Below, piece after piece: positions 1 to 64,000 of a stretch of DNA of 64,000 bases. The translations under genes were made by a program, and so were the position numbers. This DNA is from Rhizobiales bacterium NRL2 (lineage in GTDB: Bacteria; Pseudomonadota; Alphaproteobacteria; Minwuiales; Minwuiaceae). The notes under the pieces were generated by a model. That model saw only the letters and a program-made list of their open reading frames with translations, did not search any database and was not told where the DNA came from. The stretch covers positions 2,749,001 to 2,813,000 of the forward strand of contig CP016093.1 in the NCBI GenBank assembly GCA_001664005.1, written 5' to 3'. How positions within the stretch are numbered: the first letter of the stretch is position 1; the number at the start of each line of letters is the position of its first letter.

Positions 1-595
1 CGTGATCGGCCTTCGGCATTGCCGAGCGGTTGGCCGGCGTGTCCAGGATCGACGGCGCCACGGCGTTGATCAGGATGTCTTCCTTCGCCGTCTCCTCGGC
101 CAGCGCCTCAGTCAGCGCCGCCACCGCCGCCTTCGCCGCCGTGTAGGCGGCCATGCTCGCGCCCTGCCTCGGTTCCAGGCCGGGCCGCGCCGTCACGTTG
201 ACGATGCGCCCGCCCCCGTCCTGGCCGCGGAAGGTCGCGATCGCCGCCTGGCAGCAGTGAAAGCAGGTCTGGGCGTTCATGCGCCACTGCTTCTCGAAAT
301 CCGCCGCGCTGGTCTCCGCCACTGGCGCGAACAGGAAACCGCCCGCCAGATGGATGGATGCGCCGATCGCCGGCAATCCCTCATAGAAGGCCGCGACCTG
401 GCCGGCGTCGGTCAGGTCCACGCCCTCGATGATACGCACACGTTCATGACCGCGATGGGCGAAGCTCTCCAGTTCGGCGGCGATCAGGTTCGGAATGTGA
501 CAGATCGCGCCCTGCGCCAGCAGCAGGCCGACGACGGCCTGCCCCAGATCGCCGGTGCCGCCGGTCACGACGACGTCGATGTTTTCGAAGCTCAC
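1..595 (-). CDS. Short-chain dehydrogenase/reductase (SDR), 3' end outside the window
   Basis: NAD(P)-dependent oxidoreductase of the classical SDR fold; 198 residues are visible and the C-terminus lies beyond position 1. Reading the minus strand from a GTG at 595-593, the protein opens with a beta strand followed by TGGTGDLG, the cofactor-binding glycine motif. It then shows the catalytic YTAAK (YxxxK) and the NAVAPS segment that follows it. The GTG start is chosen because GGGGGAGGGG lies just upstream and no ATG fits better. It is the last visible gene of a minus-strand run dctP-dctQ-dctM-crotonase-SDR, suggesting oxidation or reduction of an intermediate derived from the imported acid. The substrate cannot be read from the sequence. 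Confidence 0.85.
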   Translation of the reverse strand, partial: MSFENIDVVVTGGTGDLGQAVVGLLLAQGAICHIPNLIAAELESFAHRGHERVRIIEGVDLTDAGQVAAFYEGLPAIGASIHLAGGFLFAPVAETSAADFEKQWRMNAQTCFHCCQAAIATFRGQDGGGRIVNVTARPGLEPRQGASMAAYTAAKAAVAALTEALAEETAKEDILINAVAPSILDTPANRSAMPKADH

Positions 596-658
596 TCGGC
601 CCCTCCCCCAAGATGCTGGCGTCATACTAACCGCCACCGCGCGGCGGACAACCGGGTC

Positions 659-1570
659 TCAGACCAGACGCCCGTCCTTGTCGCGAACCTCGGGCCCGCG
701 CACCCGGGCGCGGCCGTCGCCGAAGCCGCTGTCGCGGCCCTGCAGCGCCGCCTTCAGCCCCTTTTCGCGCGCGGCCTTGCGGAAGGCCTGCGTGCCCGGC
801 GCCAGATGAGCGCGGGCGTCATTCTCGGCGGCGATCCGCTGCAGCGTCCGCCCGCCCATCAGCTCGATGCCCAGATTGACGATGCGCTTGTTGGCCGTCA
901 GCAGGTCCGGATCGATCTTCGCCATCCGGTCGGCCAGACCCTCGACCTCCGCCTCCAGCATGTCACCGGGCACGGCCTTCAGCACCAGCCCGATCAGCGC
1001 CGCTTCCTCGCCGGTGACCGTATCGCCGGTCAGCAGCAGCCGCTTCGCCCACTGCGGCCCGCAGTTGTAGAGCCACATCTGGTTGGGCAGCGAGCCCAGG
1101 TCGCGCGCCGGCGGAAAGCCGATGGTGGCGTCCTCGGCGGCGATGATGATGTCGCAGAGCAGCGCCAGATCCGAACCGCCGGCCAGGCAGTGTCCGTGCA
1201 CCTGGGCGATGACCGGCTTGTGCATGTCGAAGATCGACATGCGCAGGCGCTGGGCCTGCTCCAGGCGCCAGATGTCGTCGTCGATGGTCGGGTCGGCGTA
1301 TATGCCGCCATCGCGGTACTGGCCTTCCGGATCCAGGCCCTGCACCCGGCTGTTCTGACCCGGCGTCAGATCGTAGCCGGAAGAAAAGGACGGACCGTTG
1401 CCCCGCAGCACGACGCAATGCACGCGCTTGTCGTTGTCCGCTTCCCAGAGTGCGCGGTTGAGTTCCTCCAGCAGCGGGATCGACAGCGCGTTCCGCTTCT
1501 CCGGCCGGTTCAGCGTGATGCGCGCGCGGCCGTCGGCCACCTGGTAGATGATGTGCTGCAGTTCGGTCAT
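659..1570 (-). CDS. Enoyl-CoA hydratase/isomerase (crotonase) family protein
   Basis: A 303-residue crotonase-fold enzyme, probably hydrating or isomerising an acyl-CoA in the cytoplasm. Family marks are the N-terminal ITLNRPEKRNAL strand, the first oxyanion-hole segment SFSSGYDL, and the second one in HGHCLAGGSDLALLCD, followed by IGFPPARDLG. The open frame continues six codons upstream, but the stretch AAAGGGGAGATCAGG lies directly before the ATG at 1570 and serves as ribosome binding site, so the shorter start is preferred. It sits 94 bp downstream of the TRAP permease and 63 bp upstream of the SDR gene, on the same strand. The C-terminal 40 residues are Arg/Gly rich. The exact reaction is not determinable. 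Confidence 0.88.
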   Translation of the reverse strand: MTELQHIIYQVADGRARITLNRPEKRNALSIPLLEELNRALWEADNDKRVHCVVLRGNGPSFSSGYDLTPGQNSRVQGLDPEGQYRDGGIYADPTIDDDIWRLEQAQRLRMSIFDMHKPVIAQVHGHCLAGGSDLALLCDIIIAAEDATIGFPPARDLGSLPNQMWLYNCGPQWAKRLLLTGDTVTGEEAALIGLVLKAVPGDMLEAEVEGLADRMAKIDPDLLTANKRIVNLGIELMGGRTLQRIAAENDARAHLAPGTQAFRKAAREKGLKAALQGRDSGFGDGRARVRGPEVRDKDGRLV

Positions 1571-1664
1571 CCTGATCTCCCCTTTCAAGATGCGCGCATT
1601 CTGTCCGTCCGGGCGACCCCGCGCAAAGCCTGTGCGCGCATGGCCACCGTGACAGCAGCCGGCG

Positions 1665-2963
1665 TCAGCCGAAGATCACGCCGGGGAGGAAGGTCGAAAG
1701 GCCGGGCAGGGCGACAAGCAGCGTCAGCACCCCGAGTTCCGTCGCGACGAAGGGCCAGACGCCGCGATAGATCTCGGCGACCGGCACCCTGGTGACGCCG
1801 CTGACCACGAAGACGTTCATGCCCATGGGCGGGGTCACCAGTCCGATCTCCGCAGTCTTGACGAACACCACGCCCATCCAGATCGGATCGAAGCCGAGTT
1901 CGGTCAGCAACGGAAAGGTAAGCGGCAGCGTCAGCAGCAATATGGCGAGCTGGTCCAGGAAGAACCCGAGTACGAGCAGCAAAAGCAGGACCATCACCAG
2001 CACCAGCCAGCGGTTGACCCCCGCGCTGCGGATCGCCTCGATCAGGTCAGAAGTCACCCCGGTCATGGTCAGAAAGACGCCGAACACTGCGGCGAAGGCG
2101 ACGATGGTCATGACCATGGCGCTCACCCGCGCGCCGCGCATCGTCGCCGCGGCAAGTTCGCGAAAGCCGCACCGTCCGGCGGCCACGGCGACAAGCAGCG
2201 CCATGAGCGCGCCCACCGCGCCCACTTCCGTCGGCGTGATGATGCCCGAATAGAGCGCGAAGACCATCGCCCCCAGCAGCAGCAGGACCGGCCAGACGGC
2301 GCGCGCCGCCGAAAGCCGCGCTGCAGCGGACGCCGGTTCCGGTGCGGTCGGCGCGATGTCCGGCTTCCGGCGCACCATGACATGGATCGTCAGCACATAG
2401 CCCAGGCCCGTCACCACGCCCGGCAGCAGGCCGGCGACAAGCAGGCGGCCCACCGATGTCTCGGTGAACAGGCCGTAGAGCACCAGCCCCAGGCTGGGCG
2501 GGATCATGATGGCGAGCGTGCCGACGACGGCCAGCGTGGCCGTGGCGAAGCCCCGCTGGTAGCCGTAGCGCCGCATCTCGGGATAGGCCGCGCCGGCGAG
2601 CGTGCTGGCCGCCGCCGTGCTGGAGCCGGAGATCGCCGCCAGGATCACGCCGCCGGCGACCGCCGCGTAGCTGACGCCGCCGCGCAGATGACCCATCCAG
2701 GTATAGGCGAGGTTGAAGATGTCGCGCGTGAACCGGCCCGCCGTCAGATACTCGGCCATGAGAATGAACATGGGCAGCGTCGAGAGCGTGTAGCTGGCGA
2801 CGTGTTCATAGGGGGCGGACTTGAGCACGCCCATCAGCGGGGCGGACCCCACGGCCAGCCAGATCCCGACGGTGCCCGCGGCCAGCAGCGCGAAGGCGAC
2901 CGGCAACCCGAACAGCAGCAGCGCGAACAGCAGGCCGATGCCGGCCAGAGCCTCGGCGATCAT
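1665..2963 (-). CDS. dctM: TRAP transporter large permease (DctM family)
   Basis: A 432-residue polytopic inner-membrane protein forming the ion-coupled translocation subunit of a TRAP uptake system. It has about a dozen hydrophobic segments. Typical DctM features are the SGSSTAAASTLAGAAYPEM region, the IMIPPSLGLVLYG segment, TPTEVGAVGAL, and VFVKTAEIGLVTPPMGMNVFVV near the C-terminus. Its start overlaps the end of dctQ by 4 nt (ATGA), so the two are translationally coupled. The binding-protein gene lies upstream in the same operon. Downstream crotonase and SDR genes suggest a carboxylate substrate that is activated and degraded as a CoA ester, which is inference. Confidence 0.93.
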   Translation of the reverse strand: MIAEALAGIGLLFALLLFGLPVAFALLAAGTVGIWLAVGSAPLMGVLKSAPYEHVASYTLSTLPMFILMAEYLTAGRFTRDIFNLAYTWMGHLRGGVSYAAVAGGVILAAISGSSTAAASTLAGAAYPEMRRYGYQRGFATATLAVVGTLAIMIPPSLGLVLYGLFTETSVGRLLVAGLLPGVVTGLGYVLTIHVMVRRKPDIAPTAPEPASAAARLSAARAVWPVLLLLGAMVFALYSGIITPTEVGAVGALMALLVAVAAGRCGFRELAAATMRGARVSAMVMTIVAFAAVFGVFLTMTGVTSDLIEAIRSAGVNRWLVLVMVLLLLLVLGFFLDQLAILLLTLPLTFPLLTELGFDPIWMGVVFVKTAEIGLVTPPMGMNVFVVSGVTRVPVAEIYRGVWPFVATELGVLTLLVALPGLSTFLPGVIFG

Positions 2964-3460
2964 TCGGCCTCTTTCCCGTCTTCCGGCGGCTGCGCCACGT
3001 CGAGCGCCAGCCTGAACACGAGCGCCAGCACGCCGATCGGCATCCAGATGTAGCTGAGATACAGCGGGAAGGCGATCGGGCCGAAGGTGAGATCCTGAGC
3101 CAGCAGGCGCTCGACGCCTTCCTCCGTCGCCGCCCAGGCCAGCGGCAGGAACGCCGCCAGAGCGGCCAGCGCCAGCAGACGGTCATAGAATCGCCCCAGT
3201 TTCCGCCGCAGCCAGCCTGCGGCAGCGTCGAGACGCACGTGATGGTCGCCCGCGTGGTTGACCGAGAGCATCAGGAAGACCGCCATCACCATGAAGTAGA
3301 GGCCGGTCATCTCATAGGCGCCCTGCACCGGCCGGTCGAAGAGATAGCGGCCGGCGGCGTCCGCCGAGATCGACAGCATCATCATCACGAGCGACAGTCC
3401 GGCAAGGGCGGCCATGACGGCCTCCACCCTCGCCAGCCCGGCGCGCAGACGTCTCAGCAC
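2960..3460 (-). CDS. dctQ: TRAP transporter small permease (DctQ family)
   Basis: Small integral membrane subunit with four hydrophobic helices, partner of the DctM protein encoded immediately downstream. The segments VEAVMAALAGLSLVMMML, GAYEMTGLYFMVMAVF and the LGRFYDRLLALAALAAF region match the four-helix DctQ layout, including the mid-protein stretch with VNHAGDHHVRLD. The frame is open back to a TTG at 3526 that would overlap dctP by 32 nt; I prefer the GTG at 3460 (166 aa), preceded by AGGCGG, because it begins just before the first amphipathic segment. The start is uncertain. It overlaps dctM by 4 nt. Confidence 0.85.
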   Translation of the reverse strand: MLRRLRAGLARVEAVMAALAGLSLVMMMLSISADAAGRYLFDRPVQGAYEMTGLYFMVMAVFLMLSVNHAGDHHVRLDAAAGWLRRKLGRFYDRLLALAALAAFLPLAWAATEEGVERLLAQDLTFGPIAFPLYLSYIWMPIGVLALVFRLALDVAQPPEDGKEAE

Positions 3461-3494
3461 CGGACCGCCTGGCCGTGCGGCGCCGGGACGGCGG

Positions 3495-4505
3495 TCATTC
3501 GGCGAGCAGCGCCTTGAACCGCTCAAGGATTTCGCCGGCCGCCGGATTGCGGGCGCCGACGTCTTCCAGCCACTTGGTCTCGACCGCCTTCAGCCGCCCG
3601 TTCAGCTCGGCGACCATCGGATCGGGCATGGCGACCACGTTCATGCCGGCGTCGCCCAGCGCCTTGTAGGCCTTGTCGACCACGCCATCCATGACCGCCG
3701 CGCCCCTTGCACCGACGGCGGTGCCCACTTCCTGCACCGCGGCGCGCTGGCTTTCGCTCAGTTCCTCCCAGACGTCGCTGTTGACGAACAGGACGAAGGC
3801 CACCGTGCCCATGGCGGCGTTGGTCGTGATCAGGCTGGTCACCTCATTGAGCTTCAGCGAGTTGACGGAAGCCGAGGTCGATATCGCGCCATCGACCGTG
3901 CCGCGATCGAGACCGACATAGAGGTCGGAACTGGGGATCTGCACGGCGACACCGCCCACGGATTCGACCGCCAGAGCGCCGGTCGCGCCCGGCACGCGAA
4001 GTTTCTTGCCGGCGAGCTGATCGACCGAATCCAGCGTTTCGGTGTCGCGCAGGACGAACTGGTAGGGCGGCGTCAGCGCGACGAATATCGGCTTCACGCC
4101 CTGGGGCTGGTGCTCCAGCTCGGCGATCCGCTCCTGCGTCACGGTCTGGAAGGCATGGTAACCGCGGGCGACGTTGTTCACGAGGCCCGGCAGTTCGACG
4201 ACGCTGGTCAGCGGCATCTTCTCGGTCACATAGGTGACGCCCACGAAAGCGACGTCCGCCACGCGGTTGCGCACCGCGTCCAGCAGGCCGGAAGCCTTGG
4301 CGAGCTGCTCCGCGGGAAAGATCTTCATGGTGAGTTCGCCGCCGGTCTTCTCGGCAACGCCCGCGGCAAAGGGATCGATGACCAGCTTGACCGCGAAATG
4401 CGACGTCGGGAACTGGTGGGCGAAGCGCAGCTCCTTGGCTGCGGCCACGCTGACGGACAGGGCCAGTACGGCCCCGATCGCCGGCATCAGGAATCTGGTC
4501 AGCAT
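3495..4505 (-). CDS. dctP: TRAP transporter substrate-binding protein (DctP family)
   Basis: Periplasmic solute receptor of 336 residues. It begins with a Sec signal peptide (MLTRFLMPAIGAVLALSVSVAAA, cleavage probably after the AAA), followed by the typical KELRFAHQFP strand. KKLRVPGA carries the conserved arginine that usually pairs with a substrate carboxylate, and LDRGTVDGAIST is the DctP segment lining the cleft. The frame is open five codons further upstream, but GGGGAGAGATCAT precedes the ATG at 4505. It is the first gene of dctPQM-crotonase-SDR and is divergent from the thiolase/DUF35 pair. The Arg implies an organic acid ligand; the identity is unknown. Confidence 0.92.
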   Translation of the reverse strand: MLTRFLMPAIGAVLALSVSVAAAKELRFAHQFPTSHFAVKLVIDPFAAGVAEKTGGELTMKIFPAEQLAKASGLLDAVRNRVADVAFVGVTYVTEKMPLTSVVELPGLVNNVARGYHAFQTVTQERIAELEHQPQGVKPIFVALTPPYQFVLRDTETLDSVDQLAGKKLRVPGATGALAVESVGGVAVQIPSSDLYVGLDRGTVDGAISTSASVNSLKLNEVTSLITTNAAMGTVAFVLFVNSDVWEELSESQRAAVQEVGTAVGARGAAVMDGVVDKAYKALGDAGMNVVAMPDPMVAELNGRLKAVETKWLEDVGARNPAAGEILERFKALLAE

Positions 4506-4562
4506 ATGATCTCTCCCCATCGGTCAAGGACGGACAGGCAACATGCCCGAGGGGAATGACGA

Positions 4563-4572
4563 TTTCGCGAAA
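4563..4572. promoter_or_regulatory. Perfect 10-bp palindrome in divergent intergenic region
   Basis: TTTCGCGAAA lies between the divergent dctP and thiolase genes (4506-4652). It is a perfect palindrome placed where a regulator controlling both directions would bind. No adjacent regulator gene is present, so an operator role is a guess. Confidence 0.25.
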
Positions 4573-4652
4573 CTCATGACAGCCTCCCGAACCGCAGCCT
4601 TCCCGTTCGCCGTCCCTCAGGTACTCTGCCCGCACCTTTGAGGGGAGGCAAC

Positions 4653-5825
4653 ATGAACGCCAGCAAGCGACGCCCGGTCATCATCGGCACGGGACAGAGC
4701 GAATACACGAAATGGGGCGGGATCCAGGACCGCAGTCAGTTCCGCATCACCGCCGAGGCGATCCTTGCCGCGCTGGCCGACGCCGGCCTGACCACGGACG
4801 ACGTGGACGGCTTCGCCTCCTTCTCCAATGACGGCAACGAAGCGCCGGTCATGCAGGCGGCGCTTGGCGTGCCCGATCTGCGCTGGTCGTCGATGGTCTG
4901 GGGCGGCGGCGGCGGCGGCTCCTGCGCCGCGGTGGCCCAGGCGGTCGCGGCGGTGGAATCCGGCCAGGCGGACGTCGTGGCGGTCTATCGCGGGCTCTGT
5001 CAGGGTCAGGGCCGGCGTTTCGGACAGGCGGGCGCGCATCGCACCCATGGCAGCTTCACCGCCCCCTTCGGCCTGTTTGCGCCGTCGCAGATGCTGGCGC
5101 TGATGGTGCAGCGTTTCATGTTCGAGACCCCGGCGACCTCCGAGCACCTCTGCGAGATCGCCCTGTCCAACCGCGCAAACGCCAACCGCAACCCGAATGC
5201 CGTCATGCGCGACCGCACGCTGAGCCGGGAGGAATACTTCGCCTCGCGCTGGATCGCCGAACCGCTCCGGCTGTTCGACTGCTGTCTGGAAACGGACGGC
5301 GCGGCGGCGGTGGTAGTCACAACGGCGGAGCGGGCGCGCGATCTCGACCGCCAATCCGTCGACATTCTGGCGGCCGCCCATGGCAGCGGCCCGGGCTGGA
5401 ACACCGGACCGCTCGGCGCCCACAACATGCCGGACGCCGACTACGCTTCCACCAACAACCGCCGCATCGCACGGGAGCTGTTCGCGAAGGCGGGCCTCGC
5501 GCCCGGAGATATCGACACCGCCCAGATCTACGATCACTTCTCCGGCCTCGTGTTGATGGCGCTGGAGGATTTCGGCTTCTGCGGCCGCGGCGAGAGCGGC
5601 GACTTCGTCGCCTCCGGCGCGATCCGCCGCGACGGCGCGCTGCCCCTCAACACCTCCGGCGGCCAGCTTTCGGAGGCCTATGTACACGGCGTCAACCTGA
5701 TCATCGAGGGCGTGCGGCAATTGCGCGGCGAATCCTGCAACCAGGTTGCGGATGCACGAACCTGTCTCGTCACCGGCGGGCTCGGCGTCTCGCCGACCAG
5801 CGCCATCATCCTGGGGAGAAGCTGA
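4653..5825 (+). CDS. Thiolase-fold protein (SCP2/lipid-transfer-type thiolase, possible Ltp-like aldolase)
   Basis: A 390-residue member of the thiolase superfamily, SCP-x/lipid-transfer branch. Visible features are the N-terminal VIIGTGQSEY strand, a glycine-rich segment WGGGGGGSCAA with Cys91 near the usual nucleophile position, IYDHFSG, and NTSGGQLSEAYVHG, which normally supplies active-site His. The C-terminal CLVTGGLGVSP segment is also typical. The start at 4653 follows GAGGGGAGGCAAC. The next gene, one base after the stop, is a DUF35 protein; thiolase-like proteins paired with DUF35 partners are known to act as retro-aldolases (Ltp2/ChsH2 type) or as CoA ligation/cleavage enzymes. Whether this one condenses, cleaves or does retro-aldol chemistry is unresolved. 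Confidence 0.85.
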   Translation: MNASKRRPVIIGTGQSEYTKWGGIQDRSQFRITAEAILAALADAGLTTDDVDGFASFSNDGNEAPVMQAALGVPDLRWSSMVWGGGGGGSCAAVAQAVAAVESGQADVVAVYRGLCQGQGRRFGQAGAHRTHGSFTAPFGLFAPSQMLALMVQRFMFETPATSEHLCEIALSNRANANRNPNAVMRDRTLSREEYFASRWIAEPLRLFDCCLETDGAAAVVVTTAERARDLDRQSVDILAAAHGSGPGWNTGPLGAHNMPDADYASTNNRRIARELFAKAGLAPGDIDTAQIYDHFSGLVLMALEDFGFCGRGESGDFVASGAIRRDGALPLNTSGGQLSEAYVHGVNLIIEGVRQLRGESCNQVADARTCLVTGGLGVSPTSAIILGRS

Positions 5826-5826
5826 G

Positions 5827-6246
5827 ATGGCCCTGTTTCCCGACACCATGCCCCGCCCCGAACCCAACATGGACGACGCGGCGTTCTGGGAGAACTGCGC
5901 GGCGCAGCGTCTTGCCTTCCAGGCCTGCGCGGCCTGCGGCGTGTTCCGCCACCCGCCGACGCCGCTCTGCCCGGCCTGCCACGCGCCGGAGACGAGATGG
6001 GTCGACGCACCCGAAACGGCGGAGATCTACAGCTTCACGGTCGTCCACTATCCCAGCCATCCGGCGGTGCGCGAGCATCTGCCCTACATCGTCGCCGTGC
6101 TGCGTTTCGACGGCATCGAAGGCGTGAAGTTCGTCAGCAACGTCACCGGCGTCAGCTCCGACCAGGTCCGGATCGGAATGAAGGTCCGGCTCTGGTGGGA
6201 CGATATCGGCGAAGGCATGCATCTGCCCCGTTTCCGCCCCGCGTAA
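5827..6246 (+). CDS. OB-fold/zinc-ribbon DUF35 protein, partner of the upstream thiolase
   Basis: A 139-residue protein with the DUF35 layout: an N-terminal helical hook (FWENCAAQRLAFQAC), a rubredoxin-like zinc ribbon with CAACG and CPAC pairs (Cys at about 31, 34, 45 and 48), then an OB-fold beginning AEIYSFTVVHYPSHPAV. ATG at 5827 starts one base after the thiolase stop, so the two are almost certainly co-translated. In characterised systems DUF35 proteins bind and activate a neighbouring thiolase-like enzyme by shaping its acyl-CoA tunnel. The pair is divergent from the TRAP/crotonase/SDR run and plausibly belongs to the same pathway. Confidence 0.88.
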   Translation: MALFPDTMPRPEPNMDDAAFWENCAAQRLAFQACAACGVFRHPPTPLCPACHAPETRWVDAPETAEIYSFTVVHYPSHPAVREHLPYIVAVLRFDGIEGVKFVSNVTGVSSDQVRIGMKVRLWWDDIGEGMHLPRFRPA

Positions 6247-6312
6247 TAGGCGATTGCATCTCGTCTCGCCCGAATTAATCTAGGCGCATTAGATTGTCGG
6301 GGGAGAGACGCC

Positions 6313-7578
6313 ATGCACGAGAACAGCACCGCCGCGGACAAGAACGTCCTTTCAGGCGCAGAGGGCCTGCGCGAACTGAACGACCATGTCCTGATCCTGC
6401 CGGCCCAGGGCAACGCGCTCGCGGTCCGAACCGATATCGGGCTGGTGCTGGTCGATTCCGGCCCCGGGCGGGGCGCGACGGCGCGCATGATCAAGGCGCT
6501 GCGCGACTGGTGCGACGACCCTGTCCACGCCATCTGTTACAGCCACGGCCATGTCGGCTACAACGATGGCGTGGCGGACTGGATGGCCCACGCGGCAGAG
6601 CGCGGCGAGCCGAAGCCCCGCCTGATCGCGCAGGAGAACGCGGTTCGCCGCTACAACCGCTACCGCGAGACCGCCGGCCTGCAGGGCACACTCAACAGCA
6701 TGCAGTTCCCGCAGCTCAAGCTGGCGCCGGCGGGCGAAAAACTGGTCAATCCGACGGTGACCTTCCGCGAGCGCATGGTCCTCGCCTGCTCGCCCCCGAT
6801 CGAGCTGATCTCGGCGCCCTCCGAGACCGATGACGTGATGTCGCTGTGGCTGCCGGAGGACGGCATCCTCTACGCGGGCGCGGCCTTCCCCGGCACGACG
6901 ATCGCCAATGTTGGCACGCCGCTCCGCAGCCTGCGGCTCACCATCCGCTGGGCGGAGACGCTGGAGATGCTGGCAGGCCTCAACGCCACGACCCTGATCC
7001 AGGAGTTCGGCCGCATCGTCGAAGGCGCGGAGAATGTCCGCCACCGCCTGCTGACCACCGCGAAGGCGCTGCGCTGGATGCGCCGCGAGGTGGTGGTGCG
7101 AATGAACCGCGGCATGACCGATGTCGAGATCATGCACGACATCGATTACCCGGACGAGCTGTTCGATCACGGCTTCATGCGGGAACGCTACGGCGCGCGC
7201 GACTACATCGTGCGCGACATCTACCGCGAGGAAAATGGCTGGTGGACGGACCGCAACGCCACCAACCTGCACCCGGCCCACCCCGATGAGGCCGCCGCGG
7301 CGGTGCTTTCCGCGATCACCGACCGCAAGGCGGTGCTGGACCGCGCCCGCGCCCTCGCCGACGAAGGCAAGTCGCAGCAGGCGCTCCATGTCGTGGATCT
7401 GCTGGCACTGGCGCCCGGCGACGAACCGGAACTGGTCGAGGCGCGCAATCTCAAGGCGGACATCTGCCGCAAGCGCGCGGAAGAGATCGCACCCTACGTC
7501 TCCAAGGCGCTCTACAGCTCCACGGCGACCCTGCTGGAAGGCGGCCGGCGACGCTGGTCGGAACCCGCGCCGGACTGA
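6313..7578 (+). CDS. Metallo-beta-lactamase-fold protein, alkyl-sulfatase-like, with altered metal motif
   Basis: A 421-residue protein resembling linear alkyl sulfatases of the SdsA1/BDS1 type. Residues 20-230 are MBL-like (ALAVRTDIGLVLVDSGPG, then ICYSHGHVGYND at 74-85, and SAPSETDDVMSLWLPE). The C-terminal 130 residues match the alkyl-sulfatase dimerisation region (LHPAHPDEAAAAVLSAITDRKAVLDRAR is the recognisable part). The family motif HxHxDH is here H78-G-H80-V-G82-Y83, so the Asp and the third His ligand are missing; I also do not see the usual AEN glutamate segment. No signal peptide is evident, whereas secreted alkyl sulfatases usually have one. Start follows GGGGGAGAGACGCC. Either the enzyme uses a different metal site or it is inactive. 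Confidence 0.75.
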   Translation: MHENSTAADKNVLSGAEGLRELNDHVLILPAQGNALAVRTDIGLVLVDSGPGRGATARMIKALRDWCDDPVHAICYSHGHVGYNDGVADWMAHAAERGEPKPRLIAQENAVRRYNRYRETAGLQGTLNSMQFPQLKLAPAGEKLVNPTVTFRERMVLACSPPIELISAPSETDDVMSLWLPEDGILYAGAAFPGTTIANVGTPLRSLRLTIRWAETLEMLAGLNATTLIQEFGRIVEGAENVRHRLLTTAKALRWMRREVVVRMNRGMTDVEIMHDIDYPDELFDHGFMRERYGARDYIVRDIYREENGWWTDRNATNLHPAHPDEAAAAVLSAITDRKAVLDRARALADEGKSQQALHVVDLLALAPGDEPELVEARNLKADICRKRAEEIAPYVSKALYSSTATLLEGGRRRWSEPAPD

Positions 7579-7619
7579 AGTTCCTTGCCCTTTCGGAACG
7601 ATGCCGGCATGACCAGCGC

Positions 7620-8147
7620 ATGGAACGGCGACTGGCGCTCTATACATTCGCGGTTTTCGCGCGGCCGGCGGAGGATCCGGCCAATGACGGATTCCACCGG
7701 CGCAATGACGCGGTCTTCGCGGCGGCGGAGCGTGCGCCGGGCTTCATTGCGCGTTCCGGCTATACCGATGATCCCGGGCCGGAAAGCTGGGGCGTCGAGA
7801 CCTACCCACGCTTCTATGTCGAGCGGGGCGACGGCTGGTCCCCGGCGACGCTCTCCCTCTGGACCGGCCTGGAACCGGCCTTCGCATTCAGCTATGGCCG
7901 GCGGCACCGTGAGGCGCTGAAGCACCGCCGCTCCTGGTTCGTCCGAGGCGAATGGCCCAGCCATGCGCTCTGGTGGGTCGAGGCCGACCGGCGCCCCGAG
8001 TGGGCGGAAGCAGCCCGGAAACTGGAGCGGCTGCACGACTTCGGACCGGGCCCCGACGTCTTCGATTTCGGCACGCCCTTCGATCCCGAAGGCGTCCCGG
8101 CAAGGATTGATGTCGACAAGGCGCGGCCGCTGCACGCGGCGGACTGA
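7620..8147 (+). CDS. DUF3291-like conserved hypothetical protein
   Basis: A 175-residue soluble protein. The pattern LALYTFAVFARPAEDPANDGFHRRNDAVFAAAE, with later SLWTGLEPAFAFSYGRRHREALKHRRSWF and WPSHALWWVEA, fits the DUF3291 family, which is structurally related to small monooxygenase-like dimeric alpha/beta barrels. It has no catalytic residues I can name. It starts 41 bp after the alkyl-sulfatase-like gene and probably shares its transcript. Function is unknown. Confidence 0.7.
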   Translation: MERRLALYTFAVFARPAEDPANDGFHRRNDAVFAAAERAPGFIARSGYTDDPGPESWGVETYPRFYVERGDGWSPATLSLWTGLEPAFAFSYGRRHREALKHRRSWFVRGEWPSHALWWVEADRRPEWAEAARKLERLHDFGPGPDVFDFGTPFDPEGVPARIDVDKARPLHAAD

Positions 8148-8240
8148 CACGCGCGCCGGGTCTTGCGCATATCCGATGCGCACCTACGTGCCCATGCGTG
8201 GACATCCGCAATCAACAAGAAACGTCAAGGGATCCGCGCC

Positions 8241-8597
8241 ATGTATTACCTGCTGATCGCCGTCGCCGCGACCGTCGTGCTGCCGACCACCGGCGAGAAA
8301 CTGGAAACCGTCTCCAGCGACGGGCTCCCCCATGCCGTGCTGACCGACTATGACGAACGCCGCATCGCCTACAAGGCGCGGGAATGGAGCGACGCTCTGG
8401 GCGAGGAGACCCGCCTGCACATCGGCGTGTTCGACAATCTGGAATCCTGCAAGTCCTACCGCGCCGATCTGCGCCTCGCATTGCGCGATGCGAAACTGGC
8501 GGATCGGATCCGCTCCAACTGTTTCGAGAGCCGTCCCGAGGTCGAGAGCCGCACCGCCGGCGGCGACAGGGAGACGAACGGCGAAGGCGCAGACTGA
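8241..8597 (+). CDS. Small hypothetical protein with N-terminal hydrophobic segment
   Basis: A 118-residue protein of unknown function. It opens with a short hydrophobic stretch (MYYLLIAVAATVVLP) that could be an uncleaved anchor or weak signal peptide. Two cysteines (in ESCKSY and SNCFES) fall about 22 residues apart and could form a disulfide if exported. The C-terminus is charged and low in complexity (GGDRETNGEGAD). The frame is open further upstream, but AAGGGA precedes the ATG at 8241 and the upstream extension lacks protein-like character. It is convergent with the metallophosphoesterase gene. Confidence 0.6.
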   Translation: MYYLLIAVAATVVLPTTGEKLETVSSDGLPHAVLTDYDERRIAYKAREWSDALGEETRLHIGVFDNLESCKSYRADLRLALRDAKLADRIRSNCFESRPEVESRTAGGDRETNGEGAD

Positions 8598-8607
8598 CCG
8601 CCTCGCC

Positions 8608-9522
8608 TCAGGTTCCCCCGTCCTTCAGAAAGGCTTCGCGCTTGCGCCGGAGCCATTCCGGGGCCGGCGGCGGCTTCGGCGCGTGATCGCGGGTTCGGCT
8701 GGTCCAGTGCACCGCGGGATCCCGCCGGGGCAGCACGAAGCGGACAGGGTCGCGACCGAAGACCTGAATGTCGATCGTCTCGCCGATCTCCGCCACGCCC
8801 CAGGCGCCGGTCGGCTTGCCGGCGGTGGTGAAACTCTCGGTCAGCGAATGGACGGTGACATAGGGAATGCCGTCGATCACGTGCAGCGCATTCCAGTGCG
8901 TGTGGCCGGCCAGGCAGAGCACGACCTTGCCGCTCCGCTCGATCACCTGGCGCACCGCCGCGCCCTCGCCCGCCTGTTCGTAGAAGGCGAAGTGCCGGTG
9001 CCGCTCGAAATAGAGATTCCCCTCCATGGAACCATTGTCGAGCGGCACATGGGAGCAGATCACGGTCGGCAGTTCCGTCGCCGCCAGATCGGCCTCGAGC
9101 CAGGCCAGATCGCCCTCCCCCAGCCGGAAGCCGTCGCCGGGGCGCACATGTGTATCGGCGTTCCAGATGACGATGTGAAAGCCGTTCCGGTCGAAACTGC
9201 GGCTGGCGAAACTGGCCTGGAAGGCGTTCTCCGATTCGGCGCGGCTGATCTCGTGATTGTCGTGGTTGCCGAGCAGGTGCGCCGCCTGCAGGCCCGCCGT
9301 GCCGAACGCGCCGGCGACCTCGGCGGTCAGCTTCAGATCCTCGTCATGGTCGACGTCGTTGATCCGGTCGCCCAGTTCGATCACCGCGTCGGCGTTGAGC
9401 GCCTTCAGCTCCGGCAGCACATCGCGCATCAGCGGCAGCGCGGCACTGCCGATCTTGGTTCCCAGGTCGGGCCCGTGGTGGATGTCGGCGATCAGGCCGA
9501 GCCGCAGCGATGATCCTTGCAT
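8608..9522 (-). CDS. Calcineurin-like metallophosphoesterase
   Basis: A 304-residue cytoplasmic metallophosphoesterase. The dinuclear metal motifs are all present in order: LIADIHHG (DxH), ELGDRIND (GDxxxD), LLGNHDNHE (GNHD/E), ICSHVPLD, and LAGHTHWNAL (GHxH). The size and spacing suit single-domain phosphodiesterases of the class III cyclic nucleotide phosphodiesterase-like group, but the substrate is not evident. The C-terminus is basic and Pro rich (RTRDHAPKPPPAPEWL), unusual for the core fold. It is divergent from the first chemoreceptor gene across an AT-rich intergenic region. Confidence 0.87.
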   Translation of the reverse strand: MQGSSLRLGLIADIHHGPDLGTKIGSAALPLMRDVLPELKALNADAVIELGDRINDVDHDEDLKLTAEVAGAFGTAGLQAAHLLGNHDNHEISRAESENAFQASFASRSFDRNGFHIVIWNADTHVRPGDGFRLGEGDLAWLEADLAATELPTVICSHVPLDNGSMEGNLYFERHRHFAFYEQAGEGAAVRQVIERSGKVVLCLAGHTHWNALHVIDGIPYVTVHSLTESFTTAGKPTGAWGVAEIGETIDIQVFGRDPVRFVLPRRDPAVHWTSRTRDHAPKPPPAPEWLRRKREAFLKDGGT

Positions 9523-9811
9523 CGGACGTCCACCCTCCCCTCTGTTCCGGATGGGCGATGCTAGCGGCCCCTGCGGCCCCTGACCATTGGCCGATGCGCA
9601 TTTTCACGTCCGCGGCTGATCCAACGCCGGCATCCGCACGTACAACACAATTACCCAAATAAAAAATCAGGTTACTTCGCAATTTTTATTTCTGAATATT
9701 TGCGCATAAAGAACTCATTCAGAGTTTTTTCATAATTCCCGGTCGATCATTGTGTCGTTCGCCGCCCTCCGGTCCCGGAGCCGGCTTGTCGCATCGCTGG
9801 GGAACCACACC
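9523..9811. promoter_or_regulatory. AT-rich divergent intergenic region upstream of the chemoreceptor array
   Basis: This 289-bp non-coding stretch contains an AT-rich block at about 9646-9735, the most AT-rich DNA in the first 30 kb. It lies between the metallophosphoesterase and the first chemoreceptor. It is the likely promoter region for the receptor array, but I cannot place confident -35/-10 boxes. Confidence 0.4.
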
Positions 9812-11872
9812 ATGCTTCGTTTTGTCGACGACCTTTCGATCACCACCAAGGTCGCCCTCCTCTCGCTCCTGCCGTTGCTGACGGCGCTCGTCTTCGCCGG
9901 CCTGGAACTGCGCACCCTCCGCCTGGCAGCGGCGGACGCCCATGTCCTGGCCGCCGCTGTGGACGCAACGCCGCCGGTCCTGGTCCTGGTGCACGAACTC
10001 CAGTCGGAGCGCGGACGCTCCGTCGGCTATGCGGTTTCGGAGGGCAAGGCCTTCGGCGCGGGTCTGGCGGCCTCCCGGGCGCGCGCCGACAGCGCGGCAA
10101 CGGCCCTGCGCCGCCACATGGAGGAAGACCCGCGTATTCTGGCGGTCGACGGCTTCGCGACGCCCTTTCGCAAGGGTCTGGCCGCGCTGGAGGAACTGCC
10201 GCGGATCCGCGCGGGCATCGACGGCAGAAGACTGGATGAAGCCGCGATCGGCGCCGCCTATTCGGGCATGATCACGCACCTCATGACCGCCGTGGAAAGC
10301 GTCCACAAGCTGGCCAACAACGGCCGGGCGGCTGAAGGCCTGTTCGCCTTCGGGGCGCTCATTGAAGGCAAGGAAGCCGCGGGCCAGGAGCGTGCCGGCG
10401 GCGCCGCCGTCATCGCGAACGGCACGCTCGACAAGGATGCGTTCCGCAAGCTGGTCCGGCTGGAAGGCAAGCAGATCGCCGACTGGGAAGAGTTCGTCCG
10501 CTACGCCGATCCAGCAAATGGCGATCGGCTGCGCGCGGTGCTGAATGGCGAGCGGGCATCGGAGTTTCAGGCCCTGCGGGAGCGTCTGCACGTAACACCG
10601 ATGAACGGGACGATCACGGGCCTCGACGCCGAAACCTGGTTCGAGTCGGCCAGCCGCCGCATCGATGCCCTGGAGGATGTCGCCGCCGCCGCGGCCGCGG
10701 ATCTGATGACGGCGGCTCACCGCGACGAGGACCGGGCCGAGCAGGCGTTCCGCCTCATTGCCGGCCTCGCCGCGGGGCTTCTGTTGCTGGTGATCGCCAG
10801 TTCCCTTCTGGTTGTCCGCTCGCTGCGCGGCGCGACCCGGCGTCTGGAAGGCACCATGTCCCGGCTCGCCGGCGGCGACACCTCGGTGGAGGTGCCCGAC
10901 AGCCAGCGCCGCGACGAGATCGGCCGCATGGCCCGCGCCGTCCAGGTGTTCAGAGAGAATGCCATCGAGCGCATGCGGCTCGAGGCGGCGCAGGAGGAAG
11001 CCGAACGGCGCGCCGAAGCCGAACGCAGGCAGGCCATGCTCGAACTCGCCGACCAGTTCGAGCAGGCGGTGGGCGCCATCGTCCAGACCGTCTCAAGCGC
11101 GGCGACGGAGCTGCAGGCCGCGGCCGAGACGATGACCGGGACGGTCGACGAGACCAACAGCCGTTCGGCCGCCGTGGCCAGCGCCTCGGAACAGGCTTCG
11201 GTGAATGTCCAGACCGTGGCCTCCGCGGCCGAGCAGATGTCGTCGTCGATCCGCGAAATCGGGCGGCAGGTCAGCGAGTCCTCGGACCGGGCGGACAGCG
11301 CGGAGAAGGAGGCCGATGAGACGGTGATAACCGTCCAGCAGCTTTCGGAGACGGCCGAACGGATTGGCGAAGTCGTGGCCCTGATCCGCGAGATCGCAGA
11401 GCAGACCAACCTGCTGGCGCTGAACGCGACCATCGAAGCGGCGCGCGCGGGCGATGCCGGCAAGGGCTTCGCCGTCGTTGCCTCGGAGGTCAAGTCGCTG
11501 GCCAACCAGACGGCGAAGGCGACGACCGACATCGCCGGTCAGATCCAGGCCATCCAGGCTGCGACCGGATCCTCGGTCTCGGCCATCCGGAAGGTGACCG
11601 GCGCGGTGAAGGAACTGAACGGCATTGCGTCCACCATCGCCTCGGCCGTCGAGGAGCAGACCGCCGTGACCCGCGACATTGCCCGGAACGTGCAGCAGGC
11701 CGCGGCCGGGACTCAGGATGTTTCGGCCAACATCACCAACGTCACCGAAGCGGCGAGCCAGTCCAGCGCGGCGGCGGCTCAGGTGCTGTCCTCGGCGGGC
11801 GAACTGGCGCGGCAGGCGGCGAACCTCAACGACGAGATGAACGGCTTCCTCGCCCGCGTCCGCGCCGCCTGA
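9812..11872 (+). CDS. Methyl-accepting chemotaxis protein, NIT-HAMP type (array copy 1)
   Basis: A 686-residue transmembrane chemoreceptor. Order: N-terminal membrane segment (about 13-35), periplasmic nitrate/nitrite-sensing-type (NIT) helical domain containing [19 protein letters not shown], second membrane segment (about 330-350), HAMP domain ending [15 protein letters not shown], then a long signalling coiled coil with the tip [21 protein letters not shown]. No C-terminal CheR-tethering pentapeptide is seen; the protein ends FLARVRAA. The start at 9812 is chosen over a farther upstream codon because it follows CTGGGGAACC and matches the N-termini of the two downstream paralogues. NIT domains sense nitrate/nitrite in some proteins, but ligand residues cannot be verified here. 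Confidence 0.92.
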
Positions 11873-11900
11873 CCGGACGGCCGCGAACAACCATCCCGAA

Positions 11901-11931
11901 GGGGCTGCCGGCCGGCGGCCCCTTCCCTTTT
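11901..11931 (+). terminator. Probable Rho-independent terminator after chemoreceptor copy 1
   Basis: A GC-rich inverted repeat of GGGGC/GCCCC and GCCGG/CCGGC arms is followed by TTCCCTTTT, 28 bp after the stop codon of the first receptor. It suggests that each receptor gene is transcribed separately. Confidence 0.65.
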
Positions 11932-12164
11932 GACATGCAGCCCCGCCATGCGCCGGATGCGGGGGCGATTTACGCTTTATTCACACGCCAGGCCCGATTT
12001 CTGTGCCCTCGCCGCAGCCGCCTGACAGCCCGATTCCGGAAGCCGTCACCCTGACATGGTTTCACGAATCCGGCGGCGATCACGGTCTCTGAGGACCTGA
12101 GTGCAATCGACGGCCGGGTCGGCCCGGGAACGGGTGTCCGTCCGTACAGAAAACGAGTTCGCGT

Positions 12165-14225
12165 ATGAAACGATTCATTGATCACCTTTCCATAACCACC
12201 AAGGTCGCCCTTCTCGCCCTGCCGCCCGTGCTGGCGGCTCTCGGGATGGTCGCCTCGGAACTGCTGCAGCAGCAGGATCGCGCCGACAACGCGCAGGCGA
12301 TGAAGCGCATCGTGGAGGTCGCCCCGCTGGTCTCGGACCTGGTCCACGAACTGCAGACGGAACGCGGCTTCTCGGCAGCCTATCTCGGTTCCGGCGGTCA
12401 GGCCTTCGCCCAGACTCTCGATCCTGCGCGCCAGGAGACCGACGAGGCCCTGGCGTCGTTGCGGGCCGCAATCGAAACCGATGACGCGGTACTCGGCAAC
12501 GCGGCCTTCGCCGCGCCCTTCGAGCAGGCCATGGCTGCACTGACCGGAATCGAGGAGAAGCGCCTCGGGGTCGGACGGATGACGGTGTCGAGCGACGACA
12601 TGACGGACTACTACTCCAAGGCGACCGACCACCTGCTGACCGCGGTGGAGAGCCTTACGGAAATGCCTCGGGAAGCGGACCTGACCCGCCAACTCACGGC
12701 CTATGTCGCGCTGATGCACGGCAAGGAGGCTGCGGGCGTGGAACGCGGCAAGGGCGTCGTCGCCTTCACCGCTGGCGGCTTCTGGGGCCCGCTGTTCAAC
12801 GATTTCGTGGCCGCCGGCGCCCGTCAGCGGGTGCACTGGAACACTTTCGCCCTGCTTTCCGACGCCGACAGCGTGAAATCGCTGCATTCGGTCGTGGATG
12901 GCCCGCTCGGCGCCGAAATCGGACGCATGCGCGAGGTCGGGCGCGGCTACGTCGCCGGCGAGGACATCACGTCGGTCACCGGCAAGGCCTGGTTCGATGC
13001 CGCCTCGGCGCGGATCGACGCGCTCAAGGCCGTCGAGGACGAGAAGGCCGGCTATCTGCTGGCCCAGGTCGACCAGGCCGCCGATGCGGCCAACAACGCC
13101 TTCACCACACTGGCGGTCGCCGCGGCGGCGCTGCTGGCGCTGGGTATCGGCATCATGTTCCTGGTGTCGGGCTCGATCCGCGCCGGCGTGCGTGCGCTGA
13201 CGGCAACCATGAGCGTGCTGGCCGATGGCCGGACCGACGTCGAAGTCGACGGCCAGAATCGCCGCGACGAGATCGGACGCATGGCCCGCGCGGTTCAGGT
13301 GTTCAAGGAAAACGCCATCGAACGCATGCGCCTGGAAGCCGAACAGGAGAAGGCCGAACAGCGCGCCGAGGCGAAGCGCAAGCAGGCCATGCTCGAACTC
13401 GCCGACCAGTTCGAACAGGCCGTGGGCGCCATCGTCCAGACCGTCTCCAGCGCGGCGACGGAACTCCAGGCCGCGGCCGAAACCATGACCGGTACGGTCG
13501 ACGAGACCAACAGCCGCTCCACCGCTGTGGCCAGCGCCTCCGAACAGGCGTCGATGAACGTCCAGACCGTGGCGTCGGCCGCCGAGGAGATGTCGTCATC
13601 GATCCGGGAGATCGGCCGCCAGGTCTCCCAGTCGTCCAGCCGCGCCAATGCGGCCCAGCAGGACGCCGACGAGACGGTCCTGACCGTCCAGCAGCTCTCC
13701 GAGACCGCGGAGCGGATCGGCCAGGTGGTGGCCCTGATCCAGGAGATCGCCGAGCAGACCAACCTGCTGGCGCTCAACGCCACGATCGAGGCCGCCCGCG
13801 CGGGCGATGCCGGCAAGGGCTTCGCCGTGGTGGCGGCGGAGGTCAAGTCGCTGGCCAACCAGACGGCGAAGGCCACGACCGACATCGCCGGTCAGATCCA
13901 GGCCATTCAGGCCGCGACCGGAACGTCGGTCTCGGCGATCCAGAAGGTCACCAGCGCGGTCAAGGAGCTGAACGGCATCGCCTCGACCATCGCCTCGGCG
14001 GTGGAGGAGCAGACGGCGGTAACCCAGGACATCGCCCGCAACGTCCAGCAGGCAGCAGCCGGCACCCAGGACGTCTCGGTCAACATCTCCGGGGTCACCG
14101 AGGCCGCAACCCAGTCCAGCTCGGCGGCGGCGCAGGTGCTGTCCTCGGCGGGCGAGCTGGCCCGTCAGTCGGCCAACCTCAATGAGGAGATGCACGGCTT
14201 CCTCGCACGCGTCCGCGCCGCCTGA
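12165..14225 (+). CDS. Methyl-accepting chemotaxis protein, NIT-HAMP type (array copy 2)
   Basis: A 686-residue chemoreceptor with the same architecture as its neighbours: membrane segment 1 (about 13-35), NIT-type sensing domain with [19 protein letters not shown], membrane segment 2 (about 311-332), HAMP, and an MCP signalling domain with the conserved tip at about 526-556. The C-terminal 350 residues are nearly identical to copy 1, while the sensing domain has diverged widely, so the three copies should respond to different ligands through a common output. It ends FLARVRAA without a CheR-binding tail. Separate terminators flank it. Confidence 0.92.
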
Positions 14226-14256
14226 ACAGCAAAGGCAGCGCCTGAACAAATCGTCA

Positions 14257-14284
14257 GGGCCGCCGGATGGAGATCCGGCGGCCC
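14257..14284 (+). terminator. Probable Rho-independent terminator after chemoreceptor copy 2
   Basis: A perfect 12-bp stem, GGGCCGCCGGAT pairing with ATCCGGCGGCCC around a GGAG loop, is followed by TTGTCGTTT. It lies 31 bp after the stop codon. Confidence 0.75.
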
Positions 14285-14562
14285 TTGTCGTTTGCGGTCA
14301 TGGACAAACCGGTTTCTTGGGCCGCCCCGGGGCGGGGCCTCCCGACCCTTTACCCAAAATTTACAGCCCCCGGCAAGGATACCTAATCAACCGGCGGGCG
14401 TTCGCACCGATCGCCCCCCGGAAGAACGTCCGGCCGGCCTTCAGTGGTCGAAGCCGGGCAACGGAGGAGGCGTCGCGCGTCCGGGCATCCCGGCCGGAGG
14501 CCGGCGGATAACAAGAAGCGGCGGCCTGCCGGCCGGCGCCATTGCGAGGGGACTGGACGAAC
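14285..14562. other. Non-coding gap between chemoreceptor copies 2 and 3
   Basis: Together with the preceding terminator this makes a 337-bp gap. It contains a short AT-rich block at about 14349-14363 that could serve as a promoter for copy 3, but no clear promoter boxes, repeat or small gene. Confidence 0.5.
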
Positions 14563-16623
14563 ATGAAACGCCTGATCGATCACCTGCCCATCGTCGCGAA
14601 GCTGGCGCTGCTGGCGCTGCTGCCGCTCATCGGCGCGCTGGCGCTGGTCACGATGGAACTGCTTCAGCAGCGCCACACCGCGGACCAGGCGAACAGGATC
14701 GCGAACATCGTCGAGGTCGCGCCACTGATCTCCGAGGTCGTGCACGAACTGCAGAAGGAACGCGGCTACTCTGCCGGGTTCATCAGTTCCTACGGTGAGA
14801 AATTCGCCGGTGAAGTCACCACGGTACGGGCCAGCGCCGACAAGCGGCTGAAGGCGCTCGAGACCGGACTGCCGGAAGACGATCCGGCCCTGCAGAACGA
14901 GACCTTCGCGCGGAACTATGCCCTCGCCCGGGAAGCGCTTGCCGGGCTGAAGAACACCCGCCGCGCCGTCGACGAGCAGATGCTCGGCACCGGCGAGATG
15001 GCGGCCTACTACACCGGCACCATAGACAAGCTGGTCTCTGCGCTCCAGAGCGTCACCCAGATTCCCGAGGAAGGCCATCTGACGCGCAACCTCACGGCAT
15101 TTTCCGCGTTGCTGCGTGGCAAGGAGGCCGCCGGCCAGGAGCGCGCCATGGGCGCTGCCGGCTTCAGCGGCGGCGCCTTCTCCCAGCAGGGCTACACCAG
15201 CTTCGTCAGCCTGCAGGGCCAGCAGGAGGTCGAATGGGAGACCTTCCGCATGACGGCCGAGCCGGCGATGACCGAGGCGCTGGACGCCATGCTGGCCGGC
15301 GACACCAGCATGACGCTCGAGCAGATGCGCGAACTGGCGCGGGGCTGGCCCTTCGGCGCCTCGCTCGCCGATGTGAGCGACGCCGACTGGTTCCAGGCTT
15401 CCACCAGGCGAATCGACGACCTGAAGACGATCGAGGATCGGCTCGCCGCCAACCTCATGGAACAGGTCGACAGTGCCGAGAGCGCTGCCTCGAGCTACTT
15501 CTGGGTGCTCGCCGCGGTCGCGGCCGGCCTGCTGGCGCTCTGTGTGGGTTCCGCAGCGCTGGTCGCCGTCTCCCTGATCACCGGCATCCGCAGCCTGACC
15601 GACACCATGACCCGTCTCGCCGACGGCGACACGTCGGTTCACGTCTCCGGCCAGAAACGCCGCGACGAGATCGGCCGCATGGCCCGCGCGGTTCAGGTGT
15701 TCAAGGAGAACGCCCTGGAAAAGGCGCGGCTGGAGGCGGCCCAGGAAGAGACCGAGAAGCGCGCCGAGGCCGAACGCAAGCAGGCCATGCAGGAACTGGC
15801 CAACCAGTTCGAGGCCGCCGTCGGTCAGATCGTCCAGACGGTCTCCGCCGCGGCGACGGAACTGCAGGTCGCTGCCGAGACCATGACCGGCACCATCGAG
15901 GAGACCAACACCCGCTCCACCGCTGTGGCCAGCGCCTCGGAACAGGCGACGATGAATGTCCAGACCGTGGCCTCGGCCGCCGAGGAGATGTCGTCGTCCA
16001 TCCGGGAGATCGGCCGCCAGGCCGCCGAATCGTCGACCCGGGCCAAGACGGCGGAAACCGAAGCCGACGAGACGGTGCTCACTGTCCAGCAGCTCTCCCA
16101 GACGGCCGAGAAGATCGGCGACGTCATCTCGCTGATCCAGGAGATCGCCGAGCAGACCAACCTGCTGGCGCTCAACGCCACGATCGAGGCCGCCCGCGCC
16201 GGCGACGCCGGCAAGGGCTTCGCCGTGGTGGCCTCCGAGGTGAAATCGCTGGCCAACCAGACGGCGAAGGCGACGACCGACATCGCCGAGCAGATCCAGG
16301 CCATCCAGGCCGCCACCGGCACCTCGGTCTCGGCAATCCAGAAGGTCACCGGCGCGGTCAAGGAGCTGAACGGGATTGCCTCGACCATCGCTTCGGCGGT
16401 GGAGGAGCAGACCGCCGTGACCCAGGACATCGCCAAGAATGTCCAGCAGGCCGCCACCGGCACGCAGGACGTCTCGTCGAACATCTCCGGGGTCAGCGAA
16501 GCGGCCACCCAGTCCAGCTCGGCCGCGGCGCAGGTACTGTCCTCGGCGGGCGAACTGGCCCGTCAGGCCGCCAATCTCAACACCGAGATGAACAGCTTCC
16601 TGGAGCGCGTCCGCGCCGCCTGA
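14563..16623 (+). CDS. Methyl-accepting chemotaxis protein, NIT-HAMP type (array copy 3)
   Basis: A third 686-residue chemoreceptor. The N-terminus [20 protein letters not shown] mirrors the other copies; the NIT-type domain begins at [19 protein letters not shown]. Membrane segment 2 (about 315-338) is followed by HAMP and the MCP signalling domain with the conserved [20 protein letters not shown] tip. The signalling half is slightly more diverged than that of copies 1 and 2 (for example [21 protein letters not shown]), so copy 3 may be the older branch. The start at 14563 follows GAGGGGACTGGACGAAC and aligns with copies 1 and 2. Confidence 0.92.
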
Positions 16624-16652
16624 ACGGAGGCTTTCATCGACGGAAGATCAAA

Positions 16653-16680
16653 GGGGCCGCCGGCGCACACCGGCGGCCCC
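16653..16680. terminator. Probable bidirectional terminator between converging genes
   Basis: GGGGCCGCCGG and CCGGCGGCCCC form a perfect 11-bp stem around CGCACA, followed by TTCTTT on the plus strand and preceded by a short A-rich stretch that gives T residues on the minus strand. It separates chemoreceptor copy 3 from the converging MBL hydrolase gene. Confidence 0.75.
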
Positions 16681-16693
16681 TTCTTTCAGGGCC

Positions 16694-17446
16694 TCAGTCC
16701 AGCGCGATCGCCAGCCCGTCGCGGCTGCGCTCCAGACCGGCCGGCAGATCCATGGCCAGCACCTCGTCGGCCATGTGCGTCGCCAGCACGCGCTTCGCGC
16801 CGATGCGGCCGAGATTGCCGGAGAGCGTTTCCAGATCGAGGTGCAGCGGCGCGCGCTTTGACGGCATGTAGGCCTCGGCGATGAGCAGGTCCGCGCCCCG
16901 CCCCAGCTCCACCAGCGCCTCGGTCCACTCCGTGTCGCCGGTATATGCGACAGTCCGGCCGCCAGCGGTGAGGCGATATCCGAAGTTCGGCCCGCCGGGA
17001 TTGCCGTGGCTCACGCCGATGGCGCGCGCTGCCACGTCATTGACCGCCGCCGTCCCGCCGGCGGCCAGTTCCACGATCTCGGTCTCGAACTTCCGCTGCG
17101 CGCCGGCGGAACCCGGATAGGCCAGCTCCATCACCTGCTCCAGCCGCGCCTCGATCCCCGTCGGCCCGACGATGGTCAGCGGCGTGCGCCGCCGCGAGCC
17201 GAACTGCGCGTCCAGGATGAACAGCGGCAGGCCGAAGAAATGGTCGAGATGGAAGTGCGTGATGAAGACCGTGTGGATGGCGTTTGGCTCCAGGCCGAGA
17301 CGTTTCAATCCGACGAGGACCGTTGCGCCGCAGTCGATCAGGAAGGCCCCCTCACCCGCCGCGACGTGGTAGCAGGTCTGCAGCCGCCCGCCGCTGCCGA
17401 AGGCGTCCCCGGAGCCGACGGCGGTGACGGTGACGGGCGGCTTCAT
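16694..17446 (-). CDS. MBL-fold metal-dependent hydrolase (RNase Z-like subgroup)
   Basis: A 250-residue metallo-beta-lactamase-fold hydrolase with an intact dinuclear site: H64-F-H66-L-D68-H69, then VSHGNPG, YTGDTEW (metal-bridging Asp) and ATHMADEV near the C-terminus. The compact length, the N-terminal VTAVGSGDAFGSGGRLQTCY pattern and lack of an exosite arm fit RNase Z-like/PhnP-like general MBL hydrolases rather than true tRNase Z. The gene begins one base after the stop codon of the upstream alpha/beta hydrolase, so the two form a unit. Substrate unknown. Confidence 0.82.
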   Translation of the reverse strand: MKPPVTVTAVGSGDAFGSGGRLQTCYHVAAGEGAFLIDCGATVLVGLKRLGLEPNAIHTVFITHFHLDHFFGLPLFILDAQFGSRRRTPLTIVGPTGIEARLEQVMELAYPGSAGAQRKFETEIVELAAGGTAAVNDVAARAIGVSHGNPGGPNFGYRLTAGGRTVAYTGDTEWTEALVELGRGADLLIAEAYMPSKRAPLHLDLETLSGNLGRIGAKRVLATHMADEVLAMDLPAGLERSRDGLAIALD

Positions 17447-17447
17447 G

Positions 17448-18338
17448 TCATGCGTCCGGGCGGGTGATGAAGTCGCTCACCGTCGCGCAGAAATCGTCCA
17501 GGCGGTCGTGCTGCACCCAGTGGCCGGCGCCGTCGAATGTGACGATCTCCGCCGTGTTGAAATGCTTCGCGCGGCCATCCTCTTCGGGGTTCGAGGCCCA
17601 GCTTTCCGAGCCGTAGACCAGCAGCGTCGGGCACGCGATCCGCGACCAGAGCTCCTGCACGCCCCGGCCCGGCATGTCGTAGGGCGGCCAGACGCGGACA
17701 TAATTGTCGAACTTCCACGAATAGGTGCCGTCCTCGTTCTGGATCACGCCCTGCTCGGTCAGGTGCCGTGCCTGCGCGGGCGAGAGGTGCTTGTTCTCCT
17801 CCTGCATGCGGCTGAAGGCCTCCTCGATGGAGGCGTAGCGCCGGGGCATGCGGCCGGCCAGCTTGCGCGTGCCCTCGATCCATTCGCGCATGCGCTCCGC
17901 GAACGATACCTCACCGCGTTCCTTCAGGATCTTCGGCGACGGCCCCAGCCCCTCGATCGCCACCAGGCGGCGGACGTTCTCCGGATAGACGCCGGCATAG
18001 CGCAGCGCGATGTTGCCGCCCAGCGAATGCGCCACGATGGTCACCGGCGCCAGATTCTGCTGATGAATCAGCTGCGCCAGATCGTAGACGTAATTCTCCA
18101 TGCCGTAGCTGCCGTCCGCCGACCACTGGCTGTCGCCATGGCCGCGCAGGTCGGGCGCGATGACATGCCAGTCGTCGCGGAAGCGTTCGGCCACCCAGTC
18201 CCAGTTGCGGCAGTGGTCGCGGCCGCCATGGACGAGCAGCAGCGGCGGCGCCTCCGGATTGCCCCAGTCGACATAGTGGAGCCGGAGACGCTGGGAGAAA
18301 TAGGTCCGTGAAATCGGGCCGGATGCGATGGCGGGCAT
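17448..18338 (-). CDS. Alpha/beta-hydrolase fold protein
   Basis: A 296-residue cytoplasmic hydrolase. Typical elements are the oxyanion segment LLLVHGGRDHCRNWDWV, strand-turn APDLRGHGDS, nucleophile elbow AHSLGG (GxSxG-type), and the C-terminal FDGAGHWVQHD supplying the catalytic His. The frame is open 28 codons further upstream, but the ATG at 18338 has AGGATC at suitable distance and begins the conserved fold. The downstream MBL hydrolase gene starts immediately after its stop. Esterase, epoxide hydrolase or C-C hydrolase activity are all possible. Confidence 0.83.
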   Translation of the reverse strand: MPAIASGPISRTYFSQRLRLHYVDWGNPEAPPLLLVHGGRDHCRNWDWVAERFRDDWHVIAPDLRGHGDSQWSADGSYGMENYVYDLAQLIHQQNLAPVTIVAHSLGGNIALRYAGVYPENVRRLVAIEGLGPSPKILKERGEVSFAERMREWIEGTRKLAGRMPRRYASIEEAFSRMQEENKHLSPAQARHLTEQGVIQNEDGTYSWKFDNYVRVWPPYDMPGRGVQELWSRIACPTLLVYGSESWASNPEEDGRAKHFNTAEIVTFDGAGHWVQHDRLDDFCATVSDFITRPDA

Positions 18339-18476
18339 GAAACGATCCTGCGGCGGTGATTCCGATGCTGGGCGGGACTTTAGCGCCAATTCCGCCGCCG
18401 TGCATGGTCCCCTGTTCGACAATTCCGCGCCGAGGGGTCAGGATTCGGCGCGACGGCCATCAGGGAGGACGAGGGC

Positions 18477-19412
18477 ATGGCGAAAATCGGCTATCTGCTG
18501 CCGACGCGGGAACGGGTCATGGAAGGGCGGCACGAGACGGCTCCGCTGCTGGCGCTGGCGGAGCGCGCCGAGGGTCTCGGTTTCGATTCGCTCTGGGCCG
18601 GTGACAGCCTGCTGGCGCGGCCCCGCCACGAGCCGCTCACCCTGCTCGCCGCCGTCGCCGCCCGGACGACAAAGGCCGAGCTGGGCACCGCCGTGCTGCT
18701 GCCAGCGCTGCGCAACCCGGTGATCCTGGCGCACATGGCGGCGACCGTGGACCGCATCAGCGAGGGGCGGCTGATCCTGGGCGTCGGCATCGCCACCGAC
18801 GTGCCCAATGTCCGCGCCGAGTTCGCTGCCGCCGGCGTGCCCTTCGAGAAACGCGTCGGCCGCATGATGGAAGGGCTCCGGCTGTGCCGCGCGCTCTGGT
18901 CGGGCGAGGACACGGAATGGGAAGGCCGCTGGCAGGTCGCCGGCGGCGCGCTCGGGCCGACGCCTCACCGCAGGGGCGGCCCGCCGATCTGGGGCGCGGC
19001 CTCCGCGCCGGCCGGGCTGAAGCGCACGGCCCGCAGTTTCGACGGCTGGTTCCCCATCGGCCCGACGCCCGATGTGCTGGGCGAGCGCTGGGCGGACGTT
19101 CGCGGACTGGCCCGGGAAGCCGGGCGGAACCCGGACGATCTCACCTTCGCCGTCTACCTGACACTGGCCATCGACGACGACCCGGCCGCCGCCGACCGTC
19201 GGATCGACGCCTATCTGGAGAACTACTACGGCCAGCCGGGTCCGGTGATGCGCCGGCTGCAGGCGTGCTTCGGCGGCGACGCGGCCGGCGCGGCGGACTG
19301 GCTGCGTTCTTACGCCGACGCCGGGGCGAGCCACATCGTGCTGCGGCTGGTCGGCGACCACGAACGCCAGATGGATCAGGTCGCCGCCATCCGCCAACGG
19401 CTCGGCTGGTAG
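18477..19412 (+). CDS. LLM-class flavin-dependent oxidoreductase (luciferase-like)
   Basis: A 311-residue TIM-barrel enzyme of the bacterial-luciferase-like family using reduced FMN or F420. It shows the N-terminal KIGYLLPTRERV strand, ALAERAEGLGFDSLWAGDSLL, the LGTAVLLPALRNPVILAHMAATVDRISEGRL block typical of the family, and GVGIATD. The start follows GAGGACGAGGGC. It is divergent from the alpha/beta hydrolase and converges on the acyl-CoA ligase. The substrate and choice of flavin or F420 cannot be told. Confidence 0.85.
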   Translation: MAKIGYLLPTRERVMEGRHETAPLLALAERAEGLGFDSLWAGDSLLARPRHEPLTLLAAVAARTTKAELGTAVLLPALRNPVILAHMAATVDRISEGRLILGVGIATDVPNVRAEFAAAGVPFEKRVGRMMEGLRLCRALWSGEDTEWEGRWQVAGGALGPTPHRRGGPPIWGAASAPAGLKRTARSFDGWFPIGPTPDVLGERWADVRGLAREAGRNPDDLTFAVYLTLAIDDDPAAADRRIDAYLENYYGQPGPVMRRLQACFGGDAAGAADWLRSYADAGASHIVLRLVGDHERQMDQVAAIRQRLGW

Positions 19413-19423
19413 GTCCCCCCCCG

Positions 19424-21034
19424 TCAGGCGTCGAGCTGGGCGCGGAGCTTGTACTTCTGGATCTTGCCCGACGGCGTCATCGGCAGGCCGTCGGTGAAGA
19501 TCACGCGCCGCGGGATCTTGTAGCTGGCGATCCTGCCCTTGCAGTGCTCGATCACCGAGGTCTCGGTCAGGTTGGCGCCGCGTCCGGGCACGATGAAGGC
19601 GACCGGCACCTCCGCCAGCCGCGGATCGGGCTGACCGACGACCGCCGCCTGCTCGACGCCGGAAAGCTCCATCAGATAGGCCTCGACCTCGGCCGGGGAA
19701 ACGTTCTCCCCGCCGACCTTCAGCATGTCCTTGTAGCGGCCCATGAAGCGCATGTAGCCGTCGCCGCGCATCAGGGCCATGTCGCCGGTGCAGAACCGCC
19801 CGTCGGCGTCATAGGACTCCGCGGTCGCCTCGGGCTTGTTGTAGTAGCCCATCATGACCGAGTAGCCGCGCACCCGGATCTCGCCGGGGGCGTCGATCTC
19901 GCTCGGCTCGCCCGTCTCCGGATCGACGATGTCGACCTGAATGTCCGGCATCGGCACGCCGGAGGCGTCGGTGCGCATCGCCATCGGGTCCATCAGCCGC
20001 GAAGACGTGATGTAGGCCCAGGTTTCGCTCATGCCGTAGCCGCTGACCACGTGGCAGAGCTCCTTCTCGGTCCGCCGCGCGACGGGGATCGAGTTCTCGA
20101 CCCCGCTCGGGAACGTGGCGAGCCGCAGGCTGGAGGTGTCGGCGCCCGTCCGCTTCTTCGCCGCCAGCAGGTCCGCGTAATGGGTGTCGAAGCCGTGCAG
20201 CACCGTGGCCCGCTCGCTCTCCACCAGGCCGATGGCCTCGTCGGGATCGAAGGCCGTGGTCATCACCATGGCAGCGCCGGTCATGATCGCGACAAGCGCC
20301 GCCTCGCTCAGCCCGTAGAGGTGAAACAGCGGCAGATAGCAGAGGTGGACGTCGCGCTCCGAGTAGCTCCAGAGCAGCGCGCGCTCCTGAATCATGCGCA
20401 GGCAGATATGGTTGTGCAGCACGCCCTTCGGATTGCCGGTCGTTCCGGAGGTGTAGGCGATGACCCAGGGCGCATCCGGGTCGACGGCCGCCGCCCGGGC
20501 GGAAAGCTGTTCGTCGCTCACCGCCTCCCCGGCCGCGATCAGATCGTCCCAGCCGAGGCCGTGCTCCAGCGGCGCGCCCAGCATCACCGTCTGGCGCAGC
20601 TTCGGGTATTCGGGATGGCTGATCCGGTCGCCGTCGCGGCTGTAGCCGGCGAGGCAGGCCGCCATCATCTCGCGATAGTCGACCGGCCCCGAACGCTCGA
20701 CCGCGATCATCATCACACTGTCGGACTGCCCCACCGCATAGCCCAGATCGACGGTGCGGTAGCGGGTGTTGAGCGGCACCAGCACCGCGCCGACCTTCGT
20801 CACCGCGTAGGTCAGGAACATGAACTCCGGGCAGTTGGTCATCCAGACGGCGACCTTCTCGCCGGCCTGCACGCCCAGCCCCATCAACCCCTTCGCAACC
20901 CGGTCGACCTCCCGGTCGAACGCCTCGTAGGTGAAGCGCCGGCCTTCGTGAACCAGCGCGAGACGCTCACCCCAGAGCGCCGCGGCGCGTTTCGGCAGAT
21001 CGCCGATGCGCCGCTTCGCGAACCATTCGTCCAT
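19424..21034 (-). CDS. Acyl-CoA synthetase / AMP-dependent ligase
   Basis: A 536-residue ANL-superfamily ligase that activates a carboxylic acid as acyl-AMP and then forms the CoA thioester. The P-loop AYTSGTTGNPKG, the GYGMSE motif, and the GRYKDMLKVGGENVSP hinge with the C-terminal PMTPSGKIQKY (catalytic Lys) are intact. The length suits medium/long-chain or aryl acyl-CoA ligases. The start at 21034 follows TGGGGAGGAATTGACGAC. It is separated from OsmC by a terminator hairpin in the 124-bp gap. Substrate specificity is not visible. Confidence 0.9.
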   Translation of the reverse strand: MDEWFAKRRIGDLPKRAAALWGERLALVHEGRRFTYEAFDREVDRVAKGLMGLGVQAGEKVAVWMTNCPEFMFLTYAVTKVGAVLVPLNTRYRTVDLGYAVGQSDSVMMIAVERSGPVDYREMMAACLAGYSRDGDRISHPEYPKLRQTVMLGAPLEHGLGWDDLIAAGEAVSDEQLSARAAAVDPDAPWVIAYTSGTTGNPKGVLHNHICLRMIQERALLWSYSERDVHLCYLPLFHLYGLSEAALVAIMTGAAMVMTTAFDPDEAIGLVESERATVLHGFDTHYADLLAAKKRTGADTSSLRLATFPSGVENSIPVARRTEKELCHVVSGYGMSETWAYITSSRLMDPMAMRTDASGVPMPDIQVDIVDPETGEPSEIDAPGEIRVRGYSVMMGYYNKPEATAESYDADGRFCTGDMALMRGDGYMRFMGRYKDMLKVGGENVSPAEVEAYLMELSGVEQAAVVGQPDPRLAEVPVAFIVPGRGANLTETSVIEHCKGRIASYKIPRRVIFTDGLPMTPSGKIQKYKLRAQLDA

Positions 21035-21100
21035 GTCGTCAATTCCTCCCCAGAAATCGTCCGCCCCATCCTAGCGAAGGCGGCGCGGCGCACAAGAAAT

Positions 21101-21131
21101 GCGCCCCCGGACGGGGAGGATCCGGGGGCGC
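21101..21131 (-). terminator. Hairpin terminator downstream of osmC
   Basis: GCGCCCCCGGA and TCCGGGGGCGC form a perfect 11-bp stem around a 9-nt loop. On the minus strand it is followed by ATTTCTTG and lies 27 bp after the osmC stop codon, so it terminates the osmC/diiron transcript rather than the downstream ligase. Confidence 0.65.
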
Positions 21132-21158
21132 AGCTTCGCCGTGGTGACTGGGAGGAGG

Positions 21159-21728
21159 TCAGCCGGCGATTTCCAGGGTGGCCTCGACCGGGACAGGACG
21201 GGTCACGTTGAAGTAGTTGGGCGACGTCGCGAGCACGTTCTCGTGGATCTCCCTGAACTGCTCCGGGGTGCCCTCGCCCTTGATCCGGACCGTGTAGCGC
21301 AGGACCTCGTAGCCGGCCGGCACCTGGGGATCGAGCCCGAGGAAGCCGCGCAGGTCGAGTTCGCCGGTCGTCTCGATCTCGACGCTGTCGAGACGGATGC
21401 CCCGCATCGACGCGCCGGCGACATAGCCGACCATGATGCAGGCGTTGAGCGCGGTCATCAGGTATTCCTGCGGGTTCGGCGCGCTGTCGCCGCCCAGCAG
21501 TTCCGTCGGCTCGTCGACGCGGAGCGTGAAGTTCCTCGGCACGTGCTTGCCGGCCAGCTCGTAGCCCTCGATACGGGTCTCGCTCGCCGTGGCGCCGCAC
21601 CAGCCCGTGGTCACGCGGAAACCCAACTTGCCCTCCGCGGGGTCGGCGGCGACGGCCTCGGCGACCCCGGCCAGGGCCGCGATGTCGATGCCGTTGATCA
21701 GGTCCATGCTCTGTGTGGTGTCAGCCAT
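21159..21728 (-). CDS. OsmC family protein
   Basis: A 189-residue OsmC/Ohr-fold protein. The core has TGWCGATAS, the double-glycine/proline turn GGDSAPNPQEYLMTALNACIMVGYV (second Cys), and the C-terminal NYFNVTRPVPVEATLEI. The two cysteines sit in the strand and the central helix as in peroxidase members, so organic or lipid hydroperoxide reduction is plausible. The frame runs far upstream; ATG at 21728 is preferred because AAGGAAAAGACA precedes it. It is 50 bp downstream of the AurF-like diiron gene and probably co-transcribed, which suggests handling of peroxides made or used by that oxygenase. Confidence 0.85.
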   Translation of the reverse strand: MADTTQSMDLINGIDIAALAGVAEAVAADPAEGKLGFRVTTGWCGATASETRIEGYELAGKHVPRNFTLRVDEPTELLGGDSAPNPQEYLMTALNACIMVGYVAGASMRGIRLDSVEIETTGELDLRGFLGLDPQVPAGYEVLRYTVRIKGEGTPEQFREIHENVLATSPNYFNVTRPVPVEATLEIAG

Positions 21729-21778
21729 TGTCTTTTCCTTCATGTCAATGGGTTGTGGTGGTTTGCTTGACTTGTGGT

Positions 21779-22693
21779 TCAGCAGAAGGACGGGGCCATT
21801 TCCTCGACCTGCTCGCGCGCCGCCGGGCTCAGATGACCGACCGTGGCGAGAAAGTTCGGGTGGCTCATGCCGGAACCGAGATAGGTCCAGCGGTTGGCCT
21901 GATGCTGCTGCTCGGCGATCTCCTCGCGCTCGGGCCATTCCAGCTTGCGGCCGCTGGCCCGTTCGAAGGCGTCGAGGTCGAAGACCGTCTGCTGGCGCAG
22001 TCCTTCGTCCAGGAAGGCGCCGATGGCGGCGTAGCCCTGCACACCCGCCTCGATACCCGCCTCGTCGAGGCCGGCGGCGATGGTCTCGACCATCAGCGTA
22101 TCGAGCTTCGCGTGCTGGGCCTCTTCCATCCAGTGATGGCGCAGCAGGCTGCGGAACAGCGGATCGAGATCCAGGTCGTCGCGCACGCTCTCGACGTAGT
22201 GGCGCTGGGTCATCCACTCGATGTGCAGGATGGTCAGCGCCACCGCGAGCGGCGGGTGGCCGAAAACGAACTCGGCGACCGCCGAGGGCGGGCCAATGAG
22301 GTCGCAGCGCGTCCCGAAGCCGGCCTCGAAGGCCGCGGCGAAGCGCTTGAACAGGTGGATGTGCTTCGCCTCCTCGGTGGCGAACTGCAGCATCGCGCGG
22401 GTCTGGTGGTCGTCGACGTCGAGCTGCGGACGGGCGTGGTCCATCACGAAGGGCAGGATGAACTCCTCGACCAGGCCGAAGATGCCGAGATAGGCATTGC
22501 CCCGGACCTGGTTGAGGATGCGCCGCTCGTCGTCGTTCAGCATGGTCAGCGGTTCGACCCGCGCCAGCGCCTCCGGCATGAAACGGCGCGAGAAGTCGAG
22601 GCGCTTGCCGTCGTTGATGATGTCCTCGACCTGCCAGTTCACGCGCGCCGAGGCGGCCAGCGTGTCGGCGTAGGTGTAGTTGTGGTAGTACAT
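21779..22693 (-). CDS. AurF-like diiron oxygenase (ferritin-like fold)
   Basis: A 304-residue helical protein with a diiron ligand set. Candidate ligands are E76/E77 (VEEF), E108 and H111 (TEEAKH), E159 (HIEW), and H187, E191, H194 (RHHWMEEAQH). The final H-x3-E-x2-H plus the extra His is the arrangement that distinguishes the N-oxygenase AurF from ordinary four-helix ferritins, which have two Glu and one His per half. No signal peptide is present. AurF family members oxidise arylamines or related substrates, but the substrate here is unknown. The ATG at 22693 follows GGAAGGAGAAACGATC. Upstream lies the SARP-like regulator; downstream lies OsmC. Confidence 0.75.
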   Translation of the reverse strand: MYYHNYTYADTLAASARVNWQVEDIINDGKRLDFSRRFMPEALARVEPLTMLNDDERRILNQVRGNAYLGIFGLVEEFILPFVMDHARPQLDVDDHQTRAMLQFATEEAKHIHLFKRFAAAFEAGFGTRCDLIGPPSAVAEFVFGHPPLAVALTILHIEWMTQRHYVESVRDDLDLDPLFRSLLRHHWMEEAQHAKLDTLMVETIAAGLDEAGIEAGVQGYAAIGAFLDEGLRQQTVFDLDAFERASGRKLEWPEREEIAEQQHQANRWTYLGSGMSHPNFLATVGHLSPAAREQVEEMAPSFC

Positions 22694-22847
22694 GATCGTT
22701 TCTCCTTCCCGGTGGCTACGGGGCGTCGCGCCTCCGTCGCTGGAAAGGAGATTGCGGGCGGCCCGTTGGCTTTCGCGTGGCAGCGCCCGTGGGTTTGTCG
22801 CGGTCAGTCGTGGAAATACGGACGGGGCAGCGTGTGAACCGCCGTGG

Positions 22848-24884
22848 TCAGAGCGTCAGCCCCGCTTCGGAAAGGCCGCCCAGCAGCCTGTCGCGGTGCT
22901 CGTCCGTGCGGAAGGGATAGGTCGTCGTGAAATATTCGGGGCCCGGCATGCCGCCCCGGCCGACGATCTGCTGGAAGGCTTCAGCCGCCTCCGCCGTGCG
23001 CCCCTGAAGGCCGAGCGCCGCCGCCAGCCGCTCCCAGGCGCGGGTGTTGCCCCAGTAGCGGCTGATCGCCCGCCGGGCATAGGTGACGGACTGGTCGAGG
23101 TCGCCGACCAGCAAATGCGAAAGCGACATGTCAGCCAGCAGCAGCGTGGCCGAGCTGGGTCCCGGATTGAGCTTCAACGAATAGGCCAGATGAGGCAGTG
23201 CCTCGGCCGGGCGACCATCGAAATTGCGCACGCAGCCCAGGAACTGGTGCGCCAGCGGCGCCGTGGGATTGAGCGCGAGCGCCCGCTCCTCGGCCGCGCC
23301 CGCCCCGTCGTAGTCGCGCAGCCGCCACATCGTCGATATGCCGAGCAGGGCGTGGCCCAGCCAGTTCTTGTCGTCCAGCTCCACCGCCTGCCGGGCCGCG
23401 TCCATGACCCGCGTCGCGGCGCTGACCGGGTCGTCGGTCCAGTTGATCAGGGAGCGGTTGTAGAGCGCATAGGCCCGGAGCGCGTGCGTGTAGCTGCTCT
23501 GCGGCTCGATCTCCAGACTGCGGTCCAGCGTCTCGAGCGCGCGCTGCAGGTCGCGCGGTCCGCCGCGGTCGATGCTTGCCAGCGCCCGGAGATTCAGGTC
23601 CCAGACATCGAGCGAATCCGGCTGGCGGCGCTCCGTGCGCTTGCGTTCCGCCCGGGCGACCTCAGGCTCGATCTCGACCACGATCTGCGTGGCGATATCG
23701 TCCTGCAGTTCGAAGATGTCGCTGATCTCCCGGTCATAGCGCTGGCCCCAGATCGAAAGGCCCGACTCGGCGTCGATGAGCTGTGCCACGACCCGGACGC
23801 GCGCGCCGGCGCGGCGAACGCTGCCCTGGACCACATAACGCGCGCCGAGTTGCCGCCCGACATCCTCGACCGGCAGGTTCCGCCCGCGATAGGCGAAGGT
23901 CGACGTGCGGGCGATGACGGGGAACCACCGCCACTGCGACAGGGCGGTGATGATCTCCTCGGTGATGCCATCGGCGAAATACGCCTTGTCGGGATCGCCG
24001 GACATGTCGTCGAAGGGCAGCACGGCCACGGCGGGCCGGCGCAGGATCGACGCCGCCTCTTCGGCCGCCGCGGGTTCGGCGACGCCGACAACCTCCGCGG
24101 GCGCAACAGGCAACGCCGCTTCCGGCGCATCGGAGGCGGCGGGCGATGCAGCGGTGGTCCGGCGGGCGCTCCGTTCGTTCCAGGCGTTCCGCAGGACGGC
24201 GGCGTCGATGCCCTCCTGCTCCAGTTCCCGCAGGATCTGGCGGTACTGCGCCTCCGCGCGCCCCGTCTCGCCCATCCGCCAGAGCGCCGTGATCAACGCT
24301 CCCTGCGCCTCCTGGTCATAGGGGTCGAAATCGACCAGCGCCCGCGCGTGCGGCAGCCCGCGCGCCGGGTCGTCGGCGAAATGCCGCAGCAGTTCGCGGT
24401 CGAGTTTCGCGCGGATGCCCGCGGCGCTTTCCCGCGCCGAAACCAGCCAGAACTGGAACTCGTGGGAATCCGGCAGGTCGAGCCCCGCGAACAGCTCGCC
24501 TTCGAAGGCTTCCACCGCCGCCAGCAACGTCTCCGTCTTCACGTCGTCCAGTCCGGCATCGACCAGGTCGCGCAGCCGGATGACATCGACATCCGCGTCG
24601 GAAAGGTCGAGCGCGACCGTATCGCGGTCAGCCAGGATCCGCCGGCGATCGGGTTCGTCGAGCGCGATACGAAGCTTGCTGAGACTCCAGCGCAACGCGC
24701 CCCTGGGGTCGTCGGGAACGGACCAGAAGAGCGAAACCAGCCGGTCGCGGCTGTAACGCCGGTCGGTCAGCGCCAGATAGCCGAGCAGAGCCCGGGTCTT
24801 GCGCGATCGCGGCAGCGGCAATACCTCCCCGCCGCGCCTGAGTTCCAGGCGCCCGAGACACTGCAGTTCCAATCTCCCGCTCAT
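22848..24884 (-). CDS. SARP-type transcriptional regulator with BTAD, TolB-like and TPR domains
   Basis: A 678-residue multi-domain regulator. Residues 1-95 form an OmpR/SARP-type winged helix (LELQCLGRLELRRGG, then RSRKTRALLGYLAL), and about 95-245 are a bacterial transcriptional activator (BTAD) helical repeat domain. An Ala-rich linker follows, then a TolB/adenylate-cyclase-type domain (VAVLPFDDMSGDP to VVQGSVRRAG) and at least four TPR units to the C-terminus. There is no nucleotide cyclase catalytic domain. The frame continues to 24962 and would then overlap the globin gene; the ATG at 24884 begins the conserved fold. It probably controls the adjoining diiron/OsmC genes, which is inference from position only. 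Confidence 0.83.
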   Translation of the reverse strand: MSGRLELQCLGRLELRRGGEVLPLPRSRKTRALLGYLALTDRRYSRDRLVSLFWSVPDDPRGALRWSLSKLRIALDEPDRRRILADRDTVALDLSDADVDVIRLRDLVDAGLDDVKTETLLAAVEAFEGELFAGLDLPDSHEFQFWLVSARESAAGIRAKLDRELLRHFADDPARGLPHARALVDFDPYDQEAQGALITALWRMGETGRAEAQYRQILRELEQEGIDAAVLRNAWNERSARRTTAASPAASDAPEAALPVAPAEVVGVAEPAAAEEAASILRRPAVAVLPFDDMSGDPDKAYFADGITEEIITALSQWRWFPVIARTSTFAYRGRNLPVEDVGRQLGARYVVQGSVRRAGARVRVVAQLIDAESGLSIWGQRYDREISDIFELQDDIATQIVVEIEPEVARAERKRTERRQPDSLDVWDLNLRALASIDRGGPRDLQRALETLDRSLEIEPQSSYTHALRAYALYNRSLINWTDDPVSAATRVMDAARQAVELDDKNWLGHALLGISTMWRLRDYDGAGAAEERALALNPTAPLAHQFLGCVRNFDGRPAEALPHLAYSLKLNPGPSSATLLLADMSLSHLLVGDLDQSVTYARRAISRYWGNTRAWERLAAALGLQGRTAEAAEAFQQIVGRGGMPGPEYFTTTYPFRTDEHRDRLLGGLSEAGLTL

Positions 24885-24948
24885 GGCAGCGAACGATACC
24901 CTCGCGTCGCCCGCTTCAGAAGCGCCAAGAACGCCGGTCGCCTGGATG

Positions 24949-25320
24949 CTAGCCGTCTTCATCGTCGGGATTCACAAGCAGCGGCTCGCGGCGTTGGACC
25001 GCCCGCATCACGTGCTCGATGTCGGCGGAGGCGCCGAGATGGCGGTCGAGCACGCTGCGCAGCACGCTCATGGCGCCATCGAACGCTTCCGGCGGAAGCC
25101 GGCGTTCGGCGACCCGGCGGCGGTCCTCGGCACTGTCAAACGCCGCGGGGCCATCGAGAACCCAGGTGAGGAAGCGTCGGTGACGATCCGCCAGCTCCTC
25201 CATATCAGTGTTCTCGAAGCGTGAGCTGAAATACGGAACCCCGCGAAGTCCCGCGTGATACTCGGCGACGATGCGTTTGACGGTCGCAGCGCCGCCGACG
25301 CGCTTGTACATGCTTGGCAT
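24949..25320 (-). CDS. Truncated-hemoglobin-like protein lacking the proximal histidine
   Basis: A 123-residue protein that aligns along its length with group I truncated hemoglobins: MYKRVGG at the N-terminus (matching IYDKIGG), a Tyr at 21 in the B10 position, FENTDMEEL (FSGTNMSRL) and FLTWVLDGPAAF (FFAAALGGPEPY). At the F-helix, where the family has VHQGRG with the heme-ligating His, this protein reads VAERR, so residue 71 is Ala. His94 lies in the next helix and is unlikely to replace it. Either heme is held differently or the protein is a globin-fold sensor without heme. GAAAGGAAAGATCAG precedes the ATG at 25320. It is 64 bp upstream of the regulator gene and probably in the same transcript. 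Confidence 0.72.
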   Translation of the reverse strand: MPSMYKRVGGAATVKRIVAEYHAGLRGVPYFSSRFENTDMEELADRHRRFLTWVLDGPAAFDSAEDRRRVAERRLPPEAFDGAMSVLRSVLDRHLGASADIEHVMRAVQRREPLLVNPDDEDG

Positions 25321-25509
25321 TCGGTACTGATCTTTCCTTTCAGTGACTTGCCCTCACGGAGGACGCTCTACCGGATGCCGGTTGTGAACAGCGTGTGAAG
25401 CAGCGTGGAAACGGCGCGGCCGGACGGAAGCGGCGAACAGCCGCTCTCCGCCCGCCCCGAATCCTTCACGCTCGTGCCGGGTCGTCTGACTCTGGCCGGG
25501 GCGCGGCGC

Positions 25510-25749
25510 CTACCAGTCCCGCCGGAAGACCAGGCCCGCGTCCAGATGCATCCGGTCCAGCCCCAGATCCCGCAGCTGGCGCGCCGGCAGCGACAGCAGT
25601 TCATGGCGCTCGCTGCGCCGGGCGGCGGCCCGTTTCAGGCGCTCGCGCAACCGCTCGAGGGCGCTGCAGGCCGCACCGGCCATTTCGGACAGCAGGAAGG
25701 CGCCGCGGGCGCTCGCGCCCAGCCGTTCGGTCATCAGTTCGTAAGTCAT
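25510..25749 (-). CDS. DUF1127 domain small protein
   Basis: A 79-residue basic protein. The C-terminal half carries the DUF1127 pattern: an Arg-rich helix (RLRERLKRAAARRSERHEL) followed by LSLPARQLRDLGLDRMHLDAG. Such proteins are common in alphaproteobacteria and a few bind RNA and affect phosphate or stress physiology. The start at 25749 follows AAGGAGCTGAAG, a strong ribosome binding site. The frame is open upstream, but that stretch is unconserved in character. It lies 189 bp upstream of the globin gene on the same strand. Confidence 0.8.
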   Translation of the reverse strand: MTYELMTERLGASARGAFLLSEMAGAACSALERLRERLKRAAARRSERHELLSLPARQLRDLGLDRMHLDAGLVFRRDW

Positions 25750-25923
25750 CTTCAGCTCCTTTCTCCCGCCGGCGGCCTCGATCGGCCCGCTGGACGGAGC
25801 GGAAGATGACTTCGCTACATGGTTAAGCGCGTGTTGACGTTCATGGAAACCGCCACGAACCACGTGGAAAAGTGCGGTTTTCAGCGTGGGAAGCGTGACC
25901 GCCGCCACAGTGCTGCGCCGCAG

Positions 25924-28404
25924 CTAGAAGATCCAGCGATCCCAGGAACCGAAGCTGTCCCGGATATGGCCGCGGCGAATGCTGAATGCCGTGAGCGCGA
26001 GCGCACTGCCGATGCATGACGCCCAGCCGGCCATGCCGGCGCCGATCATGAACGGCGTCGCCAGCAGGCAGGCCGCCAGCACCAGGTTGAGGAACCGCAC
26101 GGCGCGCAGGGGCGCGGCCAGCGCGGTGACCGTCACGGTGATGGCGACGGAGCCGACCAGGTGACTGACATTGGCCATGGTCCCCTCGAAGCCCAGCACC
26201 AGCGGCGTGAACATCAGCCAGGCGCCGGCCAGCAGGCAGAGCGCCAGATTCCACGGCAGCGAAACGCCGCCGATCACCATCTCGCGGAAGATGCGCCACG
26301 GACCCCGCTCGAAATCATCGGAGACCTCCTCCCATTCGCCCTCGTCGGTGTCGCCGGTGAAGAAGATACGCAGCACGGGCCGGCCCGCCCGGTGACGGCG
26401 GACGAGGAACTGGCCGGTCGCGACCAGCTCGTCCACCGAATAGGGGATCTGGATCAGCATGGCGGCAGCAGCGATCAGGCAGAGCGTGCAGTAGGTGCCG
26501 ATCATGATCGGCTGGATCACGATGAAGAAGATCGAGATCGCGCCCAGCGGCACGATCATGATGCCGAAGATGGTCACCAGCCACGGCATTGTGCGCCAGC
26601 GCCGGGCCGAGCCGATCAGCCCGACGATGATCTCCAGCGCATAGGTGAGCGCGCCCAGGCCGGCGTCCGGCACGGGCCAGGCTTCGGAGACGCTTGACGT
26701 GATGATCTCCTCGGCCCCGTTCTTCCCCGCCTCGTTGCCCGGAAAGAACGGCTCCCAGACGCCCGGAATGGCCTCGAGCTGGTAGGCCGCAAGATAGCGG
26801 GAGATCAGCAGTCCGACCACGGCCAGCACGATGATCGGCACGCGCTGGTACCAGCTCGACGGGGAGAACGGCCAGCCCTTCGGAATGGTCGGTCCGGTCT
26901 GCGAAGCGACGGCGGTGACGCCGGGCGGCGGGCGCACGGCGACCGCGAAGCAGATCACCAGCATGCCGACCAGGGTGCCGTTCAGATAGGCCACGCCGGA
27001 GGGCGCCCAGAAGACCAGTGGCGCGGCCATCACCCAGATGCCGACAGCGGCCGTGACCCAGCGCGCCCAGGCGTGGCGCCAGGACAGCGAAATGAATGCG
27101 AAGACCAGAAGGGCGACACCCGAGGCGACATCGCTCCATACCATCCATGGGTCCTGGTAATCCAGCAGCGGCGGCGACGTCATGAGCCAGAAGGCCAGCC
27201 CCATGTTCGTCCAGTGGCCCCAGAGATTGTTGCGGTGCTCGCGGCGGAACTGCGCCTCGTGGCGGGCGCGGACGTCCTCGGCGTTGTCGACCTTCTGCTC
27301 GGCAGCCTGCATCCAGTAAGGCTGGACGATGCCGTTGCGGTCGTACCAGGCGGCCGGGTCGGCCTTCAGGCTCTCGACCAGCCGGGGCAGTTCTTCGCGC
27401 AGACGCCGGCGGGGCTCCCAGCCCAGCAGATCCCGCGCCTTGCGCGTGTTGAGCATGAAATGGTCGCTGGCCATGTCGACCATGAAGGGCCGGATGAACG
27501 GCGGTTCGCCATGGTCGAAGTCGTCGGGAATCACCGGCTCGCCCTTGACCTCGGCCCAGGCGCCGGCCTTCGCCACCGGTGCGGGTACGGTCACTGTCGT
27601 CCAGTCACCCTCGCCATGGATCAGGCGGCCGATTTCGTCCTGCAGCTCGGCATAGCTCATCACCGCCTCTTCACCGGCGAGGATCGGACACCATTCGGGC
27701 AGATCCTTGCGGCGTTCCACGGTTCGGCGGAACAGTTCGACGACGTCGTCCTGATGGATTACCGCCTGCCCCGCGCGCTGATCGCCGGCGTAGAGATGGC
27801 TTTTCGGGTCACGCTCGTAGATGCGCGCAATCTGCTGCGACAATGTCGGGATGGCGCTTTGGCCGTCGTACATCCCGGCCAGACGCAGCATCGCGACGGG
27901 TATGTCGCCGTGTTCCTCGGCAATCACCGTCTCGGTTTCGGCCTTGGATTTCGGATAGGCCCATTTCGGCCCGATCGGCGAGTCCTCGTCGATCATGGCG
28001 CCCAGTTCGCAGGGCTCGTGCACCAGCATGGTGCTGGAATAGACGAACTGCTCGACCTCGAAGTCCTGCAGGCGCCGCAGCACCCGGCGCGTCCCATCGA
28101 CATTGACCGCGTCGTAGAGCGGATGATCCTCGCCGGTGAAGTCGAAATAGGCTGCCAGATGAACGACGGACGCGATGCGCCCGCCGTGGCGGGCGCGGAA
28201 CTTCTCGAATGCCTCCGCGACCGAGGCGTCATCAGTCAGGTCGAACTCGATCAGTTCGCAGGCGGCTTCGAGCCCCGGCATGTCCATGCCGACGATGCGG
28301 AAGCGGTCGGACAGCGCTTCGGCGAGCGCCGTTCCGATACCGCCCGCAGCGCCGGTGATGAGGACGATGGGCTTGCCGTCGTTCTTCTTCTTTTTCCTGG
28401 CCAT
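25924..28404 (-). CDS. NAD-dependent epimerase fused to SPW-repeat and VKOR-like membrane domains
   Basis: An 826-residue fusion. Residues 10-345 are an extended SDR epimerase/dehydratase: TGAAGGIG (18-25), VHLAAYFD, and the catalytic Y150-P-K-S-K154. Residues about 393-490 contain four membrane helices beginning [15 protein letters not shown], resembling SPW repeats. Residues about 520-660 resemble vitamin K epoxide reductase ([28 protein letters not shown], and TYCTLC with Cys639/Cys642). Residues about 713-815 form a second SPW-like set ([18 protein letters not shown]). The periplasmic-loop cysteine pair of VKOR is absent: the usual CSxxx position reads TSSVSEAWP. The protein should place a cytoplasmic NAD(P) domain next to a membrane quinone/disulfide-type domain. 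Start follows AAGAAAGAGCCT. Confidence 0.8.
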
Positions 28405-28596
28405 AGGCTCTTTCTTGTTTCCCCTGCTGCCCGGGCGGCTGGAGACATGTCCTCCCTAGATGCGGTCGTCCCCGCCGATCTGGATGCGCGGAACCGACGC
28501 AGCCGCCGGTGCGGCCCGGTGAATGGCGGTATCTTGCGCAAGGTCGGCCGCGTGCCGATTTCATTGAAGGAACGTCTACAGGTGGGGGAACCAGCA
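28405..28596. promoter_or_regulatory. Divergent intergenic region between the epimerase fusion and fumC
   Basis: This 192-bp region must hold the promoters for both divergent genes. It contains the perfect palindrome CTTGCGCAAG at 28533-28542, which could be an operator; no promoter boxes stand out. Confidence 0.3.
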
Positions 28597-30000
28597 ATGT
28601 CCAGCGGCACGCGTCAGGAATCCGACTCCTTCGGCATCACCGAAGTGCCCGCCGAACGCTACTGGGGCGCGCAGACACAGCGCAGCCTGGGCAATTTCCG
28701 CATCGGCACCGACCGCTTTCCGCCCTCGTTCATCCGCGCCATGGGACTGGTGAAATGGGCCGCCGCCATGGCCAACATGGATTTCAATCTTCTCGACCGG
28801 AAGATCGGCGAAGCCATTGTCTCTGCCGCGAAAGAGGTCGCCGAGAACCGGCTGGACGATCACTTTCCGCTGGTCGTCTGGCAGACCGGTTCCGGCACCC
28901 AGACGAACATGAACGCCAACGAGGTGATCGCCAACCGGGCGATCGAGATCCTGGGTGGCGAGATGGGCGCCAAGGATCCCGTCCACCCCAACGATCACGT
29001 CAACCGCTCCCAGTCCTCCAACGACACCTTCCCGACGGCGATGCACGTCGCCGTGGTGGAACAGCTTCGCATTGCCCTCGTCCCGTCGCTGCGGCACCTG
29101 CAGGAGGCGCTCGCGGCGAAGGCCGGGAGCTTCGAGGACATCGTCAAGATCGGCCGCACGCATCTGCAGGATGCGACGCCGCTCACCCTCGGCCAGGAGT
29201 TCTCGGGCTATGCCCGGCAAGTGGAGCTGGGGATGGACCGCATCCGCGCCGCCATGCCCCGCCTCCACCCGCTGGCCCAGGGCGGCACCGCCGTCGGCAC
29301 CGGCCTGAACAGCCCCGCAGGGTTCTCGGAGACGTTCGTGGAGCGGATCGCGGAAATCACTCATCTGCCCTTCGAGTCTGCCACCAACAAGTTCGAGGCG
29401 CTGGCGGCGCATGACGCCATGGTGGAGATATCCGGCGTGCTCAACACCATCGCCGCCAGCCTGTTCAAGATCGCCCAGGACATCCGCTTCCTGGGTTCCG
29501 GCCCGCGCTCCGGTCTGGGCGAACTGAAGCTGCCGCAGAACGAACCCGGTTCCTCGATCATGCCCGGCAAGGTGAACCCGACCCAGGCAGAGGCGCTGAC
29601 AATGGTCTGCGTCCAGGTCATGGGCAACCACACCGCAGTCACCGTGGCCGGCAGCCAGGGCAATTTCGAACTCAACGTCTTCAAGCCGGTCATCGCCTAC
29701 AACGTGCTGCACTCCATCCGCCTTCTGGCGGACGCGGCGCAGAGCTTCACGGACAACTGCATCGCCGGCATCGAGCCCGACCGGGAGCGCATCGCCGAGC
29801 TGATGGAACGATCGCTGATGCTGGTGACGGCGCTCGCTCCGCATATCGGCTACGACGCGGCGGCGAAGATCGCCAAGTCGGCACATGACAGGGGCGTCAC
29901 GCTACGGGAGGCGGCGCTGGAGAGCGGCGCGGTCAGCGCCGAGGACTACGACCGCTGGATCGATCCGAAGGCGATGACGGAGCCCGATCCGGGGGAGTGA
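28597..30000 (+). CDS. fumC: Fumarate hydratase class II
   Basis: A 467-residue fumarase catalysing reversible hydration of fumarate to malate in the TCA cycle. It is of the iron-independent homotetrameric class. Signatures are the N-terminal [22 protein letters not shown] region, [24 protein letters not shown], and the fumarate-lyase signature [16 protein letters not shown]. The start at 28597 follows GGTGGGGGAACCAGC. The frame is open for about 1.5 kb upstream, but that region is antisense to the epimerase fusion and is not coding. Length and ends are normal. Confidence 0.96.
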
Positions 30001-30047
30001 GACGAACGGCGCTTGCCGCAGCGTCAGGTGCGGCTTAGCGTCTTCCC

Positions 30048-31247
30048 ATGCGCATTGCCAAGGTCGACACGCTCCGGCTGGGTGAATTCCCCAACCTCTT
30101 CTGGGTCCGGCTGACGGCCGATGACGGAACGGAAGGCGTGGGTGAGGCCTTCTTCGGCTCGCGCGCCGCCGTCGCCTATGTCCACGAATCCGCCGCGGAC
30201 ATTCTGATCGGTCGGGATCCCCGGCAGATCAACGCGCTGAACCGCGATCTCGCACCCTATGTCGGCTATTCCGGCTCGGGGGCGGAAATGCGCGGGCGCT
30301 CCGCCATCGACATGGCGCTGCACGACCTCGTCGGCCGGGCGACGGGGCAGCCGGTCCATGACCTGCTGGGCGGCCTCGCGCGCCCCTCGATCCGCGTCTA
30401 CAACACCTGCGCCGGTTACCGTTATGTCCGCGAGGCGCCGCGCCAGGTGACGGCCAACTGGGGCATGAGCGCGCAGGCCGAGGGGCCCTACGAGGATCTC
30501 GACGCCTTCCTGACCGAAGCCGGCGACCTCGCCGAGAGCCTGCTGGAGATGGGCGTGACGGGCATGAAGATCTGGCCCTTCGACTTCGCCGCCGAACGCA
30601 GCCGCGGCTTCGACATCTCCCCGGCGGAACTGGAAGACGCGCTGGAGCCGTTCCGCAAGATCCGCCGGGCAGTCGGCCATCGAATGGATATCATGGCCGA
30701 GCTTCACGGCCACTGGTCGCCGCCGGCGGCTGCGCGCATCGCCGAGGCGCTGACGGACGCCCGCCCCTTCTGGATCGAGGACGCGATCCGGCCTGACAAC
30801 TGGGAAGGTTTCCAGCGCCTCAGGCAAGCGACCAATGCCCAGATCACCGCTTCCGAGACCGTCGGCGGCCTGCGCGACTGGACGCGGCTGATCAACTCCG
30901 GCTTCGTCGATGTCGTCATGCCCGACCTGGGCTGGTGCGGCGGCCTCAGCGAGGCGCGCAAGATCGCCGCCGTGGCCGAGGCCCGCGGCCTGCCTGTCGC
31001 GCCGCACGATTGCACGGGGCCGCTGCAGTTCGCCGCCTCGGTCCATTTCGTCCTGGCGATGCCGAACGCGCTGATCCAGGAGTTCGTCCGCGCCTTCTAT
31101 TTCGGCTGGTACAACGAGATCGCCGAAAACCTGCCCGAGGTGGCGGACGGCCGCGTCACGGCCCCCGACGGTCCAGGCTTCGGCACGCGGCTCAGGGCGG
31201 ACGTGTTCGACCGGCCCGATGCGGAAACCGCCAGCAGTTCGGGATGA
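30048..31247 (+). CDS. Mandelate racemase/muconate lactonising enzyme family protein (enolase superfamily)
   Basis: A 399-residue enolase-superfamily enzyme that abstracts a proton alpha to a carboxylate with Mg2+ stabilisation. It has an N-terminal capping domain (MRIAKVDTLRLGEF, VGEAFFGSRAA) and a barrel with MGVTGMKIWPFDF (Lys end of strand 2), MAELHGHW, FWIEDAIRP (metal Glu), and ITASETVGG. VAPHDCTGPLQFAAS carries a His near strand 7. This fits acid-sugar dehydratases of the D-galactonate/mannonate/gluconate type, but the substrate cannot be fixed. It lies 47 bp after fumC and converges on the PAS protein gene. Confidence 0.87.
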   Translation: MRIAKVDTLRLGEFPNLFWVRLTADDGTEGVGEAFFGSRAAVAYVHESAADILIGRDPRQINALNRDLAPYVGYSGSGAEMRGRSAIDMALHDLVGRATGQPVHDLLGGLARPSIRVYNTCAGYRYVREAPRQVTANWGMSAQAEGPYEDLDAFLTEAGDLAESLLEMGVTGMKIWPFDFAAERSRGFDISPAELEDALEPFRKIRRAVGHRMDIMAELHGHWSPPAAARIAEALTDARPFWIEDAIRPDNWEGFQRLRQATNAQITASETVGGLRDWTRLINSGFVDVVMPDLGWCGGLSEARKIAAVAEARGLPVAPHDCTGPLQFAASVHFVLAMPNALIQEFVRAFYFGWYNEIAENLPEVADGRVTAPDGPGFGTRLRADVFDRPDAETASSSG

Positions 31248-31251
31248 CGCC

Positions 31252-31716
31252 TCAGAGCACGAAGACCACCGCGCCCATCAGCACGTCGACGTTCTCGCCA
31301 TCGCTGGCCAGCGGCAGCAGCAGGCGGCGGTAGACCTTGCGCAGACGCGCGGGCTTGAGGACCACGTCGTTGACCGTCAGGCAGGGCCGGTGTTCCTGAA
31401 TCACGAACTCGTAGTCCTTGCGCACCTCGTTCCAGTCGGGTCCGGCATACGCGCGGGAGACAAGCTGCCCGGTCATGTCATAGCCCATGCCCGCCACGAC
31501 TTCGGTGCCTACCAGACGATAGCGGTAGCCGCCCGGCGCCAGCACGTCGATCAGGAACATCACAGGCAACACCGGCACGAGATCGGCCGGGTCGACCTGA
31601 TCGCGGGACGGCAGCCGCCCGTCCGCCTGCAGGCCGTGCCAATACCGCCGCAGCCGCAGCAGGCGCGGATCCTTCAGATCCCGGTCACTGGGATCGCGGT
31701 AGACCTCGAGGCTCAT
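31252..31716 (-). CDS. PAS domain protein (PAS_5 type)
   Basis: A 154-residue single-domain protein. LRRYWHGLQADGRLPSRDQVDPADLVPVLP followed by MFLIDVLAPGGYRYRLVGTEV is the hallmark of the alphaproteobacterial PAS_5 family, and the later half (CLTVNDVVLKPARLRKVYRRLLLPLASDG) completes the beta sheet. No output domain is fused, so it would act through a partner. ATG at 31716 is used; a TTG precedes it directly. It is divergent from padR. The ligand and partner are unknown. Confidence 0.8.
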   Translation of the reverse strand: MSLEVYRDPSDRDLKDPRLLRLRRYWHGLQADGRLPSRDQVDPADLVPVLPVMFLIDVLAPGGYRYRLVGTEVVAGMGYDMTGQLVSRAYAGPDWNEVRKDYEFVIQEHRPCLTVNDVVLKPARLRKVYRRLLLPLASDGENVDVLMGAVVFVL

Positions 31717-31827
31717 CAACCTGTCCGCAGGCGTTGTGGAACCGGCGCAGGATACACGCCAGACGTTGAAACATTCCTAACCTTCCGGCAGAGACACGGG
31801 AATCGCACGCGGCCATGATTGCAATTC

Positions 31828-31852
31828 TATATCGATCCTATATATATCGGTC
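31828..31852. promoter_or_regulatory. AT-rich direct repeat upstream of padR, candidate operator or promoter
   Basis: TATATCGATC (31828-31837) and TATATCGGTC (31843-31852) are direct copies 15 bp apart within the divergent padR/PAS region. The AT content is striking against the background. They could be an autoregulatory PadR site, the padR promoter, or both. Confidence 0.4.
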
Positions 31853-31884
31853 TGCATCAAATGACTATCGGGCGTTGAGCGTAA

Positions 31885-32421
31885 ATGGATATCCGCACCC
31901 TCTGCCTCGGCATCCTCACATTCGGGGACGCCACCGGCTATGAAATCAAGAAGACCTTCGAGGATGATCTGAGCCACTTCTACGAGGCCAGTTTCGGCTC
32001 GATCTATCCGGCCCTGACAAGGATGACCGAGGAAGGTCTGGTGACCTGCACCGAACAGGCGCAGGACGGCCGCCCCGACAAGAAGATCTACACCATCACG
32101 TCCGCCGGCCGCATGGTCTTCCTGGACGCGCTTTCCGAACCACCGCGCAAGGACCGGATCCGCTCCGAGTTCCTGGCGATGCTGATGTTCTCCGACCTGA
32201 TGTCGACCGCCCGGGTCTCCCGGCTGATCGACAACCGGCTGGGCGAACTGCAGTCGAAGATCGACGGTCTCGCCGAATGTCACGGCAACGCAATATCGAA
32301 CGTCGACAAGTTCATGCGGGGCTTCGGCGCAGCAATCTACCGGGCGGAACGCGACTATCTGAACGACAACCGCCACCTGCTCGAAGCCGAAGCGCTGCTT
32401 GCCCGCTCCGCGGGCGACTGA
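31885..32421 (+). CDS. PadR family transcriptional regulator
   Basis: A 178-residue PadR-type repressor. The N-terminal winged helix reads LCLGILTFGDATGYEIKKTFEDDLSHFYEASFGSIYPALTRMTEEGLVT, with GRPDKKIYTITSAG forming the wing, and the C-terminal half is the helical dimerisation domain (VSRLIDNRLGELQSKIDGLAE). PadR proteins usually repress neighbouring detoxification genes until a small hydrophobic ligand binds. The RND adaptor starts 32 bp downstream on the same strand, so the regulator, adaptor and pump appear to form one operon. Confidence 0.88.
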   Translation: MDIRTLCLGILTFGDATGYEIKKTFEDDLSHFYEASFGSIYPALTRMTEEGLVTCTEQAQDGRPDKKIYTITSAGRMVFLDALSEPPRKDRIRSEFLAMLMFSDLMSTARVSRLIDNRLGELQSKIDGLAECHGNAISNVDKFMRGFGAAIYRAERDYLNDNRHLLEAEALLARSAGD

Positions 32422-32453
32422 AGGCGCGACACCCTGCCAGGGGAGTAACCGAA

Positions 32454-33623
32454 TTGAACCGCTCCTTCATCATCGCCGTCGTGATCGCCGTGCTGGCGGT
32501 CGGGTGGCTCGCCACCGGCGTTTTCCGGGACGAGATCGCCCAGGCCATCGAGCAGCCATCAGGTGACGGCGCCGCGGAAACGCAGGCTGCCGGCGAGGGC
32601 GACGCCGGCGACGACCGGGCCGAACGCGCCACCGCGGCACTGACTGCCCCGGCGGAAGACCGCGAGATCATGCGCGTGCAGACCGAGGTCTTCGAGGCCC
32701 GTCCCCACGCCATGGAGATCATCGTGCGCGGCCGCACGGAGTCGGTTCGCACCGTCGACCTCCGCGCAGAGGCCGAGGGCAAGGTGGTCAAGCTCTACAA
32801 GGCCAAGGGCGAGACCGTGAAGGCTGGCGACCCCATCGCCCGCCTCAGCACCGAGGATCGCGAGGCGCGCCGCCTCGAAGCGCTGGCCCTGACCGAGCAG
32901 CGCGAGATCGAGTACAACGCCGCCGTCAAGCTGGCCGCCAAGGGCTACAAGTCCGAGACTTCGGTCGCCACGGCCAAGGCGCTGCTGGATGCGGCCCGCG
33001 CCGCGCAGAAGCGCGTCGCCGTCGAGATCGAACAACTCACCATCCGCGCGCCATTCGACGGCGTCATCGCCGTCCGGCCGATTCAGCTCGGCGCCTTCCT
33101 GCGGATCGGGGATCCGGTGGCCACCATCGTCGACCGCAATCCGATCCTGATCGTGGGCAACATTTCCGAACGCGAGGTCGGCCTGGTCGAGGTCGGGGCG
33201 CCTGCCACGGCGCGGCTGGTCGACGGCGCCACGGTCCAGGGCACGGTCCGCTTCATCTCGCCGACCGCGGACGCCAGCACCCGTACCTTCCGTATCGAGG
33301 TCGAGGCCGACAACGCGGAGCGGCGCATCCGCGACGGGGTCACCGCCGAGATCCAGCTCGCCGCCGGCGAGGCCCCGGCGCACCGTCTGACTCCCGCGAT
33401 CCTGACACTCAACGACCAGGGCGATGTCGGCGTGCGGACGGTGGATCGGGAGCGCCGGGTGCGCTTCCAGCCGGTGGAGATCATCGCTGACGACGCCGAT
33501 GGAGTCTGGGTCGCCGGCCTGCCGCAGACGGCCGAAATCATCACCGTGGGGCAGGAATACGTGCGCGAGGGCCAGACGGTCGAAGTGGCCCGGGCCGCCG
33601 GCAGCCAGGACCAGCGCCCATGA
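32454..33623 (+). CDS. RND efflux periplasmic adaptor (membrane fusion protein)
   Basis: A 389-residue HlyD/AcrA-type adaptor. An N-terminal membrane anchor (NRSFIIAVVIAVLAVGWLATGVF) is followed by a variable linker, a lipoyl half-motif (VDLRAEAEGKVVKLYKAKGETVKAGDPIARL), an alpha-helical hairpin, the second lipoyl half (LTIRAPFDGVIAVRPIQLGAFLRIGDPV), and beta-barrel/proximal domains. I choose a TTG start at 32454 because AGGGGAGTAACCGAA sits at the proper distance and the anchor begins there; an upstream ATG would run through the padR gene. It overlaps the pump by 4 nt. Confidence 0.88.
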   Translation: MNRSFIIAVVIAVLAVGWLATGVFRDEIAQAIEQPSGDGAAETQAAGEGDAGDDRAERATAALTAPAEDREIMRVQTEVFEARPHAMEIIVRGRTESVRTVDLRAEAEGKVVKLYKAKGETVKAGDPIARLSTEDREARRLEALALTEQREIEYNAAVKLAAKGYKSETSVATAKALLDAARAAQKRVAVEIEQLTIRAPFDGVIAVRPIQLGAFLRIGDPVATIVDRNPILIVGNISEREVGLVEVGAPATARLVDGATVQGTVRFISPTADASTRTFRIEVEADNAERRIRDGVTAEIQLAAGEAPAHRLTPAILTLNDQGDVGVRTVDRERRVRFQPVEIIADDADGVWVAGLPQTAEIITVGQEYVREGQTVEVARAAGSQDQRP

Positions 33624-36600
33624 TGAGTAGCCTGATCGACGCGGCCATCAGCCGCGCGCGGACCGTCATCGCCACCCTGCTGTTGATCCTGACAGCCGGC
33701 GCCGCCGCCTACATCGCGATTCCGAAGGAGTCCGATCCCGACATCAACATCCCCATCCTCTACGTCTCCATGACCCATGAGGGCATCAGCCCCGAGGACG
33801 CGTCGCGTCTGCTGGTGCGCCCGATGGAGCAGGAACTTCAGGGTATCGAGGGACTGAAGGAGATGCGCTCCATCGCCGCCGATGGCTTCGGTTCGGTGGT
33901 GCTGGAGTTCGATGCCGGTTTCAATGCCGACCAGGCGATGGACGACGTCCGCGAGAAAGTCGACCTGGCCAAGAGCGAACTGCCCGACGACACCGACGAG
34001 CCACAGGTCCACGAGGTCAATTTCAGCCTGTTCCCGGTCATCGTGGTCACGCTGTCCGGCGACATCCCCGAGCGCGCGCTGTTCAAGGTCGCGCGCGACC
34101 TGCAGGACCGCATCGAGGGCCTGCCCAACGTCCTCGGCGTCGACATGGCCGGCGACCGGGAGGAGCTGCTCGAAGTGATCATCGATCCGGCCAAGCTGGA
34201 AAGCTACCAGATCGACCAGCAGCAGCTCGTCCAGACCATGAATCTGAACAACCGTCTGGTGGCCGCCGGCGCGCTGGACACCGGCAATGGCCGTTTCGCG
34301 ATCAAGGTGCCGGCGCTGTTCAAGACCGCGAAGGACGTGCTGACGCTGCCGATCAAGACCGACGGCGACGCCGTGGTCACGCTGGCGGACGTCACCACCA
34401 TTCGCCGCACCTTCAAGGACGTGGAGAACTTCGCCCGCCTGGACGGCAAGCCGGCAGTGGCGCTGGAGGTCAAGAAGCGCCTAGGCGCCAACATCATCGA
34501 CACCATCGACCAGGTGAAGGCCATGGTCGGCGCGACCGCCACGCAATGGCCGGCAGGCGTCGAGGTCTCCTTCAGCCAGGACCGCTCCCAGCAGATCCGC
34601 ACCATGCTGACGGACCTGCAGAACAACGTTATCAGCGCCATCCTGCTGGTGATGATCGTGGTCGTCGCCGCGCTGGGCCTGCGCTCCGCCCTGCTGGTCG
34701 GCGTCGCCATCCCGGGCTCGTTCCTGATCGGCATCCTCTACCTGTTCCTGTTCGGCTTCACCATCAACATCGTGGTGCTGTTCTCGCTCATCCTGGCCGT
34801 CGGCATGCTGGTCGACGGCGCCATCGTGGTCACCGAATTCGCCGACCGGAAGATGGCCGAGGGCGAGCACCGCCGGACCGCCTACGCCCTGGCGGCGAAG
34901 CGCATGGCCTGGCCGATCATCGCCTCCACGGCGACCACGCTGGCCGCCTTCATGCCGCTGCTGTTCTGGCCCGGCGTGGTCGGCGAGTTCATGCAGTTCC
35001 TGCCGTTGACGCTCATCACCACGCTCTCGGGTTCGCTGCTCATGGCGCTGATCTTCGTGCCGACGCTGGGTTCGATCTTCGGCAAGAGCCCGACCGGCGA
35101 GAACAGCGCGGTCGCCATGGCGGAATCCGGATCGATCCGGGAAATTCCCGGTTTTACAGGCATGTACGCCAGGTTCCTCTCCGGCGTGATGAAGCGGCCG
35201 GCGCTCTGGCCCTCGGTCATCGTCGCGCTGGCCGTGGCGACCCTGATCGGCGTCAACGTGGCCTACGGGACCTTCGGCAAGGGGGTCGAGTTCTTCCCCG
35301 ACGTCGAGCCTGAGCAGGCGCTGGTCTACGTTCATGCTAGGGGCAATCTGTCGGTCCGCGAGCAGGATGCGCTGGTGCGCCAGGTGGAGGACCGGATCCT
35401 GACGCTGGATGACTTCTCGTCGGTCTACACGCGCGCCGGCAAGCGCAACGAGGACGGCTCCGACATATCCGAGGACGTCATCGGCATCATCAACCTGGAA
35501 CTCAAGGACTGGGAAGACCGCCGCTCCGTCGACGAGATCTTCCCGCATATCCGCCGCCTGACATCCGACATCGCCGGCATCGTGGTCGAGCCGCGCGAGC
35601 CCGAGGCCGGTCCGCCCACCGGCAAGGACGTCCAGGTCCAGATCACCTCCATCTACCGGGAGAGCCTGGACCCGGTGGCCGCGCGGATCCGCAACTATCT
35701 GGAGAACGAGGTCGCCGACCTGCAGGACATCGAGGACTCGCGCCCCCTCCCCGGCATTCAGTGGGAACTGGAGGTCGACCGCGCCATGGCCGGCCGCTTC
35801 GGCGTCGACGTCGCCACCATCGGCGCCTATGTCCAGTTCGTCACCAACGGCGTGCTCGCGGACGACTACCTGCCCGACGACGCCGAGGAAGATGTCGACA
35901 TCCGCATCCGCTTCCCCGTCGAGTACCGCAATCTCGACATGCTGGACAATCTCAACATCAACACGCCCCAAGGTTCGGTGCCGCTGTCGAACTTCGTCAA
36001 GCGCGAGGCCCGACCGAAGGTCGGCAAGATCGAGCGCATCGACGGCAAGTTCCGGCTGATGGTGAAGGCGAACGTGGCCGAGGGCGTGCTGGTCGACGAC
36101 AAGGTGCAGGAGATCAAGGCCTGGCTGGACACCCAGAACATCCCGGAAAGCGTGGAGATCACCTTCCGCGGCGCCGACGAGGAACAGGCCAGGTCGATGC
36201 AGTTCCTGATGCAGGCCTTCGTCATCGCCCTGTTCATCATGGCGATCATCCTGGTCACGCAGTTCAACAGCTTCTATCGCGCCTTCCTGATCCTGACCGC
36301 GGTGATCATGTCCACCATCGGCGTGATGATCGGCCTTCTGGTGATGGATCAGCCCTTCGGCATCGTCATGACGGGCGTCGGCGTGATCTCGCTGGCGGGC
36401 ATCGTCGTCAACAACAACATCGTCCTGATCGACACCTACGCCCATCTGGAGAAGCAGGGCATGGACCGCTACGAGGCGATCGTGCGCACCGGCGCCCAGC
36501 GTCTCCGACCGGTGCTGCTGACCACCATCACGACGATCTGCGGCCTGATGCCGATGGTCTTCCAGGCCAATATCGACTTCTTCACCCGCACCATCGCGAT

Positions 36601-36808
36601 CGGCGCGCCGTCGACCCAGTGGTGGGTGCAGCTCGCCAGCGCCGTCGCCTTCGGTCTCGGCTTCGCGACCATTCTCACGCTGGTGGTGACGCCCTGCCTG
36701 CTGGCGCTCGGCGTCCGCGTCGGCCAGGCGGTGCACGGTCGCCGGAAGGGCGACGGCTCCGGCCGTGGCGACCACACGCCCGAACTGGACCTGGCGCCGG
36801 CGGAGTAG
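33620..36808 (+). CDS. RND efflux pump permease (AcrB/MdtB-like, HAE family)
   Basis: A 1062-residue inner-membrane proton antiporter. It has the RND layout: a cytoplasmic N-terminal helix, TM1 (TVIATLLLILTAGAAAYIAI), a large periplasmic loop with the FSLFPVIVVTL strand, TM2-6 with the proton-relay Asp in GMLVDGAIVVTEF, a second periplasmic loop and TM7-12. The segment SLAGIVVNNNIVLIDTYAHLE shows the second-half repeat, with Asn in place of the first-half Asp. The ATG overlaps the adaptor stop (ATGA). No outer-membrane channel gene follows, so the pump must borrow one. The 3' end carries a short tandem duplication. Confidence 0.93.
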   Translation: MMSSLIDAAISRARTVIATLLLILTAGAAAYIAIPKESDPDINIPILYVSMTHEGISPEDASRLLVRPMEQELQGIEGLKEMRSIAADGFGSVVLEFDAGFNADQAMDDVREKVDLAKSELPDDTDEPQVHEVNFSLFPVIVVTLSGDIPERALFKVARDLQDRIEGLPNVLGVDMAGDREELLEVIIDPAKLESYQIDQQQLVQTMNLNNRLVAAGALDTGNGRFAIKVPALFKTAKDVLTLPIKTDGDAVVTLADVTTIRRTFKDVENFARLDGKPAVALEVKKRLGANIIDTIDQVKAMVGATATQWPAGVEVSFSQDRSQQIRTMLTDLQNNVISAILLVMIVVVAALGLRSALLVGVAIPGSFLIGILYLFLFGFTINIVVLFSLILAVGMLVDGAIVVTEFADRKMAEGEHRRTAYALAAKRMAWPIIASTATTLAAFMPLLFWPGVVGEFMQFLPLTLITTLSGSLLMALIFVPTLGSIFGKSPTGENSAVAMAESGSIREIPGFTGMYARFLSGVMKRPALWPSVIVALAVATLIGVNVAYGTFGKGVEFFPDVEPEQALVYVHARGNLSVREQDALVRQVEDRILTLDDFSSVYTRAGKRNEDGSDISEDVIGIINLELKDWEDRRSVDEIFPHIRRLTSDIAGIVVEPREPEAGPPTGKDVQVQITSIYRESLDPVAARIRNYLENEVADLQDIEDSRPLPGIQWELEVDRAMAGRFGVDVATIGAYVQFVTNGVLADDYLPDDAEEDVDIRIRFPVEYRNLDMLDNLNINTPQGSVPLSNFVKREARPKVGKIERIDGKFRLMVKANVAEGVLVDDKVQEIKAWLDTQNIPESVEITFRGADEEQARSMQFLMQAFVIALFIMAIILVTQFNSFYRAFLILTAVIMSTIGVMIGLLVMDQPFGIVMTGVGVISLAGIVVNNNIVLIDTYAHLEKQGMDRYEAIVRTGAQRLRPVLLTTITTICGLMPMVFQANIDFFTRTIAIGAPSTQWWVQLASAVAFGLGFATILTLVVTPCLLALGVRVGQAVHGRRKGDGSGRGDHTPELDLAPAE

Positions 36809-36873
36809 GATCGTCCAACGCCCAGAACCCAGCCCCGCGGAGTAGGACTGTCCCACGCCCCAGAACCCAGCCC
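36800..36873. repeat. Imperfect tandem duplication (2 x 37 bp) over the RND stop codon
   Basis: Unit 1 (36800-36836) begins GCGGAGTAGGA and contains the last codons and TAG stop of the pump gene. Unit 2 (36837-36873) repeats it with a few substitutions, again beginning GCGGAGTAGGA and ending AGAACCCAGCCC. Confidence 0.85.
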
Positions 36874-36931
36874 TTTACCACCGCCGCTCCAAGTCCTGCC
36901 ATTCAGGTCGGCCAGTACACTCTGCTCAGAA

Positions 36932-37033
36932 GGTCACCCCGCCCTGTGCGGGGGTCCGGTGAACGGTTCCGGCAACGCCGGGACAGGTTCCGCTTGTCTT
37001 CAGACCGGATGCCCGCACAAGGCGGGCATGACC
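36932..37033. repeat. REP/MITE-like inverted-repeat element, about 102 bp
   Basis: The left end reads GGTCACCCCGCCCTGTGCGG and the right end is a near-perfect inverted copy, ACCGGATGCCCGCACAAGGC followed by GGGCATGACC. Each 30-bp end also folds on itself (CCCGC loop GCGGG). The element lies in the gap between the converging RND and purA genes. It resembles the palindromic intergenic repeats common in alphaproteobacteria that carry an ATGCCCGC core. Confidence 0.75.
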
Positions 37034-37089
37034 CGGTTCGGAGAATCAAGCCCCCGACATGGTCCTGCGCACCGGCGTTCCTGAAGTCC

Positions 37090-38406
<1,317 letters not shown>

Positions 38407-39543
38407 TCAGTCCAGGGAGACGGGTCCGCCGTCCCCGAGCACATGGCTGCAGCCGAGGCGACGCGCCTCGGCCTCGGTATCGTCAGCGGCGTCCAGGCCG
38501 TGCAGCACCGTCCAGCCCTCCGCCTTCAGGTCCCGCGCCGCGCCGCGCGGCGTGCCGGCCGGCAGGTAGAGCCGCCGCGGCGGCTGGCGCCTGGGCAGCG
38601 CGCGCAGCACGGAATCGAGATAGACCGTGGCGCCGACCGCCGTTTCGCCCGCCTCGCCGCGATAACGTCCGCCACGGGCGATCTCGCCCCGGACCCCGCG
38701 GGCGAAGACGGCGAAGGCGATGCCGCTCTGATATTCGAAGCCGCGATACTCGCCGGGGTCGATCGTGACCGCGAGTTCCGGATCGGCGGCCGTGACTTCG
38801 CCGACAAGCGCCGAAAGCCGGTCCACCAGCATCCCCGCCTCGCCGTCGATGGCGAGGCGCTTCAGCCGCGCAATCGCTTCGCGGGCCTCGCCCACGGCCT
38901 CCAGAAGACCGAAGACCGTCTCGTCACCGTTCACCAGCGCACGGAGTTCGCCTGCATCCTTGGCGTCCAGCGCGCGGCGCGCGGCGGCGACGGCGGCATC
39001 GTCGAGCCCCCTGCCCTTCAGCACCATCGGCGCCAGCGCCGGCAAGGTGAGATCGACCGTGATCCCCCGCACCCCCGCGGCTCTGATCGCCTCCACCACC
39101 AGCAACACGATCTCCGCCTCCGCGGCGACGGCGTCGGTCCCGAAGATCTCGATGCCCGCCTGGGTGAACTGCCGCTCAGGCCGCAGCTGGTCGCCGCGCA
39201 CGCGCAGCACCTGACCGGAATAACAGAGCCTGAGCGGCCGCGGCGCCGAGGCGAGACGGGTCGTCGCCAGGCGCGCGATCTGCGGCGTCATGTCGGCGCG
39301 CAGGCCCATCATCTTCTGCGAGATCGGGTCCATCAGCCTGAAGACCTGCGCCGACAGCTGCTGGCCGGGACCGGTCAGCAGGCTGCTCTCGAATTCCAGC
39401 AACGGCGGCTTCACGCGCCGGTAGCCCTGACGCCCGAAGGCAGTCATCAGGCAATGGACCGCCGCCGCCTCCATCTCCGCTTCCTCGGGGAGGGCGTCGC
39501 GCAGTCCGGCCGGCAGCAGAGCCGTGTGCATCGCTTTCTTCAT
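38407..39543 (-). CDS. hisZ: ATP phosphoribosyltransferase regulatory subunit
   Basis: A 378-residue class II aminoacyl-tRNA-synthetase-like protein that activates the short-form HisG in histidine synthesis. It shows LPAGLRDALPEEAEMEAAAVHCLMTAFGRQGYRRVKPPLLEFESSLL, the motif 2-like LRADMTPQIARLATTRL, and PERQFTQAGIEIFG, as in HisZ proteins; the HisRS anticodon-binding domain is absent. Starts at 39543 or 39531 are both possible. hisG itself is not in the window. It lies directly upstream of purA. Confidence 0.88.
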   Translation of the reverse strand: MKKAMHTALLPAGLRDALPEEAEMEAAAVHCLMTAFGRQGYRRVKPPLLEFESSLLTGPGQQLSAQVFRLMDPISQKMMGLRADMTPQIARLATTRLASAPRPLRLCYSGQVLRVRGDQLRPERQFTQAGIEIFGTDAVAAEAEIVLLVVEAIRAAGVRGITVDLTLPALAPMVLKGRGLDDAAVAAARRALDAKDAGELRALVNGDETVFGLLEAVGEAREAIARLKRLAIDGEAGMLVDRLSALVGEVTAADPELAVTIDPGEYRGFEYQSGIAFAVFARGVRGEIARGGRYRGEAGETAVGATVYLDSVLRALPRRQPPRRLYLPAGTPRGAARDLKAEGWTVLHGLDAADDTEAEARRLGCSHVLGDGGPVSLD

Positions 39544-39719
39544 GGCGCGCTTCTGGTATCCAAGTCCCCCCGCCCATGCAACGACAATCGGGGAACGCGT
39601 CGCCGCAGGCCCGCCAGCCACGGGCCAGGCGCATGGCGATTCGCCGGATTTGACCGTTCCGTCATGCAAATGACACACTATGTCGGCGCAAACCTGTTGG
39701 AATTGTTGAGTTTTGCCAC

Positions 39720-42281
39720 ATGCCCCTTGCCACGCCGCCCGGCGGCTCCGAGAGTCACGACATGACCTTCATGGGTTCCGCATCGGTCAAGGGACGCACG
39801 GTCGCCCTGCTTGGCCCGACGAACACCGGCAAGACTCATCTTGCGGTGGAAACCATGCTCTCCCACGCCAGCGGCATCATCGGCTTTCCGCTCCGCCTGC
39901 TCGCGCGGGAGGTCTACGACCGGGTCGTGGAGCGGGTCGGCCGCTCCAATGTCGCCCTGGTGACGGGCGAGGAGAAGATCGTCCCGCCCAACCCGCACTA
40001 CTTCCTCTGCACGGTGGAGGCTATGCCCCTCGGGCGCAGCTTCGACTTCGTGGCGGTGGACGAGATCCAGCTTGCCGCCGACCCGGAACGCGGCCACGTC
40101 TTCACCGACCGGCTGATCCACGCCCGGGGCATCGAGACCACGATGTTCCTGGGATCGGAGACCGCAAGGCCGCTGATTGCGCGCATGCTGCCCGACGCCA
40201 TGATGACGTCCAGGCCGAGGCTTTCGACGCTGCGCTATGACGGCCGCACCAAGCTGTCCCGCCTGCCCCGGCGCAGCGCCGTCGTCGCCTTCTCCGCCAA
40301 CGACGTCTACGCCATCGCCGAGCTGATGCGCCGTCAGCGCGGCGGGGCGGCGGTGGTGCTCGGCGCGCTCAGCCCGCGCACCCGCAACGCCCAGGTGGCG
40401 ATGTACCAGGCCGGCGAGGTCGATTTCCTGGTCGCGACCGACGCCATCGGCATGGGCCTGAACATGGACATCGACCATGTCGCCTTCGCCGGCACGCACA
40501 AGTTCGACGGCCATCGCCGGCGCGTGCTCGGCCCGGCCGAGTACGGCCAGATCGCCGGCCGCGCCGGCCGCTTCATGCGCGACGGCACCTTCGGCGTCAC
40601 CGCCGATGTGGACGAACTGGACGAGGAGCTGGTCGCGGCGATCGAGAACCACCATTTCGAGCCGCAGAATCAGTTCCGCTGGCGTTCGGCGCGGCTGGAC
40701 TACGACAGCCCGAAGGCGTTGCTGCGGGCGCTGGAGGCGCCGCCGCCCTATCCCTGGCTGGTCCCGCCCCGGCAGCCGGACGACCTGCGCAGCCTGAAGG
40801 CGCTGCTCAAGGACGAGACGATCCGCCAGCGCGCCGAAGCCACGCGCGAGAACCTGATCACGCTCTGGGACATCTGCCAGATTCCGGATTTCCGGAAGAC
40901 CATGCACGACAGCCATGTCCGGCTGATCGGCCAGATCTACACCCAGGTCACCTCGGCGGGCGCCATCCACCGGGACTGGATGGCGCGCCAGCTCGACCAT
41001 CTGAACCGGGTCGAGGGCGATATCGACACGCTGCAGTCCCGCCTCGCCCATGTCCGTACCTGGACCTACATCTCCCACCGCGGCGTCTGGCTGGACGACC
41101 CGGTCGAATGGCAGGCCCGGGCGCGGGCCATCGAGGATCGTCTGTCGGACGCACTGCACGACAAGCTGACCCAGCGTTTCGTCGACCGCCGCACCGGCAC
41201 GCTGGTCAAGCGCCTCCGGGACGCCGAGAACGTGGAGGCCGCGGTCGACAACGAAGGCGGTGTTTCTGTCGAAGGCCAGTATGTCGGCCATCTGGACGGA
41301 CTCCTGTTCGTCGCCGACCGGTCCGCGATGGACAACAAGGCCATGAAGGCCGCGGTGAACCACGTGCTGGCCGGCGCGCTAAACGCCCGCGCACGGCGCA
41401 TCGCCGATTGCCCCGACGAGGATCTGGAACTGCTGGACGACGGCGTGCTGGCCTGGCGCTCGGAGCGCATCGCGCGGCTGCATCGCGGCGGGCACGTGCT
41501 GAAGCCCGAGGTTCGCCTGATTGCCGGCAACCAGCTTGCCCCGCAGCGAACCGAGGCCCTGATCGGCCGCCTGCAGCAGTGGATCGCCGGCCGCGTGGCG
41601 CAGCTGATGCGGCCAATCATGGGACTGGAGGAAGCCGAGTTCTCTCCCGCCGCCCGCGGCGTCGCCTTCCAGCTCGTCGAACGGCTCGGCGTCTTGCCCC
41701 GGACCGCCGTGGAGCCGCAGCTCCGGCAGCTCGAGCCCAAGGACTACGGCCGGTTCAAGTATCGCGGGGTGCAGCTCGGCCGCTTCGCCATCTTCTGTCC
41801 CGCGCTGCTGAAGCCGGAGGCGACGCGCTGGCGCACCATCCTGCACAACCTGGGCGAACGGACCTTCGATCCCGCCGAAGACCAGGGCCGCGTCTCCTTC
41901 GAGGCGCCCGGCGGCATGCAGCGCGACGCCCTGCTGCTGGCCGGCTACGAGCGCTTCGGCCGCATCGCCGTGCGCGTCGACATGGTGGAGCGTATCGCCA
42001 GCCATGCGCACAGGGCCACGCGTGAAGGCGAGGCGGAAGCCGATCACGCACTGATGTCGATGCTGGGCGGCGGGGCTGAACGCCTGCAGCCCGTTCTCGC
42101 CGGCCTCGGCTACATGACCCAGAGGCCGCAGGAAGACGGCCCGCTGCTCTACAGGCCGCGCAAGCGCGGCGAGAAGCCGTCCGGACGCAAGAGCGCAAAC
42201 GCCGGCCGCCGTGGCCGCAAGCCGGTCCCGCCGGACCCCGATTCACCTTTCGCAGCCCTGTTGGAGTTGAGGAAGACATGA
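39720..42281 (+). CDS. SUV3-like ATP-dependent RNA/DNA helicase
   Basis: An 853-residue superfamily 2 helicase related to mitochondrial SUV3. Motifs: Walker A GPTNTGKTH (about 32-40), GFPLRLLAREVYDR (motif Ia), DEIQ (motif II), FLGSETARP (motif III), DAIGMGLNMDIDHVAF and QIAGRAGRF (motifs V and VI). A long C-terminal region follows and ends in a basic tail (RGEKPSGRKSANAGRRGRKP), suited to nucleic-acid binding. The start could also be the ATG at 39762. It overlaps the S4-domain gene by 4 nt. This pairing recurs in alphaproteobacteria, often with fdxA next, but here fdxA is replaced by xthA. Confidence 0.9.
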   Translation: MPLATPPGGSESHDMTFMGSASVKGRTVALLGPTNTGKTHLAVETMLSHASGIIGFPLRLLAREVYDRVVERVGRSNVALVTGEEKIVPPNPHYFLCTVEAMPLGRSFDFVAVDEIQLAADPERGHVFTDRLIHARGIETTMFLGSETARPLIARMLPDAMMTSRPRLSTLRYDGRTKLSRLPRRSAVVAFSANDVYAIAELMRRQRGGAAVVLGALSPRTRNAQVAMYQAGEVDFLVATDAIGMGLNMDIDHVAFAGTHKFDGHRRRVLGPAEYGQIAGRAGRFMRDGTFGVTADVDELDEELVAAIENHHFEPQNQFRWRSARLDYDSPKALLRALEAPPPYPWLVPPRQPDDLRSLKALLKDETIRQRAEATRENLITLWDICQIPDFRKTMHDSHVRLIGQIYTQVTSAGAIHRDWMARQLDHLNRVEGDIDTLQSRLAHVRTWTYISHRGVWLDDPVEWQARARAIEDRLSDALHDKLTQRFVDRRTGTLVKRLRDAENVEAAVDNEGGVSVEGQYVGHLDGLLFVADRSAMDNKAMKAAVNHVLAGALNARARRIADCPDEDLELLDDGVLAWRSERIARLHRGGHVLKPEVRLIAGNQLAPQRTEALIGRLQQWIAGRVAQLMRPIMGLEEAEFSPAARGVAFQLVERLGVLPRTAVEPQLRQLEPKDYGRFKYRGVQLGRFAIFCPALLKPEATRWRTILHNLGERTFDPAEDQGRVSFEAPGGMQRDALLLAGYERFGRIAVRVDMVERIASHAHRATREGEAEADHALMSMLGGGAERLQPVLAGLGYMTQRPQEDGPLLYRPRKRGEKPSGRKSANAGRRGRKPVPPDPDSPFAALLELRKT

Positions 42282-42556
42282 CAGAAAGCGCCATCCGCAT
42301 CGATCTCTGGCTCTGGTACGCCCGCCTCTTCAAAAGCCGCTCGCTCGCGGCGAAGGCCGTCAAGGGAACCCGGTTCAGGATCAACAAGCGGGTGGTGACC
42401 AAACCAAGCCAGACAATCCGGCCCGGCGATGTCCTGACCTTCCCGAGAGGCGACGACGTCTGCGTCATCGAGGTCGTGCAGATCGGCGCACGGCGCGGTC
42501 CCACTTCGGAAGCCCGCGGCCTCTACCGCGACCTGGCGGCGCACGACGCGGGATAG
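42278..42556 (+). CDS. S4-domain RNA-binding protein (HslR-like)
   Basis: A 92-residue single S4 domain (IRIDLWLWYARLFKSRSLAAKAV, then INKRVVTKPSQTIRPGDVLTF) as in heat-shock protein 15/HslR, which binds stalled 50S-nascent chain-tRNA complexes. The start overlaps the helicase stop (ATGA), indicating coupled translation. The function is by family only. Confidence 0.88.
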   Translation: MTESAIRIDLWLWYARLFKSRSLAAKAVKGTRFRINKRVVTKPSQTIRPGDVLTFPRGDDVCVIEVVQIGARRGPTSEARGLYRDLAAHDAG

Positions 42557-42637
42557 CGGAAGCTTTCTTCGCGACTTGCAATCCGGCCCCCGAGAGCCGA
42601 GAAATTCCCCTGCCCGAGCGAGAATCGAGGGGACGTC

Positions 42638-43417
42638 ATGCGCATCGCCACCTGGAACGTGAACTCCATCAAGGCCCGCCTGCCCCGCGTGGTGGAATGG
42701 CTGGGCGCCGCGGCGCCGGAGGTGGTCTGCCTGCAGGAGACCAAATGCGAGGACCAGAACTTCCCGGCGATGGAGATCGAGGACCTCGGCTACAATATCG
42801 CGATCCACGGACAGAAGTCCTACAACGGCGTCGCCATCCTGTCGAAACGGCCGATCGAGGACGTACAGACCGGCCTCCCCGGCGATGACGGCGACGAACA
42901 GGCGCGCTACATCGAAGCCACGGTCGAGGGCGTGCGCATCTGCGGGCTCTACCTGCCCAACGGCAATCCCGTACCGGGACCGAAGTTCGACTACAAGCTG
43001 GGCTGGATGGACCGGCTGATCGAGCGCGCACAGGAACTGCTGTCGCTGGAGGAAACCTTCATCATGGCCGGCGACTACAATGTCTGTCCGACCAACGACG
43101 ACGTCTTCGATCCCGCCGGTTTCGCCGACGATGCGCTCTGCCAGCCGGAAAGCCGCAACCGCTTCCGCCAGCTCCTGAATCTCGGTCTGACGGATGGCGT
43201 GCACGTGTTCAATCCGCAGCCGCATTTCTACACCTACTGGGACTACCAGCGCGGCGCCTGGCAGAAGGATCACGGGCTGCGCATCGATCACCTGCTGCTC
43301 TCGCCGCAGGCGACGGACCGGCTGATGGCCAGCGGCGTCGACAAGGGCCCGCGCGGGGAGCCCAAGGCGTCCGATCACACGCCGGCGTGGATCGAGCTCT
43401 CGGAACCGAACGCATGA
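42638..43417 (+). CDS. xthA: Exodeoxyribonuclease III (AP endonuclease)
   Basis: A 259-residue exonuclease-endonuclease-phosphatase-fold DNA repair enzyme cutting 5' to abasic sites. Motifs are MRIATWNVNSIKARL, VCLQETKCED (metal Glu), GLYLPNGNPV, MAGDYNVCPTNDDVFD (Asp/Asn), HFYTYWDYQRGAWQKDHGLRIDHLL and SDHTPAWIEL (catalytic His). The start follows CGAGGGGACGTC. It overlaps the next gene by 4 nt. Length is normal for ExoIII. Confidence 0.94.
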   Translation: MRIATWNVNSIKARLPRVVEWLGAAAPEVVCLQETKCEDQNFPAMEIEDLGYNIAIHGQKSYNGVAILSKRPIEDVQTGLPGDDGDEQARYIEATVEGVRICGLYLPNGNPVPGPKFDYKLGWMDRLIERAQELLSLEETFIMAGDYNVCPTNDDVFDPAGFADDALCQPESRNRFRQLLNLGLTDGVHVFNPQPHFYTYWDYQRGAWQKDHGLRIDHLLLSPQATDRLMASGVDKGPRGEPKASDHTPAWIELSEPNA

Positions 43418-43818
43418 AGGTTCTGGAGGGCGGATGTCTCTGCGGCGCGGTGCGCTACCGCCTGTTCGCCGCGCCCAGCGCTGTCTTCTACTGCCATTGC
43501 CGCATGTGCCAGAAGCACGCCGGCGGACCTTTTCTCGCCTTCCTGACCGTGGCCGCCGATGCGGTGCAGTGGTCCGGCGAGCCGGCGGTATGGCGGTCAT
43601 CCGACATCGCGGTCCGCGCTCATTGCGGCACCTGCGGAACGCCGCTCTACTGGCAGGGCGACGACCTGAAAGACGAATACGACATTGCGCTGGCGACGCT
43701 GGACGAACCCGACGTCTTCCCGCCGCGCGAACACCTCTGGACCGAAAGCGCCCGCGCCTGGCCCGTGATCGAAGACGGTCTGCCGCGCCACGCGCGCGAA
43801 CGCGACGGATCCGGTTGA
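43414..43818 (+). CDS. GFA family zinc-binding protein (glutathione-dependent formaldehyde-activating-like)
   Basis: A 134-residue protein of the Gfa/CENP-V fold. The cysteines needed for two zinc sites are present: C8-x-C10, C27-H-C29-x2-C32, and C71-G-T-C74. Family members bind glutathione adducts, but direct catalysis is doubtful and many are simply annotated GFA. The ATG overlaps the xthA stop (ATGA). It belongs to the helicase-S4-xthA-GFA-hypothetical-desaturase run. Confidence 0.88.
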   Translation: MKVLEGGCLCGAVRYRLFAAPSAVFYCHCRMCQKHAGGPFLAFLTVAADAVQWSGEPAVWRSSDIAVRAHCGTCGTPLYWQGDDLKDEYDIALATLDEPDVFPPREHLWTESARAWPVIEDGLPRHARERDGSG

Positions 43819-43830
43819 GCAGGCGCGGCC

Positions 43831-44259
43831 ATGGACCCCACCGCCTTCATTCTGCCGCTGGCCGGCATCGCGCTGATCGTTGTCCTCGTCTGGCTGTTGC
43901 GCGGGGGGCGATCGGTCGACCTGGACGAGGGCAATGTGAGCCGCGCGCTGGCGGATGAGGGACTCTCCGCCGTCCGCACGGCGATTTCCACCGACCGCAA
44001 GAGCGGGCTCGCCTGGCTCGCCGGCGAGGACCGTCTCGCCGTCATCCGCTCGATGGGCGATGACGTCGGCGTCAGCGTGCTTGCCCCGGACGATGTCAGC
44101 CGGCTCACCATCCGCGGCGCCCCGCCTCTGCTGACGGTTCATTTTCGCACGCTGGGGCAGTCCCGGCTGGCAATGCACTTCGCCGGTGACGCCGAACTCG
44201 ACCGCTGGCGTCCGGTCCTTGCGCTCTATGGCGATCTCGGGGAAAAGACTGTCTCATGA
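43831..44259 (+). CDS. Hypothetical membrane-anchored protein
   Basis: A 142-residue protein with one N-terminal membrane helix (FILPLAGIALIVVLVWLLRGG) followed by a small soluble domain with a beta-rich pattern (SRLTIRGAPPLLTVHFRTLGQSRLAMHF). I recognise no domain. It lies 12 bp after the GFA gene and overlaps the sterol-desaturase gene by 4 nt, suggesting co-translation with that membrane enzyme. Confidence 0.7.
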   Translation: MDPTAFILPLAGIALIVVLVWLLRGGRSVDLDEGNVSRALADEGLSAVRTAISTDRKSGLAWLAGEDRLAVIRSMGDDVGVSVLAPDDVSRLTIRGAPPLLTVHFRTLGQSRLAMHFAGDAELDRWRPVLALYGDLGEKTVS

Positions 44260-45137
44260 CGCTACCGGATCCAGTCGCCCTCGCCATTCCGGCCTTCATC
44301 GTGCTGATCGTGCTGGAACTCGCGATCGGCCGTCTCGGGCTGGCGCGCGGCCGCTACGACCTGCGCGACACCACGGCCAGCCTGGTGATGGGGCTCGGCA
44401 ATCTGGCGCTCGGCATCCCCTTCGCGATCCTGATCTACGGCCTGACCGTCTGGGCGCACCAGTTCGCGCTGTTCGACATCGGTTTCCAGTGGTGGGCGTT
44501 CGCGCTGATCCTGTTCGCCGAGGATTTCGTCTACTACTGGTTTCATCGGCTCAGCCACGAACACCGTTTTTGGTGGGCGGCCCACGTGAACCATCACTCC
44601 AGCCGCCACTACAACCTGTCGACGGCGCTGCGCCAGACGTGGACCGGAAACGCCGCCGGCACGTTCGTGCTCTGGCTGCCGCTGGCGCTGATCGGTTTTC
44701 CGCCGGCGCTGATCGTCTTCCAGAAGGGCGTCAGCCTCGTCTACCAGTTCTGGATCCATACCGAGAGCGTGGGCCGCCTGCCCCGCCCCATCGAGTGGAT
44801 CTTCAACACGCCGTCCCATCACCGGGTCCATCACGCCGTCAATCCGCGCTATCTGGACCGCAACTACGCCGGCATCCTGATCATCTGGGATCGCCTGTTT
44901 GGCACCTTCGTGCCCGAGGACGACGCCGAACCCTGCCGATACGGCATCGTCAAGCAAATCGGCACCTTCAATCCGCTGCGCATCGCCTTCCACGAATGGG
45001 CCGACATGATCGGCGACCTGCGCCGGGCCAGGAGCCTGCGGGAAGCGGCGGGCTATCTATTCGGCCCGCCCGGCTGGTCTCCCGACGGCAGTCGCCGCAC
45101 CTCCGCCCAGATCCGCGCCGGCGCCGCGAAGGCGTAG
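44256..45137 (+). CDS. Sterol desaturase/fatty acid hydroxylase family protein
   Basis: A 293-residue membrane diiron enzyme of the fatty acid hydroxylase superfamily. The histidine clusters are present: HRLSHEHRFWWAAHVNHHSS (HxxxH and HxxHH) and the later HHRVHHAVN, plus an intervening His. Four to five hydrophobic helices surround them. Such enzymes hydroxylate or desaturate sterols, hopanoids or acyl chains, and the bacterial substrate is rarely known. It overlaps the upstream hypothetical gene by 4 nt and converges on the ChvG-type kinase gene with only 3 bp between. Confidence 0.88.
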   Translation: MTLPDPVALAIPAFIVLIVLELAIGRLGLARGRYDLRDTTASLVMGLGNLALGIPFAILIYGLTVWAHQFALFDIGFQWWAFALILFAEDFVYYWFHRLSHEHRFWWAAHVNHHSSRHYNLSTALRQTWTGNAAGTFVLWLPLALIGFPPALIVFQKGVSLVYQFWIHTESVGRLPRPIEWIFNTPSHHRVHHAVNPRYLDRNYAGILIIWDRLFGTFVPEDDAEPCRYGIVKQIGTFNPLRIAFHEWADMIGDLRRARSLREAAGYLFGPPGWSPDGSRRTSAQIRAGAAKA

Positions 45138-45140
45138 GCC

Positions 45141-46739
45141 CTAACCTTCTCCGCCCCGGGCGAGAGCGGGTATGCGGATCGTGAAGCGGGCGCCGCGGAT
45201 GCCGACCAGCAGGCCGTGCTTGCCGACCTCGCGGATGTTCTCCACCTCGATGGCGCCGCCATGAGCCTCGATGATCTGACGGCAGATGTTCAGCCCCAGA
45301 CCCGAATGGCTGCCGAAATCCTCGCCGCTGGGCCGTTCGGAGTAGAAGCGGTCGAAGATCTTGGCGCGCGCTTCCTCCGGCACGCCGGGGCCCTGGTCTT
45401 CCACGGACATGACCACGTCCGCCCGGTCCCGCTGCACCGTCACCAGTACGCGCCCGCCCTCCGGACTGAACGAGACCGCATTGTCGACGAGATTGCGCAG
45501 CACCTGGCCCAGCCGGTGTTCGGCGCCCAGCACCATCAGGCTGCGGTCCCGTTCGACCTCGATGTCGATGCGGATGTCGGGCCGGGGCGACTGCAGCACC
45601 TCCTGCAGGTCGACGACCATGCGCCCGATGTCGACGGGCTCGCGTTCGATGCGACCCATCTCCGCGTCGATGCGGCTGGCGTCGGAGATTTCGCTGATCA
45701 GCCGGTTCATCCGCGCCAGATCCTGCAGGATGATCCGGCTGAGCTGCTCGCGGTGCTCGGGCTTCTCCGCACGCTCGAGGGTCTCGACCGCGCTGCGCAG
45801 GCTGGTCAGCGGATTCTTCAGCTCGTGCGCCACATCGGCAGCGAAGGTCTCGATGGCGCCGACACGGGCGTTCAGCGCCGAGGTCATCTCCCTCAGTGAG
45901 ACCGAGAGATCGCCGATCTCGTCGTGCCGCTTCCTGAGGTCTGGAATATCGGCGGACTGACCCCCCTGGTTGCGGACCTTGTCGGCGGCCTGGGAGAGAC
46001 GCTGGACGGGGCGGATGATGGAGCGCGACAGGAAGACCGACAGCAGGAACGTGATCAGCGCGGCGACCGCGAAGACCGCCAGCGTGCCGACCTGCTCGCG
46101 GCGCACGGCGGCGTCGATCTCGGCGCTGTCGACGGTCAGCACCACGGCGCCCAGCACGCGCTTCAGCGCCTGCACCGGCACCGCCGTCCCGATGAGCAGC
46201 CGGCCGTCCGGCAGCGTCCACACCTGGCGCGCATCGCCGCCCTGCAAGGCTGTGCCGATGCCACGCCAGGTCCAGTCCGACGACAGGCTGACCTCGTCAT
46301 AGGCCGGATACTCACCCCGCCGGGGCAGCCAGCTCATCGCCCGGTCCCAGAGGTCGCGCGCCAGCGACAGCGGCCAGATCGGCCGGTCCGGATCGAACAG
46401 GCGGCGGGCCTCGACGTCCCGGTCGCTGGCCGGCAGGCGGCGGCTGTCGACCATCAGCCGGCCGTTCGAATCGAACAGCCGCGCGCGGGCGTTGGTCGTG
46501 ACCACGGCGCGGCGGAGGATATAGGGCGCGAGCGTCGCGTCGATGCGCAGATCCTCGATTGGCCCGGCCAGCGCCGCCTCGCCCAGCGCGCCCGCGATCA
46601 GGTGGGCTTCCTTCTCCAGCGCCTGCTGGCGCGCCTCAAGCAGGCCGGCGCGGTACTGGTCCAGGTAGAACCACGCGCCGACCAGCACCAGAAAGGCCGG
46701 CAGGTTGATGGTCAGGATTCGGCGTGCAAGGGGCGACAT
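45141..46739 (-). CDS. chvG: Sensor histidine kinase, ChvG/ExoS-like
   Basis: A 532-residue membrane kinase. Two membrane helices (about 8-28 and 248-270) enclose a periplasmic sensing region, followed by HAMP, the His box FAADVAHELKNPLTSLRSA, the N box DNAVSFSP and the G boxes DQGPGVPE and HSGLGLNICRQI. The arrangement and the ChvI-like partner make it a ChvG-type acid/envelope sensor. ATG at 46739 begins the first hydrophobic stretch; the open frame upstream runs into the regulator gene. The pckA/hprK/PTS genes that often flank this pair in Rhizobiales are absent. Confidence 0.9.
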   Translation of the reverse strand: MSPLARRILTINLPAFLVLVGAWFYLDQYRAGLLEARQQALEKEAHLIAGALGEAALAGPIEDLRIDATLAPYILRRAVVTTNARARLFDSNGRLMVDSRRLPASDRDVEARRLFDPDRPIWPLSLARDLWDRAMSWLPRRGEYPAYDEVSLSSDWTWRGIGTALQGGDARQVWTLPDGRLLIGTAVPVQALKRVLGAVVLTVDSAEIDAAVRREQVGTLAVFAVAALITFLLSVFLSRSIIRPVQRLSQAADKVRNQGGQSADIPDLRKRHDEIGDLSVSLREMTSALNARVGAIETFAADVAHELKNPLTSLRSAVETLERAEKPEHREQLSRIILQDLARMNRLISEISDASRIDAEMGRIEREPVDIGRMVVDLQEVLQSPRPDIRIDIEVERDRSLMVLGAEHRLGQVLRNLVDNAVSFSPEGGRVLVTVQRDRADVVMSVEDQGPGVPEEARAKIFDRFYSERPSGEDFGSHSGLGLNICRQIIEAHGGAIEVENIREVGKHGLLVGIRGARFTIRIPALARGGEG

Positions 46740-46750
46740 CGACGCCCGGT

Positions 46751-47446
46751 TCAGTTTTCGCGGAACCGGTAGCCCACGCCATAGAGCGTATCGATCGCGG
46801 TGAAGCCCTCGTCGACGGCCTTGAACTTCTTGCGCAGCCGCTTGATGTGGCTGTCGATGGTTCGGTCGTCGACGTAGACGTTCTCCTCGTAGGCGGCGTC
46901 CATCAACTGGTCGCGGGTCTTCACGTGGCCCGGCCGGACGGCGAGCGATTCGAGGATCAGGAACTCGGTCACGGTCAGCTTGATCTCGCGCCCGCGCCAT
47001 TCGCAGTGATGGCGGTTCGGATCCAGCATCAGGTCGCCGCGGATGATGATCTTCCGCTCCCCCTCGCCGCCGGCGCCGGCCGCTTCGCGGCGACGCAGCA
47101 CTGCGCGGATGCGTTCCACCAGCAGGCGCATGGAGAACGGCTTGGTGATGTAGTCGTCGGCGCCCATCTTCAGGCCGAGCACCTCGTCGACCTCATCGTC
47201 CTTCGAGGTGAGGAAGATCACCGGCACGTCGGAGTTTCGCCTCAGCTTGGTCAGCGCCTCCATGCCGTCCATGCGCGGCATCTTGATGTCGAGGACGACC
47301 AGGTCGGCGGGCTGGGTCTGCAGCCCCCTCAGGGCCTCGATCCCGTCGCCGAAGCTGCGTACGCGAAACCCTTCGCCCTCCAGGGCGATGGTCACCGATG
47401 TCCTGATGTTCTGATCGTCATCGACCAGTGCAATTGTCTCGCTCAC
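46751..47446 (-). CDS. chvI: Response regulator, ChvI-like (OmpR family)
   Basis: A 231-residue regulator. The receiver domain has the acidic pair DDD (9-11), phospho-acceptor in [12 protein letters not shown], the Thr/Ser in FLTSKDDE and Lys in ITKPFSM. The C-terminal winged helix ([52 protein letters not shown]) is the ChvI signature. The start is a GTG at 47446 preceded by AGGAGTGACGAGG. The kinase gene starts 11 bp downstream of its stop. ChvGI in relatives controls acid response and envelope/exopolysaccharide genes. Confidence 0.93.
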
Positions 47447-47581
47447 CCCTCGTCACTCCTTGAACGACGTGTTGTTCCTGCAGGTATCCAGACACCTGAC
47501 TGGAACACAAGCGGGCCCGTCATTTGTCCAAGATGAGGCCGAATTGGGGCGGTTACAACGTCCGGCGCGCCGCCGAGCGAT

Positions 47582-48958
47582 TCAGGCGCGGCGCAACGGC
47601 CGGTGAGACATGCGCCGGAAGCGCCAGCCATTGACCGCCGTCGCGGCCACCACGCCGATATAGATTCCGCCCATCAGGCCGGCCGTCCCGAGTTCCAGAT
47701 GGAATGCCATGATCCAGGCGGCGGGGATCGCTAGCACCCAGAAGGACAGGATCTGCGCCATCATCGGGAACCAGACATCGCCCAGGGCGCGCAGCGCATT
47801 GATCAGTACCGCCTGGGAGCCGTCGAAGATCATCATGCTTCCCGCCACCGCCAGCGCCGGCAGGGCGAAGGCGACGACGCCGGCGTCGGCGGTGTAGACC
47901 GCGACCAGCGTCTCGGGGATGGCGAGGAAGCTGCCGCCCAGCACGGCCATCGCGGCGACGACGAGACCCAATCCGGCCGCGAGAGCGCTGCGCACGCCCT
48001 GCGGATCGGCGCGGCCCACGGCGTTGCCCACCCTGACGCCCGTCGCCGCGCCCAGCCCGATGGCCGACATGAACACCAGCGCCACCAGGTTATGGGCGAT
48101 CTGGTAGCCGGCAATGCCATCGCCGCCGAGAAAGCCGGCAAGCTGGATCATCGTGGTGAAGGCCGCGACCTCCACGAACATCGCCAGCCCCATGGGATAG
48201 CCCAGCCGCCGCATCCGTCGGCCGACCCGCGCCTCCGGCAGGCTCGCGCGCCGGATGCCGAAGCGGTCACGGTCGGGCAGCCACCAGATATAGGCCAGAA
48301 TGGCGAAGGCGGTCAGCCAGCGGGCGATCGTCGTGGCCAGGGCCGCGCCCTCGGCGCCCATGCCGGAGAAGCCCAGATTGCCGTAGATCATCACCCAGTT
48401 GAGGCCGAAATTGACCACATTGGCCGCCATCATGATGATCATGCCCGGCAGCGGCCGGCTCAATCCCTCGAGGAAGAACGAACTGGCGACGAAGACCATC
48501 ACCGCCGGCAGGCCGTAGCCCAGCATGCGCATCACCTCGCCGCCGCCGCCGGCAAGTCGGGGGTCGTGTCCGACAGCGCCGAGGAGGAATTCCCCGAACT
48601 GGCAGATCAGAAGAAACGCCAGGCCGAGAACCGCGGCGTGAACGAGACCCGTGCGCCAGATCCCGCCGGTCCGCCCCGGTTCGCCGGCGCCGTCGGCCTG
48701 GGCGGTCAGGATCGAGACGCCGAGCAGAAAACCCAGGCCCAGCAGCGTCAGCGCGATGGTCGGCGAGAGTCCCATGCCGAACCAGGCCAGCTCGTCGCCG
48801 CCCGCCCGGCCGGTCATCGCCGTATCGACTGCCATCATGATGAGAACGCCCGAGCGGGCGACGATGACCGGTCCCGCGAGCTTCAGCGTCTGGCCGACAT
48901 GGCGTCCGAAACCGCCGCCGCCCGCCGGGACGGAGGCGGCCCCGGCGTCCGTGCTCAT
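47582..48958 (-). CDS. MATE family efflux transporter
   Basis: A 458-residue, twelve-helix multidrug/toxin exporter. The two MATE halves are evident, each with the characteristic GxVxARSG and FFLEGLSRPLPGMIIMMAANVVNFGLNW segments, and the second half begins near GYQIAHNLVALVFMSAIGLGAATGVRVGNAVGRADPQG. Its ATG overlaps the stop of an upstream ABC ATPase gene by 4 nt, an uncommon pairing. Substrate unknown. Confidence 0.9.
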   Translation of the reverse strand: MSTDAGAASVPAGGGGFGRHVGQTLKLAGPVIVARSGVLIMMAVDTAMTGRAGGDELAWFGMGLSPTIALTLLGLGFLLGVSILTAQADGAGEPGRTGGIWRTGLVHAAVLGLAFLLICQFGEFLLGAVGHDPRLAGGGGEVMRMLGYGLPAVMVFVASSFFLEGLSRPLPGMIIMMAANVVNFGLNWVMIYGNLGFSGMGAEGAALATTIARWLTAFAILAYIWWLPDRDRFGIRRASLPEARVGRRMRRLGYPMGLAMFVEVAAFTTMIQLAGFLGGDGIAGYQIAHNLVALVFMSAIGLGAATGVRVGNAVGRADPQGVRSALAAGLGLVVAAMAVLGGSFLAIPETLVAVYTADAGVVAFALPALAVAGSMMIFDGSQAVLINALRALGDVWFPMMAQILSFWVLAIPAAWIMAFHLELGTAGLMGGIYIGVVAATAVNGWRFRRMSHRPLRRA

Positions 48959-49908
48959 GCCGCTTCGTCGTTCTTGACCTGCCGCGTGATCGACAGGAAG
49001 ACATCCTCCAGATCGGCCTCGTGGGTGGTGACGTCCACGATCTGATAGCCCGCCGCCTGTACCGCCGCGAGCATGGCGCCGATGGAATCCTTCGAGGGCC
49101 GGTAGCTCAGGGAGATGTAGCCCACGTCATCGACTTCGGCGCCCATGCGCCTGAGTTCGGCCGGCAGTTCGCCCACCTCCCCCTCGACCCGGACCGCGAT
49201 GGTCTTGCGGTCCAGACGCCGGACGAGCTTTTCCTTGGGCTCGCTGACCACCACCTCGCCATTGTCGATGATGGCGATGGTGTCGCAGAGCTCCTCGGCC
49301 TCCTCGAGGTAATGCGTCGTCAGCACGATCGTGGTGCCATCCTGGTTGAGCCGGCGGATATAACCCCAGAGCTGCTGGCGCAGTTCCACGTCCACCCCGG
49401 CGGTGGGCTCGTCCAGCACCAGCACCGGCGGACGGTGGATCATCGCCTTGGCCACAAGCAGCCGCCGGCGCATGCCGCCCGAGAGCGTGCGCGAATAGAC
49501 GTCGGCCTTGTCGGCCAGCCCCATGGCGTCGAGGACCTCCATGGTCTGGCGCTCCTTCTTCGGCACGCCGTAGAGCCCGGCCTGGAATTCCACCACCTCA
49601 CGCGGGGTGAAGAACGCGTCCAGATTGAGTTCCTGCGGCACGACGCCGATGGCCGAGCGCGCCTTGCGGGTCGCGCGGTCGATGTCATGCCCCCAGATCG
49701 AGGCGGCGCCGCCGGACTTGATGACCAGTCCGGCCAGGATGTTGATGAAGGTGGACTTGCCCGCGCCATTCGGTCCCAGCAGGGCGAAGAACGAACCGCG
49801 CGGCACGGAAAGATCGACACCCTTGAGGGCTTCCTTGCCGGGCTCGCCCTTCGAGCCGCGATAGGTCTTGCGCAGCCCCTCGGCCAGGATGGCGTGATCG
49901 ATGCTCAT
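48955..49908 (-). CDS. ABC transporter ATP-binding protein (ABC-2/DRA type)
   Basis: A 317-residue ATPase. Motifs: Walker A LLGPNGAGKSTFIN, Q-loop VVPQELNLD, signature LSGGMRRRL, Walker B PPVLVLDEPTAGVD and H-loop LTTHY. The C-terminal 90 residues match the extension of DrrA-like exporters. The start at 49908 is chosen at MSIDHAILAEGLRK because the fold begins there. No ABC-2 permease gene is adjacent; the next gene downstream is a MATE protein whose ATG overlaps this stop codon. The permease may lie elsewhere. Confidence 0.9.
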   Translation of the reverse strand: MSIDHAILAEGLRKTYRGSKGEPGKEALKGVDLSVPRGSFFALLGPNGAGKSTFINILAGLVIKSGGAASIWGHDIDRATRKARSAIGVVPQELNLDAFFTPREVVEFQAGLYGVPKKERQTMEVLDAMGLADKADVYSRTLSGGMRRRLLVAKAMIHRPPVLVLDEPTAGVDVELRQQLWGYIRRLNQDGTTIVLTTHYLEEAEELCDTIAIIDNGEVVVSEPKEKLVRRLDRKTIAVRVEGEVGELPAELRRMGAEVDDVGYISLSYRPSKDSIGAMLAAVQAAGYQIVDVTTHEADLEDVFLSITRQVKNDEAA

Positions 49909-50105
49909 GGCGCTCCGGTCCGTTCGTTTCCCCAGGGTTCCGCGCACGGTTCTCCGCCGTCGCGCGGTCGGCATGGTTGCATATATGCAGAAGTCGGGGC
50001 GCGGACCATGCCCGATTTCCCCCGCCGCGATCAATCTGTTGAACCGCGGGGACGAGGTTGTATCATCGCGCCGCCTTGGACGAGACAAGTGTTGGGGGGA
50101 TGATC

Positions 50106-50285
50106 GTGGCTACGGCGGAAACCGTGAAGATCGACAAGCGCCGGGTCGCCTGCGACGGCGGCGGCGGCGCCCTGGGCCATCCGACCGTCTACCTGGAAAT
50201 GGGCCGCAACGACCGGATCGATTGCCCCTATTGCGGCAGGCATTTCGTCTATCAGGGCCCCGAGCGCAAGGAGCCCGGTTCCTGA
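50106..50285 (+). CDS. Zinc-finger protein of the zf-CHCC (NDUFS6-like) family
   Basis: A 59-residue protein with all four zinc ligands: Cys16, His25, Cys40 and Cys43 (ACDGGGGALGHP then DCPYCGRHFVY). Homologues are small alphaproteobacterial relatives of the mitochondrial complex I assembly subunit NDUFS6. A GTG start at 50106 is preferred since GGGGGG lies 6 bp before it; the ATG at 50100 would directly abut that stretch. It sits about 90 bp upstream of polA. Confidence 0.82.
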   Translation: MATAETVKIDKRRVACDGGGGALGHPTVYLEMGRNDRIDCPYCGRHFVYQGPERKEPGS

Positions 50286-50374
50286 AGGCCCGCCCGGGCC
50301 AGATCGACCCTGTCGCGTCCGCGCTCAACGGCTAGAATGCCGGCCCGAATGGATTCCCGAAGGACGGCGCGCTG

Positions 50375-53152
50375 ATGGCGGAGAACGGCAAGCATCTGGT
50401 CTATCTGATCGACGGCTCGGGCTACATCTTCCGCGCCTATCACGCCCTGCCGCCGCTGACTCGCCCCGACGGCACCAATGTCGGCGCGGTCTCGGGCTTC
50501 TGCAACATGCTCTACAAGCTGCTGGACGAGACGCTGCAGTCCGGCAAGGCGACCCACTTCGCCGTCATCTTCGACCATTCCTCCAAGAGTTTCCGCAATG
50601 AGATCTACGGCGACTACAAGGCCAACCGGCCGCCGCCGCCCGAGGACCTGGTGCCGCAGTTTCCGCTGTTCCGCGACGCCGTGCGCGCCTTCGGCCTGCC
50701 CTGCATCGAGATGGAAGGCTACGAAGCCGACGACCTGATCGCGACCTATGCCGAACAGGCGAAGGCCGACGGCCATGACGTGGTCATCGTTTCCTCCGAC
50801 AAGGACCTGATGCAGCTCGTCGACGGCGGCGTCACCATGCTCGACCCGATGAAGAACCGCCCCATCGGCCGCGCCGAGGTGCGCGAGAAGTTCTTCGTGG
50901 AGCCGGAACGGGTGATCGACGTCCAGGCGCTGGCCGGGGATTCAACCGACAACGTACCGGGCGTGCCGGGAATCGGCATCAAGACCGCTGCACAACTCAT
51001 TGAAGAATATGGCGATCTCGAGAATCTTCTCGCTCATGCCGAAGAGATCAAGCAGCCCAAGCGGCGTCAGAACCTGATCGAGCATGCCGACCTTGCGCGG
51101 GTCAGCATGGAACTGGTCCGCCTGAAGCGCGATGTCGAGGTCGAACACGACATTGACGGATTCATCATCGGGCCGCCCGATCCGGCGCCGCTGATCGGCT
51201 TCCTCGAGGAACAGAGCTTCCGCACCCTGACCAGCCGGGTCCGCGCGCGCTTCGGCGGCGAGGAGGGCCAGGCCCTGAACGAAGTCGCCGAAACGCCGCC
51301 GCCGGAAGACGCCGAATACGAACTGATCCAGGACATGGCGGCGCTGGAGAGGTGGATCGCGGAGATCCGCGAATGCGGTTTCGTCGCGGTGGACACGGAA
51401 ACGAACTCGCTCGACGCGGTCGCCGCCGACCTCGTCGGCATCTCGCTTTCCACCGCGCCGGGCCATGCCTGCTACATCCCGCTGCGCCACCGCGGCGCGG
51501 CGCCGGACGGCGAACTCGATCTGGGCGGCGGGAACACGGATGCGCCGAAGCAGATTCCGCTCGCGGACGCCATCGCGGCGCTGCGGCCCGTATTCGCCGA
51601 TCCGGGCATCCTCAAGATCGGGCAGAACATCAAGTACGACTGCACGGTGCTGCAGCGCGCCGGCGCGCCCGTGCACCCGATCGACGACACCATGCTGCTC
51701 AGTTTCGTGCTCGACGCCGGCGCCCATGGCCACGGCATGGACGAGCTTTCGCGGCTGCATCTGGACTACGCGCCGATCCCCTACAAGGAGGTCGCGGGCA
51801 CGGGCAAGGCGCAGATCACCTTCGATCACGTGCCGCTGGACAAGGCGCTCGACTACGCCGCCGAAGACGCCGACATCACCCTCCGGCTCTGGCGGGTGCT
51901 GAAGCCGCGCCTGGCGCAGGAGCACATGGCGACCGTCTACGAGACCATCGAACGCCCGCTCGTGCCGGTGATCGCGGCGATGGAGCAGGCCGGCATCAGG
52001 GTCGACGCGGATATCCTGCGCGAGCTGTCCAACGACTTCGAACTGCGCGCCGCCGAGATCGAAAGCGATATCCATGCGCTGGCCGGCGAGAACTTCAACA
52101 TCGGCAGCCCCAAGCAGCTCGGCGAGATCCTGTTCGACAAGATGAGCCTCGGCGGCGGCAGGAAGGGCAAGACCGGCGCCTATGCCACCGGCGCGGATAT
52201 CCTGGAAGACCTCGCGGCCCAGGGCCACGAACTGCCGCGGCGGGTGCTCGACTGGCGCCAGCTCACCAAGCTGAAGTCGACCTATACCGACGCCCTGCAG
52301 AAGGAAATCAATCCGGCCACCGGCCGGGTTCATACCGCCTATCACATGGCCGGGGCGTCGACCGGCCGCCTCGCCTCATCCGATCCGAACCTGCAGAACA
52401 TCCCGATCCGCACCGAGGAGGGCCGCAAGATCCGCCGCGCCTTCGTCGCCGAAAAGGGCTGCAAGCTGATCTCGGCCGACTACAGCCAGATCGAACTCAG
52501 GATCCTCGCCCACATCGCCGATATCGAGGCGCTGAAGGGCGCCTTCGCCGAGGGCGCGGACATTCACGCACTCACCGCCTCGGAGGTCTTCGGCGTGCCG
52601 CTGGCGGAGATGGACGGCGCCACGCGGCGCAAGGCCAAGGCGATCAACTTCGGCATCATCTACGGCATCTCCCCCTTCGGACTGGCGCGGCAGCTGCAGA
52701 TCCCGCAGGGCGAAGCGAAGAGTTTCATCGACGCCTATTTCGAGCGCTATCCCGGTGTGAAGGACTACATGGACCAGGCGCGGGAACAGGCGAAGGAACA
52801 TGGCTTCGTGGAGACGCTCTATGGCCGCCGCATCCACCTTGCCACGATACGCGACAAGAATCCGGCGCGGCGGAGCTTCGCCGAGCGCGCCGCCATCAAC
52901 GCGCCGATCCAGGGTTCGGCCGCCGACATCATCAAGCGCGCCATGATCCGCATTCCCGCCGCCCTCGACGGCGCCGGGCTGGCGGCGAAGATGCTGCTGC
53001 AGGTCCACGACGAACTGATCTTCGAAGCGCCCGAAGATCAGGTCGAAGCCACCATCGAGGCCGTGAAGACCACCATGGAGCGCGCGGCGCATCTCTCCGT
53101 CCCGCTCACGGTGGAGGCGGGCGTCGGGGATTCATGGGCCGACGCGCACTAG
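50375..53152 (+). CDS. polA: DNA polymerase I
   Basis: A 925-residue repair and Okazaki-fragment polymerase. Domains are the 5'-nuclease (1-290; LIDGSGYIFRAYHAL, EADDLIATYA, SSDKDLMQLV, GDSTDNVPGVPGIGIKTA), a 3'-5' exonuclease-like domain (about 305-510) with VAVDTETNSLDA retaining the DxE pair, and the polymerase with motif A DYSQIELRILAH, motif B RRKAKAINFGIIYGIS and motif C VHDELIFE. The start follows GAAGGACGGCGCGCTG. Length matches proteobacterial PolA, and the proofreading Asp/Glu are present, unlike many Gram-positive homologues. Confidence 0.97.
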   Translation: MAENGKHLVYLIDGSGYIFRAYHALPPLTRPDGTNVGAVSGFCNMLYKLLDETLQSGKATHFAVIFDHSSKSFRNEIYGDYKANRPPPPEDLVPQFPLFRDAVRAFGLPCIEMEGYEADDLIATYAEQAKADGHDVVIVSSDKDLMQLVDGGVTMLDPMKNRPIGRAEVREKFFVEPERVIDVQALAGDSTDNVPGVPGIGIKTAAQLIEEYGDLENLLAHAEEIKQPKRRQNLIEHADLARVSMELVRLKRDVEVEHDIDGFIIGPPDPAPLIGFLEEQSFRTLTSRVRARFGGEEGQALNEVAETPPPEDAEYELIQDMAALERWIAEIRECGFVAVDTETNSLDAVAADLVGISLSTAPGHACYIPLRHRGAAPDGELDLGGGNTDAPKQIPLADAIAALRPVFADPGILKIGQNIKYDCTVLQRAGAPVHPIDDTMLLSFVLDAGAHGHGMDELSRLHLDYAPIPYKEVAGTGKAQITFDHVPLDKALDYAAEDADITLRLWRVLKPRLAQEHMATVYETIERPLVPVIAAMEQAGIRVDADILRELSNDFELRAAEIESDIHALAGENFNIGSPKQLGEILFDKMSLGGGRKGKTGAYATGADILEDLAAQGHELPRRVLDWRQLTKLKSTYTDALQKEINPATGRVHTAYHMAGASTGRLASSDPNLQNIPIRTEEGRKIRRAFVAEKGCKLISADYSQIELRILAHIADIEALKGAFAEGADIHALTASEVFGVPLAEMDGATRRKAKAINFGIIYGISPFGLARQLQIPQGEAKSFIDAYFERYPGVKDYMDQAREQAKEHGFVETLYGRRIHLATIRDKNPARRSFAERAAINAPIQGSAADIIKRAMIRIPAALDGAGLAAKMLLQVHDELIFEAPEDQVEATIEAVKTTMERAAHLSVPLTVEAGVGDSWADAH

Positions 53153-53174
53153 GCGCATCGGCCCTTAGCGGAAA

Positions 53175-54068
53175 TCAGGCGCCGGCACGGGTGCGGATGA
53201 ACAGGCCCGCGCGGTCGATGGCCTCGCGGCCCTCCGACAGCATCGGCGCGAACAGGTGCCAGACGTGGATCATGCCGCCGGCTTCCTCCAGCGAGGACTG
53301 GACGCCGTCGGCCAGCGCCTTGCGGTGCAGTCTCCGCGCGTCATCGACCAGGGTTTCCCGCGTGCCGACCTGGATCAGCAGCGGCGGCAGCCCCTTGAGA
53401 TCCGCGTGGATCGGCGAGGCCAGCGGCTGACTCGCGTCGGCGCCGTTCAAATACATGCCGGCCATGCGGTCGAGGCCGGGTTTCTGAACCATCGGGTCGA
53501 TGTCGTGATTGGCGGCCATGCTCTCGCCGACGCCCTCCATGTCGACCCAGGGCGACATGGGCACGGCGCAGGCCGGCAGTTCCGCGCCCGCGTCCCGCAG
53601 CGCCAGCAGCAACGCCATGGTCAGGCCGCCGCCTGCCGAATCCCCCGCGATGGCGATGTCGCCCGCCTTCAGGCCCTGGCCCAGCATCCACTTGTAGGCC
53701 GCCACGGCATCGTCGACCGCCGCCGGGAACGGGTTCTCCGGCGCCAGGCGGTAGTCGATCAGCAGGATCCGCGCGTCCGCCGCCTTCGACAGGTTGTAGG
53801 CCAGCGTGCGATGGGTGTTGATGGAGCCGATGACATAACCGCCGCCGTGCAGGAACAGAACCGCCCTGTCCTGACTGGCGCCCGGCGCGGAAACCCACTC
53901 GCCCGGCACGCCGCCGGCGTCGACGGCCTCGATCTTGGCGTCGCCGGGCGTCGGCAGGAAGGTGGCGAGCTTCTCGAACCGCTCCCGCATCTCGGCCGGC
54001 GGCGGGTTCTCCGGCTGCGGGCGGCTGGTCAGCAGTTCGATGATGGAGTTCAGTTCCTGCACGGTCAT
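53175..54068 (-). CDS. Alpha/beta-hydrolase, HSL-like lipase/esterase
   Basis: A 297-residue hormone-sensitive-lipase-family hydrolase. It has HGGGYVIGSINTHR (oxyanion HGGG), the nucleophile elbow AIAGDSAGGGLTMAL (GDSAGG), the Asp in the LLIQVGTRETLVDDARRL region and His in GGMIHVWHLF. The ATG at 54068 follows CTGGGGAGGAACTCGACCA. It converges on polA and is divergent from the TVP38 gene. It should hydrolyse short or medium acyl esters. Confidence 0.88.
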   Translation of the reverse strand: MTVQELNSIIELLTSRPQPENPPPAEMRERFEKLATFLPTPGDAKIEAVDAGGVPGEWVSAPGASQDRAVLFLHGGGYVIGSINTHRTLAYNLSKAADARILLIDYRLAPENPFPAAVDDAVAAYKWMLGQGLKAGDIAIAGDSAGGGLTMALLLALRDAGAELPACAVPMSPWVDMEGVGESMAANHDIDPMVQKPGLDRMAGMYLNGADASQPLASPIHADLKGLPPLLIQVGTRETLVDDARRLHRKALADGVQSSLEEAGGMIHVWHLFAPMLSEGREAIDRAGLFIRTRAGA

Positions 54069-54283
54069 TGGTCGAGTTCCTCCCCAGGTTCGGACCGCGC
54101 GATCTTGACCCAGCCGCGGTCCGCGCTCAATCCCGCAGCGGCGCTCACCTGACCCTCGCGCAGCGTTGATCCGGCCGCAGCGGGCGCGACATTGCCGGCG
54201 ACGGGCTTCGTCGCCATTGTGAAGGCCATCCGAAGAACGGCGCAGCGCCGGCCCCTTCCCCATCGCCGGAGCGACAGCACTTC

Positions 54284-55027
54284 ATGACCGACAGCCACAG
54301 TGGCGAGAGCGCGAAACGGCCGGGAGTCCTGCGCCGCTTCGGGCCGTTGGCGCTGCTCGTCCTCGCCATCGCGGCGTTCTTCGCCTTCGGCCTGGACGAT
54401 TGGCTCAGTTTCCGCGCCATCAGGGACAACCGCGACGCCCTGCAGGCCTTCGTCGCCGAGCGGGAAGTCCTCGCCGTGATCACCTTCATTGCGCTCTACG
54501 CCACCGCGACTGCGCTGTCGGTGCCCGGCGCGACGGTGCTGACGGTCACCGGCGGATTCCTGTTCGGCAACATCTTCGGCACGGTCTGGGCCGTGATCGG
54601 CGCCACCATCGGCGCGACGCTGGTCTTTCTCGCCGCCCGCAGCGCCCTGGGCGACGCCCTGCGCCGCCGCGCCGGCGGCCGCGTGAAGCGGCTGGAGGAC
54701 GGCTTCCGCGAGAACGCCTTCAGTTACCTGCTGTTCCTGCGCCTGGTGCCGGTGTTCCCGTTCTTCGTCGTCAACCTGGCGCCGGCCTTCCTCGGCGTGC
54801 CCCTCAGGACCTATGTCGCGGCGACCTTCATCGGCATCATTCCCGGCGGCTTCGTCTATGCCCAGGTCGGCCACGGCCTGGACAGCATCTTCCGCGCCGG
54901 CGGCGAACCGGATCTCGGCGACATCTTCACCACCGACGTGATCCTGGCCTTTGCCGGTCTCGGCCTGCTGGCCCTGTTGCCTGTGGCGGTGCGCCGGTTC
55001 CGGGCCCGGAGCCGCGCGGAGCCCTGA
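54284..55027 (+). CDS. TVP38/TMEM64 family (SNARE-associated/DedA-like) membrane protein
   Basis: A 247-residue inner-membrane protein. The VTT-type core appears as GATVLTVTGGFLFGNIFGTVWAVIGATIGATLVFLAARSALGDALRRRAGGRVKRLEDGFRENAFSYLLFLRLVPVFPFFVVNLAPAFLGVPLRTYVAATFIGIIPGGFVYAQVG in short conserved blocks, including FLRLVPVFPFF and GIIPGGFVYA. Related proteins are linked to lipid scrambling or transport. It starts just upstream of the metY leader and is a separate gene. Confidence 0.87.
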   Translation: MTDSHSGESAKRPGVLRRFGPLALLVLAIAAFFAFGLDDWLSFRAIRDNRDALQAFVAEREVLAVITFIALYATATALSVPGATVLTVTGGFLFGNIFGTVWAVIGATIGATLVFLAARSALGDALRRRAGGRVKRLEDGFRENAFSYLLFLRLVPVFPFFVVNLAPAFLGVPLRTYVAATFIGIIPGGFVYAQVGHGLDSIFRAGGEPDLGDIFTTDVILAFAGLGLLALLPVAVRRFRARSRAEP

Positions 55028-55080
55028 CCGGATCATATTTTACGAAAAATGATTGTGAAAATACCTGATCAACACGCCGC

Positions 55081-55109
55081 TTGACAGCACGGCGCAGCCT
55101 TCATAGCGT
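55081..55109 (+). promoter_or_regulatory. metY: Candidate sigma-70-type promoter of the metY leader
   Basis: TTGACA (55081-55086) is a consensus -35 box. With 17-bp spacing the -10 region would be TAGCGT (55104-55109), a weaker match. A transcription start near 55115 would place the SAM-II aptamer at the very 5' end of the transcript. Confidence 0.5.
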
Positions 55110-55114
55110 CCCCT

Positions 55115-55186
55115 TCGCGCCGATTTGAGCCAGCTTGCGGGCGCGGGAGCGGAAGCCCGCTTCGAAGAAATACCGCTAAAGAGGTG
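55115..55186 (+). ncRNA. SAM-II riboswitch aptamer (with an extra internal hairpin)
   Basis: This leader closely matches the SAM-II class. P1 is CGCGC (55116-55120) with GCGCG (55141-55145), enclosing the conserved GATTTGAGCCAGCTTGC loop. The 3' conserved strand reads AAATACCGCTAAAGAGG (55168-55184), matching the class consensus around GCTAAA, with CC/GG and GCGG/CCGC pairings possible for the pseudoknot. Between P1 and that strand a 7-bp hairpin, GGAGCGG-AAGC-CCGCTTC (55146-55163), has been inserted. It senses S-adenosylmethionine and lies 150 bp upstream of metY, a known target gene of this class in alphaproteobacteria. Confidence 0.85.
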
Positions 55187-55204
55187 GTCTGCTCCGGACC
55201 GAGC

Positions 55205-55238
55205 GCCGCCCCGGGTTCAGCCGATCGGGCGGCTTTTT
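55205..55238 (+). terminator. Rho-independent terminator/attenuator in the metY leader
   Basis: GCCGCCC (55205-55211) pairs with GGGCGGC (55227-55233) and is followed by five T residues. It lies between the SAM-II aptamer and metY, which suggests premature termination when SAM is bound. Confidence 0.8.
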
Positions 55239-55332
55239 CGTCTCCACCGCCCGAACCGACGCGATCCGGGACGCGCCGTCGCCGTAACGGCCCCTCGCTG
55301 GTCCCTTGTGCTCGTGGAAAGGAGCCCCAGAG

Positions 55333-56625
55333 ATGAGCCTCGATTCGAAGAACCCGGAAACCATCGTCCTGCATGCGGGACACCGCGCCGACCCGACGAC
55401 CGGTGCGGTCGCCGTGCCGATCTACCAGACCACCTCGTACCAGTTCCAGCACACCGAGCATGCCGCGAACCTGTTCGCGCTGAAGGAGCTGGGCAACATC
55501 TACAGCCGCATCATGAACCCGACCTGCGACGCGCTGGAGCAGCGCGTGGCGGCGCTGGAAGGCGGCGCGGCCGCCCTGGCGCTGGCTTCGGGTCAGGCGG
55601 CGAGCGCCTTCGCGGTGCAGAACCTCGCCCGCGCCGGCGACAACATCGTCTCCTCGACCGACCTCTACGGCGGCACCTGGAACCTGTTCGCCAACACTCT
55701 GAAGGACCAAGGCATCGAGGTCCGCTTCGTGGACCCCGAGGATCCGCAGGCCTTCGCCAACGCGACCGACGACCGGACCCGCGCCTATTACGCGGAGACC
55801 CTGCCCAATCCGAAGCTGAAGGTCTTCCCCATCGCCGAGGTCGCCGAGATCGGCCGCGGCTTCGGCATCCCGCTGATCATGGACAACACCGCGGCGCCCA
55901 TCCTCTGCAAGCCGTTCGAACATGGCGCGGCGGTCATCGTCTATTCGGCCACCAAGTACATCGGCGGCCACGGCACCTCCATCGGCGGCCTGCTGGTCGA
56001 TGGCGGCAATTTCGACTGGGAAGCCCACAAGGAGCGTCAGCCGGCGCTGAACACCCCCGATCCGAGCTATCATGGCGCCGTCTGGGCGGAGGCCGTGAAG
56101 CCGCTCGGTCCCATCGCCTACATCCTGAAGGCGCGGGTGACGCTGCTGCGCGACCTGGGCGCGGCGATGAGCCCGTTCAACGCCTTCCAGTTCCTGCAAG
56201 GCCTCGAGACCCTGCCGCTGCGCATGCGCGCCCACAGCGAGAACGCGGCCAAGGTCGCGGACTTTCTGAAGGGCCACGCCAAGGTGGAGAAGGTGATCTT
56301 CCCCGGCCTCCAGGACGGTGAAGCCAAACGCCGCGCCGACGCCCATCTCAAGGGCGGCTACAGCGGCCTGCTCGGCTTCGAGATCAAGGGCGGCAAGGAC
56401 GCCGGCGCGAAGTTCATCGACGGGCTGGAGCTGTTCTACCACGTCGCCAATATCGGCGACGCACGCAGCCTGGCCATCCACCCGGCGACCACTACCCACA
56501 GCCAGCTCACGCCCGAGGAGCAGACGGCCTCCGGCGTCACCGATTCCTATGTCCGCCTGTCGATCGGCATCGAGCACATCGACGACATCCTGGCCGACCT
56601 GGAACAGGCGCTGGCGAAGGCCTGA
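55333..56625 (+). CDS. metY: O-acetylhomoserine aminocarboxypropyltransferase (sulfhydrylase)
   Basis: A 430-residue PLP-dependent Cys/Met-metabolism enzyme that forms homocysteine from O-acetylhomoserine and sulfide. Motifs are IYQTTSYQFQHTEHAANLFAL, NIYSRIMNPT, ASGQAAS, the PLP-lysine segment VYSATKYIGGHGTSIGG (Lys in SATKY), and the C-terminal HPATTTHSQLTPEE, which is typical of the MetY/MetZ branch. The start at 55333 follows GGAAAGGAGCCCCAGAG. It is controlled by the SAM-II leader and by a terminator upstream. Confidence 0.93.
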   Translation: MSLDSKNPETIVLHAGHRADPTTGAVAVPIYQTTSYQFQHTEHAANLFALKELGNIYSRIMNPTCDALEQRVAALEGGAAALALASGQAASAFAVQNLARAGDNIVSSTDLYGGTWNLFANTLKDQGIEVRFVDPEDPQAFANATDDRTRAYYAETLPNPKLKVFPIAEVAEIGRGFGIPLIMDNTAAPILCKPFEHGAAVIVYSATKYIGGHGTSIGGLLVDGGNFDWEAHKERQPALNTPDPSYHGAVWAEAVKPLGPIAYILKARVTLLRDLGAAMSPFNAFQFLQGLETLPLRMRAHSENAAKVADFLKGHAKVEKVIFPGLQDGEAKRRADAHLKGGYSGLLGFEIKGGKDAGAKFIDGLELFYHVANIGDARSLAIHPATTTHSQLTPEEQTASGVTDSYVRLSIGIEHIDDILADLEQALAKA

Positions 56626-56642
56626 GCGGGCCGCGAACGCGC

Positions 56643-56672
56643 TTGACAGTTCGCCGGGTCGCCCCCTATAGA
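56643..56672 (+). promoter_or_regulatory. Promoter of tRNA-Ala
   Basis: TTGACA (56643-56648), an 18-bp spacer and TATAGA (56667-56672) form a strong promoter about 32 bp upstream of the mature tRNA. Confidence 0.7.
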
Positions 56673-56704
56673 CGGGCGGCCCGGCGGACGCCGCCGGGCC
56701 GCGT

Positions 56705-56780
<76 letters not shown>

Positions 56781-56893
56781 ATTCCTTCCCGCAATCCGAC
56801 AACGCTCGCGCCGGGCGCATGACCTGAGGGCCCGGCAACCTGCCGACGGTCGACGCCCATCGGCGCCGGCCGCATGACGCCACATGGGCGTCG

Positions 56894-58270
56894 TCAGTTC
56901 CCGGAGAACAGCAGGTCCGGCAGCCACAGCGCAATGGCCGGAAACAGCACGATCAGGAACAGTCCGAACAGCTCGACCACCGTATAGGGCCCGACCGACC
57001 AGTAGATGTCCTTCATGGTCAGGTGCCGCATGGATGGATCCGCCTGCGTCACCGATCTGAGATAGAACAGGTTGAAGCCGAATGGCGGCGTCATGTAGCT
57101 GATTTCCATCATCACGACGAAGAGGATGCCGAACCACACCGGATCGAATCCGTGCGCGTTCACCAGCGGCAGGAAGACCGGCAGCGTGATCAGCATGATC
57201 CCCACCGGGTCCAGCACCATGCCGAGGAAGAACAGCACGACCATCATGAACAGCAGGGCGCCCCAACGGCCGCCCGGGATCTGCTCGGTCAGATGCGTGA
57301 TGAAACTCTCCGCGCCCATCGCGGTATAGGCCGTGGAATAGGCGTGCGCCGCGAAGACGATCCAGGTGATCAGCGTGGTGAGACGGAAGGTCCGGATGGC
57401 GGCTTCCCTCACCAGCCGGGTATTCAGCTTGCGGTTGACCGCGCTGGCGACCAGAGCGCCGAGCACGCCGACCGCCGCCGCTTCCGTGACCGTCGCGAGA
57501 CCCGAAAAGATTGCCCCGAGCACCATCACGATGATCATGATGGGCAGCAGCACGGACCTGAGGGCGTGGAGTTTCTCGGGCCAGGTCCCGCGGTCCTCGA
57601 CCGGCAGCGAGGGACCCAGCTTCGGCTGGAACCAGCAGCGGATGCCGATATAGGCGGATACGAGCACGAACAGCAGCAACCCGGGGCCGACGCCGGCCGC
57701 GAACAGCTTGCCGATCGAGACTTCCGTGATCAGGGCGTAGAGCACCATCAGGATCGACGGCGGAATCAGGATGCCCCAGCCGCCGCCCGCATTGATCGCG
57801 CCCAGCGCCAGCCGCGCGTCATAGCCGCGCGACAGCATCTGCGGCAGGGCGATGGTCCCCATGGTCACCACGGCGGCGCCTGAGATGCCGGACATCGCCG
57901 CGAAGATGGTGCAGATCAGAACGGTGCCGACGGCCAGGCCGCCGCGCAGACCGCCCCACCAGAGATGCATCATGCGGTAGAGGTCGTGAGCAACGCCCGA
58001 TCGTTCCAGCACCATGGCCATGAAGACGTAGAGCGGGATCGCGATGAGCGATGACGTCTCCATCAGGTCCCAAATCTTCGACGCCACCAGATAGAGGCCG
58101 TCGGAGGACGGGTTCGCCTGAAACTCGGCGAAGATGAAAATGACGCTGAGGCCGCCCAGCACGAAGGTCAGCGGCACGCCCAGCAGGATGAACAGGAACA
58201 GAAGGCCGAAGAAGAGGACGGTCTTCCACTCGATGGCCATGGCCGCATAGGCCACAACGAATTCAGACAT
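56894..58270 (-). CDS. dctM: TRAP transporter large permease (DctM family), second system
   Basis: A 458-residue polytopic membrane protein. It shows FAAMSGISGAAVVTMGTIALPQM, GWGILIPPSILMVLYALITEVSIGKLF, TVTEAAAVGVLGALVAS and ISYMTPPFGFNLFYLRSV, all typical of DctM. The ATG at 58270 overlaps the dctQ stop by 8 nt, so they are translationally coupled. It differs enough from the DctM at 1665-2963 to suggest a different substrate group, in the branch that includes mannitol/chloroaromatic-type TRAP permeases. Confidence 0.93.
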   Translation of the reverse strand: MSEFVVAYAAMAIEWKTVLFFGLLFLFILLGVPLTFVLGGLSVIFIFAEFQANPSSDGLYLVASKIWDLMETSSLIAIPLYVFMAMVLERSGVAHDLYRMMHLWWGGLRGGLAVGTVLICTIFAAMSGISGAAVVTMGTIALPQMLSRGYDARLALGAINAGGGWGILIPPSILMVLYALITEVSIGKLFAAGVGPGLLLFVLVSAYIGIRCWFQPKLGPSLPVEDRGTWPEKLHALRSVLLPIMIIVMVLGAIFSGLATVTEAAAVGVLGALVASAVNRKLNTRLVREAAIRTFRLTTLITWIVFAAHAYSTAYTAMGAESFITHLTEQIPGGRWGALLFMMVVLFFLGMVLDPVGIMLITLPVFLPLVNAHGFDPVWFGILFVVMMEISYMTPPFGFNLFYLRSVTQADPSMRHLTMKDIYWSVGPYTVVELFGLFLIVLFPAIALWLPDLLFSGN

Positions 58271-58853
58271 CGACCTTGCCCTCCGCGCCATCGGCGATCG
58301 GGCCGAAGGCGGTCTCGTCCACGTCGATGCCCATCAGGATGAACACGTCAGCGGCGAATTTCACGATGCCCTGCAGCAACAGCAATGTGGCGGCGACGAC
58401 GATCATCCATTTCGATGGCCAGAGCGGCGCTTTCCAGATGGCGAGTTCATCCACCTCCCATTGGCACCAGGGCGGGACGCCGTCAGCCATGCAGACGGAC
58501 TGCGCGGCCATGCCGTAGGCGTTGGGCAGCAGGACGATCAGAAAAGCGAAGAACAGGAACGAGGTCGCGATATCGACGGCCGCCTTCCGCTTCTTCGAGA
58601 AGCTGCCGTAGAACAGGTCGACATTGACGTGTTCGCGGCGGGCCAGCAGGTAGCCGCCGCCGATGATGGCGTACACGCCGAAAATCAGCCGCGAGGCCTG
58701 CTGCGACCAGGAAATCGGCGCGCCGACCACCTTGCGCATGATGACGTCCGCCAGCAGCAGGACGAACAGGATCAGGACCGCCCAGTTGACCACCCTGGCA
58801 ATCCAGAGATTGGTCGTCGTGATCGTCCGGGCGATCGCCGTGATGGCGCCCAT
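58263..58853 (-). CDS. dctQ: TRAP transporter small permease (DctQ family), second system
   Basis: A 196-residue membrane subunit with four hydrophobic helices (WIARVVNWAVLILFVLLLADVIM; LIFGVYAIIGGGYLLAR; a third centred on TSFLFFAFLIVLL; WMIVVAATLLLLQGIVKF). REHVNVDLFY is the conserved cytoplasmic motif region. A GTG at 58865 is an alternative start. It lies 123 bp downstream of dctP, with an intercistronic hairpin between, and overlaps dctM. Confidence 0.88.
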   Translation of the reverse strand: MGAITAIARTITTTNLWIARVVNWAVLILFVLLLADVIMRKVVGAPISWSQQASRLIFGVYAIIGGGYLLARREHVNVDLFYGSFSKKRKAAVDIATSFLFFAFLIVLLPNAYGMAAQSVCMADGVPPWCQWEVDELAIWKAPLWPSKWMIVVAATLLLLQGIVKFAADVFILMGIDVDETAFGPIADGAEGKVDV

Positions 58854-58948
58854 GTGACTATCCACTCAATTCAGGATCGGAACTTCCGCACGACCGGTCG
58901 CCCGGAATCGGCCCGGAACTCCGGCCGGGGAAGGACGCAGGCGCCGGG

Positions 58949-58970
58949 GCCGGGGGTTCCCTGCCCCGGC
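58949..58970 (-). terminator. Intercistronic stem-loop between dctP and dctQ (possible partial terminator)
   Basis: GCCGGGG (58949-58955) and CCCCGGC (58964-58970) can pair around an 8-nt loop inside the 123-bp dctP-dctQ gap. It lacks a clear T tract, so it may act as an RNA-stability element that keeps binding-protein levels above permease levels. Confidence 0.45.
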
Positions 58971-58988
58971 TCCCGGCAGATGTCGCGG

Positions 58989-60035
58989 TCAGGCGTAGCC
59001 CAGCACCTTGAGGAACTCGACCAGCATCTCGGTGCCCTTCGCGGCGTTGCCGCCCTTGGCCCGCTCCTCTTCCAGGATGGCGCGCGACGCCTCGGCGAAC
59101 TTGTCCAGCACACCCTGGGGGAACTGCTTCACCTTGACGCCGTGCTCGGCGATGCCGGCGGCCAGAGCCGTCATTTCCTTGTACTGATACTCGGCGCAGC
59201 GCTTCCAGAAGCGCGTCTCCAGATGCATCATCAGCGTGAAGCGCAGATCCTCGGGCAGCGCGTCGATCGCCGCCTTGTTCATGATCAGCGTATCCATGGC
59301 GATGCCCATGGTTGGCTTCATGTGGAACTTGGCGACTTCCCACAACGACATGGACTGGGCGCCCTGCGCCGCGCCCCAGTGGGCGCCGTCGACCACGCCG
59401 GAAGCCAGCGACTGGTAGAGCTCGGGTCCGGCGACGTACTGCGGTGCAGCGCCAGCGGCCTCCAGGTACTTCAGATAGGAACCCGAAGAGCGGAGCTTCA
59501 TGGCGGAGAAGTCGCTGGCCTCGGAGATCTCCTTCGAGACCACCAGTTCGGTCGGATAGACCTTCTCGGCGCGGCTGACGACACCGTGATAGGCCAGTTC
59601 CTCGTTGAACATGGCCTCTGCGCCCATGTTCTTCAGATAGTACTGGAACTCCCAGGGCTCGCGGAACGTGCCCGGCACGCCAAGGCAGAGACCGGCCATA
59701 GGCGCCTCGCCCAGAACGTAGCCCGGCGAGAGGGTGCCCATCTCGACCACGCCCTTCTTGACGATCTGGAAGATCTCGGCGCCCTTGGCGAATTCGCCCG
59801 CGCCATGAAGTTCGAGGGTAAAGCGGCCGTTGGTGATCTCCGCCAGTTCGTCGGCGATGACCTGCAGACTGTCGCCATAGGAGGCCGACGCCTTCGGCCA
59901 GTGCGACTGCACCTTCCAGACGACTTTTTCCTGCGCGCGGGCCGAACCCGACCCGATGATGGCAGGCGCCGCGGCCAGCGCCGCGCCTCCCAGAAGCGCC
60001 TTGCGGCGGGACAGTCCGGTCTTCTTCTCGGTCAT
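58989..60035 (-). CDS. dctP: TRAP transporter substrate-binding protein with Tat signal (DctP family)
   Basis: A 348-residue periplasmic receptor. The N-terminus has a twin-arginine signal (LSRRKALLGGAALAAAPAI, cleavage after SARA), so it is exported folded. It continues WKVQSHWPKASASYGDSLQ and has the MKLRSSGS segment with the conserved ligand Arg, plus LASGVVDGAHWGAAQGAQSM. The start follows GAGGGAGGTATCTC. TRAP receptors with Tat signals often belong to the branch that binds 2-oxo acids or aromatic acids as dimers. It is the first gene of dctP-dctQ-dctM. Confidence 0.92.
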   Translation of the reverse strand: MTEKKTGLSRRKALLGGAALAAAPAIIGSGSARAQEKVVWKVQSHWPKASASYGDSLQVIADELAEITNGRFTLELHGAGEFAKGAEIFQIVKKGVVEMGTLSPGYVLGEAPMAGLCLGVPGTFREPWEFQYYLKNMGAEAMFNEELAYHGVVSRAEKVYPTELVVSKEISEASDFSAMKLRSSGSYLKYLEAAGAAPQYVAGPELYQSLASGVVDGAHWGAAQGAQSMSLWEVAKFHMKPTMGIAMDTLIMNKAAIDALPEDLRFTLMMHLETRFWKRCAEYQYKEMTALAAGIAEHGVKVKQFPQGVLDKFAEASRAILEEERAKGGNAAKGTEMLVEFLKVLGYA

Positions 60036-60280
60036 GAGATACCTCCCTCGATATTCCGCGAGAGCCGGCCCGTCCGGCAGCCGCGATGCACAATCATTTC
60101 TGATTCTTCATTCTTCCCAACATGATGACCACGTCCGAAGGGCGGGGCAATCGGTAAAACGCATGAAGGCAGGTACCGATCTCGGCGCGGCGCCGCACTC
60201 GTGTACCGCGCCCTTCCAGACTAGTCTCGACGCTACCGCGCGATTCATTGTCGTTCGCGGTCGGGACGAGGGGGATACAG

Positions 60281-61162
60281 GTGGACATCTTCATTCAGCT
60301 TCTGCCGCTGGCGCTGGCGATCATCATGCTCTCGCTGGGGCTGGGACTCACGGTGGCCGATTTCGCCCGCGTGCTCACCGCGCCACGCGCTTTCGTCATC
60401 GGCCTGATCTCCCAGGTCGTGGCCATCCCGCTCGTCGCCTGGGTGCTGGCGAGTCTTGCCGGCCTGCCGCCGGCGCTGGCCGTGGGCGTCATGATCCTGG
60501 CCCTCTGCCCGGGCGGCGTGACCTCGAACGTGCTGACCCGGTTCGCGCGCGGCGACCTGGCGCTCTCGATCTCGCTGACCGGCCTTGTGAGCCTGCTCTC
60601 GGTGCTGACCGTGCCGGTTCTCGCGGCCTTCTTCGCCGATCATTTCATGGGCCTCGATGCGCCAGCGATCGACGTCACCGCGCTTGGCCTCGCCATGTTC
60701 GCAATGACCGCGGTACCGGTGACGATCGGCATGACCGTGCGGCGCTTCGCGCCCGGCTTCAGCGGCCGCGTCGAAGGCCCGCTCTCGGTGCTGGCGCTGG
60801 TGCTGTTCGTCCTCATTGTCATCGGCGCCATCGTGCTGAACTGGGGCCTGCTGGTGGAAAACCTGCCGAAGCTCGGCCCGTCGCTGGTCGCGCTCAACGT
60901 CATCCTGCTGGCGATCGGCCTGGGCCTCGCACGCCTCGCCGGCCTGTCGCAGCGCCAGGGCACCGCCATCGCCATCGAGACCGGGATCCAGAATTCCACG
61001 CTGGGCATCACCGTGGGCTCGCTGATCGTGGAGCAGGCCTCGGGGCTGCCGCCCTTCAGCCTGCCGTCAGGCGTCTACGGTCTGACCATGTACGCCGTGG
61101 CGCTGCCCTTCATCTTCTGGCGCCGCGCCGGTCAGCGGAAGGCAGCGCCGCTCAGCCCCTGA
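60281..61162 (+). CDS. BASS family transporter (bile acid:sodium symporter-like)
   Basis: A 293-residue membrane protein with nine or ten helices. LTVADFARVLTAPRAFVIGLISQVVAIPLVAW and the ALCPGGVTSNVLTRFARGDLALSISLT motif (PGG-sodium site) define the BASS family, and GIQNSTLGITVG forms the second crossover. A GTG start at 60281 is favoured because GGGGATACAG precedes it; a TTG farther upstream is possible. Its 3' end overlaps that of the converging racemase gene by 11 bp. The substrate, probably an organic anion, is unknown. Confidence 0.87.
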   Translation: MDIFIQLLPLALAIIMLSLGLGLTVADFARVLTAPRAFVIGLISQVVAIPLVAWVLASLAGLPPALAVGVMILALCPGGVTSNVLTRFARGDLALSISLTGLVSLLSVLTVPVLAAFFADHFMGLDAPAIDVTALGLAMFAMTAVPVTIGMTVRRFAPGFSGRVEGPLSVLALVLFVLIVIGAIVLNWGLLVENLPKLGPSLVALNVILLAIGLGLARLAGLSQRQGTAIAIETGIQNSTLGITVGSLIVEQASGLPPFSLPSGVYGLTMYAVALPFIFWRRAGQRKAAPLSP

Positions 61163-61904
61163 GCCCCACCCCGGCGAGACAGCCGAGACTTTCCACCCGG
61201 TCCTCGACGCCGGCCAGCCGGAGCAGGTGCCAGGCCAGCACCTGATTACTGGCGAGTGCCGGCTTGCCCAGCGCTGCTTCCGCCTCGGCCAGGACGTCGA
61301 CGGCGCGGAGATTGGTGCAGGAGGCGAAGACCGCCTCCACCGCGTCCGCGCCGCCGATCGCGGTCATCGCCTCGACGATCGACGGCTTCGCGATGCGCGC
61401 GACCAGCCGTTCCTCCTTCTGGCCGAAGCTGCCGAAGGCGGCGACGCCGACGCCATGATCCTCCAGCGCGACGCGGAGCGAGTCCGAGACATCCTCGACA
61501 TAGGGACTGACCAGCCCGAGACGCCTGACGCCCAGCGCATCGCAGGCGGCCTTCAGCGCCGTCAGCGGATTGGTGACCGGCGTGCCGGGATGCGAGGCGG
61601 CGATCATGCGCGCGACCTCGGCCTCGCCCAGCACGGTCGCGCCGGAGGTGCAGCCATAGGCGACGGCGTCGAGTTCCGCCGCCTGCGGCAGCAGCGCCGC
61701 GGCGTCGGGCAGGGTCTCGCGCATGGTGCGGATGGTCTCGGCGGTGAGATCGGGCGAGCTCGGCACCCGGCTGTGGAACAGCGCCACGTCGCCCGGCAGC
61801 AGGCGGCGGAAGTCGCGCTCGATGGTCTCGTCGATGGAGAGCAGGATCAGTCCCAGCGCGGCGCGTCGCGGCGGCGCGGCCTCGACATCGTAGTCCAGCC
61901 GCAT
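61152..61904 (-). CDS. Asp/Glu racemase superfamily protein (maleate isomerase/arylmalonate decarboxylase-like)
   Basis: A 250-residue cofactor-independent racemase-fold enzyme. The two active-site cysteines are C85 (AYGCTSGATVLG) and C196 (FASCTNLRAVD), with SNQVLAWHLLRLAG near the C-terminus, as in maleate cis-trans isomerase, arylmalonate decarboxylase and EutA of ectoine catabolism. The ATG shares its A with the stop of the upstream M24 gene (TGATG), indicating translational coupling. Confidence 0.85.
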   Translation of the reverse strand: MRLDYDVEAAPPRRAALGLILLSIDETIERDFRRLLPGDVALFHSRVPSSPDLTAETIRTMRETLPDAAALLPQAAELDAVAYGCTSGATVLGEAEVARMIAASHPGTPVTNPLTALKAACDALGVRRLGLVSPYVEDVSDSLRVALEDHGVGVAAFGSFGQKEERLVARIAKPSIVEAMTAIGGADAVEAVFASCTNLRAVDVLAEAEAALGKPALASNQVLAWHLLRLAGVEDRVESLGCLAGVGLRG

Positions 61905-63091
61905 CAGCCGCCCTCCCCGATCACCGGCAGTTCCGCCGGTGCGGGCCGGGTCAGCCAGGCCGGTCCGTTCTCGCCGATGACGATGTTCTCCTCCAGCACC
62001 ATCACCCGGCCCGGACGGAAGGTCATGCCGGGCTCCAGGGTCAGCACCATGCCCGGCCGGATCACGGTCTCGTCGCCCGGCCGGTGGGACGGCCACTCGG
62101 TAAGCTGCATGCCGAGCCCGTGACCCAAGCGCCCGACATCGTTGCCGAGCGCCCCGCCCCGCTCCAACACCGCCTGCATGGCCTGGAAGAGTCCGGCGCA
62201 GGTAACGCCCGGCCGCGCCGCCGCGAAGCCGGCGTCGACGGCGGCCCGGACGGTGGCGTAGGCGCGGCGCGCATCGTCGTCGGCCTGCCCGAAGGCGTAG
62301 TTGCGGTCGAAATCGCAGTAGTAGCCGTCGAAGGTCGCACCGGTGTCCAGCATCAGCACGTCGCCCGGCTCTGTTCGCCGCTCGCTCGGCGGGGAGATGA
62401 TGTCGCCGACCCCGCCCGGGGCCGCGCCGCCCACCAGATAAGGCACGTCGTCGGCGCCGCGCTGCAGGCATTCGATCCGGAACGCGCGGAAGATCTCCGC
62501 CTCGCTCATGCCCGTGGTCACGAAACCGGGCAACGCCTCGAAGACGTCGGAGACGAGAGCGCAGATATGGGCGATCTTCCCGATCTCGGCCGGCGACTTG
62601 ACCATGCGCAGTTCGCGCACGACCGCCCCTGCGTCCACGAAGGCGCAATCCTCCAGTCCGGCCACGAGACGGGTGTGATCGGCGAGCGGCATTCGGAGAT
62701 GCGTCTCCGGACCCATCGGTACGCCGATCCGCGCCCTCGGCCCGGCCAGTTCCCGCACCGCCTCGGCCAGCAGGGTCACGCCCTCGTCCTCGGGCCGGGG
62801 CGAGGGCCAGCTGCGGACGTCGTCCAGCCAGGTCCGGGCCAGGCATTCCGCGCCGATAGAGGGGACCACGGCGACGGGCTTGCCCGCGGCCGGCACCAGC
62901 AGGAACCAGGGCCGTGTCGGACTCTGCCAGAACTGGGTGAGAAAGCCGGAAAAATAGCGGAACTCGGGCTCGGTCGTGAACAGCAGGATGTCGATGCCCG
63001 CTGCCGCCATCAGCGCCTGAGCGCGGGCGGTCCGCGCCGCCAGCTCGTCGGGCGCAAAGCCGCGCTCGGGTTCCTGCCGGCGCTCAGCCAT
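61904..63091 (-). CDS. M24 family metallopeptidase-like protein (Xaa-Pro peptidase/ectoine-hydrolase-like)
   Basis: A 395-residue protein with an N-terminal creatinase-like domain (RAQALMAAAGIDILLFTTEPEFRYFSGF) and the C-terminal pita-bread fold. All five metal ligands of the M24 family are present: D (MLDTGAT), D (YYCDFDRN), H (LGHGLGMQL), E (LTLEPGM) and E (VLEENIV). Such proteins include aminopeptidase P and the ectoine hydrolase DoeA/EutD, which has the same size. It overlaps the upstream lyase gene and the downstream racemase gene, so this is a tight operon. Confidence 0.88.
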   Translation of the reverse strand: MAERRQEPERGFAPDELAARTARAQALMAAAGIDILLFTTEPEFRYFSGFLTQFWQSPTRPWFLLVPAAGKPVAVVPSIGAECLARTWLDDVRSWPSPRPEDEGVTLLAEAVRELAGPRARIGVPMGPETHLRMPLADHTRLVAGLEDCAFVDAGAVVRELRMVKSPAEIGKIAHICALVSDVFEALPGFVTTGMSEAEIFRAFRIECLQRGADDVPYLVGGAAPGGVGDIISPPSERRTEPGDVLMLDTGATFDGYYCDFDRNYAFGQADDDARRAYATVRAAVDAGFAAARPGVTCAGLFQAMQAVLERGGALGNDVGRLGHGLGMQLTEWPSHRPGDETVIRPGMVLTLEPGMTFRPGRVMVLEENIVIGENGPAWLTRPAPAELPVIGEGG

Positions 63092-64000
63092 CGATCAGGT
63101 CGTCCAGGCGCGCGCCGGGGCCATCGCCTTCGACAATCCGCCGGTAGATCGCCGGATCGGTCGCGCCTTCGCAGCCGAAGACCAGCACGCGGGAGCTTTC
63201 GTCGAGCCCGATCGCAGCCTTGAGGTCCGGGTCCGCCGCCGCGCCGATAAGTCCGATCAGACCGGGGACCGCCGACTCGCCCGCGGTGATCGGCCCGCCG
63301 CCCGCCGCGCCGGCGGCCAGCAGGCGCATGGCGGGCGCCACCATCTCCTCGCCGATGGTGATGTAGTCGGCCGCGCCGCGCGAGAGCACCTCCCAGGCCA
63401 GCAGGGAAACCTCGCCGCAGGAGAGGCCGGCCATCACCGTTTCCTCCTCCAGCACGACGGACGTCGGCCTGCCCGCCCGGGCCGTCGCCATGAGGCAGGC
63501 CGCCCGGGTCGGCTCCACGATGACGAAGCGCGGCCGCGCGGGACCGAGACGCTGCCACATGGCCGCACAGACCGCCGCCGCCAGTCCGCCGACCCCGGCC
63601 TGGACGAAGACGTGGGTTGGCGGCTGGGGCAACTGCGCCATCGCCTCCCCCGCCATCACGCCATAGCCGGCCATCACCAGCCGTGGCACCTCCATGTAGC
63701 CGTCCCATGAGGTATCGGAGACAACCTGCCAGCCATTGGCCTCGGCCTCCTCGGCGCAGAGGCGGACGGACTCGTCATAGTCGCCCTCGATGCGGACGAC
63801 CTCCGCGCCGAAGGCCTCCATGGCCTGCTGGCGGCCCTTGCTGACGCCGGCATGGATGTAGATGCGGCAGCGGCAGCCGGCCATTTCGGCACCCCAGGCG
63901 ACCGAGCGGCCGTGATTGCCGTCGGTCGCCGTGACCACGGTCAGGCCTTGCAGGTCATCGCGATGCCCGCCCTCCCTGATCGCGGCCGGGTCCGGCCGCC
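63084..64000 (-). CDS. PLP-dependent diaminopropionate ammonia-lyase-like protein, 5' end outside the window
   Basis: About 305 C-terminal residues of a fold-type II PLP enzyme; the N-terminus with the Schiff-base lysine lies beyond 64000. VTATDGNHGRSVAWGA (phosphate/Asn segment), IYIHAGVSKGR, NGWQVVSDTSWDGY, THVFVQAGVGGLAAAV (Gly-rich PLP phosphate loop), MAGLSCGEVSLLAWEVL and AGESAVPGLIGL closely follow diaminopropionate ammonia-lyase (DpaL/YgeX), more than threonine dehydratase. It overlaps the M24 gene by 8 nt. With that gene and the racemase it forms an apparent catabolic operon. Confidence 0.83.
   Translation of the reverse strand, partial: RPDPAAIREGGHRDDLQGLTVVTATDGNHGRSVAWGAEMAGCRCRIYIHAGVSKGRQQAMEAFGAEVVRIEGDYDESVRLCAEEAEANGWQVVSDTSWDGYMEVPRLVMAGYGVMAGEAMAQLPQPPTHVFVQAGVGGLAAAVCAAMWQRLGPARPRFVIVEPTRAACLMATARAGRPTSVVLEEETVMAGLSCGEVSLLAWEVLSRGAADYITIGEEMVAPAMRLLAAGAAGGGPITAGESAVPGLIGLIGAAADPDLKAAIGLDESSRVLVFGCEGATDPAIYRRIVEGDGPGARLDDLIDG

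Follow-up and report, generated by a model that had tools for sequence, protein, structure and literature searches.

An epimerase-SPW-VKOR-SPW fusion family with a VKOR-like membrane bundle that may have been repurposed from thiol chemistry

The window analysed here, a stretch of 64,000 nucleotides from Rhizobiales bacterium NRL2 (contig CP016093.1), carries an open reading frame in which an extended-SDR (Epimerase) domain is followed by a VKOR domain set between two SPW repeat domains (Table 1). The VKOR match scores 83.7 bits against a Pfam cut-off of 27.5, the only two matches to SPW (PF03779) above cut-off in the whole genome both lie inside this frame, and the VKOR part holds a single CxxC, formed by C639 and C642. 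Neighbours in the window include genes for a class II fumarase, a DUF1127 protein and a truncated globin; no copper genes adjoin the fusion gene there. The original prediction had read the same domain order and the same cysteine pair from this locus, and had suggested a protein of unrecognised type. The literature searched is in keeping with that suggestion, as it held no description of such a protein: no paper on the SPW repeat by that phrase, and nothing relevant on VKOR with SPW or epimerase, on VKOR with the locus of heat resistance, or on the pSymB homologue. A Sulfobacillus paper matching VKOR, copper resistance and plasmid was set aside, as the hypothetical VKOR that it mentions, in a region for metal resistance, comes with neither epimerase nor SPW. 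The gene is otherwise annotated only as an epimerase or a vitamin K epoxide reductase family protein, including on many metal- and stress-resistance plasmids, and the analysis below offers a hypothesis for its function.

Table 1. Features of the fusion gene and its surroundings (window coordinates)
Feature	Position	Strand	Basis or remark
Whole gene, Epimerase/SDR-SPW-VKOR-SPW fusion	25924..28404	-	826-aa ORF, ATG start
Extended-SDR (Epimerase) domain, residues 14-232, cytoplasmic	27709..28365	-	Pfam E 1e-17; Foldseek
NAD(P)-binding TGxxGxxG, residues 17-24	28333..28356	-	Family alignment
Catalytic YxxxK (YPKSK), residues 150-154	27943..27957	-	Family alignment
First SPW repeat domain, residues 395-487, 4 TM helices	26944..27222	-	Pfam, AF2
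VKOR domain, residues 523-656, 4 TM helices	26437..26838	-	Pfam, Foldseek
Periplasmic VKOR loop without cysteines, residues 548-580	26665..26763	-	Alignment, 98 sequences
CTLC (C639/C642, preceded by Y638), equivalent of VKOR active-site Cys132/Cys135	26479..26490	-	Alignment
Second SPW repeat domain, residues 718-803, 4 TM helices	25996..26253	-	Pfam, AF2
DUF1127 protein	25510-25908		Downstream of fusion gene
Truncated (bacterial-like) globin	24949-25320		Downstream of fusion gene
AurF-like di-iron N-oxygenase homologue	21779-22693		Downstream of fusion gene

Scanning genomes yielded 488 stretches that encode relatives. Each of the best 80, picked by similarity, matches the membrane part over almost its full length, and 79 of them carry a full-length fused frame of 821-1208 amino acids that includes the epimerase, the remaining locus (L032) being cut by a 4-kb contig. 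The fusion is therefore not a product of chance; it marks a real, widespread family. Its hosts are Alpha-, Beta- and Gammaproteobacteria (Nitrosomonas, Alteromonas, Halomonadaceae, Legionella, Rhodobacterales and others), and in evenly drawn genomes it is as rare as expected for an accessory gene, with 5 full-length members among 385 genomes of the class and 6 among 398 of the phylum. Plasmid records add members from Sinorhizobium, Sphingomonadales, Cupriavidus and Rhodanobacter, together with SPW-VKOR-SPW proteins that have no epimerase, from Candidatus Manganitrophus (Nitrospirota) and the haloarchaea Haloprofundus and Natrinema; the viral contigs searched hold no relatives. Among the Sinorhizobium members, the homologue on pSymB of S. 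meliloti 1021 matches at 44% in the membrane part (16486-17853). Jiella carries two annotated genes, one for the SDR and one for the membrane part, with 13 bp between them.

Fused genes of the family are found among copper genes, heat and oxidative-stress genes, cytochrome-oxidase genes and Ku/LigD genes. Deep-branching fused forms lie in copper or heavy-metal islands in Cupriavidus, Sphingomonas koreensis, Rhodanobacter and Aurantiacibacter, and so do the members of Rhizorhabdus and of Pontibrevibacter (with cueR directly downstream), both of which were left out of the tree. The copper context is read mainly from plasmids, which favour resistance genes, and is to that extent biased. Other fused forms neighbour GroEL, Hsp20, YfdX, DUF308, K+ efflux and Do protease genes, an ATP-dependent DNA ligase with catalase, or cytochrome oxidase genes. 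Across 86 chromosomal or contig loci, a Na/Ca exchanger (Na_Ca_ex) gene is found in 16, mostly directly downstream, and clusters of frames near the fusion encode LigD (12), COX1 (11), CtaG (8), Ku (6) and beta-oxidation proteins (5-6), counts that are not independent given that relatives share synteny. The standalone SPW-VKOR-SPW genes (L113-L115) adjoin a GH15 (trehalase-like) gene and have an SDR gene nearby in Manganitrophus, Haloprofundus and Natrinema, within islands that encode copper P-type ATPases or proteins that bind copper; two of these islands also have CopB or a multicopper oxidase. These SDRs are of the classical type (adh_short) and are not orthologues of the fused domain. Together with the two adjacent genes of Jiella, separate SDR genes near standalone forms point to a link between the SDR and VKOR parts. 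The set of GH15, SPW-VKOR-SPW and classical SDR genes recurs as a cassette of copper islands in archaea and bacteria (L113-L115 and L117); GH15 lies between the other two in Manganitrophus, and in Cupriavidus (L117) the membrane part is fused to an epimerase.

The AF2 model of the whole protein, made with 71 homologues, has a mean pLDDT of 90.5 and a pTM of 0.83, with twelve membrane-length helices divided equally among the first SPW, the VKOR and the second SPW domain. In having two SPW domains of four helices each the protein is like other SPW repeat proteins (PF03779), the difference being that here they flank a VKOR. Residues 506-674, modelled on their own (pLDDT 85), retrieve only VKOR or VKORL structures at Foldseek ranks 1-8 against the PDB, with probabilities of 0.99-1.00, E of 0.01-0.06 and a modest TMq of 0.47-0.60. 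No VKOR was found in the PDB by a sequence profile of the domain, even at E 10, and the relationship must therefore be remote. It is nonetheless consistent: VKOR is the only Pfam match over this stretch in 71 of 71 aligned members, and the VKOR fold that had been predicted is supported. With the SDR placed inside, inner loops carry twelve lysines and arginines and outer loops none, a positive-inside pattern that puts the SDR in the cytoplasm, as had been proposed, and the VKOR loop and CTLC in the periplasm, the latter at the outer end of helix 4. Given this separation, direct electron transfer between SDR and CTLC is unlikely.

The SDR domain is itself typical of extended SDRs and NAD-dependent epimerases (HpnA, GalE-like proteins, 4id9) in fold, TGxxGxxG and YxxxK, and unlike them in being joined to a membrane part of 12 TM helices. 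In the rows shown, a whole-protein Foldseek search gave only SDRs and other epimerase-fold enzymes, led by UDP-glucose/galactose 4-epimerases at a TMt of about 0.77, while against HpnA, GalE, RmlD and the other NCBIfam equivalogs every score fell far below the curated cut-off. G18, G21 and G24 are invariant in the 71 aligned members, the two exceptions among the added plasmid members being Cupriavidus and Sphingomonas koreensis (Ala). The YxxxK motif, correctly reported as intact in the window protein, is likewise invariant in the 71, and among all members that bear the domain it is absent solely in Cupriavidus. That member (L117:8789-11374) has L..M in place of YxxxK and Ser for one glycine of the NAD motif, and the gene immediately upstream of it encodes a classical SDR.

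The literature regards VKOR as a thiol oxidoreductase with four absolutely conserved cysteines. A published phylogeny found Cys43, Cys51, Cys132, Cys135 and Ser57 fully conserved, having culled sequences without the known conserved residues (PMC4555120). The fusion family departs from this in its loop. An ungapped alignment with canonical VKOR-DsbA proteins places residue 570 at Ser57 and 564 at Cys51, and the loop of a short standalone VKOR (L017, WCPIFGRGC) sets the Cys43 position at 551; counting on from residue 570 against human VKORC1 makes residue 580 the Asn80 position. In the loop between VKOR helices 1 and 2 (residues 548-580) no cysteine occurs in the window protein, as originally noted, or in any of 98 aligned members. 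The Cys43 position is instead Glu or Asp in all 98 (E551 here), and the Cys51 position is Thr, Ser or Ala (A564 here). Invariant residues of the VKOR part are S570, S573 and D580 (98/98), G584, Y588, R602-W-R604 and Q631-P632, several of which fall at VKOR positions that Bevans et al. class as conserved or as putatively linked to the substrate (PMC4555120). Like Synechococcus VKOR (4nv2), human VKORC1 and VKOR-like proteins of PF07884, the fusion has the four-helix fold, the loop helix, the CxxC position and the equivalents of Ser57, Gly84 and Tyr88. Unlike them it has an invariant Asp at the Asn80 position, besides being embedded between SPW domains and joined to an SDR. It also has Ala at the position of human Tyr139, so that the pocket for vitamin K is preserved only in part.

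Whether the carboxylates E551, E565 and D580, at or near the places of the thiols, form a site for copper, calcium or zinc, through which the bundle would sense or buffer metal and control the SDR, deserves consideration given their conservation, the copper islands of the deep branches, the cueR gene beside one relative and the Na/Ca exchanger neighbours. Residue 565 is Glu in 94 of 98 members; it is, however, Asp or Ala in two standalone forms, and VKORs ordinarily have an acidic residue following the second cysteine of the loop, so that E565 may mean little. A metal site of this kind is quite improbable. An invariant Glu replacing Cys51 was also entertained and dropped, since the ungapped alignment puts Cys51 at 564 and makes E565 the usual acidic residue after it.

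The CxxC pair behaves differently from the loop. Both cysteines are present in 84 of 98 members (86%, a frequency of this similarity-picked sample), both are lost in 14, replaced by S..A or A..T, and a single cysteine never remains. Homologues without CTLC, which the original prediction had named as evidence against itself, thus do occur, although most members keep the pair. On a tree built without the motif columns by a quick search, the CxxC changes four times, at least three of these being required by branches supported at 95 or above, and the changes are read as losses because the outgroup has both cysteines. In members without the pair, the rest of the domain is as conserved as in those that have it. 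VKOR identity is 0.88 against 0.68 for the SDR in the Cys-less Rhodobacterales group, and 0.79 against 0.66 in the Cys-less Sphingomonas/Rhizobiales group; the corresponding ratios of VKOR to SDR divergence, 0.37 and 0.62, bracket the 0.44-0.56 of cysteine-containing groups. VKOR is thus the best conserved domain in Cys-less lineages as elsewhere, which argues that cysteine redox cannot be what it is chiefly conserved for; to judge from these alignments, thiol chemistry is optional in the bundle. A search of the Cys-less lineages for co-varying residues, with a badly set filter and mostly uninformative output, showed no clear compensation and no shared new cysteine. The idea that CTLC does the redox work, with electrons coming from another partner or from an NAD(P)H-linked cytoplasmic reaction, is not supported and fits poorly with these losses and with the topology.

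The main rival is nevertheless a thiol-redox VKOR with a shortened relay, in which the CxxC would exchange electrons directly with a periplasmic thioredoxin-like partner and reduce quinone, the SDR would act separately, and the S..A lineages would have lost this part. A pair kept in 84 of 98 members and never lost singly is what a working pair would show, and Dsb, TlpA and SCO genes lie near the fusion in Jiella and Pontibrevibacter. Further, the relay can be bypassed, since human VKOR Cys51Ala retains 77.5% of activity (PMC7895805). Against this stand the equal conservation of the domain in Cys-less members and the presence of DsbB in the host genome, which means that the fusion is not the host's only candidate thiol oxidase. 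Canonical bacterial VKORs in the sample, moreover, keep all four cysteines and a DsbA-like domain: the VKOR-DsbA fusions (L129, L130), similar in setting a VKOR bundle within a multidomain membrane protein, have C..C, CxxC and a C-terminal thioredoxin-fold domain, of which only the CxxC is found in the window protein. On balance the shortened relay is somewhat unlikely.

Alternatively, the VKOR and SPW parts may be an anchor or scaffold that does no chemistry on a ligand and keeps the SDR, along with partners like the Na/Ca exchanger or cytochrome oxidase, at the membrane, with the CxxC as a structural disulfide. The invariant cytoplasmic loop R-W-R-x-M-P-W, which faces the SDR side, the platform of 12 TM helices and the exchanger gene of 16 loci are all compatible with such a role. 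However, periplasmic S570, S573, D580, Y588, Q631 and P632 are just as invariant, more than an anchor needs, and the SPW domains, membrane parts likewise, are far less conserved than VKOR; a mere scaffold is unlikely.

The reading preferred here, tentatively and with a probability of roughly 0.4, is that an SDR tethered to the membrane acts together with a VKOR-fold site repurposed for lipid or quinone, in metal and envelope stress. An NAD(P)-dependent extended SDR would sit at the N-terminus in the cytoplasm on a twelve-helix SPW-VKOR-SPW platform. The VKOR bundle, keeping its fold and several substrate-pocket positions, would have given up the thiol relay, with a carboxylate at Cys43 and Thr, Ser or Ala at Cys51, and its conserved task would be independent of cysteine. 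Most likely it would bind a lipid-soluble substrate, quinone or another isoprenoid or lipid, such a site being a possible candidate; the SDR may then oxidise, reduce or epimerise that substrate, or the module may sense its state. The CxxC would be a paired disulfide that members can do without, with a structural or minor redox role, and that several lineages lost as a whole; the system would belong to accessory, often mobile islands for copper or other metals and general envelope stress. Points against this reading are that 86% of members keep the CxxC, which therefore matters in most of them, that Ala stands at the Tyr139 position, that the SDRs beside the standalone forms are not orthologues of the fused domain, and that the copper context comes mainly from plasmids and is not seen next to the gene in the window. 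More broadly, the proposition that a VKOR-fold domain has been repurposed for a cysteine-independent function (lipid, quinone or metal), working with a fused or co-encoded SDR in an undescribed module that spans Pseudomonadota, Nitrospirota and haloarchaea and is tied to copper and envelope-stress islands, is finely balanced. Strong selection on a fold that lacks the loop cysteines, and in some branches lacks all four, would imply a second use for it, and natural Cys-free VKORs could provide a test of the quinone pocket acting alone.

Several minor observations concern individual members. Two frames are longer than the usual 830 amino acids, at 1208 (L098) and 1130 (L099), possibly through extra sequence or an unused upstream frame. 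Two copies of the fusion gene occur in Alteromonas profundi (L034 and L053) and in genome G725 (L121 and L127). The short standalone VKOR of L017 (about 1486-1947, minus strand) has four cysteines and GVPDG before helix 2; it is close in motif to the fusion family and may be a link to canonical VKOR.

Follow-up and report, generated by a model that had tools for sequence, protein, structure and literature searches.

Which compound is degraded by a trio of overlapping genes at the end of a 64,000-nucleotide stretch of the Rhizobiales bacterium NRL2 genome (contig CP016093.1, positions 2,749,001 to 2,813,000; hereafter, the window)? The original prediction for these genes, which encode Asp/Glu racemase-like, M24-like, and diaminopropionate ammonia-lyase-like proteins, was degradation of a diamino acid or a derivative, maybe a variant of the breakdown of ectoine, a molecule that protects cells against salt. 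We propose, with a probability of roughly 0.6, that the trio makes up the core of an accessory branch by which ectoine, 5-hydroxyectoine, or a very similar cyclic-amidine solute is broken down. The pathway link to ectoine catabolism comes from genomic context; the substrate and the steps are inferred. No description of a dpaL-M24-eutA module was found in the open-licence literature searched.

Gene layout

The open reading frames of the window and their translations place all three genes on the minus strand. The dpaL-like gene, coding for a fold-type II PLP lyase of 407 aa, spans 63084-64307 in window numbering; the window covers its C-terminal part (63084..64000), and the final 307 nt fall outside. 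It overlaps by 8 nt the gene for an M24-family hydrolase of 395 aa (61904..63091), which has creatinase-N and peptidase_M24 domains and belongs to what we call the trio-type subfamily. This gene, in turn, overlaps by 1 nt a eutA-like gene of the Asp/Glu-racemase superfamily (61152..61904; 250 aa; Pfam Amdase). The predicted overlaps of 1 to 8 nt were thus correct, as was the predicted boundary at 61152, but the other boundary, 64000, is only the edge of the window, given that dpaL reaches 64307.

The DpaL-like and EutA-like proteins

The three family calls hold up in part. The PLP enzyme was predicted to resemble diaminopropionate (DAP) ammonia-lyase, and it scores 488.5 bits against the corresponding model, NF006058 (cut-off, 276), with the DAP ammonia-lyases 5ygr and 4d9g as its best PDB matches. 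The PLP lysine, Lys81, is kept in 57/57 sequences. Asp129, in the TATDGNHG motif (codon at 63921..63923, minus strand), which we take to be Asp120 of the E. coli DAP lyase, is Asp in 34/57 relatives and Ala in 23/57; the window protein retains the diaminopropionate-lyase residues Lys81, Asp129, and Asp198. In these respects it is like YgeX/DpaL, the 2,3-diaminopropionate ammonia-lyase. Nevertheless, it scores 317 against TIGR03528, below the cut-off of 532, and urate-pathway partner genes are not seen beside the trio dpaL: a visual check of the host genes turned up no YgfK, SsnA, HyuA, or YgeW, nor are they named in ten plasmid loci. The PLP enzyme scores 67 against the EutB model (cut-off, 413).

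The EutA-like protein falls below the EutA cut-off (TIGR02990; 181.9 bits versus 318), as do four EutA-like relatives adjoining trio genes (168-186 bits). It has the two cysteines of the two-cysteine type of the Asp/Glu racemase superfamily, Cys85 (codon at 61650..61652, minus strand) and Cys196 (61317..61319, minus strand), each Cys in 77/77 sequences and together presumably the catalytic pair.

The M24 protein

The M24 protein was expected to be DoeA/EutD, and this expectation failed. Although it shares with EutD/DoeA the M24 (pita-bread) superfamily fold and a creatinase N-domain, it scores just 59.7 bits against TIGR02993 (EutD/DoeA; cut-off, 613). The metal pentad of Asp, Asp, His, Glu, and Glu is complete in 111/111 trio-type sequences: Asp249 (62345..62347), Asp260 (62312..62314), His324 (62120..62122), Glu353 (62033..62035), and Glu367 (61991..61993), all on the minus strand. 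By comparison, each of eight EutD-type references, of which four exceed the TIGR02993 cut-off, has 0/5 identical metal ligands, with Glu at the place of Asp249. The host genome also encodes a separate EutD-like protein. Together, the score, the kept metal ligands, and this second protein rule out DoeA identity.

A match to ordinary aminopeptidase P residues had been named as evidence against the prediction, and the M24 protein matches in part. It has the metal pentad of Xaa-Pro dipeptidase/aminopeptidase P, but not the two histidines that serve a substrate or catalytic role in M24 peptidases. The first is replaced by Ile232/Ser233 (Ile232 in 108/111), and the second by Thr331 (62099..62101, minus strand), which turns HExP into TExP, aligns with a His of PepE and prolidase, and is Thr in 111/111. 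That a metal-dependent member of the M24 family need not be a peptidase has a precedent in DddP, a DMSP lyase.

Conservation of the trio

Six other genomes of the same genus were compared. One (G007) has the trio at the same place with 93-97% identity, and four (G003-G006) have dpaL>M24>eutA in a different neighborhood, with proteins that are about 39%, 56%, and 46% identical. In the sixth (G008), where the contig stops inside the M24 gene, only M24 and eutA were seen.

A wider survey, extending beyond the family, covered the best 80 of 545 related M24 loci. EutA-like proteins were found in 58/80 of these and DpaL in 32/80; where DpaL is on the same strand, it lies upstream in 27/27. No DpaL was found in the other 48/80 loci, of which 17 have a class V PLP enzyme; some of these absences may reflect cut contigs, because 20/80 loci have <3 kb on a side. 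Distances between M24 proteins correlate with those between EutA-like proteins (Mantel r, 0.87) and DpaL proteins (Mantel r, 0.73) across 36 loci, with phylogeny handled by family-level collapse at most. The trio is a conserved dpaL>M24>eutA unit, beyond chance. Its M24 type occurs in 49/337 genomes sampled in the class.

Association with ectoine catabolism

The suggested tie to ectoine breakdown is supported by co-occurrence with EutD, by direct linkage in two genomes of one genus, and by ectoine-type transport proteins nearby in several loci. Among the 337 class genomes, EutD (presence threshold, E 1e-120) occurs in 35/49 carriers of trio-type M24 and in 11/288 noncarriers, an odds ratio (OR) of 63 with phylogeny handled by family-level collapse at most. 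The association persists when our own genus is excluded (31/45 carriers versus 11/288 noncarriers) and when only EutD proteins above the curated cut-off are counted (19/49 versus 4/288; OR, 45), while creatininase, a control gene, has an OR of 3.5. At the threshold used, 14/49 carriers lack EutD.

In two genomes that share a genus label (L163 and L164), the order dpaL-M24-eutA-eutD-eutE runs on one strand, and EutD (756 and 746 bits) and EutE (559 and 558 bits) are all above their cut-offs. This adjacency is found in none of the remaining stretches among the 20 examined. Elsewhere, L167 has EutC-EutD-EutE-AsnC-ALDH-aminotransferase followed, past a stretch with plus-strand open reading frames, by same-strand dpaL-M24-eutA, and in L071 trio-type M24 adjoins EutC (439/472), with EutB above its cut-off on the other side. 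Because the 20-kb stretches of L163 and L164 show no EutB or EutC match, we considered the trio as a replacement for EutB-EutC. As a general rule this idea was rejected: EutC is present in 18/35 genomes with both the trio and EutD, versus 3/11 with EutD only.

Transport proteins add to this context. In Bosea, a protein encoded upstream of M24 exceeds the EhuB cut-off (310/190.9), ehuC and ehuD are named near trio genes in a Roseovarius locus, and EhuB-like proteins below the cut-off occur in L106 and L037. A TRAP binding protein in L110 has UehA (3fxb; E 9e-63) as its best PDB match, with relatives that are 74% identical in L126 and 68% in L070, and L128 has a BCCT transporter near trio-type M24. 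Among the best 80 of 545 loci, EhuB- or UehA-type proteins were found in only 4/80, and another TRAP binding protein in 4 more. Lrp/AsnC regulators are near trio genes in some relatives. Of the neighboring M20 proteins, one (L075) scores highest with DoeB2, below the cut-off (329/550); those tested pass the generic amidohydrolase model only, and DoeB2 ranks third in L037.

In the host itself, the neighbors of the trio are a BASS gene and, directly upstream, a molybdenum hydroxylase pair; eutD or a deacetylase gene was not found adjoining it. The host eutB-eutC and eutD-argE genes lie apart from the trio, near 3.25 Mb. There, EutB is above its cut-off, EutC slightly below (461/471.65), and the EutD-like protein, encoded near both, scores 586 bits (cut-off, 613). 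A search of the host genome with TIGR02994 found no EutE, and an ArgE-type protein adjoins eutD. The only EutA-like protein of the host is that of the trio. Counting against the ectoine reading, no host protein exceeds the EhuB cut-off, the highest score being 83 bits, and none is close to UehA, with 23% identity at best. The TRAP transporter at 56894-60035 is not supported as an importer for the module; its binding protein resembles SmoM, not UehA, and the BASS gene intervenes before the trio. The molybdenum hydroxylase pair was rejected as part of the module: it is kept in G007 (L019), but a large subunit of its type was found in 0/80 loci (best 80 of 545).

Alternative explanations

As the original prediction had it, a diamino acid or a derivative may be the substrate. 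Instead of an ectoine-type solute, the trio might degrade a compound derived from 2,3-diaminopropionate (N-acyl, cyclic amidine, or ureido), with racemization, hydrolysis by M24 or M20, and conversion by DpaL to pyruvate and ammonia. Its tie to ectoine would then reflect shared diets of nitrogen-rich solutes and related transporters. DpaL passes the diaminopropionate ammonia-lyase model with its key residues kept, a molybdenum hydroxylase pair adjoins the host trio, and, according to PMC12507026, YgeX (DpaL) ends a reductive urate route via 2,3-diaminopropionate. Nevertheless, we consider this explanation unlikely, given the Ala at position 129 in many relatives, the M24 loci in which DpaL was not found, and the restricted occurrence of the molybdenum subunit; it also leaves the adjacency to eutD-eutE unexplained. 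Another idea is modeled on the ATC pathway: the substrate would be an amino acid other than ectoine, of the cyclic amidine or isothiourea kind, racemized by the EutA-like protein and hydrolyzed by M24. On Sinorhizobium pSymA, an EutA-like racemase with 41% identity is encoded next to an annotated L-ATC hydrolase and not in an ectoine cluster. A hydrolase of the M20 hydantoinase/carbamoylase family is also nearby, as is a 2Fe-2S/xanthine dehydrogenase pair reminiscent of the molybdenum hydroxylase pair upstream of the host trio. EutA-like proteins thus occur at similar scores outside ectoine loci, which counts against the ectoine reading. However, no ATC hydrolase is annotated beside trio genes in ten plasmid loci, and the link to EutD is again left unexplained, making this idea improbable.

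It is slightly less probable still that M24 is an ordinary Xaa-Pro dipeptidase or aminopeptidase in a generic set for amino acid or peptide salvage. The top NCBIfam and PDB matches are indeed PepQ, PepE, and prolidases, the metal pentad is intact, and plasmid records call relatives "Xaa-Pro peptidase family protein." Yet the PepQ score is 101 against a cut-off of 630, both peptidase histidines are replaced, and the gene is tightly linked to racemase and PLP lyase genes. Hardly credible at all is membership of the trio in the canonical ectoine cluster as a diverged DoeA/EutD, EutA, and EutB core: the superfamilies are the same, but all three proteins are below the Eut cut-offs, and the intact metal site and the separate host EutD-like protein refute it.

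A proposed accessory branch

We return to an accessory ectoine-related branch. The enzymes of the trio are widely shared as a set and often accompany ectoine-catabolism genes, so the trio is probably an extra branch of an ectoine diet, not a chance grouping or a variant of the known ring-opening enzyme. It has in common with the canonical ehu/ueh-eutABCDE-asnC-ssd-atf cluster an M24 protein, a EutA-type racemase, a fold-type II PLP enzyme, and, in some relatives, a nearby deacylase, Lrp/AsnC, and Ehu/Ueh-type importers, and it is linked directly to eutD-eutE in L163 and L164. It differs in its metal-type M24 instead of EutD, its DpaL-type PLP enzyme instead of EutB, the M20 deacylase of several loci, and its presence alongside EutD in most carriers, about half of which also have EutC.

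We tentatively favor 5-hydroxyectoine as the preferred substrate, and assign the steps as follows. The EutA-like enzyme would invert a stereocenter of the solute or its opened form, M24 would hydrolyze a C-N bond, either to open the ring or to cleave a side amide, and an M20 or EutE deacylase would take off the acyl group. The DpaL-type enzyme could then eliminate a beta substituent, either the OH of 3-hydroxy-diaminobutyrate or the NH2 of diaminopropionate, releasing ammonia and leaving a 2-oxo acid with no need for an aminotransferase. A more speculative and somewhat doubtful extension is a second aminotransferase-free 5-hydroxyectoine route, in which ring opening by a non-EutD metal M24, hydroxyl inversion, and beta-elimination would give 4-amino-2-oxobutyrate plus ammonia. 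For Acidimicrobiales, such a route might begin with hydroxylation of ectoine by an EctD-like dioxygenase.

Implications

According to PMC8739950, exactly what EutA, EutB, and EutC do when hydroxyectoine is used is unknown. The trio module is widespread, combines a EutA-like protein with another kind of PLP lyase and an M24 of the metal type, and is linked in some genomes to eutD-eutE; it offers a second enzyme set with which to test this question. PMC13188858 describes putative ectoine clusters of Bacillota that contain second eutD homologues along with amidohydrolases (abgB) and BCCT/Ehu/Ueh transporters, and PMC9720073 tabulates a pepQ gene with osmoprotectant transport genes. Our findings suggest that behind the label "Xaa-Pro peptidase" stands a solute-degrading enzyme whose type occurs in 49 of the 337 class genomes.

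Trio and genomic neighborhood

Three minus-strand genes, a dpaL-like gene (63084-64307, extending 307 nt beyond the window), an M24 gene (61904-63091), and a eutA-like gene (61152-61904), overlap by 8 and 1 nt, confirming the predicted trio in this 4.70-Mb, single-contig genome. Upstream, 88 nt from dpaL, lies a minus-strand pair encoding 2Fe-2S and molybdenum hydroxylase proteins (64396-67049; L003 9396-12049); Sinorhizobium pSymA carries a similar pair close to a EutA-like racemase (L183). Downstream, a plus-strand BASS/SBF-family transporter gene (60248-61162) converges on the eutA-like gene, the two sharing 11 nt. Past it are minus-strand TRAP transporter genes for DctM, DctQ, and DctP (56894-60035), which perhaps encode a polyol or keto acid importer, because the best PDB match of the binding protein is SmoM 2hzk.

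Family assignment and active sites

The dpaL product (P0003) scored over the NF006058 cut-off (488.5 bits against 276) and under that of TIGR03528 (317 against 532), and its solved relatives are DAP lyases. Lys81 and Asp198 were kept in 57 of 57 relatives, while position 129 was Asp in 34 and Ala in 23; all three positions have counterparts in the E. coli enzyme. One slot thus holds two kinds of DpaL, with Asp129 or with Ala, a difference that may mark another stereochemistry or substrate. For the eutA product (P0001), EutA was the nearest model, under its cut-off (181.9 against 318), and the solved relatives are arylmalonate decarboxylase and maleate isomerase. In this superfamily, two cysteines mark a racemase or epimerase and one cysteine marks a decarboxylase. 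Both cysteines were kept in 77 of 77 EutA-like proteins, as expected of a racemase/epimerase and not of a decarboxylase with one cysteine.

The M24 protein (P0002), which carries a creatinase N-domain, had been likened to DoeA/EutD, and this identification did not hold. It scored 59.7 against a cut-off of 613 with the DoeA model; PepQ was nearest (101 against 630), and its solved relatives are PepE and prolidases (3e-35), with DoeA much weaker (2e-13). Among trio-type M24 sequences from the collected loci, which were selected with a threshold of 250 bits against the window protein, the metal ligands Asp249, Asp260, His324, Glu353, and Glu367 were kept in 111 of 111. The corresponding residues are Glu, Pro, Tyr, Met/Ile, and Thr/Ser in eight EutD-type references, four of which exceed the curated cut-off. 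Residues of an ordinary aminopeptidase P were present only in part: the metal ligands remain, but the two further histidines of M24 peptidases are replaced by Ile232/Ser233 and by Thr331, the latter conserved in 111 of 111. Because the ligands are kept and the histidines replaced, we predict that trio-type M24 is metal-dependent and is neither EutD nor a normal peptidase.

Conservation of the unit

Within the genus, one genome (G007) has the trio at the same place, four (G003 to G006) keep dpaL-M24-eutA in a different neighborhood (approximately 39%, 56%, and 46% identity), and one (G008) has M24-eutA at a contig end. The BASS gene is also present in G007 (L019). Four same-genus loci (L026, L027, L028, and L030) hold a second, divergent M24 and EutA-like pair (25 to 26% and 32 to 34% identity) alongside a nitrilase-like protein and, judged by eye, large HyuA/HyuB-like proteins.

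A scan with one genome per species found 545 M24 relatives, of which the best 80 were analyzed; 20 of these loci had less than 3 kb on one side of M24. Among the 80, neighbors included EutA-like proteins (58 loci), DpaL of either clade (32), EctD-like PhyH proteins over 300 bits (22), M20 (19), AsnC (18), and a class V PLP enzyme (17, all without DpaL); the BASS gene was found in none. Same-strand DpaL was upstream of M24 in 27 of 27 cases and same-strand EutA downstream in 48 of 56. Distances between M24 proteins tracked those of EutA-like proteins (Mantel r 0.81, 74 loci) and of DpaL (r 0.65, 55 loci), correlations that common descent alone may yield. Judged by the titles of the records, DpaL occurs mostly in Proteobacteria and the class V enzyme mostly in Acidimicrobiales and other Actinomycetota; in Acidimicrobiales it may stand in for DpaL. 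In loci of that order (L065, L107, and others), M24-PhyH-eutA recurs with this EgtE/cysteine desulfurase-like enzyme, usually divergent.

Association with ectoine catabolism

The proposal that the trio belongs to a variant of ectoine breakdown is partly supported: EutD co-occurrence and eutD-eutE synteny favor a link to ectoine breakdown, but M24 itself is not EutD. In two genomes of one genus label (L163 and L164), dpaL-M24-eutA-eutD-eutE lie on a single strand, with one ORF separating eutD from eutE in L164, and EutD and EutE exceed their cut-offs in both. In L167, dpaL-M24-eutA lies downstream of same-strand genes for EutC, EutD, EutE, AsnC, ALDH, and an aminotransferase, separated from them by ORFs on the plus strand, and in L071, trio-type M24 adjoins EutC, with EutB, an EutD-like M24, ALDH, and ABC permeases also there. 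Transport genes near M24 include those for an EhuB-type protein (over the cut-off in Bosea, below it in L106 and L037), ehuC/ehuD in a Roseovarius locus, a UehA-like TRAP protein in L110 (relatives in L126, 74%, and L070, 68%), and a BCCT transporter in L128. Nevertheless, ectoine-type binding proteins occur in only 4 of the best 80 of 545 loci, and EutA-like proteins with similar scores also occur outside ectoine loci; both count against the link. DoeB2 was the best-scoring model for the M20 neighbor in L075 (329 against 550), while in L037 (334) two other models scored higher; both neighbors pass a generic amidohydrolase model only. A sarcosine oxidase-like FAD/GcvT-type oxidase is encoded near trio genes in L106 (1209-3656), L123 (2415-4865), and L180 (5745-8189).

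Across 337 genomes of the class, requested at at least 90% completeness, trio-type M24 (E 1e-90, with the lower-scoring matches assigned by this threshold) was found in 49, EutD (E 1e-120) in 46, and both in 35 (Fisher p 1e-26, odds ratio 63). The association persisted when EutD was restricted to matches over the curated cut-off (19/49 M24 carriers versus 4/288 others, odds ratio 45), when the own genus was left out (31/45 versus 11/288), and on collapse to families (odds ratio 39, assuming 150 families in total). A control gene, creatininase, gave an odds ratio of 3.5, so some general association is present, and 14 of the 49 carriers had no EutD at E 1e-120, which counts against the ectoine link. 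Among 30 genomes picked behind loci, EutD exceeded 500 bits in 23 and the cut-off in 13. A role for the trio as a general EutBC substitute was rejected (EutC in 18/35 genomes with trio and EutD versus 3/11 with EutD only).

Proposed mechanism and role in the host

Gene order, residues, and linkage are observed features from which the enzyme steps are inferred. The EutA-like enzyme would invert a stereocenter, M24 would hydrolyze a C-N bond, M20 or EutE would deacylate, and DpaL or the class V enzyme would eliminate a beta group. A 5-hydroxyectoine substrate would account for an epimerase with an eliminating PLP enzyme, as well as for the EctD-like dioxygenase in Acidimicrobiales, one member of which scored 56 bits against a cut-off of 336.5. 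In Ruegeria pomeroyi, EutABC are reported to be required for hydroxyectoine, with activities not known, and cells grown on it contain DABA (PMC8739950), which points to a route returning to DABA in that species, unlike the elimination proposed for the trio. A diaminopropionate-derived compound is a possible substrate instead.

The host also has ectoine genes elsewhere (approximately C1:3.245-3.251 Mb; L119 6061-11869), where eutB-eutC and an apparent class III aminotransferase gene are divergent from eutD-argE, the last encoding an ArgE-type deacetylase. EutB is over its cut-off, EutC just below (461 against 471.65), and EutD scores 586 against 613. This region is without eutA or eutE, and searches of the host genome found neither EutE nor an EhuB- or UehA-type binding protein. 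Because the trio EutA-like protein is the sole such match in the genome at E 1e-10, it may serve this Eut cluster too.
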